Of a stretch of DNA of 64,000 bases, positions 1 to 64,000 are shown piece by piece. The first letter of the stretch is position 1; every line of letters begins with the position of its first letter. Origin of the DNA: Campylobacter sp. RM16187 (lineage in GTDB: Bacteria; Campylobacterota; Campylobacteria; Campylobacterales; Campylobacteraceae); assembly GCF_025319965.1 (NCBI RefSeq), contig NZ_CP012549.1:1885754-1949753 (forward strand), given 5' to 3'. The translations under genes were made by a program, and so were the position numbers. The notes beneath the pieces were generated by a model. It saw nothing but the letters and a program-made list of their open reading frames with translations, made no database searches and had not been told where the DNA came from.

Positions 1-641
1 AGCGTATGCAAGAAGATACTTATAGATTTGCAAAAATCATGGAAGATCTTGGAGTTGATATCTTAGACTCCATAATGACTCTAATCGCCTTCATACCGAT
101 ACTTTGGGGGCTTAGTGCCAAAGTAAATTTGCCTTACATCAAAGATATTCCGGGCTCTCTTGTATGGATAGCCCTAATTATAAGCGTGGGCGGGCTTATA
201 ATCTCTTGGTTTGTAGGCATCAAGCTTCCTGGACTTGAATACAACAACCAAAAAGTCGAAGCCGCCTTTAGAAAAGAACTTGTTTTAGCAGAGGATAACA
301 AGATAAGTTACGCTCATCCGGCAACCATAGTAGAGCTTTTTACGGGGCTTAAATTTAACTACTCAAGGTTATTTTTACACTATGGATATTTTAATATGTG
401 GCTATACTCATATCATCAAATTTCAATCATAATTCCATATCTAATAATGGGTGGAGGACTATTTACGGGTCTTATTACTCTTGGAGTTTTAGTTCAAGTT
501 AAAAATGCATTTGCACAGGTTAGATCAAGTTTTGGCGTGTTTATCAGCAACTGGAAGACCATCACCGAGCTTCGCTCAATCCATAAGCGTCTAAAGGAAT
601 TTGAGCACAATATCGGCTACAAAAAAATGGATTGGGAGTAG
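1..641 (+). CDS. sbmA: SbmA/BacA-family peptide transporter, 3' part only
   Basis: This is the C-terminal half of an inner-membrane peptide transporter of the SbmA/BacA family, which uses the proton gradient to import peptides such as proline-rich antimicrobial peptides. The visible part is about 211 residues, against roughly 400 for the family, because the window starts inside the gene; the ATG at position 6 is internal. The family-type stretch QEDTYRFAKIMEDLGV opens the fragment. It is followed by hydrophobic segments (about residues 20-40, 48-70 and 140-165) and a soluble C-terminal end (EFEHNIGYKKMDWE). A lipoprotein protease gene begins about 60 bases downstream on the same strand with its own ribosome binding site. 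The family call is good; the substrate in this organism is unknown. Confidence 0.85.
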   Translation, partial: RMQEDTYRFAKIMEDLGVDILDSIMTLIAFIPILWGLSAKVNLPYIKDIPGSLVWIALIISVGGLIISWFVGIKLPGLEYNNQKVEAAFRKELVLAEDNKISYAHPATIVELFTGLKFNYSRLFLHYGYFNMWLYSYHQISIIIPYLIMGGGLFTGLITLGVLVQVKNAFAQVRSSFGVFISNWKTITELRSIHKRLKEFEHNIGYKKMDWE

Positions 642-702
642 AAATTTAAGAAAATCTAGTATAATTTTTGAAATTTCACAACCTAAATTTAAGGATGAAA
701 AG

Positions 703-1509
703 ATGAAAAAAATTATACTTCCATTTTTATTTATAATAATATTTTTGGCCGGTTGTGTTGCAAGTTCAACCGGCGGTGGAGTTGTAGGAGCCGATAGAAA
801 ACAACTATTTTTGGTGAGTTCTGAAACAATGAATCAAAGTGCGGTATTGGCCTATACAAAGGTACTTCAATCAGCCAAACAAGCAAATACGCTAAATATC
901 GATCCAGTCCTTACCAAACGCGTACAAGCTATCGGCAAACGCCTCATAGCGCAGGTCGGAGCCTTTAGAGAAGATGCGCTCAAATGGGACTGGCAGGTAA
1001 ATGTCATCAACTCAAACACATTAAATGCGTGGTGTATGCCCGGAGGCAAGATCGCCGTTTATAGCGGGCTTATTAAAAATTTATCCTTAACGGACGCGCA
1101 GATAGCAGCCGTCATGGGTCATGAGATAGCTCACGCGCTAAGAGAGCATAGCCGCGAGCAAGCTAGCACAGATCAGCTTAAAAATATAGGAATTTTTGCT
1201 GTCTCAACCGCTGCAGGGCTTGGCGATACGGCAACAGGGCTTATAAATTTAGCCACCCAATACACTATCAGCCTGCCTTTTTCAAGAAGTCATGAAACTG
1301 AGGCTGATCATATCGGCACCGAACTAATGGCAAGAGCGGGATATGATCCACAAGAGGCGGTCATAGTGTGGGAAAAGATGTCTAAAAAATCAGGCGGCGC
1401 CGTGCCTGAAATCCTAAGCACTCACCCGTCAAACGAAAGCCGTATCAAAGACCTAAAAGAGATAGCCAAAAAAGTTGAGCCGCTATATCTCGCAGCTAAA
1501 AAGGGTTAA
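703..1509 (+). CDS. M48-family zinc metalloprotease, lipoprotein
   Basis: A predicted lipoprotein protease of peptidase family M48 (LoiP/BepA-like), expected to act in the periplasm on misfolded or outer-membrane proteins. The start at 703 is chosen over the upstream in-frame ATG at 601 because an AAGGA ribosome site lies 8 bases before it and it opens a classic lipoprotein signal (MKKIILPFLF..., lipobox LAGC with Cys18). The zinc motif HEIAH is at residues 140-144, and the third-ligand region HETEADHIG lies further on. The C-terminal part STHPSNESRIKDLKE is typical of this group. Length is 268 residues, normal for a protease domain without TPR repeats. It follows sbmA and precedes an uncharacterised gene on the same strand. 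Confidence 0.9.
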   Translation: MKKIILPFLFIIIFLAGCVASSTGGGVVGADRKQLFLVSSETMNQSAVLAYTKVLQSAKQANTLNIDPVLTKRVQAIGKRLIAQVGAFREDALKWDWQVNVINSNTLNAWCMPGGKIAVYSGLIKNLSLTDAQIAAVMGHEIAHALREHSREQASTDQLKNIGIFAVSTAAGLGDTATGLINLATQYTISLPFSRSHETEADHIGTELMARAGYDPQEAVIVWEKMSKKSGGAVPEILSTHPSNESRIKDLKEIAKKVEPLYLAAKKG

Positions 1510-1566
1510 ATTTATCCGATAAAAGCTTAAATTTGTGCTTGGTTTAAGGGCTTTAGAGTTATTAAA

Positions 1567-1980
1567 ATGACGAAACTAGACTACGCTAAGCATTTGGCAA
1601 ATTTAATGCAAATCAATCTTTATTCAGGAGATTTAAAAGATCTGAGTGCTTGTTTTTACGGACTGTTTGAGGAATTTATGCCTTACGGAGATGGTGTAGA
1701 TAAAGTCTTTGAGCCGCTAGTTTGCGCTAAAGATTTACAAGATAGGATTATGCCGCTTTACGAGGCGAACAAAGACAAAGCAAATGCTTTTATCGAGGCG
1801 GGTTTTACGCCGATATTTTCGCCTCCGCTATCAAATGACAAAGCAAAGCTGATCGCTCTTGGCAAATCTCACATCGATAGCCTTAAAAAATTTGCCGAAT
1901 TTATAAATGACAAAGAGCTTCTTGAGAGGCTTAAACGTGTGCATGAAGTTGCAATTTGGGACATTAGAGAGGCTATTTAG
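1567..1980 (+). CDS. Protein of unknown function (137 aa), possibly interrupted by a stop codon
   Basis: I do not recognise this protein. It is a soluble, mostly helical-looking 137-residue chain (MTKLDYAKHLANLMQ...) with no signal peptide or membrane segment. It ends at a TAG. Directly after that TAG the same frame stays open and protein-like for another 87 codons, with no start codon of its own. The full gene may therefore be about 225 codons with a nonsense mutation at 1978-1980, or two genes with an unusual second start. It lies 57 bases after the M48 protease gene and could share its transcript. Confidence 0.6.
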   Translation: MTKLDYAKHLANLMQINLYSGDLKDLSACFYGLFEEFMPYGDGVDKVFEPLVCAKDLQDRIMPLYEANKDKANAFIEAGFTPIFSPPLSNDKAKLIALGKSHIDSLKKFAEFINDKELLERLKRVHEVAIWDIREAI

Positions 1981-2244
1981 GAGCTAAATTTAGATGAGCA
2001 ACTCTACAAAGCCATAACTAAATGGAGGCACAAAGCAGAATTTATAGACGAAAAAGCTGCAATTTTAAAAGAGGCGTACGGATCGGTTGTAGCAGATGCT
2101 TTATTGATAAATTACCTGTTTTATCCTGCACTCAGGCACAAGCCTAAGGAGGATTTTTTAAAGAGCTGTTTTGAAATTTATCTACTCGGACACCTTTGCG
2201 AGTTTGACAAACATAAACTAGCGATCTATCCTCTAGCTGTGTAA
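1981..2244 (+). pseudogene. In-frame continuation of the preceding gene after a TAG stop (87 codons, no start codon)
   Basis: The frame continues directly from the TAG at 1978-1980 and encodes a plausible protein (ELNLDEQLYKAITKWRHKAE... to ...HKLAIYPLAV) ending in TAA. There is no ATG, GTG or TTG in this frame until about 40 codons in. An AGGAG with an ATG at 1994 is present, but that ATG is in another frame and stops after seven codons. I infer either the 3' half of a gene broken by a nonsense mutation or a downstream gene whose start has been lost by a small frameshift. Function unknown. Confidence 0.5.
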
Positions 2245-2250
2245 AGTAGC

Positions 2251-3591
2251 CTAATCTACAAGCTCGGCGTTAAATCTATCCTCATTAAATTTCCTGCCCA
2301 AAAACTCGCAAGCTCTTCTAGCGTCTCTAAAGCCGTTTGCAAGACAGCTCGTAGCTCCTGGGCTTGGCGTCATGTTAAAGACGATACCTTCGCCTGTGTT
2401 TATGCTAGCCTCGCCAAGCATTAGCTCCCTGCCCTTTTTATCAATCACTTGCGGGCGAACACCGCCAAAATTTCTAGCATAATAAACATCGTCATTTTCA
2501 AGCGAAGGCACGATCTTTCTGGCAGCCTCAACGAATAAAATTTTATTTACGATCGGCACCTCATAGGCAAAATTTCTAATCACATAATCCCTTATATCGC
2601 TATCGCCAAAAAGTCCTAAAAGCACCTTCGCCACGTTTGTATCAAGGCGCAAAGTCTTTATAAAATCAATAATCGTCGAATTTCCGCGGTAACGCTCAAG
2701 TTTAGGCAACACAAGCGCAGTCGGCCCAAATCTGGTAAGCCCGTCGGCTAGGATATCGGGATCTCCGTGGATAGCGGCAAACGGCAGCTTTGGATTTTGC
2801 ACGGTGTAGACCTTGCCGTTTAGCAAGCGCTTTTTACTCATATAAAAGCTTCCGGCGATCGGCAAGCAGCTAAAATCAAGCCCATGCCCCATCTCGTGCG
2901 CCAAATAAAGCGAGTGAGCGCCTGCATTTACAACCACATAATCCGCGCTAAACTCACGCTCGTCACGAGTCTTTACAAGATACCTGTTACCTTGCTTTTT
3001 GATACTCTTAACCCAAGCGTCAAAAAACACATCGGTAGTCTTGCTCGCCTCTTTTGCGTGCTTTATAAGGCTATTTGACATCTGCTCAAAATCAACAGTC
3101 GTGTACTCGCCGCCACTTACTCCCATGGCTACGATCTGCTCTTTTCGGTCGTTTCCGTCCATACCTCGCACCACCAGAGGCTCGATCTGCTTTAGCTTAT
3201 CTTTATCAAAAATTTCAAGCGAGGTGTAAAGCTCCTTAAACTTCTCAAACCTAGCTCTTATCGCCTCGCTTTCAGCCTCGCCAACACCTATGACCATCTT
3301 TTGATGAGCGAACATAAATTTGTTCTCATATCCGTGCATGAGTGCGTATTTTACGATCATATCGGCTGATTTTTTGACGCTTTTTGCTTTTTCAAAAGTG
3401 TAGTTAGTCTCTATGTCGCCGCAGTGAATAGTCTGAGAGTTGCTCGTGCCTTTTGAGTTTAGAGTAGCGCAAGCCGGATACTTCTCCAAAAGTGCGATAC
3501 GCTCTATGTCCGTATAGCGCGCAAGCTCGTAAAACAGAGCCGTTCCTGAAATTCCTCCGCCCACAACCAAAACATCATAGTGATTTGACAC
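2251..3591 (-). CDS. mqo: Malate:quinone oxidoreductase
   Basis: FAD-dependent, membrane-associated enzyme that oxidises malate to oxaloacetate and passes electrons to the quinone pool. It serves the TCA cycle in Campylobacterota, which commonly use Mqo. The FAD-binding Rossmann motif GGGISG is at residues 11-16 after a beta strand (YDVLVV). The substrate region includes TSNSQTIHCGDIETNY, and a late glycine-rich FAD segment (NMTPSPGATSC) lies near the end. Length (446 aa) fits the family (about 450). The gene is downstream of nrdD on the same strand with a 143-base gap. It converges with the preceding plus-strand gene, with only six bases between stop codons. Confidence 0.88.
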   Translation of the reverse strand: MSNHYDVLVVGGGISGTALFYELARYTDIERIALLEKYPACATLNSKGTSNSQTIHCGDIETNYTFEKAKSVKKSADMIVKYALMHGYENKFMFAHQKMVIGVGEAESEAIRARFEKFKELYTSLEIFDKDKLKQIEPLVVRGMDGNDRKEQIVAMGVSGGEYTTVDFEQMSNSLIKHAKEASKTTDVFFDAWVKSIKKQGNRYLVKTRDEREFSADYVVVNAGAHSLYLAHEMGHGLDFSCLPIAGSFYMSKKRLLNGKVYTVQNPKLPFAAIHGDPDILADGLTRFGPTALVLPKLERYRGNSTIIDFIKTLRLDTNVAKVLLGLFGDSDIRDYVIRNFAYEVPIVNKILFVEAARKIVPSLENDDVYYARNFGGVRPQVIDKKGRELMLGEASINTGEGIVFNMTPSPGATSCLANGFRDARRACEFLGRKFNEDRFNAELVD

Positions 3592-3734
3592 GACCTACTC
3601 CATGAAAATTTAGACGAATTGTGCCACAGAATTCTTAAAATTTTATTTTATCGTTAAATGTCGCTTATAAAAGTGGCTTTTGCTTGCTCGCACGGTTAAA
3701 ATTTGGCACAAATTTGAGCGCAAATTTTAGAAAT

Positions 3735-5828
3735 TTAAGCATTTTGAAGCTGCTTCATCAACTCCTCATCGCAAATCGGGCAGTATTCATGCTCGCCGGG
3801 GATATATCCGTGCTTTGAGCACACGCTAAAGACAGGCGTGATCGTGATATACGGCAAGCGGTAGTTATTTACGATGCCGCGCACGAGATCCTTGCACGCT
3901 TCAGCCGAGCTAATGCGCTCCTTCATATAAAGGTGAAAGACCGTTCCGCCCGTATAGGCACTCTGAAGCTCATCTTGCAGATCAAGCGCCTCAAAAGCAT
4001 CATCGGTGAAATTTGCGGGAAGCTGAGTTGAGTTGGTGTAGTAGATATTTTCATCCATGCCAGCTTGCAAGATGTCAGGATAGCGCTTTTTATCCTCTTT
4101 TGCAAAGCGATATGTGGTACCTTCTGCAGGAGTTGCTTCAAGGTTGTAAAGATTGCCCGTGCTCTCTTGAAATTGCCTAATTTTAGAGCGCAGATACTCA
4201 ACCATCTCAAGCGCAAATTCGCGCCCGAATTCGGTCGAGATATTTTCCGTGTCGCTTGTAAAATTTCTTAAAAGCTCGTTCATGCCGTTGATGCCGATAG
4301 TGCTAAAGTGGTTGTTAAAATGCTTCAAATAGCGCGCCGTATAAGGATAAAGTCCGCGATCATACATCTCTTGGATAAATTTGCGCTTCTTTTCAAGGGT
4401 TGATTTTGCCAAATTTAAAAGATACTCAAGCCTTGTGTAAAGCCCCTTCTTGTCACTCTTATACAGATAACCAAGGCGAGCTAAATTTATGGTTACGACA
4501 CCTATAGAGCCTGTCATCTCGGCACTTCCAAATAGTCCTCCGCCACGCTTTAAAAGCTCTCTTAGATCAAGCTGCAAGCGGCAGCACATCGAGCGAACGT
4601 GTCCAGGTTTATAAGCGCTTTCATTTAGAACGCGGTTGCCGTTTTCATCAAATTTATACTGAGAACCGACGAAATTTTGAAAGTAGCTTGAGCCCATCTT
4701 TGCCGTATTTTCAAACAAAATTTTAGCCACTTCGCTATCCCAATCAAAATCCTCGGTGATATTTACGGTAGGGATCGGGAAAGTAAATGGCTGAGAGCAC
4801 TTGTCGCCTGTGGTTAAAATTTCATAAAACGCCTTATCGATACGCGCCATCTCAGGCTCAAACGCTCCGTAAGTCATATCGGTAAGTTTATTAAACCCGC
4901 GCTCTTTGGCAAGTTTTAAAAGTTCCTCATCCTCTAAATTTGAAAACAGATGTATGTCGGTTGAAGTTGGAATTTGAGCGCGAAGATCGCTTGGGCAAGT
5001 GATATCGATAGTTACGTTGGTAAAGGGACTTTGACCCCAGCGAGCAGGGACGTTTAGGTTAAATATAAAGCTTGTAATTGCCTTTTTGATCTCCGTATCG
5101 CTTAACTTATCCTTAAAAACATAAGGCGCAAGATAGGTGTCAAAGCTACTAAACGCCTGAGCTCCGGCCCATTCGCTTTGCAAAATTCCTAAGAAATTTG
5201 CCATCTGGCTAAGAGCTTCTCGAAAGTGCTTTGGCGCGCGACTTTCGACTCTGCCGCGAACGCCGTTAAAGCCTTCATTAAGAAGCGCTCTAAGCGACCA
5301 GCCTGCGCAATATCCGGTAAGGCAGTCTAAGTCGTGGATGTGATAATCGCCGTTTCTGTGTGCGATACCTTCTTCTTTAGAGTAAATCGCGTCAAGCCAG
5401 TAGTTTGCGATAACCTTACCTGCGGTATTGTTGATAAGTCCTGCGTTTGAGTAGCTTGTGTTTGAATTAGCCGAAATTCGCCAGTCCGTGCCGTTTATGT
5501 ATTCATTTATCGTTTGGGTGGAGTTTATGTATGTGGTGTCTTCGTTGAGTCCTAAAATTTGCTCGCGTTGCATTTTGTGAGTGTGGCGATAGAGCATAAA
5601 ACTCTTCATCACGTCAAAATAACCCGACTTAAAAAGCGCTTTTTCTATGAAGTCTTGCACATCCTCGACTGTGATGATCTCTTTTTGCGCGACATCTTGC
5701 ATAACGTCGGCAAAAATTCTATCGTCATACTCTTTGCTCTCGCTTGCAAAAGCCTTTTTAATAGCATCTTGGATCTTATACGGAAGATACTCTTGTCTTG
5801 TGCCGTCGCGCTTTAAAATTTGCTTCAT
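3735..5828 (-). CDS. nrdD: Anaerobic (class III) ribonucleoside-triphosphate reductase, lacking the usual C-terminal glycyl-radical segment
   Basis: Class III ribonucleotide reductase reduces NTPs to dNTPs without oxygen, using a glycyl radical installed by NrdG. An N-terminal ATP-cone (about residues 1-90, QILKRDGTRQEYLPYKIQDA) is followed by the catalytic barrel with NSTQTINEY, NGDYHIHDLD and SMCCRLQLD. The C-terminal metal site is C670-x2-H673...C683-x2-C686. The chain ends only 11 residues after C686. In characterised class III enzymes such as T4 NrdD, the radical glycine sits about 16 residues after the last zinc cysteine in an RxxGY loop. Neither this gene nor the 140 bases after it in any frame encodes such a loop. 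No nrdG lies in the window. A TATACT element upstream may be its -10. Confidence 0.88.
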   Translation of the reverse strand: MKQILKRDGTRQEYLPYKIQDAIKKAFASESKEYDDRIFADVMQDVAQKEIITVEDVQDFIEKALFKSGYFDVMKSFMLYRHTHKMQREQILGLNEDTTYINSTQTINEYINGTDWRISANSNTSYSNAGLINNTAGKVIANYWLDAIYSKEEGIAHRNGDYHIHDLDCLTGYCAGWSLRALLNEGFNGVRGRVESRAPKHFREALSQMANFLGILQSEWAGAQAFSSFDTYLAPYVFKDKLSDTEIKKAITSFIFNLNVPARWGQSPFTNVTIDITCPSDLRAQIPTSTDIHLFSNLEDEELLKLAKERGFNKLTDMTYGAFEPEMARIDKAFYEILTTGDKCSQPFTFPIPTVNITEDFDWDSEVAKILFENTAKMGSSYFQNFVGSQYKFDENGNRVLNESAYKPGHVRSMCCRLQLDLRELLKRGGGLFGSAEMTGSIGVVTINLARLGYLYKSDKKGLYTRLEYLLNLAKSTLEKKRKFIQEMYDRGLYPYTARYLKHFNNHFSTIGINGMNELLRNFTSDTENISTEFGREFALEMVEYLRSKIRQFQESTGNLYNLEATPAEGTTYRFAKEDKKRYPDILQAGMDENIYYTNSTQLPANFTDDAFEALDLQDELQSAYTGGTVFHLYMKERISSAEACKDLVRGIVNNYRLPYITITPVFSVCSKHGYIPGEHEYCPICDEELMKQLQNA

Positions 5829-6196
5829 AGTTACCCTCTTAAAAATAGTTTTGTAAATTTAAAGAGTATAGTGATAGTTTTCTTAAAATACAATAGAACA
5901 ATTTAGATATTTTTGATAAAATATATTATTATTTGATATTAAATATGTTTAATTCTTAAGCTTTATTTTCTATTAAAATATAACTATTTTATGGCATTTT
6001 AAATAAAATTAATCTAAAGTAGTCTTAATTTTAAATTTTAATATTTTTATATAAGTATATAATCTAAATTTCCACAAAAATCAATAAGTTTTTAATTAAG
6101 ATTTTAAAATATATCGCATTAAATATGTAAGATAAAATATTAAAAAAGATATTACAAAAAGCGAAATTTGAATTTATAAAAATTAGAGTTAGGTTT
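5829..6196. other. AT-rich intergenic region upstream of nrdD
   Basis: About 370 bases, very AT-rich, without a credible coding frame or RNA gene. The side next to nrdD should hold its leftward promoter: a TATACT-like -10 lies about 30 bases before the start codon and an AGGG ribosome site 5 bases before it. I see no clear NrdR or FNR-type operator. Confidence 0.5.
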
Positions 6197-6218
6197 AAAG
6201 GGGTCTTTGGCCCCTTTT
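6197..6218 (-). terminator. Hairpin terminator after the small lipoprotein gene
   Basis: Inverted repeat AAAGGGG...CCCCTTT with an 8-base loop lies just past the stop codon of the lipoprotein gene. The T-run is short on the minus strand and slightly longer on the plus strand, so termination could work in both directions. Confidence 0.55.
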
Positions 6219-6223
6219 TGTAT

Positions 6224-6568
6224 TTAGTATTTTAAAAATATATCTTTTTGACCCTTGCCAAGAGTTAGCACAGCTTCGCCTTTTTTGAAATGTATCTCTA
6301 TGCCGTCATCGTTAACAAGTCTTGTTCCACTACCTGAAACAGCGCTTTTTAGAGCAATTTTATGCCCTTTAGTGTCAGTCAAAACAGCAGTTTCAAAATT
6401 ATCTGCCGAAACTAAATTAACCTTATAATTTTTATCGGTAACACCATAGAAATGTATAGTATTAACGCTTATAACTTTTGCGGTAGTCGACTCTTGTTTG
6501 GTTCCCACAGAAGCACAACCACTCAAAAATGCAACTGCGGCCAAAGAAGAGATTAGAATTTTTTTCAT
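6224..6568 (-). CDS. Small lipoprotein of unknown function
   Basis: A 114-residue protein with a clear lipoprotein signal: MKKILISSLAAVAFLSGCAS, lipobox LSGC, with Cys18 as the lipidated residue. The mature part is small, beta-rich and mildly basic (VISVNTIHFYGVTDKNYKV..., KGEAVLTLGKGQKDIFLKY), and I do not recognise a family. It stands alone, with a hairpin terminator after it and AT-rich DNA before it. It is probably attached to the inner or outer membrane facing the periplasm. Confidence 0.75.
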   Translation of the reverse strand: MKKILISSLAAVAFLSGCASVGTKQESTTAKVISVNTIHFYGVTDKNYKVNLVSADNFETAVLTDTKGHKIALKSAVSGSGTRLVNDDGIEIHFKKGEAVLTLGKGQKDIFLKY

Positions 6569-6828
6569 TTTGCATCCTTATAAATAAAATATTTTCGGAT
6601 ACTAGCATAGAAAGGTAAATTTAAAAATTTAGATGAAATTTTAATTCATAAAATTACCAAAAAACTTGTTTTTAGTGATTTTAAAGAATATTTCGAATAG
6701 ACAACAATATATCTTGTTCTAAATTTATTAATAAATAATTATTATTCAATCGTTTTTTATTTTAATGTATTTTAGAGTAATGAAATATTTATTTTTTAGA
6801 AAATAAGTAAAACAAGGGAGTATTTTAT

Positions 6829-6857
6829 AAAAAATTGAAGAGGAAAAACCTCTTCAA
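6829..6857 (-). terminator. Rho-independent terminator of sodB
   Basis: A 9-bp stem (TTGAAGAGG / CCTCTTCAA) with a 5-base T loop, followed on the minus strand by a run of six T. It begins a few bases after the sodB stop codon. Confidence 0.85.
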
Positions 6858-6861
6858 AAAA

Positions 6862-7515
6862 TCAGTGGCAACCACATCCTTTTCCACATCCGCACCCTTG
6901 AGAATGAAGCTCGCCTATATAAAATTTAACCGAATTTACGCCTTCTTTTAATGCCCACTCATAAGCTGTAGAAACAAAATCCCAGTTTATATTTTCATAA
7001 AATTTCTCTAGATATGCAGCTCTTGCATTTCTATGATCTACATAATAGGCATGCTCCCATACATCTACTACCAAAAGAGGTATCAGACCCACCGTTACAG
7101 GTGTTTGAGCGTTATTGGTTTGTATTATCTCTAATTTATCAGATTTTGGACTATAGACTAGCCATGCCCATCCTGAACCAAATAGTGTAGTAGCCGATTT
7201 TAAGAATTCCTCTTTGAAATTTGGAATATCTTTTTGCAATCTTGCTTTTAATTCATCGCCCATATCACTCTTTTTAGCTATACAATCCCAATAAAAATCA
7301 TGGTTATAAACTTGAGCGGCATTATTAAATATACTGCCTGAGCTCTTTGTTAAAATTTCGTATAGTCCAGAATTTTCAAATTCGGTACCTTTAATAAGAT
7401 TATTAAGGTTTGTTACGTAAGTTTGATGGTGCTTACCGTGATGGTAACTACAGGTCTCCTCACTTACAACTGCATTTGACTTAGGATCAAATGGAAGCTT
7501 TCTAAGATTAAACAT
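6862..7515 (-). CDS. sodB: Iron superoxide dismutase with a Cys-rich C-terminal tail
   Basis: Cytoplasmic superoxide dismutase of the Fe/Mn family, converting superoxide to hydrogen peroxide and oxygen. The metal ligands are visible: His25 in YHHGKHH, His72 in NHDFYWD, and Asp151 with His155 in DVWEHAYY. The Ala/Gln-type residues and the FGSGWAWLVY stretch fit the iron type used by Campylobacter. At 217 aa it has normal length, but it ends in an unusual glycine-cysteine-histidine tail (HSQGCGCGKGCGCH, residues 204-217) not present in the SodB sequences I remember. The gene has its own terminator and is divergent from dctPQM. Confidence 0.93.
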   Translation of the reverse strand: MFNLRKLPFDPKSNAVVSEETCSYHHGKHHQTYVTNLNNLIKGTEFENSGLYEILTKSSGSIFNNAAQVYNHDFYWDCIAKKSDMGDELKARLQKDIPNFKEEFLKSATTLFGSGWAWLVYSPKSDKLEIIQTNNAQTPVTVGLIPLLVVDVWEHAYYVDHRNARAAYLEKFYENINWDFVSTAYEWALKEGVNSVKFYIGELHSQGCGCGKGCGCH

Positions 7516-7844
7516 TTTGATTCTCCTTGTAATTTAAAAAATTTTTCGAGATTATAAGATAAAAAAGTAATTATTTTGTTAATAGGATAAAATTAGTATT
7601 ATTTATCAAGTTTAAATTTAAGTGTATTTTAGTAACACTATTTCAAAAAATAAGCAATTTTACTAAAATTACGTGAATTTTATATACTATGATAATAATA
7701 AAAATGTTACTAATTTACTCATACTAAAATAAATTTTTGAGAGTTTTTGAAACAAGATTGCCAATTTATAAATTTTATGATTTATAATTACGACTAGCTA
7801 TGATTAATTTTGTAGTGAATCAAAAACATAAAAAGGATTCAACA
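7516..7844. other. Divergent intergenic region between sodB and dctP
   Basis: About 330 AT-rich bases carrying the promoters of two divergent genes. On the plus strand a TATAAT at 7783-7788 is a good -10 for dctP. An in-frame ATG at 7800 is rejected as the dctP start because the signal peptide and AAAGGA site belong to the ATG at 7845. No further gene or RNA structure is visible. Confidence 0.55.
7783..7788 (+). promoter_or_regulatory. -10 element for dctPQM
   Basis: TATAAT in AT-rich DNA, 57 bases before the dctP start codon, as expected for a Campylobacter vegetative promoter, where the -35 box is usually weak or absent. Confidence 0.5.
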
Positions 7845-8843
7845 ATGAAACTAAAATTTCTTTCGGCACTATTTCTGACTTGTGCTCTAGCAGGTAGCGC
7901 ATTTGGCGCCCAAAAGACATATACTATAAAATTTGCTCACGTTGTTGCCGCAACCACACCGAAAGGCAAAGCAGCAGACTTTTTTGCTAAACGTGTGAAC
8001 GAGCTTAGTAATGGCGCAATTAAAGTTGAGGTTTATCCTGCGGCTCAGCTAGTAGATGATGACCGCGTATTTGGTGCACTAAAACTAAATAACGTTCAAA
8101 TGGCGGCTCCGAGCTTTTCTAAATTTACGCCTATAGTTCCTGAATTCCAACTGTTTGACCTGCCTTTTATCTTTAGAGATAATGCTCACTTATACGCGGT
8201 ACAAGGTGGTGAAGTTGGACAAAAACTTAAAGATATGATAGCCAAAAAAGGCTTTGTGGCACTTGATTTTTGGGATGCAGGCTTCAAACATTTTAGCTCA
8301 AGCAAAAAAGCTATCGTTGCTCCTGAAGATGCAAAAGGACAGAAATTTAGAATTATGAGCTCAAAGGTTCTAGAAGAACAAACAAAAGTAATAGGTGGTA
8401 ACCCGCAAGTTCTACCATTCTCTGAAGTTTATCCTGCGCTCCAACAAAAAGTTGTAGATGCTACAGAGAACCCATTGTCAAACTTTTATAACTCAAAATT
8501 TTATGAGGCGCAAAACTCTTTAACAATATCTTCACACGGATATTTGGGATATTTGGTTATTCTAAGTGAGAAATTCTGGAAAGGCTTGCCACAAGATATG
8601 AAAAATCACGTTACTCAAGCTCTTAAAGAGGCTACTGCTTTTGAAAGAGAAGAGTCTGCGAAAGAGGATGCCAAAATTATAGACGCTCTTAAAAAATATG
8701 CAAGCGAGACAGGCAAACTTGAGATAGTAGAGTTAACCCCTGAGCAGAAAGCCAAATGGGCTGAGGTTATGAAAACTATCTATCCAAACTTCTATAAAGT
8801 TATAGGAAAAGACCTGATAGAAAAAACTATTAATACAAAGTAG
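7845..8843 (+). CDS. dctP: TRAP transporter periplasmic C4-dicarboxylate-binding protein
   Basis: The extracytoplasmic binding protein of a TRAP transporter, expected to bind C4-dicarboxylates (succinate, fumarate, malate) in the periplasm and hand them to DctQM. The start has an AAAGGA site 8 bases upstream and opens a Sec signal peptide (MKLKFLSALFLTCALAGSAFG, cleavage before AQKTY). The mature protein is of DctP type: IKFAHVVAATTPKGKAADFF, the conserved KGQKFRIM arginine region, and QQKVVDATENPLSNFY, the specificity segment. Length (332 aa) is standard. dctQ follows after 6 bases, and the three genes form one operon ended by a strong hairpin. Confidence 0.92.
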   Translation: MKLKFLSALFLTCALAGSAFGAQKTYTIKFAHVVAATTPKGKAADFFAKRVNELSNGAIKVEVYPAAQLVDDDRVFGALKLNNVQMAAPSFSKFTPIVPEFQLFDLPFIFRDNAHLYAVQGGEVGQKLKDMIAKKGFVALDFWDAGFKHFSSSKKAIVAPEDAKGQKFRIMSSKVLEEQTKVIGGNPQVLPFSEVYPALQQKVVDATENPLSNFYNSKFYEAQNSLTISSHGYLGYLVILSEKFWKGLPQDMKNHVTQALKEATAFEREESAKEDAKIIDALKKYASETGKLEIVELTPEQKAKWAEVMKTIYPNFYKVIGKDLIEKTINTK

Positions 8844-8849
8844 GTCTTT

Positions 8850-9392
8850 ATGCGAAGATTCTTTGAGATTATAGATATCGGCATCGCGACTGTAAATAAG
8901 ACGATCGCCGTAGTAGGCATAGTAGCGGGAACGCTACTTGCCTTTATAAACGTTGTAATGCGTTATGTCTTTAATACCGGATGGGCATGGGCGGGAGAGG
9001 CGACTAATTATCTTTTTATTTGGTCTGCATTCTTTGCCGCTGCATACGGCTTTAGAAAAGGCATACACATATCAGTCACTATTTTAATTGAAAGATTCCC
9101 TTCACCAATGGCAAAAGCTTATCTTGTGTTCTCCAGCGCCCTTACTACAATCTTTTTAATGTTTATAGTAGTTTATAGTGTGCAGTATCTATATGTTATG
9201 TATGAGCTAAATTTTATGAGTGTTGACCTAGGAATACCGCAATGGGTGCCTATGCTAGTTCTTCCGGTGGCATTTTTAGGAGCAAGCTATAGAGCAGGAG
9301 AAAAAGTCTATCAAATAGCAGTAACTCCTTCTGATAAAGTTATTATCAACGCTGAAGCAGAGATGATTCGCGACTCCATAAAGAAAGACTAA
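8850..9392 (+). CDS. dctQ: TRAP transporter small membrane subunit
   Basis: The small four-helix membrane subunit that pairs with DctM. Hydrophobic segments lie at about residues 18-38, 50-70, 90-112 and 130-150. The family segment WAGEATNYLFIWSAFFAAAYGFRKG lies between the first two helices. At 180 aa it fits DctQ. It sits between dctP and dctM with short gaps and is surely co-transcribed with them. Confidence 0.92.
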   Translation: MRRFFEIIDIGIATVNKTIAVVGIVAGTLLAFINVVMRYVFNTGWAWAGEATNYLFIWSAFFAAAYGFRKGIHISVTILIERFPSPMAKAYLVFSSALTTIFLMFIVVYSVQYLYVMYELNFMSVDLGIPQWVPMLVLPVAFLGASYRAGEKVYQIAVTPSDKVIINAEAEMIRDSIKKD

Positions 9393-9403
9393 GGAGAGAT
9401 AGT

Positions 9404-10687
9404 ATGACTATTGCATTTTTATTTGTATGTCTATTTGGACTTATGCTAATTGGCGTTCCTGTCGCTGTCTCTCTTGGCGCTAGCACGGTTCTTACTATGC
9501 TTCTTTTTACCGATCTTGATGTAGCTACTGTTCCGCAAATCATATTTGACGGTATTAACAAATTCGCACTTATGGCAATTCCTATGTTTATTTTGGCTGG
9601 AAATTTACTTAGCAAGGGTGGTTCGGCTAAAAGAATCATAGATTTTGCAAAATCAGTAGTAGGACATCTACCGGGAGGTCTTCCGATCAGTGCTATATTT
9701 GCTTGTGTTATATTTGCTGCCGTTTCTGGAAGCTCACCTGCTACGGTTGTGGCCATAGGCTCTATTATGTTCGTAGCCATCAAAGAGGCGGGATATCCTC
9801 CGGCTTATGCGGTTGGTGGCATTACTACAGCAGGATCACTTGGAATACTAATCCCTCCTTCAGTAGTTATGATTGTTTACGGAGTTACGGCTGAAGTTAG
9901 TATAGCACAGCTATTTATGGCGGGGGTTGTGCCTGGTATAATGCTAGGCGGTATGATGATAGCCCAAACATATATAGGCGCTAGAAGACTTGGCTTTAAA
10001 GCTACAAAGCCTGAGCCATGGAGCGAAAGAATCAAAAAATTTACCAAAGCATTTTGGGCTCTTTTAATTATAGTTGTAGTTATAGGCGGTATCTACGGAG
10101 GTATTTTTACTCCGACAGAAGCTGCTGCCGCAAGTGCCGTATATGCGCTCTTTATCTCACTTGTTGTGTATAAAGATATTAAGATAAAAGATCTTTGGGG
10201 TATCTGCCTTGAATCTGCACTCACTACAGCTATGATATTTTTTATTATTGCAAATGCAGTTGTGTTCGCATACCTTCTTACCAGTGAGCAAATTCCTCAA
10301 GCGATCTCTGACGGAATTTTAGAGGCAAATATAGGCAAAATAGGATTTTTAATCATCGTAAACATACTGCTTTTCGTTATGGGTCAATTTATGGAACCTT
10401 CAAGCGTTGTTATGATTATGGTGCCTTTATTGCTACCTATAGCACTTCAATTAGGAATAGATCCGGTTCACTTTGGAATTTTGCTTATAGTAAATATGGA
10501 GATAGGTATGATTACTCCACCCGTGGGGTTAAATCTCTTTGTATCGAGTGGTTTAACAGGAATGAATCTAAAAGATGTTGTTGTGGCATGCCTACCTTGG
10601 ACTTTAACACTATTTATAGGCTTGATGCTAGTTACATACATACCACAAATTTCACTATGGCTTCCAAATTTAATGTATGGACATTGA
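9404..10687 (+). CDS. dctM: TRAP transporter large permease subunit
   Basis: The large permease of the TRAP transporter, which carries the dicarboxylate across the inner membrane with sodium ions. About a dozen membrane segments span the 427 residues. Conserved parts include GVPVAVSLGASTVL, PMFILAGNLLSKGG, GSSPATVVAIGSIM and, near the end, EIGMITPPVGLNLFV. An AGGAG site precedes the start. It is the last gene of dctPQM, followed by a strong bidirectional-looking hairpin. Confidence 0.93.
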   Translation: MTIAFLFVCLFGLMLIGVPVAVSLGASTVLTMLLFTDLDVATVPQIIFDGINKFALMAIPMFILAGNLLSKGGSAKRIIDFAKSVVGHLPGGLPISAIFACVIFAAVSGSSPATVVAIGSIMFVAIKEAGYPPAYAVGGITTAGSLGILIPPSVVMIVYGVTAEVSIAQLFMAGVVPGIMLGGMMIAQTYIGARRLGFKATKPEPWSERIKKFTKAFWALLIIVVVIGGIYGGIFTPTEAAAASAVYALFISLVVYKDIKIKDLWGICLESALTTAMIFFIIANAVVFAYLLTSEQIPQAISDGILEANIGKIGFLIIVNILLFVMGQFMEPSSVVMIMVPLLLPIALQLGIDPVHFGILLIVNMEIGMITPPVGLNLFVSSGLTGMNLKDVVVACLPWTLTLFIGLMLVTYIPQISLWLPNLMYGH

Positions 10688-10689
10688 TA

Positions 10690-10711
10690 GTAAGGGGTAA
10701 ATTCCCCTTAC
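10690..10711 (+). terminator. Terminator after dctPQM
   Basis: An 8-bp stem GTAAGGGG / CCCCTTAC with a 6-base loop, followed by TTGATATATATTTTT. It lies 3 bases after the dctM stop and between convergent transcription units, so it may also stop the leftward mscS transcript. Confidence 0.8.
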
Positions 10712-10746
10712 TTGATATATATTTTTAAATTTCAATTCTAAATTTA

Positions 10747-10899
10747 TTACATCTCGTAAGTATCTTCCTCTTCATCTCCATCGTCATATTCGTAGTCATT
10801 CTCATCATAATTGTAGTTATACGACCCCTCATTCTCTTCATCAAAATCGTCAGAATACTCATCTAGATCTTCATCTTCATAGTCAAATTCTTCACTCAT
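10747..10899 (-). CDS. Highly acidic 50-aa microprotein, coupled to mscS
   Basis: A small frame, easily missed, that begins MSEEFDYEDEDLDEY and ends EEEDTYEM. Of 50 residues, 27 are Asp or Glu and 8 are Tyr; there is no Lys, Arg or His. Its ATG overlaps the stop codon of the mscS-type gene (ATGA), and a good ribosome site (AAAGGAG) lies 6 bases before it, inside the end of that gene. This argues for real, translationally coupled expression. The low-complexity acidic composition suggests a disordered protein. I know of no family and infer no function beyond a possible tie to the channel gene. Confidence 0.7.
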   Translation of the reverse strand: MSEEFDYEDEDLDEYSDDFDEENEGSYNYNYDENDYEYDDGDEEEDTYEM

Positions 10900-12803
10900 T
10901 TGCTCTCCTTTATCGTGATTGTATTGCCTATTATACTCTTAGTATCCATAGCGTCTTTTAAATTTTCAATATATAGGCTTTGACTTGGAAATGCAAAACT
11001 TAGCCCATTTTTCTCGACAATATTCATAATCTTTAGTATAACATCCTCTTTTACGCTCAAAAATTCTCCCCAAACTATCGTCTTTGAAAAGCAATATACC
11101 AATATATCGATAGAGCTATCGGAAAGATTATCTACGGCTACAAACAAATTTGACTTATACCCTATCAAATCATCTATGGATACTATATTTTTTCTAAGCC
11201 TTAATATGTTTTGAATATCATTTGAGCCCAGATCGTTTGGTTTTGCAATATCAGGATGATTTAATAGCATCTCTTTAATCTCTTCTGCACATTTTTTAAC
11301 CTGTTCGCCAGTAGCTCTATATTCAAGTGCTACAGTTAGCTTTATAAGTCTGCCGAGTCGCCTTCTGGTCCAGTTTCTAATCGGATCGCTGGCAAGTTTT
11401 GAATTTGGCACAAAAATAAGTGCATTATCGGCAGTCCTAACTGTTGTCTTTCTAAGTCCTATCTCTACCACCACACCCTCTATATCACCGCATACGATGT
11501 TATCTCCCTGAGAAAAAGAGTTGTCAAACAGCATCATAATAGAGGCAAAGAAGTTAGCTAAAATATCCTTAGTTGCCAAAGCTATAGCTAAACCACCTAT
11601 TCCGAGTGAGGCTATTATAGCGCTTACATTAAAACCAAGCCTGCTTAAAACAAGTAAAAATGCAATAACTATGATAATAAAGTAGACTATTTTAATTATT
11701 AAATTTATAACCTCTTTTCGCCCTCCACTCTTCTTGGTTATCTCGCTTATAAAAACCATACCGTAGCTATCCAATATGCTAAGAATAAGCCATGCAAAAG
11801 AGATAATAAACACTATAGAAAAGTAATTTACAAATTTGATAGGCACGGGGGCTGGGTAGTAAAATATCGAGACACAAAGATCTATCGCATAAACCGCCAA
11901 AATAAAGAAAATGGGACGCTTTACAATACCCATGACTTGATCTTTGATAAATTTTCCTTGATGATCCTTTACAAACAAAGAGAGTAAAATCTTATAAGTT
12001 ATCGCAGATAAAATTCTTGTAAACGATATGAAAAACAAAAATACAAAAAGAATAAGTATTATTTTGCCAAAATTCACATCTTTCATCTCAAAAGGAATCT
12101 GCTGATTGATAAATCCTATGGCGGTTTTTAAATTTAGCTCGCTAAAAAAGTAGTTTGTGCTAAGTAGCTCCGCATTATCCCTAAGATATATCAAAATCTC
12201 CTCAAAAGTCTTCCTATAAAGCTCTAATGAGTTAAATTCATTTGTATATCCTTGTATTCCCATACTATCCATGCTAGACTTGAGCTCTTTAATACTAACA
12301 TACGAGTTCGTCTGAAGGTCAAGCAAGCCGTCTTCTATACCAGATTTTATCTTTGCGGTTCTTGCTCCATCGCTAAAAATTTTTCCAAGCTCGATTAAGG
12401 TTTTATAAAAAGATGCCTCCATATTCATCTTCTCAAGCTCCATCGCACTCTCTATGTAAGCCTTTTTGTTATTTGCTGCTTTTAGTCTTTTTACCTTTGT
12501 TTCAAGTTTGGACTTATCGCTTCTAAATTGGGCAATTTTCTCATCATCTACCCTTGTCTCCATAAGCAAATATGGTATTTTTTCCAAAAGCTCACTCTTT
12601 TTTGTCACAACACCTTTAAAAAGAACATTTTGCTCGGCAGTTTCATTTTTATCCACGGCTTGAGCTTTTATAGCCTCTATCTGAGCATTTATCTCATCTA
12701 TTTTTTTTATGGCCAAAACTATATCAATATCGTCAAGACTATTCGCAAAAGAATTTAAAGATACAAATATAAGACCAAAAAATAGTAAAAAAATCTTTTT
12801 CAT
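10896..12803 (-). CDS. MscS-family mechanosensitive channel
   Basis: A large member of the small-conductance mechanosensitive channel family, opening under membrane tension to release solutes. A signal peptide (about residues 1-20, ending NSFANS) is followed by a long periplasmic coiled-coil region (to about 240), several membrane helices (about 245-400), and the MscS core. The pore helix ASLGIGGLAIALATKDILANFFA is followed by the beta domain FSQGDNIVCGDIEGVVVEIGLRKTTVRTADN. At 635 aa it is much longer than E. coli MscS, like Cj0238 of C. jejuni as I recall. Its start overlaps the carbonic anhydrase stop by four bases, and its stop overlaps the start of the acidic microprotein. Confidence 0.9.
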   Translation of the reverse strand: MKKIFLLFFGLIFVSLNSFANSLDDIDIVLAIKKIDEINAQIEAIKAQAVDKNETAEQNVLFKGVVTKKSELLEKIPYLLMETRVDDEKIAQFRSDKSKLETKVKRLKAANNKKAYIESAMELEKMNMEASFYKTLIELGKIFSDGARTAKIKSGIEDGLLDLQTNSYVSIKELKSSMDSMGIQGYTNEFNSLELYRKTFEEILIYLRDNAELLSTNYFFSELNLKTAIGFINQQIPFEMKDVNFGKIILILFVFLFFISFTRILSAITYKILLSLFVKDHQGKFIKDQVMGIVKRPIFFILAVYAIDLCVSIFYYPAPVPIKFVNYFSIVFIISFAWLILSILDSYGMVFISEITKKSGGRKEVINLIIKIVYFIIIVIAFLLVLSRLGFNVSAIIASLGIGGLAIALATKDILANFFASIMMLFDNSFSQGDNIVCGDIEGVVVEIGLRKTTVRTADNALIFVPNSKLASDPIRNWTRRRLGRLIKLTVALEYRATGEQVKKCAEEIKEMLLNHPDIAKPNDLGSNDIQNILRLRKNIVSIDDLIGYKSNLFVAVDNLSDSSIDILVYCFSKTIVWGEFLSVKEDVILKIMNIVEKNGLSFAFPSQSLYIENLKDAMDTKSIIGNTITIKESK

Positions 12804-13435
12804 CTATCAACTCCAAGTAGTCTAAAGCTCTTTGAAACAACGTTATAGTTGTAAATTTCGCCCGTTTCTATGATATAGTGCCAAACGTAAATTTTAAGGC
12901 TTCCATCCCTAAATTTAGCCTTTACATCCGGATAAGTAAGCAAATTTTCGTAAGAATTTATGACATTTAACCTCTCGGTTAGCCACTCTCTTCTTGCGAT
13001 GTCTTTTGGATCAGACAGGACACCTTCGACTTTTTTCTTAATCGGATCAAGCAAATTTAGCCATCTTTTTACGTTTGGAGTATTTTTAAATTTACTCTCA
13101 TCAAGATAAAGTGCCGCGCATCCGCCACAGTTACTATGTCCGCAGATAATGACGTTTTCCACATTTAGCGTTTGTAAGGCGTATTCAATCGCCGAAGTAG
13201 TAGCCAGATACTCTTGGCTGGTGCGGTATGGAGGGATGATGTTTGCGATGTTTCTAACTACTACAAGATCGCCGGGCATCGTATTTGTGATCAAATTTGG
13301 CACCACGCGCGAGTCGATACAGCCCACAAAAAGAGTGTGCGGAATTTGCTTTTGCCCGAGACTTTCAAAAAGCTCTTTGTGTTCTAAAAAGCCCTCTTCC
13401 ATAAATTTAACAGCACCGCCTAAAAGTGACTCCAT
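12800..13435 (-). CDS. Beta-class carbonic anhydrase
   Basis: Zinc enzyme interconverting carbon dioxide and bicarbonate, important for growth of Campylobacter at different CO2 levels. The beta-class motifs are complete: C39-I-D41-S-R43 and H100-S-N-C103 supply the zinc ligands and the Asp-Arg pair. Length (211 aa) is normal. It is the first gene of a three-gene leftward unit with mscS and the acidic microprotein, with ATGA overlaps at both joins. The same pair occurs in C. jejuni (Cj0237-Cj0238, from memory). Confidence 0.92.
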   Translation of the reverse strand: MESLLGGAVKFMEEGFLEHKELFESLGQKQIPHTLFVGCIDSRVVPNLITNTMPGDLVVVRNIANIIPPYRTSQEYLATTSAIEYALQTLNVENVIICGHSNCGGCAALYLDESKFKNTPNVKRWLNLLDPIKKKVEGVLSDPKDIARREWLTERLNVINSYENLLTYPDVKAKFRDGSLKIYVWHYIIETGEIYNYNVVSKSFRLLGVDR

Positions 13436-13593
13436 CGCTACTCCGAAATTTTATTTTCTAAATTATATCAAATTCGCTTTGAAGGTTGATTAACCAAGCG
13501 GGAAATAACATTTTTTGGTGCTTTTAAACAATCTTTTATACTTTATTTACTATTTTTTGGATAAATTTATAAAAAATTACATAAGGAGAATTG

Positions 13594-14295
13594 ATGAGTT
13601 TATACAATAGAAACTATGCAAACTCACACGAACAAGAGTTGGCGAGAGAGTATTCACAAAGCTCGCTTAGCACGTTTATCAAGCAAACTTACCAGCTGTT
13701 TGCGGCTTCACTTCTAGCAGCAAGCGTTGGAGCATATGTCGGTCTTGGTATAGCACATATGTTTATAGGAAATTTACCGCTATTTATCGGACTTGTAGTG
13801 GTTGAGCTGGGACTTTTATTCGGTCTTATAGCGGCTAAACGCAAAGCTGGGTTAAATTTAGTCCTTCTTTTTGCATTTACTTTTGTTAGCGGTCTTACGC
13901 TTACTCCGCTTCTAGCTTCGGTTTTAGCGATGCCGGGCGGCGCTAGCATAGTGGCTCAAGCATTTACGCTTACGACTGTTGCATTCGGCGCTCTAAGTGT
14001 ATTTGCGATGAATACAAAAAGAGATTTTACAGCTATGGGCAAGATGCTTTTCATCACTCTAGTAGTAGTGATAGTAGCGGCTATTATGAACCTATTTTTC
14101 AAAAGCCCGATCTTCCAACTTGCTATCTCGAGCGTAAGTGCGGTTTTATTTAGCGCGTATATCCTTTATGATACGCAAAACATCATTCGCGGCAACTACG
14201 AAACTCCGATAGAAGGAGCTGTTGCGCTATATCTTGACTTTGTGAATTTATTTACTTCACTGCTTCAAATTTTAGGAATTCTAAACAGAGAATAA
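13594..14295 (+). CDS. Bax inhibitor-1/YccA-family membrane protein
   Basis: An inner-membrane protein of the Bax inhibitor-1 (TMBIM/YccA) family with about seven membrane helices; bacterial members may leak calcium or modulate FtsH. The ATG at 13594 is preferred to the TTG immediately before it, with AAGGAG at a good distance. Landmarks are the N-terminal segment NSHEQELAREYSQSSLSTFIKQTYQLFAASLLAASVGAYVG (shown here in part), AALYLDFVNLF-like VALYLDFVNLFTSLLQILG near the C-terminus, and YILYDTQNIIRG. It is followed with a one-base gap by a ThiD2-like gene. Confidence 0.9.
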   Translation: MSLYNRNYANSHEQELAREYSQSSLSTFIKQTYQLFAASLLAASVGAYVGLGIAHMFIGNLPLFIGLVVVELGLLFGLIAAKRKAGLNLVLLFAFTFVSGLTLTPLLASVLAMPGGASIVAQAFTLTTVAFGALSVFAMNTKRDFTAMGKMLFITLVVVIVAAIMNLFFKSPIFQLAISSVSAVLFSAYILYDTQNIIRGNYETPIEGAVALYLDFVNLFTSLLQILGILNRE

Positions 14296-14296
14296 A

Positions 14297-14686
14297 ATGA
14301 GCGGCGATTTAAATGAGCGCATTTACAGAGTAATCGACGCAAATTTAAATAGACTCAAAGAGGGTTTAAGAGTCGTTGAGGACATAAGAAGATATGTCTT
14401 TGACGACCTTGCTCTCTCTTCTCAAATCAAAACACTCAGGCATAAAGCCAAAATCGACTCAAGCGAATTTATCAAATTTCGCGATGCTACAAACGACGTG
14501 CTAAAACCAAGCATAAAAAGCGAATTTGACAGAGCGAATTTAACCGATTTGCAAATAGCAAATTTAAAACGAGCGCAAGAGAGCGCAAGAGTTTTGGAAG
14601 AGTGTTTTAAGCTTATCGACACTACAAATTCGGAAATTTTTAAATCCATCAGATACGACCTTTACGAAATCGAAAAAGAAATTTAG
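14297..14686 (+). CDS. ThiD2-like / thiamine-phosphate-synthase-associated small protein
   Basis: A 129-residue helical protein resembling the domain found N-terminal to some thiamine phosphate synthases and described as ThiD2, an alternative hydroxymethylpyrimidine-phosphate kinase. The family-like stretch RVIDANLNRLKEGLRVVED is at residues 11-29. It is followed by RRYVFDDLALSSQIKTLRHK and, later, NLKRAQESARVLEE. It starts one base after the Bax-inhibitor gene stop, so is probably co-transcribed with it. A classical ThiD is encoded 4 kb away, so this may be a partner or a diverged relative. The family assignment rests on motif memory. Confidence 0.6.
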   Translation: MSGDLNERIYRVIDANLNRLKEGLRVVEDIRRYVFDDLALSSQIKTLRHKAKIDSSEFIKFRDATNDVLKPSIKSEFDRANLTDLQIANLKRAQESARVLEECFKLIDTTNSEIFKSIRYDLYEIEKEI

Positions 14687-14708
14687 AGAATTTTTAAAAC
14701 TTTTTTAG

Positions 14709-14714
14709 TATAAT
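14709..14714 (+). promoter_or_regulatory. -10 element for secG
   Basis: TATAAT preceded by a T-rich tract, 36 bases before the GTG start of secG. Confidence 0.55.
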
Positions 14715-14749
14715 CGCTACTAATTATTTTCAAATTTAAAGGATTTTTT

Positions 14750-15097
14750 GTGAGTTCATTCTTTTTGGTTTTACAATTCATTTTAGCAGCGATTCTAACG
14801 GTTGCCGTTTTGCTTCAAAAGAGCTCTTCTATCGGACTTGGCGCATATAGCGGAAGTAACGAAAGCCTCTTTGGTGCAAAGGGACCTGCGGGATTTTTGG
14901 CTAAATTTACCTTTGTTGTGGGAGTTGTCTTCATCCTAAACACGCTTGCTTTAGGCTACACTTACAACACGCAAACTAAAAAATCGCTAATCGACAACGT
15001 AGATACAAAAAACATCGTAGTTCCGGCTCCTAGCGCAACTCCTGCTGCACCTGTCGCACCTACAGCGCCTGCTGCTCCGGCTGCACCTACAAAATAA
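14750..15097 (+). CDS. secG: Protein translocase subunit SecG
   Basis: Small membrane subunit of the SecYEG channel. It starts at GTG with AAAGGA 8 bases upstream. Two membrane helices (about residues 3-22 and 53-73) flank the typical loop VLLQKSSSIGLGAYSGSNESLFGAKGP. At 115 aa it is longer than the core family because of an Ala/Pro-rich C-terminal tail (PAPSATPAAPVAPTAPAAP), a common feature in Campylobacter SecG. It is followed by the deacetylase gene and frr. Confidence 0.92.
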   Translation: MSSFFLVLQFILAAILTVAVLLQKSSSIGLGAYSGSNESLFGAKGPAGFLAKFTFVVGVVFILNTLALGYTYNTQTKKSLIDNVDTKNIVVPAPSATPAAPVAPTAPAAPAAPTK

Positions 15098-15112
15098 CTT
15101 TACGGATAAAAA

Positions 15113-16084
15113 GTGCTTAAAAATATCTGCTTAAAATTTTGCCTAGCGTTTTTGCTTGCGGCAGGCTCTCTTTGGGCCGATGCGCATATATTTAACTATC
15201 ACAGATTTAATGATCCAAGGCATCCAAGCACAAATATCTCTAATGAAAATTTAAGAGAGCAGTTTGACTTTTTCAAAAACAACGGATACGAGGTCGTGCC
15301 GCTTTCAAAACTGGTTGATGCGCTTAAAAACGGCGAAGAAATTCCTGATAAATGGGTAGTTTTAACGGTAGATGACGGATACAAGAGCTTTTATGAAAAC
15401 GGGCTTCCGATATTTATCGAGTACGGATATCCGTTTGCCTTGATGGTATATGTTGAGGCAAGTGCTAAAAAATACGGCGACTTCATGACCTTTGAGCAGA
15501 TCAAAGAGGCGGCAAAATACGGTGAAATCGGTTATCACTCATACGGGCACCTTCACATGGTTGGTCTTAGCCATGATAGACTAAAGTACGACTTTGAAGA
15601 CGGGATTAGAATTTTTGAAAAGCATATGGGATATAAACCAAAATACTTTGCCTATCCATACGGAGAATACAACGATAAGATAAGAAATATGTCCGTAGAA
15701 TACGGGCTTGAAGTCTTGCTAGCTCAAAACTCAAGCGCAGTTGGCACAGGCAGCGACCTGCTTGAGCTTGATAGAACCCCGCTTATGGACGGAACCGATC
15801 TAAAGGCGGCTCTTGCGATCAAATTTCTAAAAGCCGACTGGATTATGCCAAAAGACTATCCCAAAAACAATAAAATAGACGAAGTTATCATCAAAACCGA
15901 AGAGAACGCCTCTTTCGGACATTTTTCAGCCACAGGTAGAGGAACTAAAAAGGTAAAGCTTCAAGACGGCACGATGAGTGTCAAATTTAAAGAGCCGATC
16001 GACAGATACAAAGTAAGAATGAGCCTAAAAGTAAACGGCAAAACCACAACAAAAATTCTAGTAAAGGACATAAATGCTGAATGA
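15113..16084 (+). CDS. Secreted polysaccharide deacetylase (NodB-type, CE4)
   Basis: A probable periplasmic or surface enzyme removing acetyl groups from a polysaccharide or peptidoglycan. A signal peptide (residues 1-23, ending LWADA) is followed by the NodB fold: TVDDGY with Asp87 and Asp88 (motif 1) and YHSYGH with His142 and His146 (motif 2 metal ligands), then [10 protein letters not shown]. The C-terminal 80 residues form a separate beta-rich part of unknown role. The start at GTG 15113 is the most upstream that gives a full signal peptide; the ribosome site is poor. The gene overlaps the frr start by 11 bases. Substrate unknown. Confidence 0.82.
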
Positions 16085-16631
16085 AATTTATAACAAACAA
16101 AAAGAGTCTTGCGATAGATGTATAGACGGCCTTAAGCGCGATTTCTCAACACTTCGCACAGGCAAAGTAAATATAAGCATAGTTGATAACATCTTTGTTG
16201 ATTATTACGGAAGTGCAACTCCGCTAAATCAAGTTGCAACCGTGCTAACAAGCGACGCAAGCACGATTAGCATAACTCCATGGGAGAAATCTATGCTAAA
16301 AACTATCACAGCAGCGATCTCTGCGGCAAACATCGGTGTTACGCCTAACAACGACGGCGAGAGCGTGAAGCTATTTTTCCCTCCGATGACGGTTGAGCAA
16401 CGCCAAGAAAACGCAAAACATGCAAAAGCCATGGGCGAAAAAGCAAAAGTAAGCGTTAGAAACATAAGAAAAGACGCGAACGACGAGATCAAAAAACTTG
16501 AAAAAGACAAAGCCATAACCGAAGACGAGAGCAAAAAGGCTCACGACGAGGTTCAAAAGATAACCGACACATACACAACTAAAATCGATAATTTAGTAAA
16601 AGAAAAAGAGGCCGAACTTCTTAAGATATAA
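16074..16631 (+). CDS. frr: Ribosome recycling factor
   Basis: Frees ribosomes from mRNA after termination together with EF-G. The 185-residue length and the family segments [27 protein letters not shown] (in part), [11 protein letters not shown] and [18 protein letters not shown] are all present. The start overlaps the 3' end of the deacetylase gene. A 10-bp hairpin follows. In C. jejuni frr lies next to secG, pyrE and an RDD gene in the same order. Confidence 0.96.
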
Positions 16632-16634
16632 GAT

Positions 16635-16659
16635 ATTTGCCCGTATTTAACGGGCAAAT
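16635..16659 (+). terminator. Hairpin after frr
   Basis: A 10-bp perfect stem ATTTGCCCGT / ACGGGCAAAT with a 5-base loop, 4 bases past the frr stop. The following TTCTCTCC is only weakly T-rich, so read-through into pyrE is possible. Confidence 0.6.
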
Positions 16660-16751
16660 TCTCTCCTTTGAAACCAATCCAATATAATAATTGTTATTGT
16701 AACTTAAGTGCTTATTTGCTAAGATTTTGCTTAAATTTTTAAGGGGTTTTT

Positions 16752-17363
16752 ATGATGAATTTAGAGCAAATTTATAAAGAGGCGGGCGCTTATCTTAAGG
16801 GGCATTTTCTGCTAACGAGCGGCAACCATTCGCGGTTTTATCTGCAAAGCGCAAAAGTGCTTGAAAATCCGATGATAGCGGGCAAACTAGCCGATGATCT
16901 AGCTCGCGTGATAGCTGAGTCTGGGGTAAAATTTGACACTGTGTGCTCGCCTGCGATAGGCGGAATTTTAGCAGGATACGAGCTTGCTCGCGCAGCAAAA
17001 AAGAGATTTATATTTACAGAAAGAGTTGATCGCGTGATGACTCTGCGTCGCGGCTTTGAGGTGCATGAGGGCGAGAAATTTATCATCTGCGAAGACATCA
17101 TCACCACTGGCGGCTCCGCACTTGAAGCGGCAAACATCATAAAAGATCTTGGCGGAGAGGTTGTCGCGTTTGCGGCACTTGCCAACCGAGGATTTTGTCC
17201 GTTAACAAATTTAAAGAGTGAGCGTAAGCCAAGCTGCAAGCTACCAAGCGATCTGCCGATATTTGCGCTTGGAAATTTTGAGTTTGAAATTTACGAACCG
17301 CAAAACTGCCCGCTATGCAAGGATGGTATCATAGCCATAAAACCCGGCAGCAGAGGCAACTAA
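16752..17363 (+). CDS. pyrE: Orotate phosphoribosyltransferase
   Basis: De novo pyrimidine synthesis: joins orotate to PRPP to give OMP. The PRPP-binding motif is visible as [18 protein letters not shown], and the 5' part has [18 protein letters not shown]. Length (203 aa) is typical. Two adjacent ATG codons could serve as the start; AAGGGG precedes both. A C-terminal CPLCKDG segment is as I recall from other Campylobacter PyrE. The RDD gene follows after about 77 bases. Confidence 0.94.
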
Positions 17364-17440
17364 AATTTCCGTGCGGGCTTGGTAGGGATAAATTTAGCTC
17401 TACTAAACCGCACGGACTTCATATCAAAACAGGAGAAAAT

Positions 17441-17866
17441 TTGGCAAAGCAAAAAGCAGTCATCGCAAGCATTCCTTCACGCATAAAAGCCTTTATAACC
17501 GATGTTTTTTTCATACTTATGCCGATTCTTTACATCACGACTTATGCCGTTTTAGACGGCAAAAATGAGTTTCAAAACAACCAGCTCGCGATCTTTATCA
17601 CGAATTTTTTATTCGGCGTTATCATCTGCCTTTTTCAAAGCATCAAAGCGCAAACTCCGGGCTACAAAAGCCAAGATATCTACCTTGTAAATTTAAAAAA
17701 CGGACAAAAACTGGGCTTCTTTCACGCTCTGCTTCGCTACATCTGCTTTGTTTTGGCAGGCTTTAGCTTGGTTGGAATTTGCCTATGCTTTTTCCGTAAA
17801 GACAAGCTAAATTTACACGATCTACTTACAAACTCCGCTGCCGTTAGCAAAAAGCAATCTATTTAA
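17441..17866 (+). CDS. RDD-family membrane protein
   Basis: A 141-residue inner-membrane protein of the RDD family. The start is a TTG with AGGAG 6 bases upstream; the in-frame ATG further up lies inside pyrE and is rejected. The family residues are seen as PSRIKAFITDVFFI, and membrane segments lie at about 20-40, 50-68 and 100-120. Some RDD proteins act as Na+/H+ exchangers, but the role here is unknown. It converges with the methyltransferase gene, the two stop codons overlapping. Confidence 0.85.
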   Translation: MAKQKAVIASIPSRIKAFITDVFFILMPILYITTYAVLDGKNEFQNNQLAIFITNFLFGVIICLFQSIKAQTPGYKSQDIYLVNLKNGQKLGFFHALLRYICFVLAGFSLVGICLCFFRKDKLNLHDLLTNSAAVSKKQSI

Positions 17867-18473
17867 TCGCGACGTATAAATTCCATCTACCGTTTTCATG
17901 CGCGATATTTTGAGTCTTGTTAAATCCAGCTTCTTTTAACATATCAAAAAGATCATCAGCCAAACAAACGCGCATGTTTGGTACTATTTTCTCCCAAATT
18001 TTGGCTTTTTCATCTAGCGCCAATTCTGCGAATATATAAAACGAGCCACCATGTTTTAAAACTCTGTATATCTCTTTTAAATTTTGCCTTAAATCAGGCC
18101 AAAAATATATCGTCTCAAAGGCAGTTATAATATCGAATTTACCGTTTTCAAAAGGCAAATTTTCAACCGAGGCCTCCAGTATCTGCATCTTACCATCACT
18201 AACGGCTTCTTGGTTAAATTTCTTACTATATTCTACGCAGTCCTTAGAGTAATCCACACCAAAAACCTGTCCGATTTTTAGTTTGGTTGCGATATTTTTG
18301 AGATTGAGCCCTCCTCCACAACCGACATCAAGCACGCACATATCGTCTTTTATCTCAATCTTAGACAGTGCCCAAATTTCAGCTTTTTTGTGTCCTTTGT
18401 TCATAAGATTTAAAAATAGTCCAGAGAACCTGCCTTCCGGCTTAGAAAATTTTTTAGTTATAAAATCTAGCAT
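17859..18473 (-). CDS. SAM-dependent methyltransferase (class I)
   Basis: A 204-residue cytoplasmic methyltransferase of the UbiE/type-11 group. SAM motif I is VLDVGCGGGLNL, followed by FGVDYSKDCVEYSKKF. ENLPFENGKFDIITAFETIYFWPDL is the typical motif II/III region. The start at 18473 has AAAGGA 5 bases upstream; a more upstream ATG gives 13 extra residues without a ribosome site. The substrate is unknown (small molecule or quinone-like). Confidence 0.85.
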   Translation of the reverse strand: MLDFITKKFSKPEGRFSGLFLNLMNKGHKKAEIWALSKIEIKDDMCVLDVGCGGGLNLKNIATKLKIGQVFGVDYSKDCVEYSKKFNQEAVSDGKMQILEASVENLPFENGKFDIITAFETIYFWPDLRQNLKEIYRVLKHGGSFYIFAELALDEKAKIWEKIVPNMRVCLADDLFDMLKEAGFNKTQNIAHENGRWNLYVAIK

Positions 18474-18572
18474 TAAAGATCCTTTGCTTGGATTATACTT
18501 TTTCGTAACCAAAATTTAAATTAATAGTCTTTATCAACTATATTCAAAATAAAAGTGTATTTATTTTGAAAG

Positions 18573-18594
18573 AAAAGCCAAATATTAGGCTTTT
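18573..18594 (-). terminator. Terminator at the end of thiD
   Basis: A 7-bp stem AAAAGCC / GGCTTTT with an 8-base loop overlaps the last codons of thiD; on the minus strand it is followed by CTTTC and AT-rich DNA. Confidence 0.5.
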
Positions 18595-19322
18595 GCTCCA
18601 TGGTTTAGTAGTTTTCTTGAGCCTAGTTTTGTATCAACTCCACTTATAATAGCATTATAAATATATTCTTTTGCCTTTTTAATAGCATCTTCTATACTAT
18701 TTCCTTGGGCTAAAAGACAAGCCAATGAGCTAGAAAAAGTGCATCCCGCCCCAATAATAACCAAAGGATCGGCTAAAAGGGTCTCAAAACTACTTACACT
18801 TCCGTCTTTGCCATACAGAATATCTATGCTTTTATTATCTAATATATGCTTTTTTACTACGGTATCGCAAGGCAAATTTGAAAAATCACCACCAAAAAGC
18901 ACCTTAGCTTCACGCAAATTCGGAGTTGACACAGTGGCAAATCGCATAAGTTCCTTTAGTTTCTCAATTGCGCTATCCTTAATTAGCCTATGTCCCATCT
19001 TTGATACACATACAGGATCTAAAACTACAGGAGCCTTATTGTGATGTAGAAATTTCTCCACTACATCCATTATCTCTTTATTAAAAAGCATACCGATCTT
19101 AACAGCATCAAAATCAAACTCGGCACTAAGCATATCAAGCTGATCTTTTACAAAATTTGCATCAAGCGAAATTATATTCTTTATCTTATTGGAATTTTCA
19201 GCAGTTAGTGCTGTGATTGCGGTAGCTGAATAGCAACCAAAATGTGAGCAAGCCTTGATATCAGCTTGAATTCCAGCTCCACCATTGCTGCAAGAGCCTG
19301 CGATGATTAAAATTTTTTTCAT
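18585..19322 (-). CDS. thiD: Hydroxymethylpyrimidine/phosphomethylpyrimidine kinase
   Basis: Phosphorylates hydroxymethylpyrimidine (phosphate) in thiamine biosynthesis; ribokinase fold. Family segments: GSCSNGGAGIQADIKACSHFGCYSATAITALTAEN near the N-terminus (shown in part as AGIQADIKA), VVLDPVCVSKMGHRLI, and the anion-hole/catalytic-base region GAGCTFSSSLA, where the usual aspartate of GAGDTFS reads as Cys (GAGCTF). That substitution also occurs in true ThiD kinases, which carry a catalytic Cys there. Length (245 aa) is normal. A TATAAT on the minus strand at 19354-19359 is a likely -10. Confidence 0.9.
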   Translation of the reverse strand: MKKILIIAGSCSNGGAGIQADIKACSHFGCYSATAITALTAENSNKIKNIISLDANFVKDQLDMLSAEFDFDAVKIGMLFNKEIMDVVEKFLHHNKAPVVLDPVCVSKMGHRLIKDSAIEKLKELMRFATVSTPNLREAKVLFGGDFSNLPCDTVVKKHILDNKSIDILYGKDGSVSSFETLLADPLVIIGAGCTFSSSLACLLAQGNSIEDAIKKAKEYIYNAIISGVDTKLGSRKLLNHGAKA

Positions 19323-19445
19323 CTAATACCTTTGGATAGCAAATTAAAATAATATTATATGAATAAAATTTAAAATATATATAAAATCTCAAATATGTCA
19401 AGTTTTATCCGATACATAAATTTTCTATTTAAAAACAATGATAAT

Positions 19446-19643
19446 TCAAAAAATAAAATTATAAATAGAAATTTTAGCACCTTTTTTAGAGTGCGATTTT
19501 TCTTGAAAATACATTAAAAGTACTGATCTATCACTAGCTTTTAGAAAATTTATGAGGCTCTTTTTATAGTCGCTACATCTATTCCAATATGCCAAAGTTG
19601 AATAAGGTATTTGTGTTATTTCACTCACTTCTTTTAAAGTCAT
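19446..19643 (-). CDS. Small helix-turn-helix protein beside the CRISPR array
   Basis: A 65-residue basic protein (MTLKEVSEITQIPYSTLAYW...) whose first 30 residues look like a helix-turn-helix of the MerR or Xre-like kind (LKEVSEITQIPYSTLAYW). It has a very good ribosome site (GGAGG, 11 bases upstream), so I take it as real. Its start lies 40 bases after the terminal repeat of the CRISPR array on the strand on which the array is transcribed, so the pre-crRNA could read into it. I saw no promoter of its own. Role unknown; regulator is an inference. Confidence 0.6.
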   Translation of the reverse strand: MTLKEVSEITQIPYSTLAYWNRCSDYKKSLINFLKASDRSVLLMYFQEKSHSKKGAKISIYNFIF

Positions 19644-19683
19644 GTTTTAATTACCTCCAAATTGTTTTTTATTTTTATCTATT

Positions 19684-20287
19684 CAGTAAAAGCCTAAAAG
19701 GCAAATTCTAACCAAAGTGGCACCAGCTATCAGCCGGACGCAAAAGTGTTTCAAAGCCCAAAAGGCAAATTCTAACTATCGAGCAGTAAGAATGTTTGGC
19801 TGGGTTGCGTGGGTTTCAAAGCCTAAAAGGCAAATTCTAACTATGACACCGCACCTATTGTGTGATTGTATTTTTAGTTTCAAAGCCTAAAAGGCAAATT
19901 CTAACACTTGAATTAGATGAACTAGAGGAAAAACTAGGATAGTTTCAAAGCCTAAAAGGCAAATTCTAACAAACCAGCTATAGCAGTAGCTAGATATAAA
20001 TAGTTTCAAAGCCTAAAAGGCAAATTCTAACTAGTTTAGAATGGTTCGCTAAAGATAAAAGAAAGAAGTTTCAAAGCCTAAAAGGCAAATTCTAACATGC
20101 TGACCCTCAAAAATCTACAGAAGTTTTTAGGTTTCAAAGCCTAAAAGGCAAATTCTAACCCATAAGGTAAAAAAGAAACATCTTTAAATGTTGTAGTTTC
20201 AAAGCCTAAAAGGCAAATTCTAACTATATAAGTTATCATTGTTATAGCCTGGCAACATGTTTCAAAGCCTAAAAGGCAAATTCTAAC
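19684..20287 (-). CRISPR. CRISPR array, 10 repeats (29 bp), 9 spacers
   Basis: Repeats start at 19684 (degenerate), 19748, 19813, 19877, 19942, 20003, 20068, 20131, 20196 and 20259. On the plus strand each begins GTTTCAAAGCC and ends GGCAAATTCTAAC. Spacers are 32-36 bp. Read on the minus strand the repeat starts GTTAGAA, has a GCCT-TTT-AGGC stem-loop and ends TTTGAAAC, as usual for type I repeats. The first repeat on the left has lost its outer bases (four mismatches at 1, 2, 3 and 5) and the next has one change, so the old end is at the left. The leader is on the right beside cas1, and transcription is leftward like the cas genes. Confidence 0.97.
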
Positions 20288-20424
20288 AGCACTCAAATAT
20301 AAAACTGCAAGGCAGTTTGTAGATAAAAGTCTATATGCATTTACCTTATAAATAAATTAAAATTGATATTGCTAAAATACTTAAAGCCCAAAATTACGAG
20401 TATTCAAAAATCTTAAGCAAAGCT
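20288..20424 (-). promoter_or_regulatory. CRISPR leader
   Basis: AT-rich 137-bp stretch between the intact end of the array and the cas1 stop codon. By its place (opposite the degenerate end) it should carry the promoter of the array and the site for new spacer insertion. No conserved box could be confirmed by eye. Confidence 0.7.
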
Positions 20425-21423
20425 TTATTTATATACAAAACCTTCGTATGGTGCATTTTCGCATATACATTTTTTAAGCCGGTTTGCTTCTCTGCGAATA
20501 ATCTGTCTCCATGTAAGCTTTTGCCCTCCTACTTCTATCTGGTCCGTTAGTTTAGATATCATTTTCATCTCTATTTTTTGCACTGCATCATTTGTAAATT
20601 TTATTCTTCCTGCATTAGTCTCAAAATCTTTTGCAGTAATCTCTTTTTTATTCAACATCGAAAATATTAGAGTATCGCCCAGAATAGGTTTAAAAATCTC
20701 AGCCAAATCCAAATGCAAGCTTAAAGAGCGATAGTTTGGCTCGTGCAGAAAGCCGATCCTAGGATCAAGCTCGGTCTTATAAATTTCACTCAAACACACA
20801 TTGTAAATACGCGTATTTACATAACTTATAAAGCTATTTATCTTATCGGCCGGAGGGCGCTTGGAGCGGACTGTAAATTTAAAGCTCTTTTGATTAGATA
20901 TTATTTCATTCCACTCTTCATAATATAACTTTTGAAAAGAACCCTCAACAGCCATTATTTCAGGTATTGTTTTAGCGACTTCAAGTGCTGATATATGGGG
21001 ATTGGTATCAAATTTTACTCCGTGTCTTTTACAGTTAAGTGCATCGTTTAAAATATGAGCTCTTGTTATCTCTCTAGCTATGTAGCTTCTCTTAATTTCA
21101 TCGTCAAAAGATCTTAATTGCTGCAAAAGCACAAATCCGCTTTTATTTACCGAATTTGAAGTATTTGGGAAAAAATTACCACGAAAGCTCTGATAAGGGC
21201 TAAATATATGCAAAAGCACATTATTATCAGCCAAAAATGCCATAGTATAGCTATCCATATCAACTTTTGCCAGTATATAAATTTCATCTACGGCATTAAT
21301 GGGCAAAATTTTAGTCGCTACAACCGACATTTCATCATCATATTTATCAAAATATATATTATTATCCTGTCGTCTTAATCGCCCGGAATTTAAAATAAAG
21401 TGCGCTCTATCGTTCTTTTGCAT
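20425..21423 (-). CDS. cas1: CRISPR-associated integrase Cas1 (type I-B)
   Basis: Metal-dependent integrase that inserts new spacers, working with Cas2. The catalytic residues are visible: Glu160 in EGSFQKLYYEEW, His227 in LHEPNYRSL, and Asp239 in LHLDLAEIFKP. N-terminal beta domain and C-terminal helical domain give 332 residues, the normal length. It is the last cas gene before the leader. It lies after cas2 with an 8-base gap, the reverse of the more usual cas1-cas2 order. Confidence 0.96.
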   Translation of the reverse strand: MQKNDRAHFILNSGRLRRQDNNIYFDKYDDEMSVVATKILPINAVDEIYILAKVDMDSYTMAFLADNNVLLHIFSPYQSFRGNFFPNTSNSVNKSGFVLLQQLRSFDDEIKRSYIAREITRAHILNDALNCKRHGVKFDTNPHISALEVAKTIPEIMAVEGSFQKLYYEEWNEIISNQKSFKFTVRSKRPPADKINSFISYVNTRIYNVCLSEIYKTELDPRIGFLHEPNYRSLSLHLDLAEIFKPILGDTLIFSMLNKKEITAKDFETNAGRIKFTNDAVQKIEMKMISKLTDQIEVGGQKLTWRQIIRREANRLKKCICENAPYEGFVYK

Positions 21424-21431
21424 ATTTTATC

Positions 21432-21710
21432 CTAGCTAAAAAGTGATTGATTTTTATCCTGCCCGATAACTATTCGATCTGAATATTTAAGTGAGTTAAA
21501 TGTATATATTATGATAGAATCAAGCTCTTTTACGCACTCTTTTTGCAAGATTGCAGTTAGCTTCTTAAAATCACTTTGCCTTATCTCGCCTTCAAAAACA
21601 GAAAACTGCACACGCGGAAGATATTTTTCCACTGCTTTTCTTATGCGATTTGCATTGTTTTTCTCTTTAGACTCTACACCCATAATATCGTAAAATAGTA
21701 TTACATACAA
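21432..21710 (-). CDS. cas2: CRISPR-associated protein Cas2
   Basis: Small ferredoxin-fold partner of Cas1 in spacer acquisition. It begins with the family strand YVILFYDIMG with the conserved Asp, and has RIRKAVEKYLPRVQFSVFEGEI in the middle. At 92 aa it has standard length. Gaps of 8 bases to cas4 upstream and cas1 downstream show one transcript. Confidence 0.94.
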   Translation of the reverse strand: MYVILFYDIMGVESKEKNNANRIRKAVEKYLPRVQFSVFEGEIRQSDFKKLTAILQKECVKELDSIIIYTFNSLKYSDRIVIGQDKNQSLFS

Positions 21711-21718
21711 GGCTTATC

Positions 21719-22216
21719 TCACATACAATAATTTCTATATGCGCAATTATCGCATATCTTTTTATACTCAAATTTTGGAGCAGTTGGCATATTTACAAGT
21801 TTTTCTATATCTATTAAAATCTCTTTCATCATATTTAAATTTTCTTCGCTTGCATCCACTAAAAACACGGTTTTACCACTTACTAGTTTGCCTTTTACCT
21901 CTTTTAGTTTTAATCCAATTTTTAAAACATAAAGATAAAACAAAAGCTGCATCTTGCCCGCTTCCGGATTTTTTAAACTCTTTTTGTATTCGGTTACCAA
22001 ATAGTGTCCGCGCTCTTTTGAAAGTTTATCAAATTTTAGATTTGCAAAGGCAAAATCTTGTAAATTCTGCTCTTTTATCTCTGCCATCACTCTGCCTAAA
22101 GCCATATTTTCATCTTCTTGATCTGGATATATATGGTGTGCGTAAAGCCAAGCTTCACGCTTGCAGGTAATATAATAATTGACCAGAGTACCGGCTATTT
22201 GATCCTTGCTAAACAT
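21719..22216 (-). CDS. cas4: CRISPR-associated exonuclease Cas4
   Basis: RecB-like nuclease with an iron-sulfur cluster that trims and selects prespacers by PAM before integration. Cluster cysteines are Cys18 (CKREAW), Cys155, Cys158 and Cys164 (CDNCAYRNYC). The nuclease region holds GHYLVTEYKKS and the QLLFYLYVL helix. At 165 aa it is a typical type I-B Cas4. Its ATG overlaps the cas3 stop (TAATG), implying coupled translation. Confidence 0.95.
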   Translation of the reverse strand: MFSKDQIAGTLVNYYITCKREAWLYAHHIYPDQEDENMALGRVMAEIKEQNLQDFAFANLKFDKLSKERGHYLVTEYKKSLKNPEAGKMQLLFYLYVLKIGLKLKEVKGKLVSGKTVFLVDASEENLNMMKEILIDIEKLVNMPTAPKFEYKKICDNCAYRNYCM

Positions 22217-24471
22217 TACATAAAAGCCTCTTCGATAATAGTTAATTCAGGCAAAAATCCATCTTTTTTGTTATAAAAATCACTTGGAGGTAAAATATAT
22301 CGTCCAAACATCTCTTTTATATTGCATTTTATTCGCAAAATTAAGTTTTCACTAACCGATATAGTATATAATCCCAGATCTTTTTCCAGATCTTTAATAC
22401 GTGCAATAGCTTCAAATTTATCATCGTATGCTTGCAAGATAGTCTCTCTATTTTCTAAAAATTTATTAAACTGCCCCTCTTCTTGCTCTATAAAAAGCGA
22501 CACCTTCCAAGGCTGATTTGGCATAAAATTACAGTTAAATTTTGTAAATAATGTTTGAAAATCCAAATTTTTAGCATAATCTAGCAAATTTATACTAGTA
22601 GTTTCATATTTCGTATTATTAAAATATCCTTCTAAAATATCGTAAATTTGGCTCTCTTTTATATTGTTAGATAAAATTTCTTTCATTTTTTTCTCTTGCA
22701 AATCCGTATTGTGATACGGAAGTGAAATATTATCTAAATAATCAAAAACAATAACGTCCGAGATTTTATTAACCCCCTCTCGATTTACTCTGCCTGCAGT
22801 CTGAATAATAGCACCAAAAGGGGCAAATTCACGAAATCCAACGTCAAAGCTAAGATCAACTCCAGCCTCTATAAGTTGTGTTGAAATCAAAATAATCTTA
22901 TCTTCATCATTGCACAACTTCAATCTAATCTCATTAATCAACTCAATTCTATGAAGCGGAATTTGGTGAGTAGTCAAAAGATAAATATTTGCCTTATTTT
23001 CAATTTCTTTTTTTATCATTTCGTATAGTTTTTTAGCCTTAAAAATAGTATTAACAACACAAAGAACATTTCTATTTTTATTCTTTAAAATTTCATCTTT
23101 TAAATTTTCAAAATCACTCAAATTTGACCTATAAATAAGTTTATATCTATCTTGCTTTTGACTATAAAATTCTGGCACAGAAAGCTCGGTAAAATTTTCA
23201 AGTTCGGCTTGAATATGCGGCATAGTAGCCGACATAATAATAAAGTGAATGTTGTATCTCTTTGCAAACTCATTAAAGGCGATAGAAATCGGCTTTAATA
23301 ATACTCTGGGTATATTTTGTATCTCGTCTATTATTATAACGCTATCCCTAAGTGTTTCAAGCTTTAAATTATCCCTATTGTGATTCGAAAAAAATATATA
23401 AAATAATTGATTAAAAGTAGTCACGATAAAATTTTCTTGCCAGATATCTGCTAAAAATATTTTTTGCGAAAACTGTTCTTTTTCATCTTCCTCGCTATAA
23501 TTTATGGATTTTTGTGTATATTTTGTCAGATGATGGTATTTCAAAACACTATCTTTACCTATCACATTTTCATATACATAATGTGTCTGATCTATTATAG
23601 AAGTAAATGGAATGGCTGTTATTATGCGCCTTTTATTACCTTTTATTTTAGAAATTTCTAAGGCCAAACTAAGAGCTAAAAATGTCTTGCCGATACCGGT
23701 TGGGGCTTTGATTAAAAATTTGTCTTTTTCAGTATTGTTTTTAAAATTTTTAAAGATTACTTCTCTGGCTTTTGTTTTGTAATTATTCGTATCTTTTTTC
23801 TGCTTTTCATTTATTATTTGACTTATTTTATACAAATAAAAATCAATTTTTTCTTTACTTAAAATATCCACATTACTATATGGCTTAGAAAATATAGCTT
23901 CAAATTTATCTGCTAAAATTAATCGTGAATATCGCTTTTTAAAAATAAAAAAGTTGTCTAAATTTTGAAATTGCTTAAAATTTCTTTCTAACGCTAAAAA
24001 ATATTTCATAAAACTACGAATATTAATATTTGCATCTATTTTAGCAATTTTACAAATATCTTGAGATGTCTGAACTTTTTGATTGATGCTATCTTTAAAA
24101 TTAATTACAGATAGATAGCCTTTTATAAATTCTAGAATATCAGGTAGGTCGGAGTGATGCTTTAAAATGCTAAAAAAATTAGCTAAGAAATTTATATTCT
24201 TGTTTTCTTTAACAAAAAAATATATAAAAGCGCTTTCTAGCGTATGTGTTGTCTTTAGCTTCTCTCTTGCCTTTTTAAATTCTTCTTTAGATTCAAAATC
24301 TTTTGTTTCAAGATTAATGTATGTTTGAAATTTATCAGCAAGTTTAGCTATGTCGTGATAAGAACTTGTCTCGATATGATCTAAATCATCGCCAAAACTA
24401 TTATTTATATTGCCAATATGCGAATTATATGGCTTTTTTGGATGAGAATTAAATTGATCGGAAATCTCCAT
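22216..24471 (-). CDS. cas3: CRISPR-associated helicase-nuclease Cas3
   Basis: Degrades target DNA after Cascade recognition. The N-terminal HD nuclease domain carries His18 (NSHIG), His39-Asp40 (YHDIAKLADKFQTY), and later THTLESA and KHHSDL. The superfamily 2 helicase part follows, with Walker A KAPTGIGKT, box II IIIDEIQN, MSATMP, and motif VI QTAGRVNREG. I choose the ATG that shares a base with the cas5 stop (TAATG); an ATG five codons upstream lies within cas5. The resulting 751 residues suit a fused HD-helicase Cas3. Confidence 0.95.
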   Translation of the reverse strand: MEISDQFNSHPKKPYNSHIGNINNSFGDDLDHIETSSYHDIAKLADKFQTYINLETKDFESKEEFKKAREKLKTTHTLESAFIYFFVKENKNINFLANFFSILKHHSDLPDILEFIKGYLSVINFKDSINQKVQTSQDICKIAKIDANINIRSFMKYFLALERNFKQFQNLDNFFIFKKRYSRLILADKFEAIFSKPYSNVDILSKEKIDFYLYKISQIINEKQKKDTNNYKTKAREVIFKNFKNNTEKDKFLIKAPTGIGKTFLALSLALEISKIKGNKRRIITAIPFTSIIDQTHYVYENVIGKDSVLKYHHLTKYTQKSINYSEEDEKEQFSQKIFLADIWQENFIVTTFNQLFYIFFSNHNRDNLKLETLRDSVIIIDEIQNIPRVLLKPISIAFNEFAKRYNIHFIIMSATMPHIQAELENFTELSVPEFYSQKQDRYKLIYRSNLSDFENLKDEILKNKNRNVLCVVNTIFKAKKLYEMIKKEIENKANIYLLTTHQIPLHRIELINEIRLKLCNDEDKIILISTQLIEAGVDLSFDVGFREFAPFGAIIQTAGRVNREGVNKISDVIVFDYLDNISLPYHNTDLQEKKMKEILSNNIKESQIYDILEGYFNNTKYETTSINLLDYAKNLDFQTLFTKFNCNFMPNQPWKVSLFIEQEEGQFNKFLENRETILQAYDDKFEAIARIKDLEKDLGLYTISVSENLILRIKCNIKEMFGRYILPPSDFYNKKDGFLPELTIIEEAFM

Positions 24472-25211
24472 TATACAAATCTGCAATGATAAATTTTATC
24501 GCCACAAGTTATTTTAAAAGCTTCAATATTTTTAGCTCTTATTTTATTGTTAGATAAAATCAAATTTTTACTTGCGATGGGCGATCTGTCGGCATCTAAA
24601 GCAGTAGCAAAACTTAAAGGCGAGTATAAAACACCATCCTCAAAGTCTATATTTTTTATATCGCTTTCCAATAAAAATGAGTCTATGCTGACCTCATCAA
24701 AATATAAATTGTCAAATTTATTTATTTCTAAAAATTCAAAATTGCCGGCAAATTCACTATTGCCAAGATAAAATGAAAATTTACAAATTCTATTTTTAAG
24801 ATTATGAATCGCCTCGGCTTCAAGCTCAAATTCATCAATAAAGATGATATACCCGGGGTTAATCAACAGCTCCCTATTGATCGGTTTTTGAGGAGCTTTT
24901 ATATCCCTAAGTCCATTTGCTATTTTTTCTATATTAAATTTAAGCAAATTATTAATATGAGTTTTTGTATTTTTGGTGTAATCGTTTATATAATTTTGTG
25001 AAAAAGTCTTTTTTGTGATTGAATTGCCTAAAACTACACTGTATTTAAAACCTGAAAACTTACTATTGTTTAAATAATCCTCTACTCCAAGCAAAGCCGC
25101 AAGCATTCCTGAAACAGCTGTCTTTGGCGGAATAGGCAAAGTAATATTTTGACTAATACCCAAGGGGTCTTTGAAGCAAGCAAATTTTCCCCAAACTTTA
25201 AAAGCGAACAT
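24471..25211 (-). CDS. cas5: Cascade subunit Cas5 (type I-B)
   Basis: Binds the 5' handle of the crRNA in Cascade. The N-terminal strand and glycine-rich turn FKVWGKFACFKDPLGISQNITLPIPPKTAVSGMLAALLG (in part) is the Cas5 RAMP signature, close to the Csh-subtype. Length is 246 aa. Both ends are joined to neighbours by TAATG overlaps, with cas7 upstream and cas3 downstream. Confidence 0.94.
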   Translation of the reverse strand: MFAFKVWGKFACFKDPLGISQNITLPIPPKTAVSGMLAALLGVEDYLNNSKFSGFKYSVVLGNSITKKTFSQNYINDYTKNTKTHINNLLKFNIEKIANGLRDIKAPQKPINRELLINPGYIIFIDEFELEAEAIHNLKNRICKFSFYLGNSEFAGNFEFLEINKFDNLYFDEVSIDSFLLESDIKNIDFEDGVLYSPLSFATALDADRSPIASKNLILSNNKIRAKNIEAFKITCGDKIYHCRFV

Positions 25212-26086
25212 TATAATTCTTTAACTTCTAAATTGATGCTTATATTTTTAAAATTATCAATATATTGTTTTGCTGTTTCATCATAAAAAATCACAACTTT
25301 TTCTATCTTTTCACTCATGCTTCTTAGTGAGTTTATTAAATTTGTAAAATTTAATTCACACTCATTAAAACTACGAAGCTGTTGCGAATTTTCATTATCA
25401 ATTCTTACAAGCTCATCAAGTAATCCTATCATATAAGTATCTTTATAAATTACTCTAATAAGCATTCTAGGTTTTTGACCGACCTTACTTCTGGTATTTA
25501 GCAACTTTGTTCCTTGCCACATAGAATCAAGCATATCAGCAACATCATCTTCGCTAGCATTTGATTTTTTAGCATTTATCGAGTTTATAGTGCCATACAT
25601 AGCAAACAATCCGTACGGAATATAATTATCTGTTCTAAAAGTCTTATTTTGGCTATTGTCCTTTCCAAAAGCGCCTGTTCCTTGGGATAAAATAGTCTCG
25701 GTTTCATTTAAAGACTTTGTCCACGAAAACTGCACTGCTCCGATAATTTGGATATTGCTTTTGGGCGCAACTCCACCAAAAAGTCTATTATCTATACAGC
25801 TTAGAAAAACTTCTTTATCATCTTTTAGCTTTAGTGCATTTTTAAGTTCTGCAAATCTAGTCTCCGCAGATTGTACCTGCTCTGCATTATTTACAAAAAT
25901 AGTTCTTTCTTTTCTATTTTGGAGATCATCTCTAATTGTTCTTTTGACCCTGACATCACTTACTACAGCCTTTCTATCGCTTTCATCATATCTTGGCGCA
26001 TTATCATTTAGCATATCACCATTGGGATTTGTCATTTTCGCATCCCACAAAAATAAAATTTCACTATGTTTTGCTAACTCACTCAT
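25211..26086 (-). CDS. cas7: Cascade backbone subunit Cas7 (Csh2, type I-B)
   Basis: Forms the helical backbone of Cascade along the crRNA. Csh2-type features include the N-terminal LFLWDAKMTNPNGD and NAPRYDE, the SDVRVKRTIRDDL helix, and a later LFAMYGTINS. Length (291 aa) is normal. The ribosome site GGAG is 6 bases before the ATG and straddles the end of the preceding small gene. It is coupled to cas5. Confidence 0.95.
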   Translation of the reverse strand: MSELAKHSEILFLWDAKMTNPNGDMLNDNAPRYDESDRKAVVSDVRVKRTIRDDLQNRKERTIFVNNAEQVQSAETRFAELKNALKLKDDKEVFLSCIDNRLFGGVAPKSNIQIIGAVQFSWTKSLNETETILSQGTGAFGKDNSQNKTFRTDNYIPYGLFAMYGTINSINAKKSNASEDDVADMLDSMWQGTKLLNTRSKVGQKPRMLIRVIYKDTYMIGLLDELVRIDNENSQQLRSFNECELNFTNLINSLRSMSEKIEKVVIFYDETAKQYIDNFKNISINLEVKEL

Positions 26087-26087
26087 A

Positions 26088-26501
26088 CTATTCTCCTTTT
26101 TTTATTTCTTTAGCTTCTCTTTTAAATTTTGCGTAATCATTAAAGCCTCTAATAAAGGCATATGAAATCTCTTGTTGAGATATTTTAGTATTTTTATCAT
26201 AATTGAAATGTGTAGTAACAAGCTGGGACAAATTACTATCTTTAAAGTTACCAAGTCTTAACTTTCTTTCAAATTCATTTGCTTTATTAAAAATTTTCTT
26301 TAAATTAACCTCTATTATTTTTTGATTGGAAAGCCATTTTTCAAAAGTCTTATTTCCACTAGAAACTTCCGAATACAAAGAGTTATTGATTATACTTTTA
26401 GAGTAAGCACCTATTAAATAAGCTCCTTTAATTAATCCGTTATCAAAATAATCAGGATGTAGTTCCAATAATTTTTCAAAATATTCAGAAAAAAGTTCCA
26501 T
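26088..26501 (-). CDS. Candidate stand-alone small Cascade subunit (Cas11-like), split from Cas8b
   Basis: A 137-residue helical protein (MELFSEYFEKLLELHPDYFD...) between cas8b and cas7. Its middle (LIKGAYLIGAYSKSIIN...), FERKLRLGNF and the end (ISQQEISYAFIRGFNDYAKFKREAKEI) resemble the C-terminal helical end of Csh1/Cas8b, from which type I-B systems usually make the small subunit by internal initiation. Here it has its own start with AAAGGA 5 bases upstream, overlapping the cas8b 3' end by 17 bases. I infer a gene-split Cas11; homology is judged by eye only. Confidence 0.65.
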   Translation of the reverse strand: MELFSEYFEKLLELHPDYFDNGLIKGAYLIGAYSKSIINNSLYSEVSSGNKTFEKWLSNQKIIEVNLKKIFNKANEFERKLRLGNFKDSNLSQLVTTHFNYDKNTKISQQEISYAFIRGFNDYAKFKREAKEIKKGE

Positions 26502-27906
26502 TTTTATCCTTTATCGCATCTATTTTTTTTAAAAACTCTAAAATTTTATCCTCATTTTCAACATATTTTCTTGGATATACTATCCAGTCTTTTACATCTT
26601 TTTTTTCAGAATTCATTCTTTTTTTATTCGCTGCATCAAATTCTCTAAAGTGCTCAAATCTCTTTAGAAGCTCTAAATAATCTATCTTTAAATAGCCCAA
26701 AAGCAGCTTTGCCAAATAAATTCTTTCCTGAAAAATTTTATTTTCTAATCCCTTTAAACCATTACTGTTTTTAAACTGCTCAATATTTCTAAAACAATCT
26801 CTCAAATACGTGTATTTTATATTTTGATCTTCATTTTTCACTACGTATAAACTATCACTTATATAATTATCTTTCATTAAATTTGCCACTTGTCTTATTC
26901 TGCTAGGTATTATGTCTTCTAGTGTAGAAAATATCTGAACAGATAAATTTGTAATATTAACTTTAGTAAACAGTATATCAAGTGTTAGGTTATCTATATA
27001 CATAACTTTTTCTACTTGATCTTCAAGTGACCAGATAAAACTCTCTTCTCTAGAAGCAAAGCTTTCTAAGTTATTTTTAGATTCTTTCAAGGAATATAAC
27101 ATATCATTGAAAACTTCTTTATCAAAATTTAACATTGATGGAATTATTATATACTCCAGCCCTTTATAGTAAAATTTGAGATTATTTACAGCAAACATCC
27201 AGCCTTTTTTTATGGCCTTTGCAGTATCTTTTGACATAGGCATTTTATCTATCATTTGCACTTTAAAAATATCATCGTAATTATCCATAGTAAAAAATTT
27301 TATATTTGGGCTATACCCGCATAGTTCTTTTTTTCCACTGATAATGTCTATCTGCTCTTTAAAAAAAGGTTTATCATTTTTATCTTTTATATGAGGCTCC
27401 ACAAACTCATCTATATAGTTTTTTAAAACTTCGGGCATAAGCTCATAAAAAGTCTTGCCATTTATTAATAAAACAAGAAAATAATCATTTTTTTGATATG
27501 ATTTTAAGTCAAGCTCATCAACTTTGTAATTATTTATATATTCAAATACAATTTTTGCTAAAGCAATATTGTTATCATTCGCATAAATCATAATAGAATT
27601 TTTTATAGTATGAGAGATGGCTTGAAATTTTTTATATAGGTCGCTTTCATCCTGATACTCATAATTTGGATATAGATAATATGAATTACTAGTGCCTCCG
27701 ATTTTTTTAGTAAAAAATGTTTTTAGATTATCTAAAGATGACGTAGAAATAATCGGTTTATCTATTAATTTACCATCTTGTATTTTAAAATCAACAACCA
27801 AAGTTGTATATTCACTCTCCTTAAAATTATGATTTTTGATCATATCTTTGATTTTGTCATCATCTATTAAAATACCGATTTTATAAAGTTTATGCGCCAG
27901 TCCCAT
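26485..27906 (-). CDS. cas8b: Cascade large subunit Cas8b (Csh1-like)
   Basis: The large subunit of type I-B Cascade, expected to recognise the PAM and recruit Cas3. It is placed before cas7 and cas5 and begins MGLAHKLYKIG. It has the loosely conserved TM1802/Csh1 look, with RIRQVANLM and YLAKLLLGYLKIDYLELL. At 473 aa it is shorter than a Csh1 with a fused small-subunit end; together with the next gene the total is 610, the expected size. The 161-bp gap upstream contains promoter-like sequence and a CRISPR-repeat-like element. Confidence 0.85.
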   Translation of the reverse strand: MGLAHKLYKIGILIDDDKIKDMIKNHNFKESEYTTLVVDFKIQDGKLIDKPIISTSSLDNLKTFFTKKIGGTSNSYYLYPNYEYQDESDLYKKFQAISHTIKNSIMIYANDNNIALAKIVFEYINNYKVDELDLKSYQKNDYFLVLLINGKTFYELMPEVLKNYIDEFVEPHIKDKNDKPFFKEQIDIISGKKELCGYSPNIKFFTMDNYDDIFKVQMIDKMPMSKDTAKAIKKGWMFAVNNLKFYYKGLEYIIIPSMLNFDKEVFNDMLYSLKESKNNLESFASREESFIWSLEDQVEKVMYIDNLTLDILFTKVNITNLSVQIFSTLEDIIPSRIRQVANLMKDNYISDSLYVVKNEDQNIKYTYLRDCFRNIEQFKNSNGLKGLENKIFQERIYLAKLLLGYLKIDYLELLKRFEHFREFDAANKKRMNSEKKDVKDWIVYPRKYVENEDKILEFLKKIDAIKDKNGTFF

Positions 27907-27962
27907 AAATTCATTATCCTGAAATATTTTAGAATAATTTTACATCTTTATATATTAAAAAT

Positions 27963-27970
27963 ATCTTATA
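27963..27970 (-). promoter_or_regulatory. Putative internal promoter (-10) for cas8b and downstream cas genes
   Basis: On the minus strand TATAAGAT lies 57 bases before the cas8b start in AT-rich DNA and fits the extended Campylobacter -10 pattern. If active, cas8b to cas1 would be transcribed independently of cas6. The ends of this element touch the sequence that matches the spacer-like part of the adjacent crRNA-like element. Confidence 0.4.
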
Positions 27971-27986
27971 TTGCTTTGTAATTTAA
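27969..27986 (+). promoter_or_regulatory. Candidate target site (protospacer) of the crRNA-like element
   Basis: Positions here match 16 of the first 18 bases of the spacer-like sequence starting at 28046; the mismatches are at spacer positions 6 and 8. The three bases 5' of it on the same strand are TTA, a possible PAM, and differ from the AAT before the spacer itself. The site overlaps the putative -10 of cas8b (minus strand) and the TTGCTT -35-like box of the crRNA-like element (plus strand), where bound Cascade would block transcription. Confidence 0.6.
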
Positions 27987-27992
27987 GAAAAT

Positions 27993-27998
27993 TATGAT
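27993..27998 (+). promoter_or_regulatory. -10 element for the crRNA-like RNA
   Basis: TATGAT with a TTGCTT box 16 bases upstream (27971-27976) and a further TATTAT overlapping its end; transcription would begin near 28008-28011, just before the degenerate repeat. Confidence 0.4.
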
Positions 27999-28010
27999 AT
28001 TATTTCTACC

Positions 28011-28080
28011 GTAAAAGAAAATTTTACTCTTTTAGGGTTTGAAATTATTGATGTGTAATTTAATTAATTAATTTTCTTTT
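28011..28080 (+). ncRNA. CreA/CreR-like mini-CRISPR: degenerate repeat plus spacer-like sequence
   Basis: Bases 28017-28045 resemble the array repeat read in its transcribed sense: the last 17 bases (CTTTTAGGGTTTGAAAT) match 15 of 17. The repeat stem GCCT-TTT-AGGC is replaced by CTCT-TTT-AGGG: the outer G-C pair has become C-G (28027/28037) and one C-G has become U-G, so pairing is kept. The 8-base 3' end TTTGAAAT corresponds to the crRNA handle TTTGAAAC. From 28046 a spacer-like sequence (TATTGATGTGTAATTTAA) follows and ends in TTTTCTTTT. It lies between cas6 and cas8b, opposite to the cas genes, and its last bases run into the 3' end of cas6. The role as a Cascade guide is inferred. Confidence 0.6.
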
Positions 28081-28760
28081 ACAATCTCCAAAAATCCGGT
28101 GCCAACGCTCATGCACCCGCTTCCAACACCTGTATCAAGTATCAAATTTATCATCTCGCTACTAGCCTTTATTTCCCATATAGCCTGCCATGCACGCATT
28201 GGCGCATTATTATTACCATAATAAAATAAAACAGGTTTATAAAGGTTTTGCCATTTCAAAATAAGCTCAAATTCGCCGTCATATTCATATCCTTTTATAG
28301 TCTCAAATCTCTGCAATGCATTAGTTTTCATCATTTCAAGATGTCTTGAATCCTGTGGCTCAAGATAAATTTTATAGCCCAAAAGTCCTTGTATAGCGCA
28401 AGCCGCATAACCTTTTAACAAAACGCTCTTACCTTCTAGCTCATTAACTCTATGAGATGATATTGATATGTTAGTGTCTAGCAGATAAATTTCGCCTAGC
28501 TTAAGACCGTTTTTTAAAATTTCCATGGCAATAAGCTCTTCAAATTTTGGCTCATACGAGGTAAATCTTATCCGTAAATTTAAACCTCTCAAACTAAAAT
28601 CAAAATTTGTTTTTTTAAATATTTTGCCTGTCTTTTTATGTCTATATCCGATATGCTCGCTTTCTGGTAAGTTATGATATATGAAGCCTTGTATAAGCTC
28701 TGGCAAAATTTTTGCAACCTTAATATTTGTAGTAGGAAGTTTAGAATTTATAATAAGCAT
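28068..28760 (-). CDS. cas6: CRISPR RNA endonuclease Cas6
   Basis: Cuts the pre-crRNA inside each repeat to give crRNAs with an 8-base handle. It is a RAMP protein with the C-terminal glycine-rich loop (LDTGVGSGCMSVGTGFLEIV), the hallmark of Cas6. His residues such as those in YHNLPESEHIGYRH near positions 28-41 are candidates for catalysis. Length is 230 aa. The ribosome site AAAGGA is 6 bases before ATG. It is the first cas gene, separated from cas8b by 161 bp that carry a repeat-like element. Confidence 0.93.
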   Translation of the reverse strand: MLIINSKLPTTNIKVAKILPELIQGFIYHNLPESEHIGYRHKKTGKIFKKTNFDFSLRGLNLRIRFTSYEPKFEELIAMEILKNGLKLGEIYLLDTNISISSHRVNELEGKSVLLKGYAACAIQGLLGYKIYLEPQDSRHLEMMKTNALQRFETIKGYEYDGEFELILKWQNLYKPVLFYYGNNNAPMRAWQAIWEIKASSEMINLILDTGVGSGCMSVGTGFLEIVKEN

Positions 28761-28860
28761 ACTTGATCCTTTAAATTTTTAACGCTATAAATTATAGATT
28801 ATATTAGATAAATTTTTAAATTATTAACTTTAAGTTGAGTTAAAATTTAACCCCCTAAGA

Positions 28861-28866
28861 TATGAT
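28861..28866 (+). promoter_or_regulatory. -10 element of a candidate small RNA
   Basis: TATGAT after AT-rich DNA and a C-run, about 43 bases before a strong terminator; no coding frame lies between them. Confidence 0.4.
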
Positions 28867-28940
28867 TTCATTGTCCGACAAGAAAAACCTCCTTTTTGTA
28901 ACAACTCAAATACGCTCCTTATTTTAGGGGCGTATTTTTT
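28867..28940 (+). ncRNA. Candidate small RNA with a CCUCC loop and a terminator
   Basis: Between divergent cas6 and moaC lies a -10-like TATGAT. It is followed by a weak 7-bp hairpin (28878-28884 with 28893-28899) whose loop shows AAACCTCC, then a strong terminator. No frame of useful length lies between. The CCUCC loop could pair with Shine-Dalgarno GGAGG. The transcript would be about 65-70 nt. Existence and function are inferred from these signals only. Confidence 0.5.
28909..28940 (+). terminator. Strong rho-independent terminator upstream of moaC
   Basis: A 10-bp stem AATACGCTCC / GGGGCGTATT (one T-G pair), 8-base loop, then TTTT. No plus-strand protein gene precedes it within 1 kb (the cas genes are on the other strand), so it implies a short untranslated transcript. 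Confidence 0.85.
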
Positions 28941-28959
28941 CTCCTTAAACTTTTTCTGA

Positions 28960-28965
28960 TATAAT
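28960..28965 (+). promoter_or_regulatory. -10 element for moaC
   Basis: TATAAT 25 bases before the moaC ATG, preceded by a T-rich tract. Confidence 0.6.
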
Positions 28966-28989
28966 CTTTTAAAACATTAAAGGAAGTAA

Positions 28990-29463
28990 ATGCTAACACA
29001 TATAGATGAAAAAAATCGTCCAAAAATGGTAGATGTAAGTGAAAAATCGATAACTACGAGAATAGCTGTAGCAAGCGGAATAATCAAAATGAGCGAAGCT
29101 GCATTCAATGCTATCAAAGAAAATACCGGCAAAAAGGGTCCTGTATTGCAAACAGCAGTAGTAGCGGCAATAACAGGAGCAAAAAAGACAAGCGAACTAA
29201 TCCCGATGTGCCATCCTCTACTAATAAGCGGTATAGATTGCGATATAGTAGAAATCCCGGAAATTACCGCATTTAAACTCATAGTAAGCGTCAAGATAGA
29301 CGGCAAAACAGGCGTGGAGATGGAGGCGCTAACCGGAGTTAGCATAGGCCTTTTAACTATTTACGACATGATAAAGGCTATTGATAAAACCATGCAGATA
29401 ACAGACATAATGCTTGAAAGTAAAAGCGGAGGTAAGAGTGGCGAATATTTGCGAGTTAAATAA
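28990..29463 (+). CDS. moaC: Cyclic pyranopterin monophosphate synthase
   Basis: Second step of molybdenum cofactor biosynthesis, forming cyclic pyranopterin monophosphate. Family segments include [45 protein letters not shown] and [12 protein letters not shown]. At 157 aa it has the usual length, with AAAGGA 8 bases before ATG. The next gene starts within its 3' end. Confidence 0.96.
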
Positions 29464-29701
29464 AGAGCCAAAGATAGAATATCCAAATTTTTGGGAATAT
29501 AAAGTAATATTTGAAAAAGATCAAAATGTACATAAAATCGTGCTTGATATTGTAGGTGACAGAGAGCATAAGTTAGTTGTCTCAAAATCAAGCAAAGAGG
29601 GCAAATATACAAGCTACAATCTAAGTGTTATAGTCAATTCCAACGAGGAGCGCTTAGAGCTATTTTCGGCCTTAAGGCATGTTTCAAAATACGTATTATA
29701 G
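29438..29701 (+). CDS. DUF493 (YbeD-like) protein
   Basis: An 87-residue ferredoxin-fold-like protein of the DUF493/YbeD family (…[25 protein letters not shown]…). The start is the GTG at 29438, which has a perfect GGAGG 5 bases upstream; an in-frame TTG further up lacks one. It overlaps the moaC end by 26 bases. The moaC-DUF493 pair is also found in C. jejuni (from memory). Some relatives may act as regulatory or lipoate-linked proteins; the role is unknown. Confidence 0.8.
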
Positions 29702-29709
29702 GAGATATT

Positions 29710-30996
29710 ATGCAAAATAAGATTTTTTTACATACAATCGCGGAAAACAAAGATAATCCTCAAATTTTAGTTTTGATTAGAGAGCTTGCTTTCGATCTTG
29801 GCAAGAAAAAATTCAAAGATATCAAATGTCAAAAAGAGCTAAATCAAGAGCTTTTACATACTTTTTCAGATATGTGCCAAATCTTAAAAAGTGAAAATTT
29901 ACTAAATGCAAAAAGTATATCAAACCTTATAGACGGACTTATAGATGCCTCTACAGAATCAAAAGAACAGTTTTTATATAGGCTTATTTACGAAAAAGAA
30001 CAGGTAGAAAAGCAAATTTTAAACCAAAAAAACGATATAAAAGATAGCATAAAAAGCTCTCTTGAAGCAGTCGAGAACTATATCCAAGACAGCGATTTTG
30101 AAAACAAAAACGAGATAATAGGCAAAATAAATGATGCGATGTTCCTTGATCTGCAAATGCTTGAGATATTGAAAGAAACAACAGAAACCGCTTTTTTAAC
30201 GACGATAGAAAAGGGAGAAGATGTAAGAGATACCGCTACGGAAATAGCCAAAAACATCGTTTACGGCGCAATAAATGAAGGAAATTTTAACAAACAAAGA
30301 TTTTTAGAAATTTCAGGAAGTGTTATAGAAACTGCGACGGTAATAGCAAACGAGGATCATCTGTTTGCCAAAGATCTGATATATGGAGCTATCGTAGGCT
30401 CAAAAGACGGGGTTACAAAGTCTATTGAAAAATTTAAAGACGATATGAAATTTGCTCCGGATAGCCAAATTTTAGTAAATTCTGTTAAAGATTTAATAGG
30501 AATAGAAGAGGACTTTATTCAGATGCTAAAAGACTTAATGGCACAGACCGAAGAGCCATCAGCGAGCATAATAAACGATATTTTAGAAGATTCTCTTGAT
30601 AGCTACTATGCGAAATTTAAACGTATTCAAAACGAGCTAAGCGAACAATTAAACATTAGGCTAGAAGAGCTTAAAACAAACGAAAATATCAACAAATTTG
30701 TCAAAACAGCAACTATGAAATTTGAAGAGCTTAAACGCGAACTTGATGAAAAAAGCGAGAAGCTAAAAGAGAATTTTGATGCCAGTAAAAAGCTGGAATC
30801 ACTTAAAAAAGAGATAGATGAATTTGAGAAAAAAGCTGGTGAAAAGATGGAAAATTTAAGCAGTAATTTAGGAGAAAATTTAAAAAGCAAGTCAAAAGAA
30901 CTAGGAGAAAAATTTTATAAAGCTGCTGAAAATTTCATAAAAAATACAAAAGAAAAAATAGGTATCAAAGATGATGACAAGAATGGGCTAAACTAA
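29710..30996 (+). CDS. Large helical cytoplasmic protein of unknown function
   Basis: A 428-residue protein without signal peptide or membrane segment. The first 130 residues are helical and charged; the middle (ETAFLTTIEKGEDVRDTATEIAKNIVYGAINEG) contains two related segments, and the last 150 residues are a long Lys/Glu-rich coiled coil (…ELDEKSEKLKENFDASKKLE…). It resembles proteins I recall in Campylobacterota as DUF6781, but I am not certain. It follows the DUF493 gene by 8 bases, so it belongs to the moaC transcript, and a terminator follows. Confidence 0.65.
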   Translation: MQNKIFLHTIAENKDNPQILVLIRELAFDLGKKKFKDIKCQKELNQELLHTFSDMCQILKSENLLNAKSISNLIDGLIDASTESKEQFLYRLIYEKEQVEKQILNQKNDIKDSIKSSLEAVENYIQDSDFENKNEIIGKINDAMFLDLQMLEILKETTETAFLTTIEKGEDVRDTATEIAKNIVYGAINEGNFNKQRFLEISGSVIETATVIANEDHLFAKDLIYGAIVGSKDGVTKSIEKFKDDMKFAPDSQILVNSVKDLIGIEEDFIQMLKDLMAQTEEPSASIINDILEDSLDSYYAKFKRIQNELSEQLNIRLEELKTNENINKFVKTATMKFEELKRELDEKSEKLKENFDASKKLESLKKEIDEFEKKAGEKMENLSSNLGENLKSKSKELGEKFYKAAENFIKNTKEKIGIKDDDKNGLN

Positions 30997-31011
30997 TTAG
31001 CCCATATTTTT
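30983..31011 (+). terminator. Terminator of the moaC transcript
   Basis: A 9-bp stem ATGGGCTAA / TTAGCCCAT with a 5-base loop overlaps the stop codon of the helical-protein gene and is followed by ATTTTT. Confidence 0.8.
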
Positions 31012-31077
31012 AGAGATTATATTCTGCAAAAAAATAACAAATAAAACAAAATACTGAATTATGAAGTAATTTGATCA

Positions 31078-31644
31078 CTAGCTGCGCTTAAAGAGTTCAC
31101 CTACATCGTGATTCTTGGATTCAGTCCAAGGAATATCAAAAAATTTAACTTTCTGAAATCCAATAAGACTTGCGACTAAATTCGAAGGAAACATCTCAAC
31201 GGCATTATTATATATCTCAACTGCCGAATTATACGCTCTCCTGGCAGCTGAAATTTGTTCTTCTACTTCATTTAAACTCTCTTGTAAGTAGAGCAAATTC
31301 TCATTTGCTTTTAGCTCAGGGTAAGCTTCAAGCATAAGCTGAATGTTTGGCAATAAATTTGAAATTTTAGCATTTAAATCAAATTTTTCTTGTTGAGTTT
31401 TTGCATTTTTAGCTTTAGACCTCAGCTCTGTGATCTTTTCTAAAAGCTCTCTTTCGTGAATCAAATATTGATTTGCAGTAGCCACTAAATTTGGAAGCAA
31501 ATCATATCTGCGCTTTAGTTGAACATCAATTCCAGCCTCAATATTTGCCACTTGATTTTTTTTGGAAATTAATGAGTTATAAATAATTATTGCATAAACG
31601 GCTAAAATAGCAACAAAGATCAATAACCACATAAAATTTCCCAT
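31078..31644 (-). CDS. LemA-family membrane protein
   Basis: A 188-residue protein with one N-terminal membrane helix (residues 4-24) followed by a long helical bundle. The family stretch NSLISKKNQVANIEAGIDVQLKRRYDLLPNLV (in part), and YNNAVEMFPSNLVA near the C-terminus, are typical. LemA proteins are widespread and of unclear function. It stands alone on the minus strand. Confidence 0.92.
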   Translation of the reverse strand: MGNFMWLLIFVAILAVYAIIIYNSLISKKNQVANIEAGIDVQLKRRYDLLPNLVATANQYLIHERELLEKITELRSKAKNAKTQQEKFDLNAKISNLLPNIQLMLEAYPELKANENLLYLQESLNEVEEQISAARRAYNSAVEIYNNAVEMFPSNLVASLIGFQKVKFFDIPWTESKNHDVGELFKRS

Positions 31645-31835
31645 TACAACCCTTTAAAATACCTAATTTAAATTATAACAAAACAATACTTATTTTATAT
31701 AAAATAATAAAAATCTCTTTAAAAATTTTAATATATTAATCTTTGAATTTTATGTACCTTAAAAAACTTAAAAACTAAAAAAAATACGTCAAAGAAAAAA
31801 TTTAAAATATCTCTTAAGACGCATAAAACTAAATT

Positions 31836-33644
31836 TTACTCCTTAGATTTTGCCATTCTGCGGCGAATTGTAGGGTCTAGATAGCGCTTTCTAACGCGGA
31901 TATTTACAGGAGTAACTTCAACTAGTTCGTCCTCTTCGATCCACTCAAGCGCACGCTCAAGGCTAAGCTTGCGAGGCGGCACCAGCTTGATCGCATCATC
32001 GCTTCCGCTTGCACGCACGTTGGTTAAATTTTTGCCCTTGATCGGGTTTACGTCAAGGTCGTTTGGACGGCTGTGCTCGCCGATTATCATGCCGACATAA
32101 ACTTTAGTTTGCGGATCGACAAATAGCACACCGCGATCTTGCAGGTTAAATAGCGAATACGCAAGCGTCACGCCGTTTTCCATAGATACAAGCGCGCCAT
32201 TGCTTCTTTGATCCACGCTTCCGCTTAACGGGCGAAATTCCAAAAAGCTATGGTTCATCACACCTTCGCCTTTAGTATCTGTTAAAAACTGGCTTCTAAA
32301 GCCGATTAGTCCGCGCGCAGGGATTTCAAATTCGATCCTGGTTTGTCCGTCGCCTGTCGGATGCATGGAGACCATCTCAGCCTTTCTGCGTCCGAGTTTT
32401 TCGATAACAGTTCCGCTAAACTCATCAGGCACATCGATCACAAGCAGCTCAAAAGGCTCGCATCTCACGCCGTTAATCTCCTTAACGATAACTTCCGGCC
32501 TGCCAAGACAAAATTCAAAGCCTTCGCGGCGCATATTTTCAGCCAAAATCGTTATCTGAAGCTCACCGCGTCCGCTAACTTTGAATTTACCCTCGCCTTG
32601 GTTTTCATACTTCATCGCGATATTTGTCTTCATCTCGTTTGATAATCTCTCATCGATCTTATTTGACGTTACGTGCTTGCCCTCGGTTCCTGCAAGCGGG
32701 CTATCGTTAACTGAAAAAACAACGCTTAAAGTTGGCTCTTCTATGCGAAGCGGATCAAGCGGCATAGGAGAATTCGGATCAACTATGCTATCGCCCACAT
32801 CAAGCGCGTCAAATCCAGCAATCGCTACGATATCACCAACTCCGGCTTCGTCTATATCGCGTCTTTCAAGTCCTAAAAATCCGATGAGTTTTGAAATTCT
32901 ACCTGTTGTTTTCGTGCCGTCTGCTTTAGCTAGCATTACGTTTTGATTTTTGGAAATTTTGCCGTTAAAGATACGCGCGATTCCGATCTTACCGACATAG
33001 TTGTCATAATCAAGCGTGAAAACTTGAAGCTGTAAAGGATTTTCCAAATTTCCGCTAGGCTCAGGAACATGCGCCAAAATTGTCTCAAAAAGCGGTTTCA
33101 TATCGACGTTTTCATCACTTAGCGCGTATTTTGCGTATCCGCTTCTTGCAGCTGCGTATATGACAGGAAATTCCAGCTGCTCGTCATTTGCTTCAAGTGC
33201 TACGAAAAGATCAAAAATTTCATTTACTACGCGGTCAGGATCGCCTGCAGGCTTATCTATCTTGTTTACCACAACTATCGGGCGAAGTCCTAAAGAAAGG
33301 GCTTTTTTAACCACAAATTTCGTCTGAGGCATAACGCCTTCTTGTGCATCCACAAGCAAAAGCACGCCGTCAACCATCTTTAGCACGCGCTCAACCTCGC
33401 CGCCAAAGTCCGCGTGGCCCGGAGTGTCGATGATGTTTATCTTTGTGTCTTTGTATCTTATCGCGGTATTTTTTGAAAGGATCGTGATACCACGCTCTCT
33501 TTCGATATCGTTACTATCCATAACACGCTCGCCGACTGACTGGTGCTCGCTAAAGGTGCCTGATTGTTTAAGCAGCTCATCGACCATCGTCGTCTTGCCG
33601 TGATCGACGTGTGCGATAACGGCTATATTTCGTATATTTTCCAA
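31836..33644 (-). CDS. typA: Ribosome-associated GTPase TypA/BipA
   Basis: Translational GTPase of the elongation-factor family involved in ribosome assembly and stress response. The P-loop AHVDHGKTT is at residues 11-19, switch [16 protein letters not shown] and base-recognition NKIDKP follow, and the C-terminal BipA-specific part includes [13 protein letters not shown]. The start is taken as the TTG giving MENIRNIAV, which has GGAG 8 bases upstream; a TTG two codons before it is too close. Length is 602 aa, typical. Confidence 0.95.
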
Positions 33645-33758
33645 AACCAAATCTCCAATCTATTTTCATCTAATAAGAGGCGATTTTATCTAAAAAATAC
33701 TAAAATTTTGTTTTATTGTTTGCCGGACAAACTTTATATAAATTTAAAATAAGATTGA

Positions 33759-33764
33759 TATAAT
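33759..33764 (+). promoter_or_regulatory. -10 element of the siderophore operon
   Basis: TATAAT 45 bases before the first gene. The start codon itself lies in a small inverted repeat (ATAGG / CCTAT) that could shield it. No clear Fur box was recognised by eye, though iron control would be expected. Confidence 0.5.
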
Positions 33765-33808
33765 TTCACAAGGCATCAATTTAATTATTATAATAGGTAT
33801 CGTTTCCT

Positions 33809-34573
33809 ATGCTTAAAGCACAAAATCTTAGCCTTAAAATCGACGATAAAATCATTCTGCACCCTCTCGATTTAGAATTTAAAAGCGGTAAAATTTATGG
33901 ACTTATAGGACATAATGGATCTGGCAAGTCCTCTTTGATAAAAATTTTGGCAAAACAGCAAAAAGAATATCAAGGCAGCGTATTTCTGGACAATAAAAAC
34001 ATAAAAAAGTATCACTCTAAAGAATTTGCAAAAAAAGTCGCCTATTTGCCGCAAATTTTGCCTGATACCTCTTATTTAAACGGTTTTGAATTAGTAAGCA
34101 TGGGCAGATATGCTCATCAAAGCGGGTTTTTAAGAGATAGATTAAAAGATAATAATATAGTTATCAAATGCCTAAAGATTACAAAAACACTCAATTTTAA
34201 AGATCAAGAGGTTCAAACCCTATCAGGGGGCGAAAAATCTCGCCTCTTTTTAGCAATGCTATTGGCTCAAGAGAGTAAATTTCTCTTGCTTGATGAACCT
34301 TTAGCTCCACTTGATATCTCATATCAAATAGAAGTTATGAATCTTATATCAAAACTTTGTAAAGAGCTTAAGATAGGCATTATTATCGTTATTCACGATA
34401 TAAACCTAGCCTCGCTTTACTGTGATAAACTAATAGCTTTAAAAAATGGAAACATAGTATTTAACGATGATGCAAAAAACGTTATGAATAAAGATAAACT
34501 AGAGCAAATTTACGGTATTCAGGCTTATATCATAGATCATCCGATCAAAAATCAACCTATAGCGATATTTTAA
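33809..34573 (+). CDS. fhuC: Siderophore ABC transporter ATPase (FhuC-like)
   Basis: ATPase driving uptake of a ferric siderophore across the inner membrane. Walker A GHNGSGKS is at residues 34-41, the signature is TLSGGEKSRL, Walker B FLLLDEP, and the switch His in VIHDINLASLYC. Length (254 aa) fits the FecE/FhuC group. It is the first of four same-strand genes (ATPase, binding protein, permease, receptor) with zero or negative gaps among the first three. FhuC is chosen by the nature of its partners. Confidence 0.88.
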   Translation: MLKAQNLSLKIDDKIILHPLDLEFKSGKIYGLIGHNGSGKSSLIKILAKQQKEYQGSVFLDNKNIKKYHSKEFAKKVAYLPQILPDTSYLNGFELVSMGRYAHQSGFLRDRLKDNNIVIKCLKITKTLNFKDQEVQTLSGGEKSRLFLAMLLAQESKFLLLDEPLAPLDISYQIEVMNLISKLCKELKIGIIIVIHDINLASLYCDKLIALKNGNIVFNDDAKNVMNKDKLEQIYGIQAYIIDHPIKNQPIAIF

Positions 34574-35419
34574 ATGCGTATATTATTAATATTTCTTGTC
34601 ACAATCCAAATGATTGTCGCCGACTTTAAAAAAGTTGTGGCGATAGATTGGACTGCGGCTGAAATTTTAGGCTCTCTCGGATACGAAATAGCTGCTATAG
34701 GAGATAAAAGAAATTATAAAATTTGGGTTAAAGAACCCGAGCTTTCAGAAAATGTAGTCGATCTTGGACTTAGAATGCAACCGAATTTAGAAAGCCTTAT
34801 AAAGATCAAACCAGACATCACTATTATCCCTTCGTTTTTTAAATTTCATCAAAATACACTATCTCAATACTCCAATGTAGCTGTAATAGATGCATATAAA
34901 GATGGTAATTTATATGAAAATTTAATTAATGCAACAAAAGAGATAGCACAGCTGATAGACAGGGAAAAAGAAGCTGCGAATTTAATAAGTAGAAATGAAG
35001 AAATTTTTAAAATTTTAAAAGATAAGGTCAAATTTTTTACCTCTGCTCCAATAGCAGTAGTTCAGTTTATAGATAGTAAACGACTTAGAATTTACGGCAA
35101 AAACAGTATTTACGGTATAAGCCTGGAAAAGCTGGGACTAATAAATGCAATAAAAGATGAATTCGCCACAAATCTTTGGGGTATAGCCACTATACCTCTG
35201 ACTGCACTTTTTCATCTTCCAAACAACACAAGAATAGTAATAATCAAGCCAAACCCAATAAATATAGAATACGAACTAAAATTTAACAGCATTTACAGAG
35301 AGTTAAAATTATTCGAAAATCGAATAGAATTAGATCCTGTTTGGAGTGCAGGAGCTATAGCCAGTATGCAAAAATTCGCTTACAGACTGGTTTTTGAACT
35401 AAAAAGCCAGTTAAAATGA
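34574..35419 (+). CDS. fhuD: Hydroxamate siderophore-binding protein (FhuD-like)
   Basis: Periplasmic binding protein delivering a ferric hydroxamate to the permease. A short signal peptide (about residues 1-16) precedes FhuD-like sequence: VVAIDWTAAEILGSLGY, NYKIWVKEPELSENVVDLGLR and MQPNLESLIKIKPDI. This pattern is close to FhuD rather than FecB or BtuF. At 281 aa the length fits. It begins directly after the ATPase stop codon, and its stop overlaps the permease start by four bases. Confidence 0.82.
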   Translation: MRILLIFLVTIQMIVADFKKVVAIDWTAAEILGSLGYEIAAIGDKRNYKIWVKEPELSENVVDLGLRMQPNLESLIKIKPDITIIPSFFKFHQNTLSQYSNVAVIDAYKDGNLYENLINATKEIAQLIDREKEAANLISRNEEIFKILKDKVKFFTSAPIAVVQFIDSKRLRIYGKNSIYGISLEKLGLINAIKDEFATNLWGIATIPLTALFHLPNNTRIVIIKPNPINIEYELKFNSIYRELKLFENRIELDPVWSAGAIASMQKFAYRLVFELKSQLK

Positions 35420-37314
35420 AAAAACTGATTTTCACATTATTTGTTATATTTGTGATTTTAGTAGCAATTATTCTTTATTTAGAGGCAATTTCACTTATAG
35501 ATTATGATTTTCGGATTAGAAAACTTATTATTTTTAACTACACCCTACCTCGTATTGCAGTAGCTTTTATATGCGGGGCTTTTTTGGCAATAGCTACTGC
35601 AATCATGGCTCAAATCACACAAAATCCTCTAGCAAGCGATAGCACATTAGGGGTAGGAAGCGGTGCCGGATTTTTCATGTTGACCACAGCCTTATTTTTT
35701 CCAAATCTTGAGCCCAATAGTGTATTTAGCTCTTTTTTCGGAGCGATAATGGCGCTAGGAATACTTTTTATACTCTCGCTAAAACAAGGATTTTCAGTCT
35801 TTACAACAACTCTTTCCGGTCTTATTATAGGACTGTTTTTCAGTTCTTTGACCACACTTTTATTACTATTTTTTCAAGAGGAGAGCTATTTTGTCACTGT
35901 ATGGATGAGTGGAGATATGGCTCAAGATGGAGTCATGGACTTTTATCTCATGCTAATTTACTCCGCTCCCGCACTGATTTTAATCTTTTATTTTTCCAGC
36001 TCTTTTCATCTTTTTATCTTAGGAGACAGTGCTTGCAAGGCACTTGGGGTAAATATCGAACAAACACGTATAATAGGGCTTTTACTTGCGGCATATCTTA
36101 CCGCTATAACAGTAGCCTTTGTTGGCATAATAAGTTTTATAGGACTTGGGGCATACACTATAGTAGACAGGTTTAAATTTTCAAATTTCACTTCAAAGTT
36201 AGTATACTGCGGACTCTTTGGGGGCTTGCTTCTAGGTATTACGGATGAAATTTTAATGATCGTATTAAAAATAAGCAACATTAATCTACCCGCAGGAGGA
36301 ATAAGTGCATTTTTAGGCACTCCATTGCTTGTTTGGTTGATATTTTGGGGTATAAAAAACGGCGAAAGTGGCATAAAAACCAAAGCTACAAGAAAGGTAA
36401 GAAAAACAGGCAAAACATATCTTTTGATAATTTTATTCATAGCATTGGTTTTTGTTTGCATATTTTCTTTATTTTATGACTCGCAAAATTTTCAAACTGA
36501 AATTTTAAATGTTAGAATAAACAGGATTGTAGCCGCGCTCACAAGCGGAATAATGCTTGGTTTAATAGGAGTGGTTTTACAAAGCCTTAGTCACAACTCT
36601 ATGGCATCACCGGAACTTTTAGGCATTAATTCAGGAGTTAGCTTAGGGGTTTTAATTGCTATGTTTACAGCTCCCTTTTTAACCATACCCCTTGGTGTAT
36701 CAGGAGCTTTTTTAATGCTGGCTTTTATGATAACCTTAAACTACAAAAACGGAATGCTTCCTCAAAAAGTAATATTAACAGGCATGGCCATAATGGCATT
36801 TACAGGATCTGTAGAAAAAATTTTATTGACATGGGGAGATAGCAGAATTTATAACTTTATTAACTATGCCTCTGGTAGCACATATTCAGTAACCTCGACA
36901 TGGGCATTATTTATGGTCGTAGTAGCTATTTTTAGCACTATAGTAGGATTAATTTACTCAAAAGAGCTAGATATTTTAAGTCTTGGAGATATAAGCGCTT
37001 CAAGTCTGGGTCTAAATTTATTTAAATATCGCGGAATCTTATTTTTGTTTTGCGCAGGAGTTAGCTCTATAGCATCTCTTAGCATAGGGCCTATTAGCTT
37101 TATCGGACTTCTGGCTCCCCATATAGCATCATTTTTAGGATACCACAAAGCATCCCTAAAGATATTATCAGCCCTTTTAATAGGGGCTATTTTAATGGTG
37201 GTATCTGATTTTTTAGGAAGAACGCTAATAAGCCCGTATGAGATACCATCAGGACTTGTTTCGACGATAATCGGAAGTCTATATTTTGTGTTTATGATAA
37301 GAAATTTTAGATAA
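35416..37314 (+). CDS. fhuB: Siderophore permease, fused two-domain (FhuB-like)
   Basis: Inner-membrane permease for ferric siderophore made of two tandem FecCD domains (about residues 1-315 and 335-632), so one chain gives the whole channel as in E. coli FhuB. Each half has the family loop (QITQNPLASDSTLGVGSGAGF and QSLSHNSMASPELLGINSG) and the C-terminal coupling region (GIISFIGL and GPISFIGLLAPHIA). Its ATG overlaps the fhuD stop. Confidence 0.9.
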   Translation: MKKLIFTLFVIFVILVAIILYLEAISLIDYDFRIRKLIIFNYTLPRIAVAFICGAFLAIATAIMAQITQNPLASDSTLGVGSGAGFFMLTTALFFPNLEPNSVFSSFFGAIMALGILFILSLKQGFSVFTTTLSGLIIGLFFSSLTTLLLLFFQEESYFVTVWMSGDMAQDGVMDFYLMLIYSAPALILIFYFSSSFHLFILGDSACKALGVNIEQTRIIGLLLAAYLTAITVAFVGIISFIGLGAYTIVDRFKFSNFTSKLVYCGLFGGLLLGITDEILMIVLKISNINLPAGGISAFLGTPLLVWLIFWGIKNGESGIKTKATRKVRKTGKTYLLIILFIALVFVCIFSLFYDSQNFQTEILNVRINRIVAALTSGIMLGLIGVVLQSLSHNSMASPELLGINSGVSLGVLIAMFTAPFLTIPLGVSGAFLMLAFMITLNYKNGMLPQKVILTGMAIMAFTGSVEKILLTWGDSRIYNFINYASGSTYSVTSTWALFMVVVAIFSTIVGLIYSKELDILSLGDISASSLGLNLFKYRGILFLFCAGVSSIASLSIGPISFIGLLAPHIASFLGYHKASLKILSALLIGAILMVVSDFLGRTLISPYEIPSGLVSTIIGSLYFVFMIRNFR

Positions 37315-37334
37315 CTTCATAAAAAGGAGAAAAA

Positions 37335-39320
37335 ATGAGATGTTGCATAAGAGGTGGCATACTTCTTAGTTTAAGTGCTTGCATGCTTTTAGGAGCTCAA
37401 AGTGTAGAATTACAAGAGGTGTCCGTAGTAGGTTCGGTTGCAAAAGGAAGCGGTAAAATAGAATTTATGCAGCCAAACTCGACATCCGTAATTACTAAAG
37501 AAACAACTATGGAACAAGGAGCTACACAAATTGATAATGCCATAAAGTATGAGGCGGGTTTTATAAATCCTTACGGAACCGATCTTGATACTACGGACTG
37601 GATTAAGCTTAGAGGATTTAACGCCACAATTACCATGGATGGCGCCACTCCTTATAAGGGCGGCTATTTAGGAACTCAACACGATATTTACGGACTTGAG
37701 AGCATAGAGATAGTAAAAGGTGCCAATTCACTTCTTTACGGTGCTTCAAGTAGCGGAGGAGTAATAAATTTGGTAAGCAAAAGACCTACCGTAACTCCAT
37801 TTGGCGAAATAGGCATTAAGCTCGGAAACAAAAATCAAAGAGGGGTATTTTTTGACTTAAGCGACAATATTTTTACTGATAGAGTCAAGTTTCGCCTCGT
37901 GGGAAATTACGAGAAAAAGCATGGGGATGTTGATTTTACGCATAATAAGCACTACTATATAGCTCCTTCTTTGCTATTTTTGCTAGGAGACCATACAAGC
38001 CTCACTCTGCTTTCAAGCCACTCTAAAGACAAAGGCACCGGAGTAACGGCGTTTTATCCGTATCCAAACGTGATGAATGTAAAAAGAGGAGTAAGTCCTA
38101 GTTCAAGTAGCGATTTTTTAAGAAGAAACCAGAGCTCGTTTGGTTACGAGTTAACACATAATTTTACCGATAGTTTGAAATTTGATTCAAGCTACAAATT
38201 TAATAAAGAGGCAAAAGAGCAACTGGCTACGCTTTATGTAGGATTTTTTGGAGTAACGTTAGTAGATGCGAGCGCAAATTCACACACTCTTGATAATCGC
38301 CTTACTTACGAATTTAAAGGCGAAAATATCAAAAATTTAACAACATTCGGATTTGATTATCGCAAAATAAAAACTGACGGAATTTATGGCTTTTCCAGCA
38401 CTGCGGCTTGGCCTATCGGAACAAGACCAAGTGTGGCTAAACCAAATACGGCTTTAAAATACTTCGTAGATCAGTCTCAACTTGGTCTTTACCTAAATAA
38501 CCAAGCAACCTTTTTTAATAACTTTATAGTAAATGCGGCGATTCGCTACGACAAACTAAAAGAAAATTCCGATACCCTTGGCACTAAAAACGACTACGAC
38601 ATATCAAAAACCACTTATCAAGTAGGATTGATGTATAATCTTGATACGCTTGGACTGATGCCTTTTATAAACTACTCCGAATCATTTACTCCGGTAGTGG
38701 GCAGCAACAGTGCCGTAGGATATAAGCCTATAGAAGGCAGACAATATGAAGTCGGCATAAAATACCTTCCTGATTTTGTTGACGGTGAATTTAGCCTATC
38801 GTATTTTGATATAGAGGAGAAAAACTCTCTTGTAGGAGGTATGGTTGGCGGACTATATATCCAAAGCCAAGCAGGAAAACAACAAACAAAAGGGTTGGAG
38901 CTAAGCTCAAATTTAAACTTAGTTGATAATTTAAATTGGCTTATATCATATACTCACTATATAGACTCAAAAACACATAGCGGGGCAAAGGGAGATATAG
39001 TAGCCAAAACTCCTTTAGTTCCTAAAAACACACTATCATCGTTTTTAACATATAAATTTAATATATCCGATAACCAAAACTTAAAATTGGGTGGCGGTAT
39101 AAGATACACAAGTTCTATTCCCGATGGTAGCGTAAGCGGATATGAGTCCGCATCATATACTTTGCTTGATGCAATGGCTGAGTATCAATATAAAAATTTT
39201 AGTGCTTCTATAAACGTAAATAATCTAACAGATAAAGAGTATTTTTCGGGATGCGACGGATACTTTTGCTACTATGGCGAAGGATTGCGCGCCACTTTGA
39301 CCGCCAAATATAGATGGTAA
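37335..39320 (+). CDS. TonB-dependent siderophore receptor (FhuA/FoxA-like)
   Basis: Outer-membrane receptor importing a ferric siderophore with TonB energy. A signal peptide (residues 1-21, ending LLGAQS) is followed by a TonB-box-like region (ELQEVSVVG), the plug domain (SIEIVKGANSLLYGASSSGGVINLVSKRP) and a 22-strand barrel ending in the aromatic residue of LTAKYRW. Length (661 aa) is usual. It lies 20 bases after fhuB with a good AAAGGAG site. Together with FhuCDB-like proteins it suggests hydroxamate siderophore use. A hairpin follows. Confidence 0.9.
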   Translation: MRCCIRGGILLSLSACMLLGAQSVELQEVSVVGSVAKGSGKIEFMQPNSTSVITKETTMEQGATQIDNAIKYEAGFINPYGTDLDTTDWIKLRGFNATITMDGATPYKGGYLGTQHDIYGLESIEIVKGANSLLYGASSSGGVINLVSKRPTVTPFGEIGIKLGNKNQRGVFFDLSDNIFTDRVKFRLVGNYEKKHGDVDFTHNKHYYIAPSLLFLLGDHTSLTLLSSHSKDKGTGVTAFYPYPNVMNVKRGVSPSSSSDFLRRNQSSFGYELTHNFTDSLKFDSSYKFNKEAKEQLATLYVGFFGVTLVDASANSHTLDNRLTYEFKGENIKNLTTFGFDYRKIKTDGIYGFSSTAAWPIGTRPSVAKPNTALKYFVDQSQLGLYLNNQATFFNNFIVNAAIRYDKLKENSDTLGTKNDYDISKTTYQVGLMYNLDTLGLMPFINYSESFTPVVGSNSAVGYKPIEGRQYEVGIKYLPDFVDGEFSLSYFDIEEKNSLVGGMVGGLYIQSQAGKQQTKGLELSSNLNLVDNLNWLISYTHYIDSKTHSGAKGDIVAKTPLVPKNTLSSFLTYKFNISDNQNLKLGGGIRYTSSIPDGSVSGYESASYTLLDAMAEYQYKNFSASINVNNLTDKEYFSGCDGYFCYYGEGLRATLTAKYRW

Positions 39321-39325
39321 GCTTA

Positions 39326-39357
39326 ATTGTCAAAGGGTATTTATATCCTTTGACAAT
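39326..39357 (+). terminator. Hairpin terminator after the siderophore receptor gene
   Basis: An 11-bp perfect stem ATTGTCAAAGG / CCTTTGACAAT, loop of about 10, without a long T-run. It separates the iron operon from the flagellar genes. Confidence 0.6.
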
Positions 39358-39400
39358 ACTACAAAAAATAAATTCATCCGATTTTTAATTCTAATCAATT

Positions 39401-39417
39401 TTGGAATAAATTTTGCA
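39401..39417 (+). promoter_or_regulatory. Sigma-54 promoter of fliK-flgD-flgE
   Basis: TTGGAATAAATTTTGCA has the invariant GG (39403-39404) and GC (39415-39416) exactly ten bases apart, 36 bases before the fliK start. RpoN control of hook genes is established in Campylobacter, and the second hook gene in this window has the same element at the same distance. Confidence 0.8.
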
Positions 39418-39452
39418 TATACTTTAGAAGTTAAAATCTAAAAGGGAAAGTT

Positions 39453-40916
39453 ATGCAAACCGCAGGAAATAATATCCTATCCTTTGACGCTAGTATAGCT
39501 GGCGGTATCAAACAACAAACAAATACCAATAAAAGCGATGAAGACAGTGGTGAATTTTTGTCTATGGTTCTTGAGGCTGCGGCTAATAAAGGTGAAAATT
39601 TAAGTGAAAGAGATCTAAAAGATATAGCCAATTCCGTAAATATGTCTGCTCAAAAAAAGAGTCAAGCCAAACAAAACAAAGAGATTATAAACGCAAAGGA
39701 AATTTTAGGAGAAGATACGGCTTCGGGGCTTTTTGAAAATGCTACTTTTATGCAGCTTTTACAAATTTTAGAGATGTTAAACGGTGGAGAAAAGATAAGT
39801 AAATTTCCAAATTTTAGCACTCAACTTGCAAAGGTTTTATCTGTCGAAAGCAATATAAATGAGCTGAAAAACGCTAAAAATATAAAAGAACTTATCCATA
39901 TAGCCAAAAAGCTAAATTTAGGGCTTGAAAAGATAACTATCACAAAAGAGCAGACCGGTGAACTAAATGCAAAATTTCCAAATTTGGCAAAAAACAGTTT
40001 TTTTACGACAATAATTCCTCAAAAGCAGTTATTTAGCGCTGATTTAAAAGCAAAAATAGAAGATGAGATTGAGCTCACAAGAAGTATCGATGAAACTACA
40101 AAATTAAATAGACTACTGAAAGAGATTTCTAAGGATATGGGCGATGAGGCTAAATCCAATTTGTTACAAGATAAGCAGATGCTAAAAAATAGTGAAACCT
40201 TAAAGGATGTTCGGGTTTTACAGTCCCAAAATCAACTCTCAAATGAAAATTTGAACAAAAGCGTAGCCTCAAATGAAACCATAAAAGAGGCAATTTCTCA
40301 AAATACTCAAAAAGAGTTTACAAAAACAGATCTGATTAAAAATGAGAATTTAAAAGGAGATGAGAAAAATTTAAACTCAAGCAAGATAAATTTACAAACC
40401 CTGCTCTATCCAGAAAAAGAACAAAGCGAAGCTAGCGGCGAACAAAATAGCCAAAATAGCGAAAGCGAGCTAAATTCGATGGTGCGCGAGATAATGCAAA
40501 ACGCAAGAAGTCAGAGTAAAAATTTACAGCTTGTAAGGCAGACCTTTGATAATTTCAATACCACTCTAAAAGAGCAAGTAGATGCTTATAAATCGCCATT
40601 TATGAGGTTTAATATAACTCTTAATCCTCTAAATTTGGGCGAAGTTGAGATCACGATGGTGAATCGCGGAAACAATCTGCATATAAATTTTAACTCCACA
40701 ACTCAGACCATGAATCTATTTTTGCAAAATCAGGCGGAATTTAAAGCCAGCCTAGTAAATATGGGCTTTACTGAGCTTGAGATGAATTTCAGCGATCAAA
40801 ATCATAAAAGAGAGCAAGGAAGCAAGGCATATAAGGGATCAAATTTTAGTGATAGCGAAGAGATACAGATAGCGGAACAGCCTTTGCTTGAAATCGTATT
40901 GCCAAGATACATATAA
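39453..40916 (+). CDS. fliK: Flagellar hook-length control protein FliK
   Basis: Measures hook length and switches export specificity. The N-terminal two thirds are low-complexity, rich in Lys, Asn, Ser and Glu (the variable ruler part). The C-terminal domain (FNITLNPLNLGEVEITMVN, then FLQNQAEFKASLVNMGF) is the conserved FliK export-switch domain. At 487 aa the length fits. It opens the fliK-flgD-flgE operon. Confidence 0.88.
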   Translation: MQTAGNNILSFDASIAGGIKQQTNTNKSDEDSGEFLSMVLEAAANKGENLSERDLKDIANSVNMSAQKKSQAKQNKEIINAKEILGEDTASGLFENATFMQLLQILEMLNGGEKISKFPNFSTQLAKVLSVESNINELKNAKNIKELIHIAKKLNLGLEKITITKEQTGELNAKFPNLAKNSFFTTIIPQKQLFSADLKAKIEDEIELTRSIDETTKLNRLLKEISKDMGDEAKSNLLQDKQMLKNSETLKDVRVLQSQNQLSNENLNKSVASNETIKEAISQNTQKEFTKTDLIKNENLKGDEKNLNSSKINLQTLLYPEKEQSEASGEQNSQNSESELNSMVREIMQNARSQSKNLQLVRQTFDNFNTTLKEQVDAYKSPFMRFNITLNPLNLGEVEITMVNRGNNLHINFNSTTQTMNLFLQNQAEFKASLVNMGFTELEMNFSDQNHKREQGSKAYKGSNFSDSEEIQIAEQPLLEIVLPRYI

Positions 40917-40936
40917 GAATTTAAAAGGATAAAAAT

Positions 40937-41662
40937 ATGGCCATAAACACAAATAATAAAATACCTACAAACGAATTTACAGTTGATAAACTAAAGGCAA
41001 AAAAAGAGGCTGAAGCTCTAGCTAAAGCTGATGGCACAAACCCCGGCGCACAGCTTGATAAGGATGCTTTTATGAAGCTTTTACTAACAGAACTTCAGTA
41101 TCAAGATCCCACAAGTCCGATGGATAGCGAAAAGATGCTAACTCAAACCTCGCAGCTTGCTACACTTGAAACTCAAGAGAATACAAACCAGATGATGAAA
41201 AAATTAGCCGAGCAGCTAAAGGCTAGCACAAGTATGTATGCGGTTTCCGCTCTTGGCAAAATGGCTACTTTGGGCGAAAGCTCCATAATCAAAGAAGATG
41301 GCATGTCTACTATAACCTCGATGGCGTTTTTAGAAGCGGACGGCAAAACAGGAACTATAAAAATAAAAAACACAGACGGACAAATTATCAGAAAGATAGA
41401 ATTCGGAAATGCGAAGGCTGGTATTATGGAGTTTGAATGGGACGGCAAAGATCAATCCGGCAACGAAGTAAAAGCCGGAGTTTACGGAGTGGAGATAAGC
41501 TATCAGGATAAAGATGGTAAAGAACACAATTCTAGCATAGGCAAGTATCCTGTGGAGGGGATCAAATTTGTTAACGGAGAGGCTCAGATAAAAGTAGGCG
41601 GACTATATGTCGCAATGGATAAGATTAGGGAATTTACAGAGCCAACCAAAAAAGAGGGATAA
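40937..41662 (+). CDS. flgD: Flagellar hook capping protein FlgD
   Basis: Scaffold cap needed for polymerisation of the hook. The N-terminal conserved part is QLDKDAFMKLLLTELQYQDPTSPMDS, followed by a FlgD Ig/tudor-like C-terminal region (GIMEFEWDGKDQSGNEVKAGVYG). Length (241 aa) is typical. It is between fliK and flgE with short gaps. Confidence 0.93.
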   Translation: MAINTNNKIPTNEFTVDKLKAKKEAEALAKADGTNPGAQLDKDAFMKLLLTELQYQDPTSPMDSEKMLTQTSQLATLETQENTNQMMKKLAEQLKASTSMYAVSALGKMATLGESSIIKEDGMSTITSMAFLEADGKTGTIKIKNTDGQIIRKIEFGNAKAGIMEFEWDGKDQSGNEVKAGVYGVEISYQDKDGKEHNSSIGKYPVEGIKFVNGEAQIKVGGLYVAMDKIREFTEPTKKEG

Positions 41663-41665
41663 GTC

Positions 41666-43291
41666 ATGATAAGAGGTTTTTACAACGGTATAAGCGGGAT
41701 TAAAACTCATAGCTTCGGTATGGATGTATGGGCAACCAATATCTCTAATATAAATAACGTAGGATTTACCGCCTCTATTCCAGAGTTTAAAAACACTTTT
41801 TATCAAAGTCTCGCCAATGCGGGAAATAATCCTACTACAGATCAAGTAGGGCTCGGCTCTATGGGTGCTACGACAGCTCTTAGCTTTTATAAACAAGGCT
41901 CAATGATGCCTACCGATAATAAACTTGATATGGCTATACAAGGCGAAGGATTTTTCGGGGTTTTAGATAGTAACGGAGAGACATACTACACAAGAGCCGG
42001 TTCGTTCGGCGTAGATAAAGATGGATATTTAGTAGATAACGAGGGAAGATATGTAATGGGTACTCAAAATACCCTTTCAAAAGCCACTCCAAGTAAAAAC
42101 GCTCTGCAAATTTTTGGCAAGACAAATTCGGCAACACCATATCTTGACGCCTATACCTTAAGCGAACTTGGCGATCTTGATTTAGGAGAGATAGACTCTC
42201 AAAGCAAAATAAAGCTTCCGGATTTTTTATATCTTCCGGCTAAGGACACTACAAACGTATCTTATAAAGGCAATCTAAATTCGGAAAGCATAAGAGAACA
42301 AGTAGAGATCGCAATAGACGAGAAGAGCTATACAAGCGTTTTAGACGAAGAAAATAAAAGAATAAATTTAAACGGACAAATCACTCCAAACGAAACCATA
42401 TTTGAACCAAAAGAAGGAAATATGGTAAAAGTAAATTTAACCGATGCAAACGGAGTTAAAACAACACTAATAGGCACGATTGACAAAGACGGAAACTGGA
42501 AGATAGATGAGCTTTTGCCATCAACTTTTGATCTAACTAAACCGCTTAACATATCAGCCACTCTTACCACAACTCAAGAGAAGGCAAATCAAGAGAAATT
42601 TGCAACCGAGCTATACGTCAAAAACGGTGACAAAAACTTACTTACAATAGATTTCACCAAACGCCTTCCAGCAACTGGAAATTCAACTATTTGGGATGCT
42701 GTGGCTACAGTTACGGCGCCTGATAAAAGCGTGATTTCAATCTCAAAAGGCACATTAGCCTTTGGCGAAAACGGAACTTTGGTAGAAAATACATTAGGTG
42801 ATATAAAAAACGGCGAAATACCATTAAAAATTGACTTTGGCTCACAGACTCCAGCCGGATATTCAGGGCTTACAAGCACTCCAAATCCAAAAACCTTATC
42901 GGTAACAAAAGATGGCGCTATGGAGGGAATCATAAAAGAATATCATACAAATAGCAGTGGAAATATCCTGGCGAGCTTTAGCAACGGCGGAGTTCTTTCG
43001 GTAGCCAAACTTGCACTGTATCACTTTCAAAACGACCAAGGGCTAACCAAACTAGGTGATAATATCTATGCAAAGAGCGCAAACTCAGGAGATGCGATAT
43101 TTTATAAAAATGCAGAGGGAAAGACAACATACGGCTCAAAAATAGCAAGCAATATGCTTGAAATGTCAAATGTCAATCTTGCTCAAGCCTTAACAGAGAT
43201 AATAGCCATACAAAAGGCCTATGACGCAAACGCAAAAAGCATAACCACAAGCGATGATCTGATTAAAACCGCTATAAATTTAAAACGATAG
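41666..43291 (+). CDS. flgE: Flagellar hook protein FlgE (first copy)
   Basis: Hook or hook-like subunit exported by the flagellar type III apparatus. The N-terminal rod/hook domain (FYNGISGIKTHSFGMDVWATNISNINNVGF) and the C-terminal helix (MSNVNLAQALTEIIAIQKAYDANAKSITTSDDLI) are conserved; the centre is variable. Length is 541 aa, like the Cj0043-type FlgE I recall. A second, longer hook gene is at 57.8 kb. GAGGG precedes the ATG. Confidence 0.9.
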   Translation: MIRGFYNGISGIKTHSFGMDVWATNISNINNVGFTASIPEFKNTFYQSLANAGNNPTTDQVGLGSMGATTALSFYKQGSMMPTDNKLDMAIQGEGFFGVLDSNGETYYTRAGSFGVDKDGYLVDNEGRYVMGTQNTLSKATPSKNALQIFGKTNSATPYLDAYTLSELGDLDLGEIDSQSKIKLPDFLYLPAKDTTNVSYKGNLNSESIREQVEIAIDEKSYTSVLDEENKRINLNGQITPNETIFEPKEGNMVKVNLTDANGVKTTLIGTIDKDGNWKIDELLPSTFDLTKPLNISATLTTTQEKANQEKFATELYVKNGDKNLLTIDFTKRLPATGNSTIWDAVATVTAPDKSVISISKGTLAFGENGTLVENTLGDIKNGEIPLKIDFGSQTPAGYSGLTSTPNPKTLSVTKDGAMEGIIKEYHTNSSGNILASFSNGGVLSVAKLALYHFQNDQGLTKLGDNIYAKSANSGDAIFYKNAEGKTTYGSKIASNMLEMSNVNLAQALTEIIAIQKAYDANAKSITTSDDLIKTAINLKR

Positions 43292-43382
43292 TCTATTGGT
43301 AAAATCAATACAAGACTTTGTTTAGCAATTTTTAGATAAAATCGCTTTATTTTAAACACTAATATAATTAAGGCAAAATTTT

Positions 43383-44405
43383 ATGGATAGAAAAAGAATT
43401 TATAATCCAAATTCCAATGAGACATTGACAGATAGACGCGTATTTAACGGAAATCCTCACGGGATTTTAAATTTCACTAAGGCAAAATATCAATGGGCGC
43501 TTAAGCTTTGGGATCTAATGGAGGCAAATACATGGTTTCCAAAAGAGGTTGATACGACAGACGATGTGCGCGACTATGCACACAATCTAACGGAGGCTGA
43601 AAAGAGGATGTATGATCTGGTATGGAGCCAGCTCATCTCTATGGACAGCTTTCAGACAAACAACCTAGCCGATAACATAAACCCATATATAACAGCACCA
43701 GAAATTAACGCCTGCCTAGCTCGCCAAGCCTACGAAGAGGCAAACCACTCCAAAAGCTATGCTGTTATGGTAGAGGCAATCTGCGACAATACCGATCTCA
43801 TCTACGAAATGGAAAAATATGACGACGTTTTACGCGAGAAAAACGACTATATCTCAAGCGTATACGAGGAGCTTGCGGGAGAAGTTACAGATGAAAAGCT
43901 TCTACTTGCAATGGTAGCAAATCAAATTTTAGAAGGAATTTATTTTTATAGCGGATTTACGGCGATCTATGCTCTGGCAAGAGCGGGCAAGATGCTAGGT
44001 TCGGCTCAGATGATACGCTTCATTCAAAGAGACGAGATAACTCACCTTTTACTATTCCAAAATATGATAAATTCTGTTAGAAAAGAGAGGCCCGATCTAT
44101 TTACTCTTGAAATAGAGGACAAAATTTACGAAATGTTTAAAAAGGCCGGAGAGCTTGAGATAAAGTGGGGAAAATACATCACTCAAAATCAAATCATGGG
44201 CTTTACGGACGATATCATTGAAGAGTATATCCACTATCTTATAGATCAGCGCCTTGTGGCTATCGGACTAAATAGAATATACAATGCCAAACACCCTATA
44301 AAATGGGTCGATGACTTTGCTCAATTTAATGATCAAAAGGCAAATTTCTTCGAAAGTAAAGTTACAAACTACTCAAAAGGAAGCTTAAGCTTTGACGACT
44401 TCTAA
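43383..44405 (+). CDS. nrdB: Class I ribonucleotide reductase small subunit
   Basis: Di-iron radical subunit of aerobic ribonucleotide reductase. Metal-ligand helices are visible: SQLISMDSFQTNN, RQAYEEANHSKSY (EANH), QILEGIYFYSGF and QRDEITHLL. The C-terminus ends in the acidic tail (SLSFDDF) that docks to NrdA. Length (340 aa) is normal. The cell therefore has class I and class III enzymes; nrdA is not in the window. The nitrilase-family gene overlaps its 3' end by 14 bases. Confidence 0.95.
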   Translation: MDRKRIYNPNSNETLTDRRVFNGNPHGILNFTKAKYQWALKLWDLMEANTWFPKEVDTTDDVRDYAHNLTEAEKRMYDLVWSQLISMDSFQTNNLADNINPYITAPEINACLARQAYEEANHSKSYAVMVEAICDNTDLIYEMEKYDDVLREKNDYISSVYEELAGEVTDEKLLLAMVANQILEGIYFYSGFTAIYALARAGKMLGSAQMIRFIQRDEITHLLLFQNMINSVRKERPDLFTLEIEDKIYEMFKKAGELEIKWGKYITQNQIMGFTDDIIEEYIHYLIDQRLVAIGLNRIYNAKHPIKWVDDFAQFNDQKANFFESKVTNYSKGSLSFDDF

Positions 44406-45108
44406 CGAGGGCTTAAATTTACTTCCCGTATCTCTACAGGCAAAAAGTATCAAGGAGCGCATAGAAGAACTACTAAATTTTATAAAAGACGCTCCTAAAA
44501 ACTCGATAATATCATCAAGCGAACTTTGCATAAGCGGCTATGATTTTAAGGGTCTTGATAAAAACTTTAATGAAAATCTAATACAAAATTTGCAAAGAGC
44601 TCTCGAGGAAAATAAATTCCTTACTTTTACATACCTAGGCAATGAACACAAAAAATCAGATACTTTAAATCAAAAATCATATAATCAATTTACTTTTTTA
44701 AGCCAAGATGGGATTATCTATACTCAGCCTAAATGCAAGCTTTTTAAACCGAATTTAGAAGATAAAAAATTTGACAAAGGAAATGAAAGGACTATAGGGC
44801 ATTCTTATTTTCAAGGCATAAAATTTGGCACATTAATCTGCTTTGAACTTAGATTTAGCGAATTATGGGCTAAGCTAAAAGAGTGCGAGATAATATTTGT
44901 GCCGGCAATGTGGGGCAAAGAGCGCAAAGATGCCTACATAAGCCTTTGTAAAGCACTTGCTATTGCAAATAACTGCTTTGTAGTAGCCTCAAGCTCGCTT
45001 GATCTTGAATTCGCAGGCGTTTTTATGCCTACCGGCGAGCTAAAAAATAAAGCAAAATTTGATAGAAATTTAATTATAAAAATAAAAGAAAATTTAGGAA
45101 TTTTATAG
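44392..45108 (+). CDS. Carbon-nitrogen hydrolase (nitrilase superfamily)
   Basis: A 238-residue amidase-like enzyme of the nitrilase fold. The catalytic set is Glu in IISSSELCISGYD, Lys in QPKCKLFKPN, and Cys in GTLICFELRFSELW. The start is probably the TTG at 44392, overlapping nrdB; no better ribosome site is seen. The order nrdB, this gene, pcm also occurs in C. jejuni as I recall. The natural substrate is unknown; repair amidases are possible given the neighbouring repair methyltransferase. Confidence 0.8.
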   Translation: MTTSNEGLNLLPVSLQAKSIKERIEELLNFIKDAPKNSIISSSELCISGYDFKGLDKNFNENLIQNLQRALEENKFLTFTYLGNEHKKSDTLNQKSYNQFTFLSQDGIIYTQPKCKLFKPNLEDKKFDKGNERTIGHSYFQGIKFGTLICFELRFSELWAKLKECEIIFVPAMWGKERKDAYISLCKALAIANNCFVVASSSLDLEFAGVFMPTGELKNKAKFDRNLIIKIKENLGIL

Positions 45109-45111
45109 AAA

Positions 45112-45744
45112 ATGACACCTTTAGAAAAATCAAAATGTATCAATATGGCAGATGAAATTGCCGATAATGTCAATCTTTCTCCAAAGCTATACAAGGCCTT
45201 TTGCGAAACTCCGCGAGAGATATTTGCTCCCGTTAGAACGCACGCATACAAGCTTGACGCACAACCAATAAGCGGTAATCAATGGATAAGTTCACCTCTT
45301 ACGGTAGCCAAAATGACTCTAGCGCTTGAAGCAGAAAACGCCGATAATGTCCTAGAAGTAGGTTGCGGAAGCGGATATCAAGCAGCCATATTGGCTCATC
45401 TTGCCCATAGGGTTTTTAGCATAGAACGAATAGAAAAGCTTGCGTTAGAGGCAAAGGCACGCTTTGAAAAGATTAAAATTAGAAATATTCATGTTAGATA
45501 TGATGATGGAAATAACGGCTGGAAAAGCTATGCGCCATATGATAGGATAATGCTCTCAGCCGCAACCGAGGAGGTGCCGCAAAATTTATTTAATCAGCTA
45601 AAAAACGGAGGTATTTTGGTAGCTCCGGTAAAGAAAAACGGCAAACAGTATATAGTAAAATTTCAAAAAGACTCAAACGGAAATATCCAAGAGAACGTAT
45701 TTGACGAGTGTCTATTTGTTGCGCTTTTAAGCGGCAGGGAGTAA
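45112..45744 (+). CDS. pcm: Protein-L-isoaspartate O-methyltransferase
   Basis: Repairs isoaspartyl residues in aged proteins using SAM. Motif I is VLEVGCGSGYQAAILA; PISGNQWISSPLTVAKMTLAL and the post-I FSIERIEKLA region are typical. Length (210 aa) is normal. It starts 3 bases after the hydrolase stop codon and precedes the LLM oxidoreductase gene by 3 bases: one operon from nrdB to the oxidoreductase. Confidence 0.94.
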   Translation: MTPLEKSKCINMADEIADNVNLSPKLYKAFCETPREIFAPVRTHAYKLDAQPISGNQWISSPLTVAKMTLALEAENADNVLEVGCGSGYQAAILAHLAHRVFSIERIEKLALEAKARFEKIKIRNIHVRYDDGNNGWKSYAPYDRIMLSAATEEVPQNLFNQLKNGGILVAPVKKNGKQYIVKFQKDSNGNIQENVFDECLFVALLSGRE

Positions 45745-45747
45745 GAT

Positions 45748-46773
45748 ATGAAATGGGGAATATTTTGTCTATTTGAAAATTTTGAAAAAAACTATCAAAA
45801 GGCAATTTCAGAGCAGATAAATTTAGTCAAACATGCTGAAAAAATAGGTCTGGACGAGGCTTGGTTCGCAGAGCATCATTTTAACGACTTTAGTCTATGC
45901 CCTTCACCATCGCTGTTACTTGCTAACGCTATTGCTCAGACAACAAAAATTCGCCTAGGTATGGCTGGTTTTTTGGCGCCTTTTTATGACACCATAAGGC
46001 TTAGCGAGGAGGTGGCGACGTTAGATATTTTAAGCAATGGCCGGATAAACTTAGGTCTTGCCAAGGGGGCTTTCACGCCTGACTCTAAGCATTTTAAAAC
46101 AACTACTGAAAATTTGAGACCAAAACTAATAGAGTGTGCCGAGGCTATAAATTTACTTCTAAATTCAAAAGGACCCGTTAGTTTCAATGGTGATTTCATA
46201 AGTTTTTCAGAGGTGGATATAGAACCAAAACCATTGCAAAATCAGATTCCAACCTATATAGCGACTTTCGCTTCAAAGGAAACGATTGATTTTGCAGCTC
46301 ATAGAGGATGGGGACTGCTACTGTCTCAAGGAGTAGATCTTGATGAGTGCCAAAGCGTAGTGAATAGATATAAAGAAATTGCCGGATTTGATCCTGAAGT
46401 TGTTTTACTAAGAACATTTTTTACCGCAGATAGCGATGAAGAAGCGAACGAAAGAGCTATTCCGGCGATAGATCACTTTGTAAAATCTATGCGCGCGGCA
46501 TCTTCTTTTAATAAATCTCCAAATTTCGATAGGTCAAAATACGAAGATATTATTAAAGAGAGAGATTATTTCTTTGACGGAGAAAAATTCTTTAAAAACG
46601 GCATAATCGGAGATGTAAATACATGTATAAAAAAGTCTCTTGAGATCAAAAAAATAATCAAAAATGTCCATATCGCACTTAAGCCACTAGGAGTGAGTGA
46701 AGCTGAAAATATTGAGCAACTAGATATATTTGTAAATAAAATCCGCAAGAAAGTGGATAAAAGGAGTATATAA
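45748..46773 (+). CDS. LLM-class (luciferase-like) flavin-dependent oxidoreductase
   Basis: A TIM-barrel enzyme using reduced flavin (FMN or F420-like) of the bacterial luciferase family. Segments: EAWFAEHHFNDF, RLGMAGFLAPFYDTIRLSEEVATLDILSNGRINLGLAKG, and QIPTYIATFASKETIDFAA (each shown in part). Length (341 aa) fits. It ends the nrdB-pcm operon and is followed by a bidirectional terminator. The substrate is unknown. Confidence 0.85.
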   Translation: MKWGIFCLFENFEKNYQKAISEQINLVKHAEKIGLDEAWFAEHHFNDFSLCPSPSLLLANAIAQTTKIRLGMAGFLAPFYDTIRLSEEVATLDILSNGRINLGLAKGAFTPDSKHFKTTTENLRPKLIECAEAINLLLNSKGPVSFNGDFISFSEVDIEPKPLQNQIPTYIATFASKETIDFAAHRGWGLLLSQGVDLDECQSVVNRYKEIAGFDPEVVLLRTFFTADSDEEANERAIPAIDHFVKSMRAASSFNKSPNFDRSKYEDIIKERDYFFDGEKFFKNGIIGDVNTCIKKSLEIKKIIKNVHIALKPLGVSEAENIEQLDIFVNKIRKKVDKRSI

Positions 46774-46796
46774 GGTAAAATTTTACATTTTACCTT
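46772..46796. terminator. Bidirectional terminator between convergent genes
   Basis: A 9-bp perfect stem AAGGTAAAA / TTTTACCTT with a 7-base loop, ending in TTTT on the plus strand. It overlaps the ends of both convergent genes. Confidence 0.7.
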
Positions 46797-47184
46797 TTGC
46801 AATCTGATTTTGTAAACTCAAACTCTGCAATTTACTATCCGCCAAATTATATGTCCAAATAATACTATTTGTAAAGTCATGAATCTCTGACAACAAATCA
46901 CAATAAATACTCTTAAGTGCGCTAGATTGAATTTTTTTAAAAATAGGCATTTGGGTCTTATCAAACTTATTAAATCTAACTTCATCCGCATTACTTAATT
47001 CATTAATAAATATAAGGCTTCCATTATTGCAAACGGCACTAATAAATGTAGTCACACGATCTAATTTTTGAGGAGTATTTTTATTTAAGATACCCACAAT
47101 ATCCTTCATCCGAGTGCTTTCGCAAGATGCGAATAAACTAGAACTCAAAAATACAATATATAAGGCAAAAATATATTTTTTAAT
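46783..47184 (-). CDS. Small exported protein, apparent ATT start
   Basis: A 133-residue protein if read from an ATT codon at 47182-47184. That start has AAAGGA 7 bases upstream and opens a textbook signal peptide (KKYIFALYIVFLSSSLFAS, cleavage after FA or lipidation at the following SC). The first ATG-type start downstream cuts the signal in half. No ATG, GTG or TTG lies upstream in the right frame with a ribosome site. So either ATT is used as a rare start or an ATG has mutated. The mature part (CESTRMKDIVGILNKNT..., IHDFTNSIIWTYNLADSKLQ) is not recognised. recJ lies just upstream on the same strand. Confidence 0.6.
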   Translation of the reverse strand: MKKYIFALYIVFLSSSLFASCESTRMKDIVGILNKNTPQKLDRVTTFISAVCNNGSLIFINELSNADEVRFNKFDKTQMPIFKKIQSSALKSIYCDLLSEIHDFTNSIIWTYNLADSKLQSLSLQNQIAKGKM

Positions 47185-47213
47185 CTCTTATCCTTTATTT
47201 AGCTTTATTTAAT

Positions 47214-50451
<3,238 letters not shown>

Positions 50452-50570
50452 TTATTTTAATGACAAATTATAGCTTTTTAAAATTTATAATTGGTTGAGA
50501 GCTTATAATTTGATTTTGAATTAAAATTTAAAATTATTTTTTAAGTTAATTTATTATAGAATCTAATATT

Positions 50571-50786
50571 ATGATTAAAAAATACCTTAAAAACATATCC
50601 GAACTATATATAGAAGGCTTTAAGAATATGAGGCTTGGCAAGAGTTTATGGCTTCTTATAGCGATAAAACTTGTAATAATGTTTGGGATACTTAAAGTCT
50701 TTATCTTTGATGAAAATTTAAATACAAAATTTAATACAAACGAAGAAAAGGCTGACTTCGTTATATTAAATTTAACAAAGGAATAA
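50571..50786 (+). CDS. DUF4492 small membrane protein of the cytochrome bd operon
   Basis: A 71-residue protein with one membrane helix (about 26-46). It matches what I remember of DUF4492, a small protein found just before cydA in Campylobacterota and Bacteroidota: IKKYLKNISELYIEGFKNMRLGKSLW. It ends one base before the cydA start. Its role in assembly of the oxidase is inferred from context. Confidence 0.75.
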   Translation: MIKKYLKNISELYIEGFKNMRLGKSLWLLIAIKLVIMFGILKVFIFDENLNTKFNTNEEKADFVILNLTKE

Positions 50787-50787
50787 A

Positions 50788-52317
50788 ATGTCCGAATTAG
50801 CATCTGTCGATTGGTCTAGAGCGCAGTTTGCACTAACTGCTATCTATCACTTCCTGTTCGTTCCTCTGACATTAGGACTTAGCTTTATCATAGCTATTAT
50901 GGAGAGTATTTATGTCAAAACTGGAAATGAGCAGTGGAAACATATAACTAAATTTTGGCTTAAACTTTTTGCAATAAATTTTGCAATAGGTGTTGCGACT
51001 GGTATCATCATGGAGTTTGAATTCGGTACAAACTGGGCGAACTATAGCTGGTTCGTAGGCGATATATTCGGTGCACCGCTTGCCATAGAAGGACTTTTGG
51101 CATTCTTCCTTGAAAGTACATTTTTTGCGGTTATGTTCTTTGGCTGGGATAAAGTTAGCAAAAAATTTCACCTAATCTCAACATGGCTTGTGGCTATAGG
51201 ATCAAATTTAAGCGCACTTTGGATTTTGATAGCAAACGGTTGGATGCAGTATCCAATAGGGATGAAATTTAATCCGGACACTGCAAGAATGGAGATGCAA
51301 AACTTCTTTGAAGTGGCATTAAGTCCTGTTGGAATTATTAAATTTTTACACACAGTAACAAGCGGATATGTTATCTCGGCTCTATTTGTGATAGGAATTT
51401 CAGCCTGGTTTATCCTAAAAGGAAGACATATTATAATGGCTAAAAAAAGCATGATAGTAGCGGCGAGCTTTGGTCTTGTAACTTCTTTATTCTTGCTATT
51501 TAGCGGTGATGAGAGCGGATTTCAAGTAACCAGAACTCAACCGATGAAGCTTGCGGCCATGGAAGGACTTTACGAGGGAGATAGCAGACAAGGACTTGTG
51601 ATGTTTGGAGTGCTTAAGCCAGGCAAACAACCAGGAGATGGACAAAGTCCTTTTATGTTTGACGTAGAGATACCTTATATGCTCTCGCTTATAGGCAAAA
51701 GAGATATAAACGCTTTTATTCCCGGTATTGACGATTTAGTTTTTGGAAATGAAAAGCGTAATATAGAGAGCGTAAGTAGCAAGATGACAAAAGGTAAGAT
51801 CGCCGTAGACGCACTAAGAACATATCAAGAGGCTAAAAAGGCAGGTGATAAAGAGGCTATGGCGAAAGCGCAAAATCTTCTTGAAGCCAATATGAATTTC
51901 TTAGGCTACGGATATCTAGAAAAACCGACAGATGCTGTGCCTCCTGTGGCATTGACCTTTTACAGCTTTAGAATTATGGTTATGCTTGGCACATACTTTA
52001 TAGCTCTATTTTTCGTAGTTATGTATCTATGCATGGCAAATAATATCGAAAGCTTTAAAAAGCTCCTTTGGATATGCGTGTGGACAATTCCTCTGGGGTA
52101 TATCGCAGCAGAAGCTGGCTGGATAGTGGCCGAGGTCGGGCGTCAGCCATGGGCCATACAAGATCTGATGACCGTAGGTGTGGGTGCGACAAATTTAGGT
52201 AGCGTAAATGTCAAAATCTCATTTACTCTATTTGCGGTGCTTTTTACAGCACTACTAATAGCCGAGATAAAAATAATGCTAAAACAAATAAAAATAGGAT
52301 TTGAAAGTCATGCTTAG
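50788..52317 (+). CDS. cydA: Cytochrome bd-type quinol oxidase subunit I
   Basis: Haem-bearing subunit of the bd-type terminal oxidase, reducing oxygen with quinol electrons without proton pumping. Features: SRAQFALTAIYHFLFVPLTLGLS with the distal haem His, FGTNWANYSWFVGDIFGAPLAIEG, GWIVAEVGRQPWAIQDLMT. Length (509 aa) fits the short Q-loop, CioA-like form known from Campylobacter. Its last codons overlap the cydB start. Confidence 0.94.
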   Translation: MSELASVDWSRAQFALTAIYHFLFVPLTLGLSFIIAIMESIYVKTGNEQWKHITKFWLKLFAINFAIGVATGIIMEFEFGTNWANYSWFVGDIFGAPLAIEGLLAFFLESTFFAVMFFGWDKVSKKFHLISTWLVAIGSNLSALWILIANGWMQYPIGMKFNPDTARMEMQNFFEVALSPVGIIKFLHTVTSGYVISALFVIGISAWFILKGRHIIMAKKSMIVAASFGLVTSLFLLFSGDESGFQVTRTQPMKLAAMEGLYEGDSRQGLVMFGVLKPGKQPGDGQSPFMFDVEIPYMLSLIGKRDINAFIPGIDDLVFGNEKRNIESVSSKMTKGKIAVDALRTYQEAKKAGDKEAMAKAQNLLEANMNFLGYGYLEKPTDAVPPVALTFYSFRIMVMLGTYFIALFFVVMYLCMANNIESFKKLLWICVWTIPLGYIAAEAGWIVAEVGRQPWAIQDLMTVGVGATNLGSVNVKISFTLFAVLFTALLIAEIKIMLKQIKIGFESHA

Positions 52318-53434
52318 TTTATCACACGAAATACTTCAAATTTATTGGTGGGTTATAGTTAGCTTGTTAGGCGGGCTTTTAGTGTTTATGATGTTCGTTC
52401 AAGGCGGGCAAACACTTATATTTGGATTACCAAAGAGCGAAATAGAAAAAGACATGATAATAAATTCCGTGGGTCGCAAATGGGAGCTTACATTTACTAC
52501 CCTTGTCATGTTCGGAGGAGCATGCTTTGCTGCATTTCCGCTCTTTTATGCTACTAGCTTTGGTGGGGCGTATTGGGTGTGGCTGGCAATTTTATTTTGC
52601 TTTATTTTGCAAGCCGTTAGTTACGAGTATAGAAAAAAACCGGACAATTTTTTAGGTCAAAAAACTTATGAAATTTTTCTTTATATAAACGGCTCGCTTG
52701 GAGTTATTTTAATAGGAATGGCCGTTAGCACATTTTTTTCAGGAAGCGACTTTGCACTAGGCGAGCATAACTTCGTGGAGTGGAAAACTCCATATAGAGG
52801 TCTTGAGGCACTTGCCAATCCCCTACTCTATCCCCTTGGAATTGCGATGCTTTTCCTATCTCGCGTAGGCGGGGCTTTATATCTAATCAATAATATCTCG
52901 GATGAAAATTTTAGAGCAAAAGCCAGAAAAGCTGTTCTAAAAAATACTATTTTGTTCCTACCATTTTTCTTAATGTTTATAATCTGGATATTTACAAAAA
53001 CAGGCTTTGAATATGATGCAGAAGGCATAGTAAGTCTAGTAGGCTTTAAATACGCTCTAAATTTAGTAAAAATGCCAATCGTTACTCTTATAATGTTAAT
53101 AGGACTTGGACTTGTGCTATATGGAATTTATAAAGGCGCATTTACTAAAAGCATTTACGGAGTAGTTCCTTACGGAATCGGAGTAGTATTTGTAGTAATG
53201 GGGCTATTTTTGATAGCGGGGTTAAATAATACGGCCTTTTATCCGTCTTTTTCAAATTTGCAAAGCTCGCTAACTATAAAGAATGCAAGCTCTAGCCACT
53301 ACACTCTTGGAGTGATGGCTTACGTAAGTCTTATTGTGCCATTTGTATTGGCATATATCTTTGTGGTTTGGAGAGCTATAGATAGTCGCAAAATCACTCA
53401 AGATGAGATCAAAAACGATCACCACGCATACTAA
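52310..53434 (+). CDS. cydB: Cytochrome bd-type quinol oxidase subunit II
   Basis: Second core subunit of the bd oxidase, a membrane protein with about eight to nine helices. The start is the ATG overlapping the end of cydA, giving MLSLSHEILQIYWW; a TTG 3 codons upstream is less likely. Segments: FVQGGQTLIFGL, SVGRKWELTFTTLVMFGGACFAAFP. Length is 374 aa. A 47-codon gene follows after 9 bases. Confidence 0.92.
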   Translation: MLSLSHEILQIYWWVIVSLLGGLLVFMMFVQGGQTLIFGLPKSEIEKDMIINSVGRKWELTFTTLVMFGGACFAAFPLFYATSFGGAYWVWLAILFCFILQAVSYEYRKKPDNFLGQKTYEIFLYINGSLGVILIGMAVSTFFSGSDFALGEHNFVEWKTPYRGLEALANPLLYPLGIAMLFLSRVGGALYLINNISDENFRAKARKAVLKNTILFLPFFLMFIIWIFTKTGFEYDAEGIVSLVGFKYALNLVKMPIVTLIMLIGLGLVLYGIYKGAFTKSIYGVVPYGIGVVFVVMGLFLIAGLNNTAFYPSFSNLQSSLTIKNASSSHYTLGVMAYVSLIVPFVLAYIFVVWRAIDSRKITQDEIKNDHHAY

Positions 53435-53443
53435 GGAACAAAT

Positions 53444-53587
53444 ATGACAACTGCAATTATTTTCTTTTTTCTTTGGATACTTGCTCTTTTTTTGAGCTAC
53501 AAATTCGTACTTTTAAATGTAAATCAGGTTGAAAAATACCCTGAAAGATACTTTGAAAATTTAGAAGAAGAAAAGAAGAGCAATTAA
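53444..53587 (+). CDS. CydX-like single-helix small protein
   Basis: A 47-residue frame starting MTTAIIFFFLWILALFLSYK, with one membrane helix (residues 4-24) and an acidic, charged cytoplasmic tail (LEEEKKSN). AAGGA lies 7 bases before the ATG, and the gene follows cydB by only 9 bases. Small single-helix subunits (CydX, CbdX) stabilise bd oxidases elsewhere and are encoded at this place; sequence similarity is too low to be sure. Confidence 0.7.
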   Translation: MTTAIIFFFLWILALFLSYKFVLLNVNQVEKYPERYFENLEEEKKSN

Positions 53588-53656
53588 AATAATATCTTAT
53601 AATCAAATTTATAGGCGTTAAGTTTCGCCTATAAATTTTAACTAACAAATGCTAAT

Positions 53657-54472
53657 TTACAAACACCCCTCTTTAATACCTAGCTTACAAGCTCTATCGA
53701 AGTATGCAGCGGCCTCTACGCTTATTTGACCCCTAAAATCCTTTGGCATCAAGGCTATGCCCATATACATGCAAGAAACGCCGTTTCCATTCTCGCAAGT
53801 AGCCTTTAGATACGGCTTGGCTTTCTCGTAATCTTTATTTTTGAAGTAAAATTCCCCAAGCGCCACACAGCCATTTACATCGCCATTCTCGCAGCCTTTG
53901 TTGACATAAGATACTCCAAGATTCATATCAGCGCTCACACCACGCCCAGAGATATAAATAAGACCTAAATTTGTACAGGCTTGAGCATCTAGCTTTTCGC
54001 AAGCCTTTTCATAATACTTCATAGCCTCTTGATAATTAGCCTCGCCAAGCACTCCATCATCATTAAGCATTCCTGCAAGAGTACAAAATTTCGCCTCTCC
54101 CTTATCGCACCAACTTTTAGCTATCTCGTAAGCAGATTTATAATCTTGTTTTGTTCCTTTCCCGGACATATAAAATGTAGCCAGACTCTCACACTGTTTT
54201 ACATCTCCGCCTTCACAGGATTTTTTAACTACATTAAACTGCTCAGCAGAGACTTGCATATTTATCGCCTCTTTTTTGTCCTCATACTCTTTCATTCTTT
54301 CACAAGCACCCTGATGCCCCATTTCACAAGCTTTTTTATAAAATTTATTAGATAGCATATAATCTCCTGAAAATGCCGCCTTGCTACCCTCTTCAAAACA
54401 ACTACTTGCATCAACGCATTCATTTGCCAGAAGTATTGCAAAAAAGCTTAAAAACACTACTAAAATTTTCAT
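53657..54472 (-). CDS. Sel1-repeat (Hcp-like) exported protein
   Basis: A 271-residue protein with a signal peptide (MKILVVFLSFFAILLANE) followed by six or so Sel1/TPR-like repeats with regular cysteine pairs (e.g. YKKACEMGHQGACERM, YVNKGCENGDVNGCVAL). This cysteine pattern is that of the Helicobacter cysteine-rich proteins. The second ATG of MYMKIL is chosen because GGAAG lies 6 bases before it. The protein should be periplasmic or secreted; the function of the family is unsettled. Confidence 0.88.
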   Translation of the reverse strand: MKILVVFLSFFAILLANECVDASSCFEEGSKAAFSGDYMLSNKFYKKACEMGHQGACERMKEYEDKKEAINMQVSAEQFNVVKKSCEGGDVKQCESLATFYMSGKGTKQDYKSAYEIAKSWCDKGEAKFCTLAGMLNDDGVLGEANYQEAMKYYEKACEKLDAQACTNLGLIYISGRGVSADMNLGVSYVNKGCENGDVNGCVALGEFYFKNKDYEKAKPYLKATCENGNGVSCMYMGIALMPKDFRGQISVEAAAYFDRACKLGIKEGCL

Positions 54473-54487
54473 ATACATCTTCCAAAT

Positions 54488-56161
54488 TTAAGCTTCTAAA
54501 ATCGCTCCGCTACTCGCATTTGTCACAAGCTTGCGATATTGTCTTAGCCAGCGAGAATTTAGCTCTTTTTCAAGCGGCTTAAATTTCGCCCTGCGAGCTG
54601 AAATTTCAGCCTCGCTTAATCGCACATTTATGCTGTAAGTATCCACGTCTATATCGATTATGTCGCCATCTTCAAGCAGTCCTATCATGCCGCCTTCGGC
54701 CGCTTCAGGGCTTACGTGTCCGATGCTTAGCCCCCTTGTCGCACCGCTGAATCTACCGTCCGTTATCAGCGCCACGTCCGCACCAAGTCCGCGACCCATG
54801 ATTAGCGAAGTTGGACTTAACATCTCTTGCATTCCGGGACCTCCGCGCGGACCTTCATAACGGATCACGACCACATCGCCTTTGTTTACCTTGCCGCTTG
54901 AAATTCCCTCTATCGCCTCATCTTGAGAGTTAAAGCAGACCGCTTTACCGCTAAATTTACGCTCTCCAACGATGCCTGCGGTCTTTATGACGCATCCTTG
55001 CTCGGCTAAATTTCCAAACAAAATCGCCAGTCCGCCAACCTGCGAATAGGCATTTTCAACCTTATGTATCACGCTTTCATCTTTTATCTCGCTAAGCCCC
55101 ACGCGCTCGCCTAAGGTTTCGCCTGAAACGGTTAAATTTTCTAAGTACAGCATTCCGTTATCGCGGCGTGAAATTTCCTTTATCACCGCGTTCATACCGC
55201 CGGCTCGCCCCACATCTTCCATGTGCACGTTTGGCAAGCTTGGGCTGATTTTAGCGATGTGAGCTATGTTTGAGCTTATTTGATTTAACTCTGAAATTTG
55301 CAGATCTACGCCCGCTTCACGCGCGATAGCAAGCATATGAAGCACGGTATTACTGCTTCCGCCCATCGCCATATCAACGACAAGTGCGTTTCTAACAGCT
55401 TTTGCGTTTAGGATGTTGCGAATTTTAAATCTCTCATCAAGCGCGATCTCGCAAATTCTACGCGCCGCCTTTCGCACGAGCTCTTCGCGCTCAGGAGTAA
55501 GAGCCAGTATCGTGCCGTTGCCACTTAGCGCGATACCCATCGCCTCGCAAAGCGTATTCATGGAGTTTGCCGTAAACATTCCGCTACAACTTCCGCCGCT
55601 TGGACAGGCGTTGCACTCGATATCTTTTAGCTCGGCTTCGCTTATCTCTTTGGTCTCAAATTTTCCCACTGCTTCAAACGCCGTAGCAAGATCGATCGGA
55701 CGTCCGTCTTTGGTGTAGCCCTTTTTCATCGGTCCACCGCTTACAAATACGGTCGGCACATTTACCCTAAGCGCACCCATTATCATACCTGGCACGATTT
55801 TATCGCAGTTTGGCATACATACAAGCGCGTCTAGACTGTGAGCGTTCATGACAGTTTCAACCGAATTTGCGATGATCTCGCGACTTGGCAAACTATAAAG
55901 CATACCGCCGTGACCCATCGCTATACCGTCATCTACGCCTATACAGTTAAATTCAAACGGCACACAGCCGTTTTTGCGAATTTCGTCTTTTAAAATTTCA
56001 GAGTAGCGATTTAGGAAAAAATGCCCCGGGATAATCTCTATAAAGCTGTTTGCAATGCCGATAAATGGCTTATCAAAGTCCTCGTCCTTAAGCCCTGTAG
56101 CACGCAAAAGCGAGCGATGAGGCGCTCTTGTGTAGCCTTTTTTTATGATATCGCTTCTCAT
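54488..56161 (-). CDS. ilvD: Dihydroxy-acid dehydratase
   Basis: Iron-sulfur enzyme of isoleucine-valine biosynthesis, dehydrating dihydroxy acids to keto acids. Segments: [15 protein letters not shown] (cluster Cys), [20 protein letters not shown] (cluster Cys), and [23 protein letters not shown]. Length (557 aa) is normal. It is 15 bases upstream (in transcription) of the Sel1 gene and divergent from the antiporter gene. Confidence 0.96.
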
Positions 56162-56323
56162 GTCTTTCCTTTTAGTAAAATTTTATAGATTTTATCAATT
56201 ATTTTATTATATTAGGTATAAAATAATCTTACCTTGCTTGAAATATGTTTTTTTACATAAATTATTGTTCAAATTTATTTCAAAATCAAGCTTAATAATT
56301 TATAAATTTAAGATAAATAGAGG

Positions 56324-56329
56324 TATAAT
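56324..56329 (+). promoter_or_regulatory. -10 element of the antiporter gene
   Basis: TATAAT 33 bases before the start codon, in the divergent region with ilvD. Confidence 0.55.
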
Positions 56330-56361
56330 ACCCGATTATCCATCAATAATAAGGAAATTTT

Positions 56362-57702
56362 ATGCTTTCTAATCCCGTTGTTGTAAGCATAGTAATTATG
56401 ACTGTGCTTTGTCTGCTTCGCTTTAATGTATTATTATCGATTCTGGTTTCAGCGCTTGTCGCCGGTTTAATGTATCATAATGGATTTGCTAGCTTTAGTG
56501 CGTTTTTCGACGCTCTTACAGCTACTACTTCTACTCTAATTACCGGCATGAAAGGAAATTTAGAAACTTCTCTTAGCTATATTTTATTAGGAGCTCTTGC
56601 GGCTGCTATCGCAAATACGAATTTAACGGCTATTTTAATAAATAGTATAACTAAAATTTTAAGCAGCACTCGTGCATATTTTGCATTAATAATTGCTGCA
56701 GTAGCATGCTTTTCTCAAAATTTAATCCCGGTTCACATAGCGTTTATACCTATACTTATTCCACCACTTTTACCTCTTATGAATAAATTAAATATAGATA
56801 GACGCGCTATAGCAACAGCTCTGACATTTGGTTTAAAAGCGCCTTATGTAAGTCTTAGCGTAGGTTTTGGACTTATTTTTCACGGTATTATAAAAAAAGA
56901 ACTTGCAAATAATGGTGTAAATGTAGAAATTTCAGATATTCAAAATGTAATGTGGATAGGCGGATTTTCAATGCTAGTAGGTCTATTTTTGGCAATCTCT
57001 ATATTTTATTCTAAAAAAAGAGAATATAAACATACAAACTTTGAAAATTTAGAGATGCAAGAAGCGGAATTAGCTAAAAGCCTAAAAATGACAAAGAAAG
57101 AGTGGGCAGTATTAGGAGGTGCCATAGTAGCGTTTGTAGTGCAAATTTACACATCAAGTATGCCTCTTGGGGCACTTTTGGGACTTCTTGTTATGGTGGC
57201 TTTTGGGGGCATAGAGTATAACAAGATAGACAAAGTCATGGATAGCGGTCTAGCCATGATGGGCTTTATCGCATTTATTATGCTTGTTGCAGCCGGTTTT
57301 GGCTCTGTTTTAAGAGAGAGTGGCGGTATCGAACAACTTGTAAATTTTGCTAGCAATATCGCTGGTGGAAAATTAGGAGGAGCTATAATGATGCTAACCA
57401 TAGGACTACTTGTAACTATGGGCATAGGAACTAGCTTTGGCACCATACCTATTATAGCTGCGATCTATGTTCCGCTTTCTATATCTTTAGGATTTTCATT
57501 CCCGGCCATTATTCTTTTAGTTGGTATTGCTGCGGCACTTGGAGATGCGGGAAGTCCGGCAAGTGATAGCACACTTGGGCCTACAGCAGGTCTAAATGCC
57601 GACGGACAGCACAACCATATCTACGATACTTGCGTGCCGACATTTATTTTCTTTAATATTCCACTTATAATAGGTGGTATTATAGGAGCAATGATATTAT
57701 AA
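56362..57702 (+). CDS. Na+/H+ antiporter family protein (YuiF-like)
   Basis: A 446-residue inner-membrane protein with about eleven helices, in the Na+/H+ antiporter/NhaC-related group. Typical stretches are YILLGALAAAIANTNLTAILI, IPVHIAFIPILIPPLL, FGTIPIIAAIYVPLSISLGFS and DAGSPASDSTLGPTAGLNADGQHNH near the end. Some members carry amino acids such as histidine instead, so the substrate is open. AAGGAA precedes the ATG. Confidence 0.82.
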   Translation: MLSNPVVVSIVIMTVLCLLRFNVLLSILVSALVAGLMYHNGFASFSAFFDALTATTSTLITGMKGNLETSLSYILLGALAAAIANTNLTAILINSITKILSSTRAYFALIIAAVACFSQNLIPVHIAFIPILIPPLLPLMNKLNIDRRAIATALTFGLKAPYVSLSVGFGLIFHGIIKKELANNGVNVEISDIQNVMWIGGFSMLVGLFLAISIFYSKKREYKHTNFENLEMQEAELAKSLKMTKKEWAVLGGAIVAFVVQIYTSSMPLGALLGLLVMVAFGGIEYNKIDKVMDSGLAMMGFIAFIMLVAAGFGSVLRESGGIEQLVNFASNIAGGKLGGAIMMLTIGLLVTMGIGTSFGTIPIIAAIYVPLSISLGFSFPAIILLVGIAAALGDAGSPASDSTLGPTAGLNADGQHNHIYDTCVPTFIFFNIPLIIGGIIGAMIL

Positions 57703-57712
57703 TCCCTATAAT

Positions 57713-57748
57713 TTTATAGCCTGCTATACTTGACTGGTAGGCTATAAA
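57713..57748 (+). terminator. Hairpin after the antiporter gene
   Basis: A 10-bp stem TTTATAGCCT / AGGCTATAAA with a 16-base loop, then TTTAATT. Located between the antiporter gene and the sigma-54 promoter of the hook gene. Confidence 0.6.
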
Positions 57749-57781
57749 TTTAATTACTATTCTCTACTTGATTTATATATT

Positions 57782-57798
57782 TTGGAACATCTTTTGCT
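57782..57798 (+). promoter_or_regulatory. Sigma-54 promoter of the second hook gene
   Basis: TTGGAACATCTTTTGCT contains GG (57784-57785) and GC (57796-57797) ten bases apart, 37 bases before the ATG. Spacing and distance equal those before fliK. Confidence 0.85.
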
Positions 57799-57833
57799 TT
57801 TATCTTTTAAAAATTGCATAAAAGGATAAGATT

Positions 57834-60191
57834 ATGATGAGATCTCTTTGGTCTGGAGTTACGGGACTTCAGGCTCACCAAATAGCAATGGATGTCGAAG
57901 GTAATAACATAGCAAACGTAAACACCATAGGTTTTAAATATAGCAGAGCAAATTTTGATGATCTTATATATCAAACTTCTCGTGTATCCACCGCTCCTCA
58001 AAATAAACATGGCGGTTTAAACTCTATGCAGGTAGGTCTTGGAACACAGGTTAATACTACTACTAAAATTTTTAAGCAAGGCTCTCTTCAAACTACCGAT
58101 AAGCAGACCGATATCGCGCTTCAGGGTGATGGATTTTTCATCGTTAGCCCAGACGGCGGTAAAACTAGACTTTATACCAGAAACGGCGACTTCTCACGTG
58201 ATAGCGTAGGAAATTTCGTAGATAACGGTGGACATATAGTACAAGGCTGGATGAGAGATGAGACTACGGGAGAGATAGATCCGACAAGACCGATAGAAAA
58301 TATCATTATCCCACCGGGACTTACTACTCCTGCTCGCGCTACTACCGAAATAGCATTAAAAGCTAACCTTGATAGCGGCGATGACGTAGGGACGAAAAAA
58401 ATTCCTATCTACCAACTTGATCAATACAGTCGCTGGGTTGAGAAATCTCCTATTGATAATATTAAAACAGACAATGAAATACATGATGAAAATAATGTTG
58501 GAGAAGATGAGTTTTATGTAACAAAAACTGGTGAACAAAGACTAAGAGAAAGAGGAGCAGATCTAGGAGTGTTATTTAATAATGATGGAGACGCTTATAA
58601 TCTAAGAGATGGTCAAGGCATTTGGATAAGCTACTCTGATGCTAAGACAAAAGCATTGAACGTAGGTGCTGACCCACTTGGAAATTTTGCAGCTCCACAA
58701 ACGCTTGATATTGTTTTAAATGGAGAAAATATAAAACTAGGCAATATTAAGAATATTAGCCAGTTAGCAGCTGCAATAAATGAGAAATATAATAAAACAG
58801 GTGTTGAAGCAAGCGTAACTAATGGAAATCAACTTGTATTAACCAATAGAAATAATTTAGGAGCATCAGTTGAAAATAAAAATATAAAACTTGTAGCAAA
58901 TACAGCTATAGGAGATTTAGTTACTACAAATATCATTACAGCTTATCAATATACTTATAGCAAAACAAGGACAAATTCAACTCATACTTATAACGACTCT
59001 ACAGAGAGAAAAGTTACAACTACAGAAGATTTAAGAGAAGCTATGCAAAAAGATGCAAGACTTTGGGTAAATTATATTGGAGAAAAAGTCGGCAATGAAG
59101 CTGATGGCACGCCTAAACAAACAGATTTTACAGATAAAATAGCAGATAATAAAAACGATGGTGTAGAAGTAACTGTAAACGAATATGGTCAATTTCAGAT
59201 AAAAAACCCAAAAGGCGATGCTTTTAATGAAGATGACACAGATGCAACTGATGGCACAATAGATCCTGGAACTAATACTCCAAAACCTACTGCAAACAAT
59301 GACACTGATGTTAATGACCACAATATGTATCTAACTATAACAGGTCTAAACAATGCCAAAAATAACGTCACTGAAAATATCGGATTTAAAAAAACTATGG
59401 CAGTCTTAGCAGGCTCATTAAGCACAGGTGAATCAAAGCGTGTAACAGATAGCCTACATATGGCAAGCCATAGCTCAAGCATAGATGTATTTGATAGCCT
59501 TGGTGCAAAACACAATGTAAAGCTTGATTTTACAAAACGAGCATATACTGAAAACAATGGAACAGAATGGACGATGATCATCCAAGTTGCAGAGCCAAAT
59601 AAGATAAATTTTGACGGCAAACCTGAAAACGTAACAACAGGATATATTAGATTTAACGCCGACGGTTCGCTTGGCACATATAGCCCTGCCAGTATCACAT
59701 TTGGCGCGGCAAATGGCTCTTCGGCAGGTCAGCATATAGAGCTAAATTTAGGCGATACAATGGGCTTTACTGGAATGACAAGCTATGATAACGATTCAGC
59801 AACTGCAAATATCAGCCAAGACGGTTATACAGGAGGCGAGTTAAACGGACTTAGAATAGATGAGTCAGGCACGCTTGTAGGCACATTTACAAACGGTAGA
59901 AGCTTGGGACTTGCGCAAGTTGCGGTGGCTAAATTTACAAATAATGAAGGTCTAACAAGCGAAGGTGGTAATTTATTTGCAATGACTGCAAACTCTGGAG
60001 ATCCTATAATAGGTGCTGCTAATACCTCCGGACGCGGCAAAATTTCAGCTTCAAGCTTAGAGATGAGTAACGTAGATCTAAGCCGCTCGCTAACTCAGCT
60101 AATTGTAGTTCAACGCGGATTTCAAGCTAACTCAAAGACAATAACTACAAGCAACGAGATGCTAAATACACTCTTACAGCTTAAAAATTAA
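57834..60191 (+). CDS. flgE: Flagellar hook protein FlgE, long form
   Basis: A 785-residue hook subunit. The N-terminal domain is very close to Campylobacter FlgE (MMRSLWSGVTGLQAHQIAMDVEGNNIANVNT), and the C-terminal part ends SSLEMSNVDLSRSLTQLIVVQRGFQANSKTITTSNEML. The large variable middle (about 180-500) is rich in Asn, Thr and Asp and likely surface exposed. This longer form is probably the main hook subunit, while the shorter copy at 41.7 kb is the fliK-linked one. It has its own sigma-54 promoter, and AGGAT precedes the start. Confidence 0.92.
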   Translation: MMRSLWSGVTGLQAHQIAMDVEGNNIANVNTIGFKYSRANFDDLIYQTSRVSTAPQNKHGGLNSMQVGLGTQVNTTTKIFKQGSLQTTDKQTDIALQGDGFFIVSPDGGKTRLYTRNGDFSRDSVGNFVDNGGHIVQGWMRDETTGEIDPTRPIENIIIPPGLTTPARATTEIALKANLDSGDDVGTKKIPIYQLDQYSRWVEKSPIDNIKTDNEIHDENNVGEDEFYVTKTGEQRLRERGADLGVLFNNDGDAYNLRDGQGIWISYSDAKTKALNVGADPLGNFAAPQTLDIVLNGENIKLGNIKNISQLAAAINEKYNKTGVEASVTNGNQLVLTNRNNLGASVENKNIKLVANTAIGDLVTTNIITAYQYTYSKTRTNSTHTYNDSTERKVTTTEDLREAMQKDARLWVNYIGEKVGNEADGTPKQTDFTDKIADNKNDGVEVTVNEYGQFQIKNPKGDAFNEDDTDATDGTIDPGTNTPKPTANNDTDVNDHNMYLTITGLNNAKNNVTENIGFKKTMAVLAGSLSTGESKRVTDSLHMASHSSSIDVFDSLGAKHNVKLDFTKRAYTENNGTEWTMIIQVAEPNKINFDGKPENVTTGYIRFNADGSLGTYSPASITFGAANGSSAGQHIELNLGDTMGFTGMTSYDNDSATANISQDGYTGGELNGLRIDESGTLVGTFTNGRSLGLAQVAVAKFTNNEGLTSEGGNLFAMTANSGDPIIGAANTSGRGKISASSLEMSNVDLSRSLTQLIVVQRGFQANSKTITTSNEMLNTLLQLKN

Positions 60192-60304
60192 TCTATCTAT
60201 TTTTCTACTCTTGTGGGGCTAATATAACGCCCCCAAATTTAACCCGAATTTCATCAATTTTTAGCTAAATTTACGAGATTAAATTTCATAAATAAAGAGC
60301 TAAA

Positions 60305-60937
60305 ATGCAAGTAACACTTCTAAATTTCACTCCGCTTAATATCTGCTCGCACGCGATTCGTACCTGCTGGCAAAGCTTTGATAAGGGCGATAACGGCGGC
60401 GAAAAAGATATCGAACTCATCGACCGAGTGGGGAATAAATTTAAGCATGCAAGCACGCTTGAGCATCTTTATTATAACTTTTACATCCAAGGAATTTCGC
60501 GCGCACTGCTTCAAGAGCTAGCTCGTCACCGCATAGCAAGCTTAAGCGTGAAATCAACTCGCTACACGCTAAAAGAGCTTAGAAACGAGGCGAAATTTGA
60601 GCTTGGCGACTTTGAAAACGCAAGCAGATACATCGTGTTAACAGGAAATGAACTAATCGATAACGCAAGCATAAGGGCACTTGATAATCTGCGCGAAATT
60701 TTAGCCACTACTACAACTAGCCTTGATATCGTCAAATACTGCCTACCGGAGTGCTATAAAACGGAATTAACATGGAGTATAAATGCTAGAAGTTTGCAAA
60801 ATTTCTTATCTTTAAGAAGCTCCAAATCCGCCCTTTGGGAAATACGTGATCTAGCTCATAAAATTTATGGCGCATTGCCTGATGAACATAAATTTATTTA
60901 TGAAAATCATATCGTAAATAATGAAAAGTCGGAGTAA
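60305..60937 (+). CDS. thyX: Flavin-dependent thymidylate synthase
   Basis: Makes dTMP from dUMP with FAD, NADPH and methylene-tetrahydrofolate. The signature RHRIASLSVKSTR is at residues 74-86, and the substrate region SINARSLQNFLSLR follows. Length (210 aa) fits. It starts about 110 bases after the hook gene and is followed after 2 bases by the AlbA-type gene, which may be co-transcribed with it. Confidence 0.95.
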   Translation: MQVTLLNFTPLNICSHAIRTCWQSFDKGDNGGEKDIELIDRVGNKFKHASTLEHLYYNFYIQGISRALLQELARHRIASLSVKSTRYTLKELRNEAKFELGDFENASRYIVLTGNELIDNASIRALDNLREILATTTTSLDIVKYCLPECYKTELTWSINARSLQNFLSLRSSKSALWEIRDLAHKIYGALPDEHKFIYENHIVNNEKSE

Positions 60938-60939
60938 AA

Positions 60940-62406
60940 ATGATCACAAGGGATAGTGAATATATCAAATCTTTAGTCCTAGAATTTATAAAATATTCAA
61001 ATGAAACTGAATGGATAGAATTTAAAGAAGATAACAAAGATCCACATCTAATAGGAGAATATATTAGTGCTCTATCAAATTCAGCTACTTTAAATAACAA
61101 ACCAAATGCATATATAATTTGGGGAGTAAATGATAAAACTCATGAGATAATAGGAACAACCTTTAAACCATCAACAGCTAAAAAAGGTAATGAAAATTTG
61201 GATAATTGGATATTAAGACTACTTGAACCAAAAATAGACTATAAATTTTATGAAATTTCTATTGACAATAAAAATATTGTTTTACTAGAAATAGCATCGG
61301 CTGATAAACATCCAGTATCTTTTGAGGGTAAAGAATATATAAGACTTGGCGAAAACAAGAAAAAGTTGAGAGAACTACCAGAAAAAGAAAAAGAGCTTTG
61401 GAGGGCGTTTGATAAAACTCCTTTTGAAAAGCAAATAGCAACAAACAACCTTAATGATATAGAAATTTTAGATTTATTGGATTATCCAAAATATTTTGAA
61501 CTATTAAAATTGCCATTGCCTGATAGTAAAAAATATATAATTGATTTTCTTGCCAAAGATGAAATGATAATTAAATTAGATAATGGTAAATATGATATCA
61601 CAAATTTAGGTGCTATATTATTTGCAAAAGATTTAAATAATTTTACAAATTTAAAAAGAAAAGTCATAAGAGTTATACAATATAAGGGAAATTCAAAAGT
61701 TAATACTAAAAACGAAATTGAAGGCAAAAGAGGCTTTGCGGTTGGTTTTGAAGGGTTAATAAATTATATAAATAATATCTTGCCTACCAATGAAGTAATA
61801 GATAAAGTCTTTAGGCAAGAGATAAAAATGTATCCTGAAATTTGTATAAGAGAGCTAGTTGCAAATGCCATAATACATCAAGATTTTTTGCAAAGTGGTA
61901 ATTCTATTATGATAGAAATTTACGACAACAGGATAGAAATAACAAATCCAGGTGAACCACTTATAAATACGGATAGGTTTTTAGACAATCCTCCAAAGTC
62001 AAGAAATGAGAGATTGGCTTCTTTTATGAGAAGGATAAATATATGCGAAGAGAGAGGAAGCGGTATAGATAAAGTAGTTCATTGGACAGAATTTTATCAG
62101 CTACCTGCACCTGCTTTTGAAGCTATAAATGGCTATACGCGGGCTATTTTGTTTGCCCATAAAGAACTAAAGGATATGTACAAAGAGGACAAAATTAGAG
62201 CTTGTTATCTGCATTGTTGTTTAAAATATATACAAAACGAATATATGACTAATACAACTTTAAGAGACAGGTTTGGAATAGACGCCAAAAACAGCTCAAT
62301 GGCATCAAAAATTATAAATTTTACAATTGAAGACAATAAAATTGCTATACATGATGAGACTGTTGGTTCAAAAGCAAGAATGTATGTGCCTATATGGGCT
62401 AAATAG
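60940..62406 (+). CDS. AlbA_2/Schlafen-type ATP-binding putative regulator
   Basis: A 488-residue protein with an N-terminal AlbA_2 (Schlafen-like) domain: ETEWIEFKEDNKDPHLIGEYISALSNSA (in part) and YIIWGVNDKTHEIIGT. It has a GHKL-type ATP-binding region in the middle (ELVANAIIHQDF, then GEPLINTDRFLDNPPKSRNE, and ERGSGIDKV). The C-terminus looks like a winged helix. Such proteins are often accessory genes and may act in transcription or defence. Its position between thyX and the ruvC block, followed by a tandem repeat, suggests a recent insertion. Confidence 0.8.
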   Translation: MITRDSEYIKSLVLEFIKYSNETEWIEFKEDNKDPHLIGEYISALSNSATLNNKPNAYIIWGVNDKTHEIIGTTFKPSTAKKGNENLDNWILRLLEPKIDYKFYEISIDNKNIVLLEIASADKHPVSFEGKEYIRLGENKKKLRELPEKEKELWRAFDKTPFEKQIATNNLNDIEILDLLDYPKYFELLKLPLPDSKKYIIDFLAKDEMIIKLDNGKYDITNLGAILFAKDLNNFTNLKRKVIRVIQYKGNSKVNTKNEIEGKRGFAVGFEGLINYINNILPTNEVIDKVFRQEIKMYPEICIRELVANAIIHQDFLQSGNSIMIEIYDNRIEITNPGEPLINTDRFLDNPPKSRNERLASFMRRINICEERGSGIDKVVHWTEFYQLPAPAFEAINGYTRAILFAHKELKDMYKEDKIRACYLHCCLKYIQNEYMTNTTLRDRFGIDAKNSSMASKIINFTIEDNKIAIHDETVGSKARMYVPIWAK

Positions 62407-62413
62407 AAATAAA

Positions 62414-62627
62414 TTTGTTTGATTGTTGTTTGATTAAAAGCTTAAAAAAATATAAGATAAGTGCTAAAAGCCTCTAAATTACATATTTAAATATAAAATT
62501 TTGTTTGATTGTTGTTTGATTAAAAGCTTAAAAAAATATAAGATAAGTGCTAAAAGCCTCTAAATTACATATTTAAATATAAAATTTTGTTTGATTGTTG
62601 TTTGATTAAAAGCTTAAAAAAATATAA
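62414..62627. repeat. 86-bp tandem direct repeat, about 2.5 copies
   Basis: Copies start at 62414, 62500 and 62586 with period 86 and essentially no mismatch over 214 bp; the third copy breaks off after 42 bases. Each unit begins TTTGTTTGATTG and has an 11-bp internal near-duplication (TTGTTTGATTG / TTGTTTGATTA) followed by the palindrome TTAAAAGCTTAA. No coding potential is seen. Confidence 0.95.
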
Positions 62628-62775
62628 ATAATATTAAAAAATAAATTTTAATTAAAATTATATATTTAAAATTTTAATTTTTTAATACTAATATATATTT
62701 CAAAAATTACTTAAAAATTTTAAAAATAGATTCCAATTCAGAAAATCCTTAAATTTTAGGCATCAAACAATAATT
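62628..62775. other. AT-rich intergenic end of the repeat region
   Basis: With the tandem repeat, a 369-bp gene-free stretch separates the AlbA-type gene from the exported-protein gene, the two being convergent. Beyond the repeat it is nearly pure A/T with no recognisable signal. Confidence 0.5.
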
Positions 62776-63369
62776 TTACTCTTTTATCTCTTTTAATTTT
62801 AGATTATAAACCTGCATGTCTTGCACCATGCCAAATTTACCTCTTATAGCAAGCACTCTGCCGTTTATTTCTATTTTACCAATCTCTTTTCCTCTTGACA
62901 TGACGATAGCTTTTACAAATACTTTATTCACGCCATTTCTTGTTTCAATAGGCATAAGTTCATAGTCGCAACCAAATTTTAAAAGTAAAGCATCATGTCT
63001 TAATTTTTTAGCAAAATCAAATTCACGAGAACTAAAATAATCAACCGCCATATTGGATATCTCATCATCGCCATTTAATATCGTAAGTGTTGCATTTTTG
63101 AAAAATGCTTGCTTATTTTCTACGCTATCATCCATCACGCAGTTTAAAACTTCACAAGTTTGTCTTAAGTCCTTTTTAACTCCAAAATTTTGCGAATTTG
63201 AACCGCTAAACAATACATCTTTAACCATAATCTGTTTTGCTTTTGTAGTTTTCTTTGTTTCTATGCCTAAATTTGAGTAGTTGCAGATGATTTCATTATC
63301 TTTTGAAACTTCATTTGCAAATAAATTTAGCGATGCAAAAACAGCTAAAACAACTAAAATTTTCCTCAT
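62776..63369 (-). CDS. Exported protein of unknown function
   Basis: A 197-residue protein with a signal peptide (MRKILVVLAVFASLNLFA, cleavage before NEVS). The mature part has conserved-looking cysteines (IICNYS, TCEVLNCVMDD, FGCDYEL) and a beta-rich C-terminal half. No family recognised; a gene at the same place (between hook gene and ruvC) exists in C. jejuni (Cj1730c, from memory). It follows ruvC by 16 bases on the same strand. Confidence 0.75.
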   Translation of the reverse strand: MRKILVVLAVFASLNLFANEVSKDNEIICNYSNLGIETKKTTKAKQIMVKDVLFSGSNSQNFGVKKDLRQTCEVLNCVMDDSVENKQAFFKNATLTILNGDDEISNMAVDYFSSREFDFAKKLRHDALLLKFGCDYELMPIETRNGVNKVFVKAIVMSRGKEIGKIEINGRVLAIRGKFGMVQDMQVYNLKLKEIKE

Positions 63370-63385
63370 TTTATCTCCTTTAAAT

Positions 63386-63862
63386 TTACTTTTTTATCCG
63401 CAAATTATTTGCATGCGTTAATGCAACCGCGATAGCATCGGTTATATCAAGCGGCTTTATATCTTTGGCGATCCCTAAAATTTTCTTCACCATAAAGGCA
63501 ACTTGCTCTTTATCCGCTTTTGCCTTGCCTGTTACCGCTTTTTTCACCTGAAGTGGGGTGTATTCCGCGAATTCTCCGTGAATTTGAAGAATTTTAAGAC
63601 TTAATGCACCGCGAAACTGAGCAAGTTTTAAAACCGTTTTTGGATTATACGCAAAAAATATATCCTCAATCGCGACTTCATCGAATTTGTGGTTTTTAAA
63701 AATGAGATCAAGCCCCTCACAAAGCTGAGTTATCTGATACTGAAGCAAATCAGGCTTAATCTTTATAAGTCCTGCTTCAATCAAGCTCGTTTTAAACGCA
63801 GTTTTTTCGATGATCGCATAACCGCAATTCTTGCTTCCGGGATCAATTCCTAAAATTTTCAT
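63386..63862 (-). CDS. ruvC: Holliday junction resolvase RuvC
   Basis: Endonuclease that resolves Holliday junctions with RuvAB. The N-terminus is [19 protein letters not shown] with the catalytic Asp7; [20 protein letters not shown] carries the second acid, and [13 protein letters not shown] the last. I choose the ATG before KILGIDPG (AAGGA 6 bases upstream), giving 158 aa; a longer form adds 12 unlikely residues. In Campylobacterota ruvC commonly sits next to dnaA. Confidence 0.94.
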
Positions 63863-63890
63863 CACATCCTTAATTTGCCAAATAAAAAAG

Positions 63891-63920
63891 TTTTTCACGT
63901 TTTTTTCACGCTGTGAAAAA
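63891..63920. promoter_or_regulatory. DnaA-box cluster, probable part of oriC
   Basis: Three nonamers with the TTCAC core: TTTTTCACG at 63891 and 63902 on the plus strand, 11 bases (one helix turn) apart, and TTTTTCACA on the minus strand at 63912-63920. They resemble known Campylobacterota DnaA boxes (for example TTATTCACA in Helicobacter). They lie directly upstream of ruvC, where the ruvC-dnaA origin region is known in this phylum. Confidence 0.65.
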
Positions 63921-63962
63921 CATCTATTAGAGGCATTTTAACAAAGATTTTATGAAATTTAA

Positions 63963-64000
63963 GATAAAATGATAAACTACTATAATAAAAAGGGATAAAT
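63963..64000 (+). promoter_or_regulatory. Promoter and ribosome site of the next gene, probably dnaA
   Basis: GATAAAAT (63963-63970) and TATAAT (63981-63986) are -10 candidates, and AAAAAGGGA near the window edge is a ribosome site, so a plus-strand start codon is expected just beyond the window. By synteny with ruvC and the DnaA boxes this should be dnaA, which the window does not show. Confidence 0.5.

What the first reader, a model, noticed from the sequence alone, without database searches (positions are those of the whole stretch)
27963..28080. A CreA/CreR-like mini-CRISPR between cas6 and cas8b that may let Cascade repress its own genes
Seen: a degenerate repeat (28017-28045) whose last 17 bases match the array repeat at 15 positions. 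Its stem is kept although three stem bases changed (outer G-C swapped to C-G, one C-G to U-G). After it comes a spacer-like sequence of which 16 of the first 18 bases match 27969-27986, in the same gap. The two mismatches are at positions 6 and 8; position 6 is normally unpaired in type I targets. The matched site has a different 5' flank (TTA) from the element itself (AAT), so the target could carry a PAM while the element does not. The site overlaps the putative cas8b -10 and the element's own -35. Known: in haloarchaeal type I-B loci, crRNA-like CreA lies between cas6 and cas8b and guides Cascade to a promoter, and CreR-type RNAs repress cas promoters. Inference: this Campylobacter locus has an equivalent, so a drop in Cascade would raise its synthesis. 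Whether a toxin RNA (CreT) is also encoded is not clear.
Basis: partly seen in the sequence, partly recalled or inferred. Interest (0 to 1): 0.93.

Follow-up and report, generated by a model that had tools for sequence, protein, structure and literature searches.

The report
CRISPR self-repressor RNA in Campylobacter
Between two CRISPR genes this Campylobacter carries a one-repeat mini-CRISPR whose guide matches the DNA just upstream of its own cas8b gene, an arrangement found in 23 related genomes with mostly different but still matching guides, and it likely lets the CRISPR complex turn down its own production (in some relatives probably that of a toxin-like gene too).

Summary
Degenerate repeat, 16/18 spacer match and TTA flank are all there. 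In 24 of 36 assessable Campylobacterota cas6 tails (14 distinct guides) the same slot holds a psi-repeat whose next 16 bases best match a site 77-121 nt upstream. All 24 sites carry TTA, the PAM inferred separately from protospacers of related arrays. Mismatches fall at guide positions 6 and 12 (27 of 48 cells) and almost nowhere else in positions 1-13 (1 of 264: position 8 of this window). That is the Cascade pairing pattern. The target abuts the predicted promoter of cas8. Best explanation: a CreR-class RNA guiding Cascade to repress its own operon. In the window no toxin lies between that promoter and cas8b. In 8 of the 24 loci a small hydrophobic ORF, a PemK-like or an AbiD-like gene comes first instead. 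New for this class, as far as I could check: no second repeat, but a covarying clamp of 7-15 bp joins the RNA's ends. Expression, processing and repression are untested; the window's copy may be weakened.

The parts
28017..28045 (+). psi-repeat: stem CTC/GGG (28027-28029/28035-28037), loop TTTTA, 8-nt tag TTTGAAAT 28038-28045; predicted Cas6 cut before 28038
   Evidence: psi-repeats of 24 loci listed
28046..28063 (+). guide (psi-spacer); 16 of 18 bases match the target
27969..27986 (+). target site (strand identical to guide given; Cascade would pair with the minus strand)
27966..27968 (+). PAM TTA of the target
   Evidence: PAM inferred; TTA at 24 of 24 best sites
28011..28023 (+). 5' arm of the clamp, GTAAAAGAAAATT
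28070..28082 (+). 3' arm of the clamp, AATTTTCTTTTAC, over the cas6 3' end (antisense)
27976..28003 (+). predicted promoter of the element: TTGTAA, 16 nt, TG-extended TATTAT; its -35 lies inside the target
   Evidence: consensus scan only: 3 sites found in 27850-28150, 2.4 expected by chance
27937..27965 (-). predicted cas8b promoter: weak -35 GATATT 27960-27965, 17 nt, -10 TAAAAT 27937-27942; start near 27930
   Evidence: read by analogy with relatives from the sequence; the automatic scorings picked other weak hexamers here, and the scan lists no minus-strand promoter
26485..27906 (-). cas8b, first gene after the predicted repressed promoter
   Evidence: PADLOC Cas8b, E 1e-14
28068..28760 (-). 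cas6, upstream of that promoter; its 3' end overlaps the guide RNA
21719..26501 (-). genes behind cas8b: 137-aa small-subunit candidate, cas7, cas5, cas3, cas4
19679..20287 (-). CRISPR array, repeat GTTAGAATTTGCCTTTTAGGCTTTGAAAC, 10 repeats counting a truncated last one, crRNA strand minus

Best explanation
The gap between cas6 and cas8b encodes a predicted one-repeat, crRNA-like RNA whose guide matches, at 16 of 18 bases, a TTA-flanked site abutting the predicted cas8b promoter, so Cascade loaded with it would block transcription of its own genes. Shown by sequence: the psi-repeat, the guide-target match, TTA, co-variation of guide and target across 24 loci, the mismatch pattern at positions 6 and 12, the clamp, and the promoter geometry in relatives. 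Inferred: transcription from about 28010, Cas6 cutting before 28038, loading into Cascade, binding without Cas3 cleavage because only about 16 bases pair, and repression. cas6 lies upstream of the repressed promoter, so the RNA could still be matured while the operon is off. When Cascade falls (few complexes, many competing crRNAs, or an anti-CRISPR) repression would ease and Cascade would be made again. Because the site also covers the element's predicted -35, the RNA would limit itself too. In relatives whose target promoter first drives a small hydrophobic ORF, a PemK-like or an AbiD-like gene, the same RNA would also hold that gene down and so punish loss of Cascade.
For: 24 of 36 assessable cas6 tails carry the element; in 11 of the 12 without it the next gene starts within 134 nt of cas6, the twelfth has a broken cas6. 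Of 37 solitary psi-repeat candidates picked by repeat likeness alone, the 10 in cas6 tails have a TTA site matching at 13-14 of 14 upstream; 0 of the 27 others reach 12. With no PAM or position weighting, the best site of each guide has TTA in 24 of 24 (two, L131 and L168, tie in score with another site). Mismatches: positions 6+12, 27 of 48; other positions 1-13, 1 of 264, Fisher p 9e-25; with 14 distinct guides 14 of 28 against 1 of 154, p 2e-12. Shuffled guides reaching 12/14 at a TTA site: 32 of 12000; dissimilar foreign guides 0 of 304. TTA from protospacers. With a free search the best promoter starts 3-6 nt after the target in 12 of 14 loci; the -35 is exactly TTGACA in 14 of 24 and the spacing 17 in 20 of 24 (offset there limited to 2-8). 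Slot kept with a Cst2/DevR-type effector (L133).
Against: No RNA or reporter data. The window is the only locus of 24 with a mismatch in positions 1-13 other than 6 and 12, its cas8b promoter is weak, and both free scorings and the scan failed to pick the promoter I assume, so this copy may be weakened. No protospacers were found for the window's own array, so its PAM rests on relatives. The psi-repeat matches the array repeat at only 12/21 outside the tag. G006 (C. concisus UNSWCS) has no element. G041 keeps the element beside a cas6 split over two frames.
Confidence: 0.87

Rival explanations
1. CreTA-type guard: the RNA is mainly an antitoxin that keeps a toxin promoter silent; autorepression of cas is secondary.
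For: In 5 of 24 loci a 45-55 aa hydrophobic ORF with a Shine-Dalgarno-like site comes first after the target promoter; in 2 a PemK/MazF-like gene (one of them, L051, with a 36-aa hydrophobic ORF before it), in 1 an AbiD/PD-T4-5-like gene. The small ORFs form two families with unnamed homologues (8 and 1 proteins).
Against: In 16 of 24 loci, the window included, the first gene is cas8 itself, in 15 of these 16-22 nt after the predicted start. Toxicity of the small ORFs is not shown.
Confidence: 0.07
2. Relic: a decayed single repeat from an old array, with a match that arose by chance or local duplication in AT-rich DNA.
For: The psi-repeat resembles the repeat of another array in a sister genome (G038). 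The region is AT-rich; the window pair has a position-8 mismatch.
Against: 24 of 24 own pairs, position 6/12 pattern, foreign guides 0 of 304, other solitary candidates 0 of 27.
Confidence: 0.03
3. Antisense or structural RNA acting on cas6 mRNA; the guide match is a by-product.
For: The transcript would run antisense into the last cas6 codons, and its 5' arm equals the sense end of cas6.
Against: Antisense pairing does not predict a TTA flank, a matched upstream site, or mismatches at positions 6 and 12.
Confidence: 0.03

Closest known systems
CreR, cas-regulating RNA (type I-B, I-E, V-A; primary paper Liu et al. 2023 not held; known here from passages of PMC13131331 and of PMC12737573 section 3.2)
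   Same: crRNA-like RNA with partial complementarity to its own cas promoter; no toxin in the window
   Different: one psi-repeat plus a terminal clamp; sits tail-to-tail with cas6; the same slot faces toxin-like genes in some relatives. Whether the primary paper describes these features or lists Campylobacter could not be checked.
CreTA of haloarchaea (PMC8501985: abstract, sections 3, 14, 15 read; PMC9458426: abstract and introduction read)
   Same: seed 1-5 and 7-11 with positions 6 and 12 free, PAM next to promoter elements, degenerate repeat; H. hispanica creA also has one psi-repeat
   Different: PAM TTC there, TTA here; most creA have two psi-repeats giving both handles; no CreT in the window; pairing here reaches 13-16 bases
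CreTA of type I-F in Acinetobacter (PMC10097628: passages only)
   Same: mini-CRISPR in a cas intergenic region, guide matching a PAM-flanked promoter site, up to 17 paired bases
   Different: two psi-repeats, no canonical seed rule, an RNA toxin
CrePA (CRISPR-repressed protein toxin; passages of PMC12737573)
   Same: a protein toxin-like gene behind the guided promoter in L051, L179, L049
   Different: PemK- or AbiD-like genes rather than an FtsZ-directed toxin; not in the window
scaRNA of Francisella (introduction of PMC9458426)
   Same: degenerate repeat with a 15-bp regulatory match
   Different: Cas9, and a non-cas target

Membership tests
CreR | crRNA-like gene with degenerate repeat (hairpin + 8-nt tag) near cas genes | tested here: met
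CreR | partial match of guide to the promoter of its own cas operon, with the system's PAM | tested here: met
   PAM from relatives' arrays, promoter predicted
CreR | no toxin gene under the target promoter | tested here: met
   window: predicted promoter runs straight into cas8b; toxin-like gene or small hydrophobic ORF in 8 of the 24 loci
CreR | RNA is made, cut by Cas6 and carried by Cascade | not testable with these tools
   needs small-RNA sequencing
CreR | represses cas transcription | not testable with these tools
   needs a reporter
CreTA | CreT toxin RNA or mini-ORF under the target promoter | tested here: not met
   window: none with a Shine-Dalgarno-like site (one search lists one 15-codon ORF overlapping the cas8b start); hydrophobic ORFs in 5 of 24 loci, toxicity untested
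CreTA | two flanking psi-repeats (usual form) | tested here: not met
   best second-repeat match reached by 7 to 133 of 200 shuffles in 11 loci; window 19 of 200
CrePA | protein toxin under the target promoter | tested here: not met
   not in window; PemK-like in L051 and L179, AbiD-like in L049
ordinary CRISPR array | two or more near-identical repeats with spacers of about 35 nt | tested here: not met
   single psi-repeat

The most novel reading that the evidence does not exclude
A one-repeat, circularly permuted crRNA. The clamp pairs the RNA's 5' end with the bases just after the guide, so after Cas6 cuts, the single hairpin stays tied to the guide's 3' end: one repeat supplies both handles that normally come from two. 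This self-closing guide sits in a swappable slot of Campylobacterota type I-B loci, autorepressing cas in most and, in others, also holding down toxins (small membrane peptides, PemK, AbiD-like), showing how a self-regulator and an addiction guard turn into one another.
Probability: 0.3. Interest if true: 0.88.

Novelty: new variant of a known kind. Interest (0 to 1): 0.78.

Why it matters
RNA-guided self-repression of CRISPR, described for some type I-B, I-E and V-A systems, would be common in Campylobacterota type I-B loci (two thirds of the Cas6 tails examined here), including the human-associated C. concisus group. The 24 natural guide-target pairs are a ready-made evolutionary test of the Cascade pairing rules. 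The slot faces cas8 directly in 16 loci and a toxin-like gene or small hydrophobic ORF first in 8, so the step between autoregulator and CRISPR addiction module becomes testable. The clamp suggests how a guide can be built from one repeat. It also predicts how these systems would answer anti-CRISPRs: by making more Cascade, or by releasing a toxin.

Tried and rejected
Rejected: canonical array (one repeat); CreTA in the window (no room for a toxin gene); intrinsic terminator as the role of the clamp (one search finds none in 27850-28150; in relatives I only read the arms by eye); second psi-repeat. First-look failure: the 17-mer repeat search missed the element of G038, whose stem differs; scanning by tag plus repeat likeness found it. 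Protospacers for the window's own array: none convincing in 48 genus genomes or phages (8 Prevotella phage records over 36 nt), none for 5 of its 9 spacers in viral contigs (the other 4 not tried there). Cas8b relatives in viral contigs: none; the gap in plasmids: none. The one genome-contig scan gave 5 named loci. In the listings (at most 20 titles shown each) I saw no paper on CreTA or CreR in Campylobacter; two reviews that hold both words were not opened. The primary CreR paper, and a 2023 NAR survey of CRISPR-derived regulatory RNAs that I recall and looked up by a recalled DOI, could not be read, so earlier listing of Campylobacter is not excluded. An RNA covariance model was not built: MAFFT did not line up the arms.

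How the 24 were chosen: 10 by repeat likeness alone (tested and, with all 37 solitary candidates); 4 by reading the cas6 tails; 10 by a scan of further Cas6 loci that scored tag plus upstream match. So the last 14 are not independent of the match; hence the unweighted re-test and guide swaps. Sister loci share guides, hence the count with 14 distinct guides. Three further loci end at the contig (L170, L171, L178). Six of the 27 other candidates lie in arrays on the wrong strand and match the next repeat (14/14, flank AAC). Where a toxin-like gene directly follows cas6 without the element (L052, L176, L180) I did not look for an element beyond that gene. PAM count: of 86 protospacer copies, 17 with repeat-like flanks AAC/AAT were dropped afterwards as array copies (among them all 10 from the window and G042); copies in sister prophages are not independent. 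Clamp: four loci have runs of only 7 bp, near the foreign mean of 5.9; shuffles reached the run in 11 and 12 of 300 for L128 and L049; own arm is the best partner in 13 of 15.

Full report
The place. The window carries a type I-B locus on the minus strand: cas6 (28068-28760), a 161-bp gap, cas8b (26485-27906), a 137-aa small-subunit candidate, cas7, cas5, cas3, cas4, and the array at 19679-20287 whose crRNA strand is minus. G006 of the same genus appears to be C. concisus UNSWCS (the named contig has the same length and match as G006:C35), so the window lies in the genus group of C. concisus.

The observation. In the sister genome G042 the same gap holds the same element with guide and target matching 16/16. 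Between the two genomes the guide differs at 5, 8 and 10 and the target at 5, 6, 8 and 10; at 5 and 10 both sides made the same change.

The PAM. Protospacers of related arrays of the genus carry TTA directly 5': 48 of 69 copies once 17 with repeat-type flanks are set aside; 8 of 9 spacers for G006, whose Cas8b is 61% identical to the window's; only 2 of 5 for the second array of G038; background 0.031. The element's target has TTA in both sister genomes, the element itself AAT or AAC. The window's own array gave no protospacer.

The family. Of 37 solitary psi-repeat candidates picked by repeat likeness in 21 fetched stretches, the 10 that lie in cas6 tails have a TTA site matching their guide at 13-14 of 14 positions (6 and 12 left out) upstream on the same strand; none of the 27 others reaches 12. 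Four more elements were read in cas6 tails and ten more found in further Cas6 loci, in other genera and one other family. In all, 24 of 36 assessable cas6 tails have it. In 11 of the 12 tails without it the next gene starts within 134 nt of cas6; the remaining one has a broken cas6. The element lies tail-to-tail with cas6 in each, across several Cas8b variants and one Cst2/DevR-type effector, so it follows cas6 and the slot rather than one effector.

Pairing rules. Over 24 pairs the mismatches at guide positions 1-16 are 0,0,0,0,0,12,0,1,0,0,0,15,0,1,3,8, then frequent. Positions 6 and 12 are those that do not pair in type I targets; in H. hubeiense CreA, changes at these two were tolerated while the ten other positions of 1-12 were needed (PMC8501985, section 15). 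The one mismatch in positions 1-13 outside 6 and 12 is position 8 of the window itself, so this copy may be weaker. Dissimilar guides from other loci never reach 12/14 at a TTA site (0 of 304; shuffled guides 32 of 12000).

What is repressed. The target lies next to a sigma-70-like promoter: with a free search its -35 starts 3-6 nt after the target in 12 of 14 loci, TTGACA in 14 of 24 and 17-bp spacing in 20 of 24 (offset limited to 2-8). In 16 of 24 loci cas8 follows directly (several judged by their N-terminal sequence only), in 15 of these 16-22 nt after the predicted start. In G038, G014 and G026 a 45-aa, and in G003 and G039 a 55-aa hydrophobic ORF with a Shine-Dalgarno-like site comes first (alignments; hydropathy; unnamed homologues). 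In L051 and L179 a PemK/MazF-like gene (PF02452) and in L049 an AbiD/PD-T4-5-like gene lies between. In the window and G042 the hexamers are weak (GATATT, 17 nt, TAAAAT, placed by analogy); the automatic scorings and the scan did not pick them. cas6 stays upstream of this promoter, which would keep the guide maturing while the operon is off (inference).

The clamp. In all 24 loci a run of 7-15 complementary bases joins the stretch before the psi-repeat, near the predicted start of the RNA, to bases that begin at guide position 15-25, after the matched part. Over 15 representative loci own runs average 10.1 bp against 5.9 for foreign arms; own is the best partner in 13 of 15; 0 of 100,000 permutations reach the sum; windows shifted 33 nt give 3-7. 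Runs of 7-8 bp in single loci could be chance. The window RNA folds at -14.9 kcal/mol, z -3.2. No second psi-repeat stands out. In type I-B of Haloferax the 3' handle can be removed altogether without loss of interference (PMC4326828, section 22), so a one-handle guide can work. I propose, as the bold reading, that the clamp brings the only hairpin to the guide's 3' end; a plainer role is protection of the 3' end.

Relation to the known. This is how CreR is described to work: an RNA-guided autorepressor of cas (passages of PMC12737573 section 3.2 and of PMC13131331). Sequence-level defining features are met; expression, processing and repression could not be tested. It is not CreTA in the window. 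Across the 24 loci the same slot looks CreR-like in 16 and like a guard of toxin-like genes or small hydrophobic ORFs in 8, which links the known kinds. I rate it a new variant of a known kind.

Noticed in passing
L015:9180-9314, L126:4000-4134, L129:11345-11479, L017:9540-9704, L132:11010-11174: Two families of 45-55 aa hydrophobic ORFs, without Pfam match where scanned, between the guided promoter and cas8; candidate CRISPR-repressed membrane peptides.
   Followed up: partly
L051:1359-1742; L179:2439-2885; L049:538-1269; L052:6437-6748; L176 and L180 after cas6: The cas6-cas8 gap of relatives outside the genus holds toxin-antitoxin-type genes (PemK, AbiD-like, nucleotidyltransferase); L052, L176 and L180 have no element before them (L176 and L180 judged from the first residues only).
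   Followed up: partly
L042:3236-3261 (G042:C1:96235-96260): Solitary near-exact array repeat away from any array; no TTA target found nearby. Perhaps another regulatory or anti-CRISPR RNA.
   Followed up: partly
L041:2672-2881 (G042:C1:874171-874380): Array-type repeats in both orientations within 210 bp, one pair forming an inverted repeat.
   Followed up: no
L043 (spacer L043-3267); L131 near 12525: A spacer of G038's second array matches, at 38-39 of 45, a place that in L131 lies inside cas3 (flank not TTA): a spacer resembling another strain's CRISPR genes.
   Followed up: partly
window 62414-62631: Tandem repeat, 86-bp unit, 2.5 copies, 99% matches.
   Followed up: no
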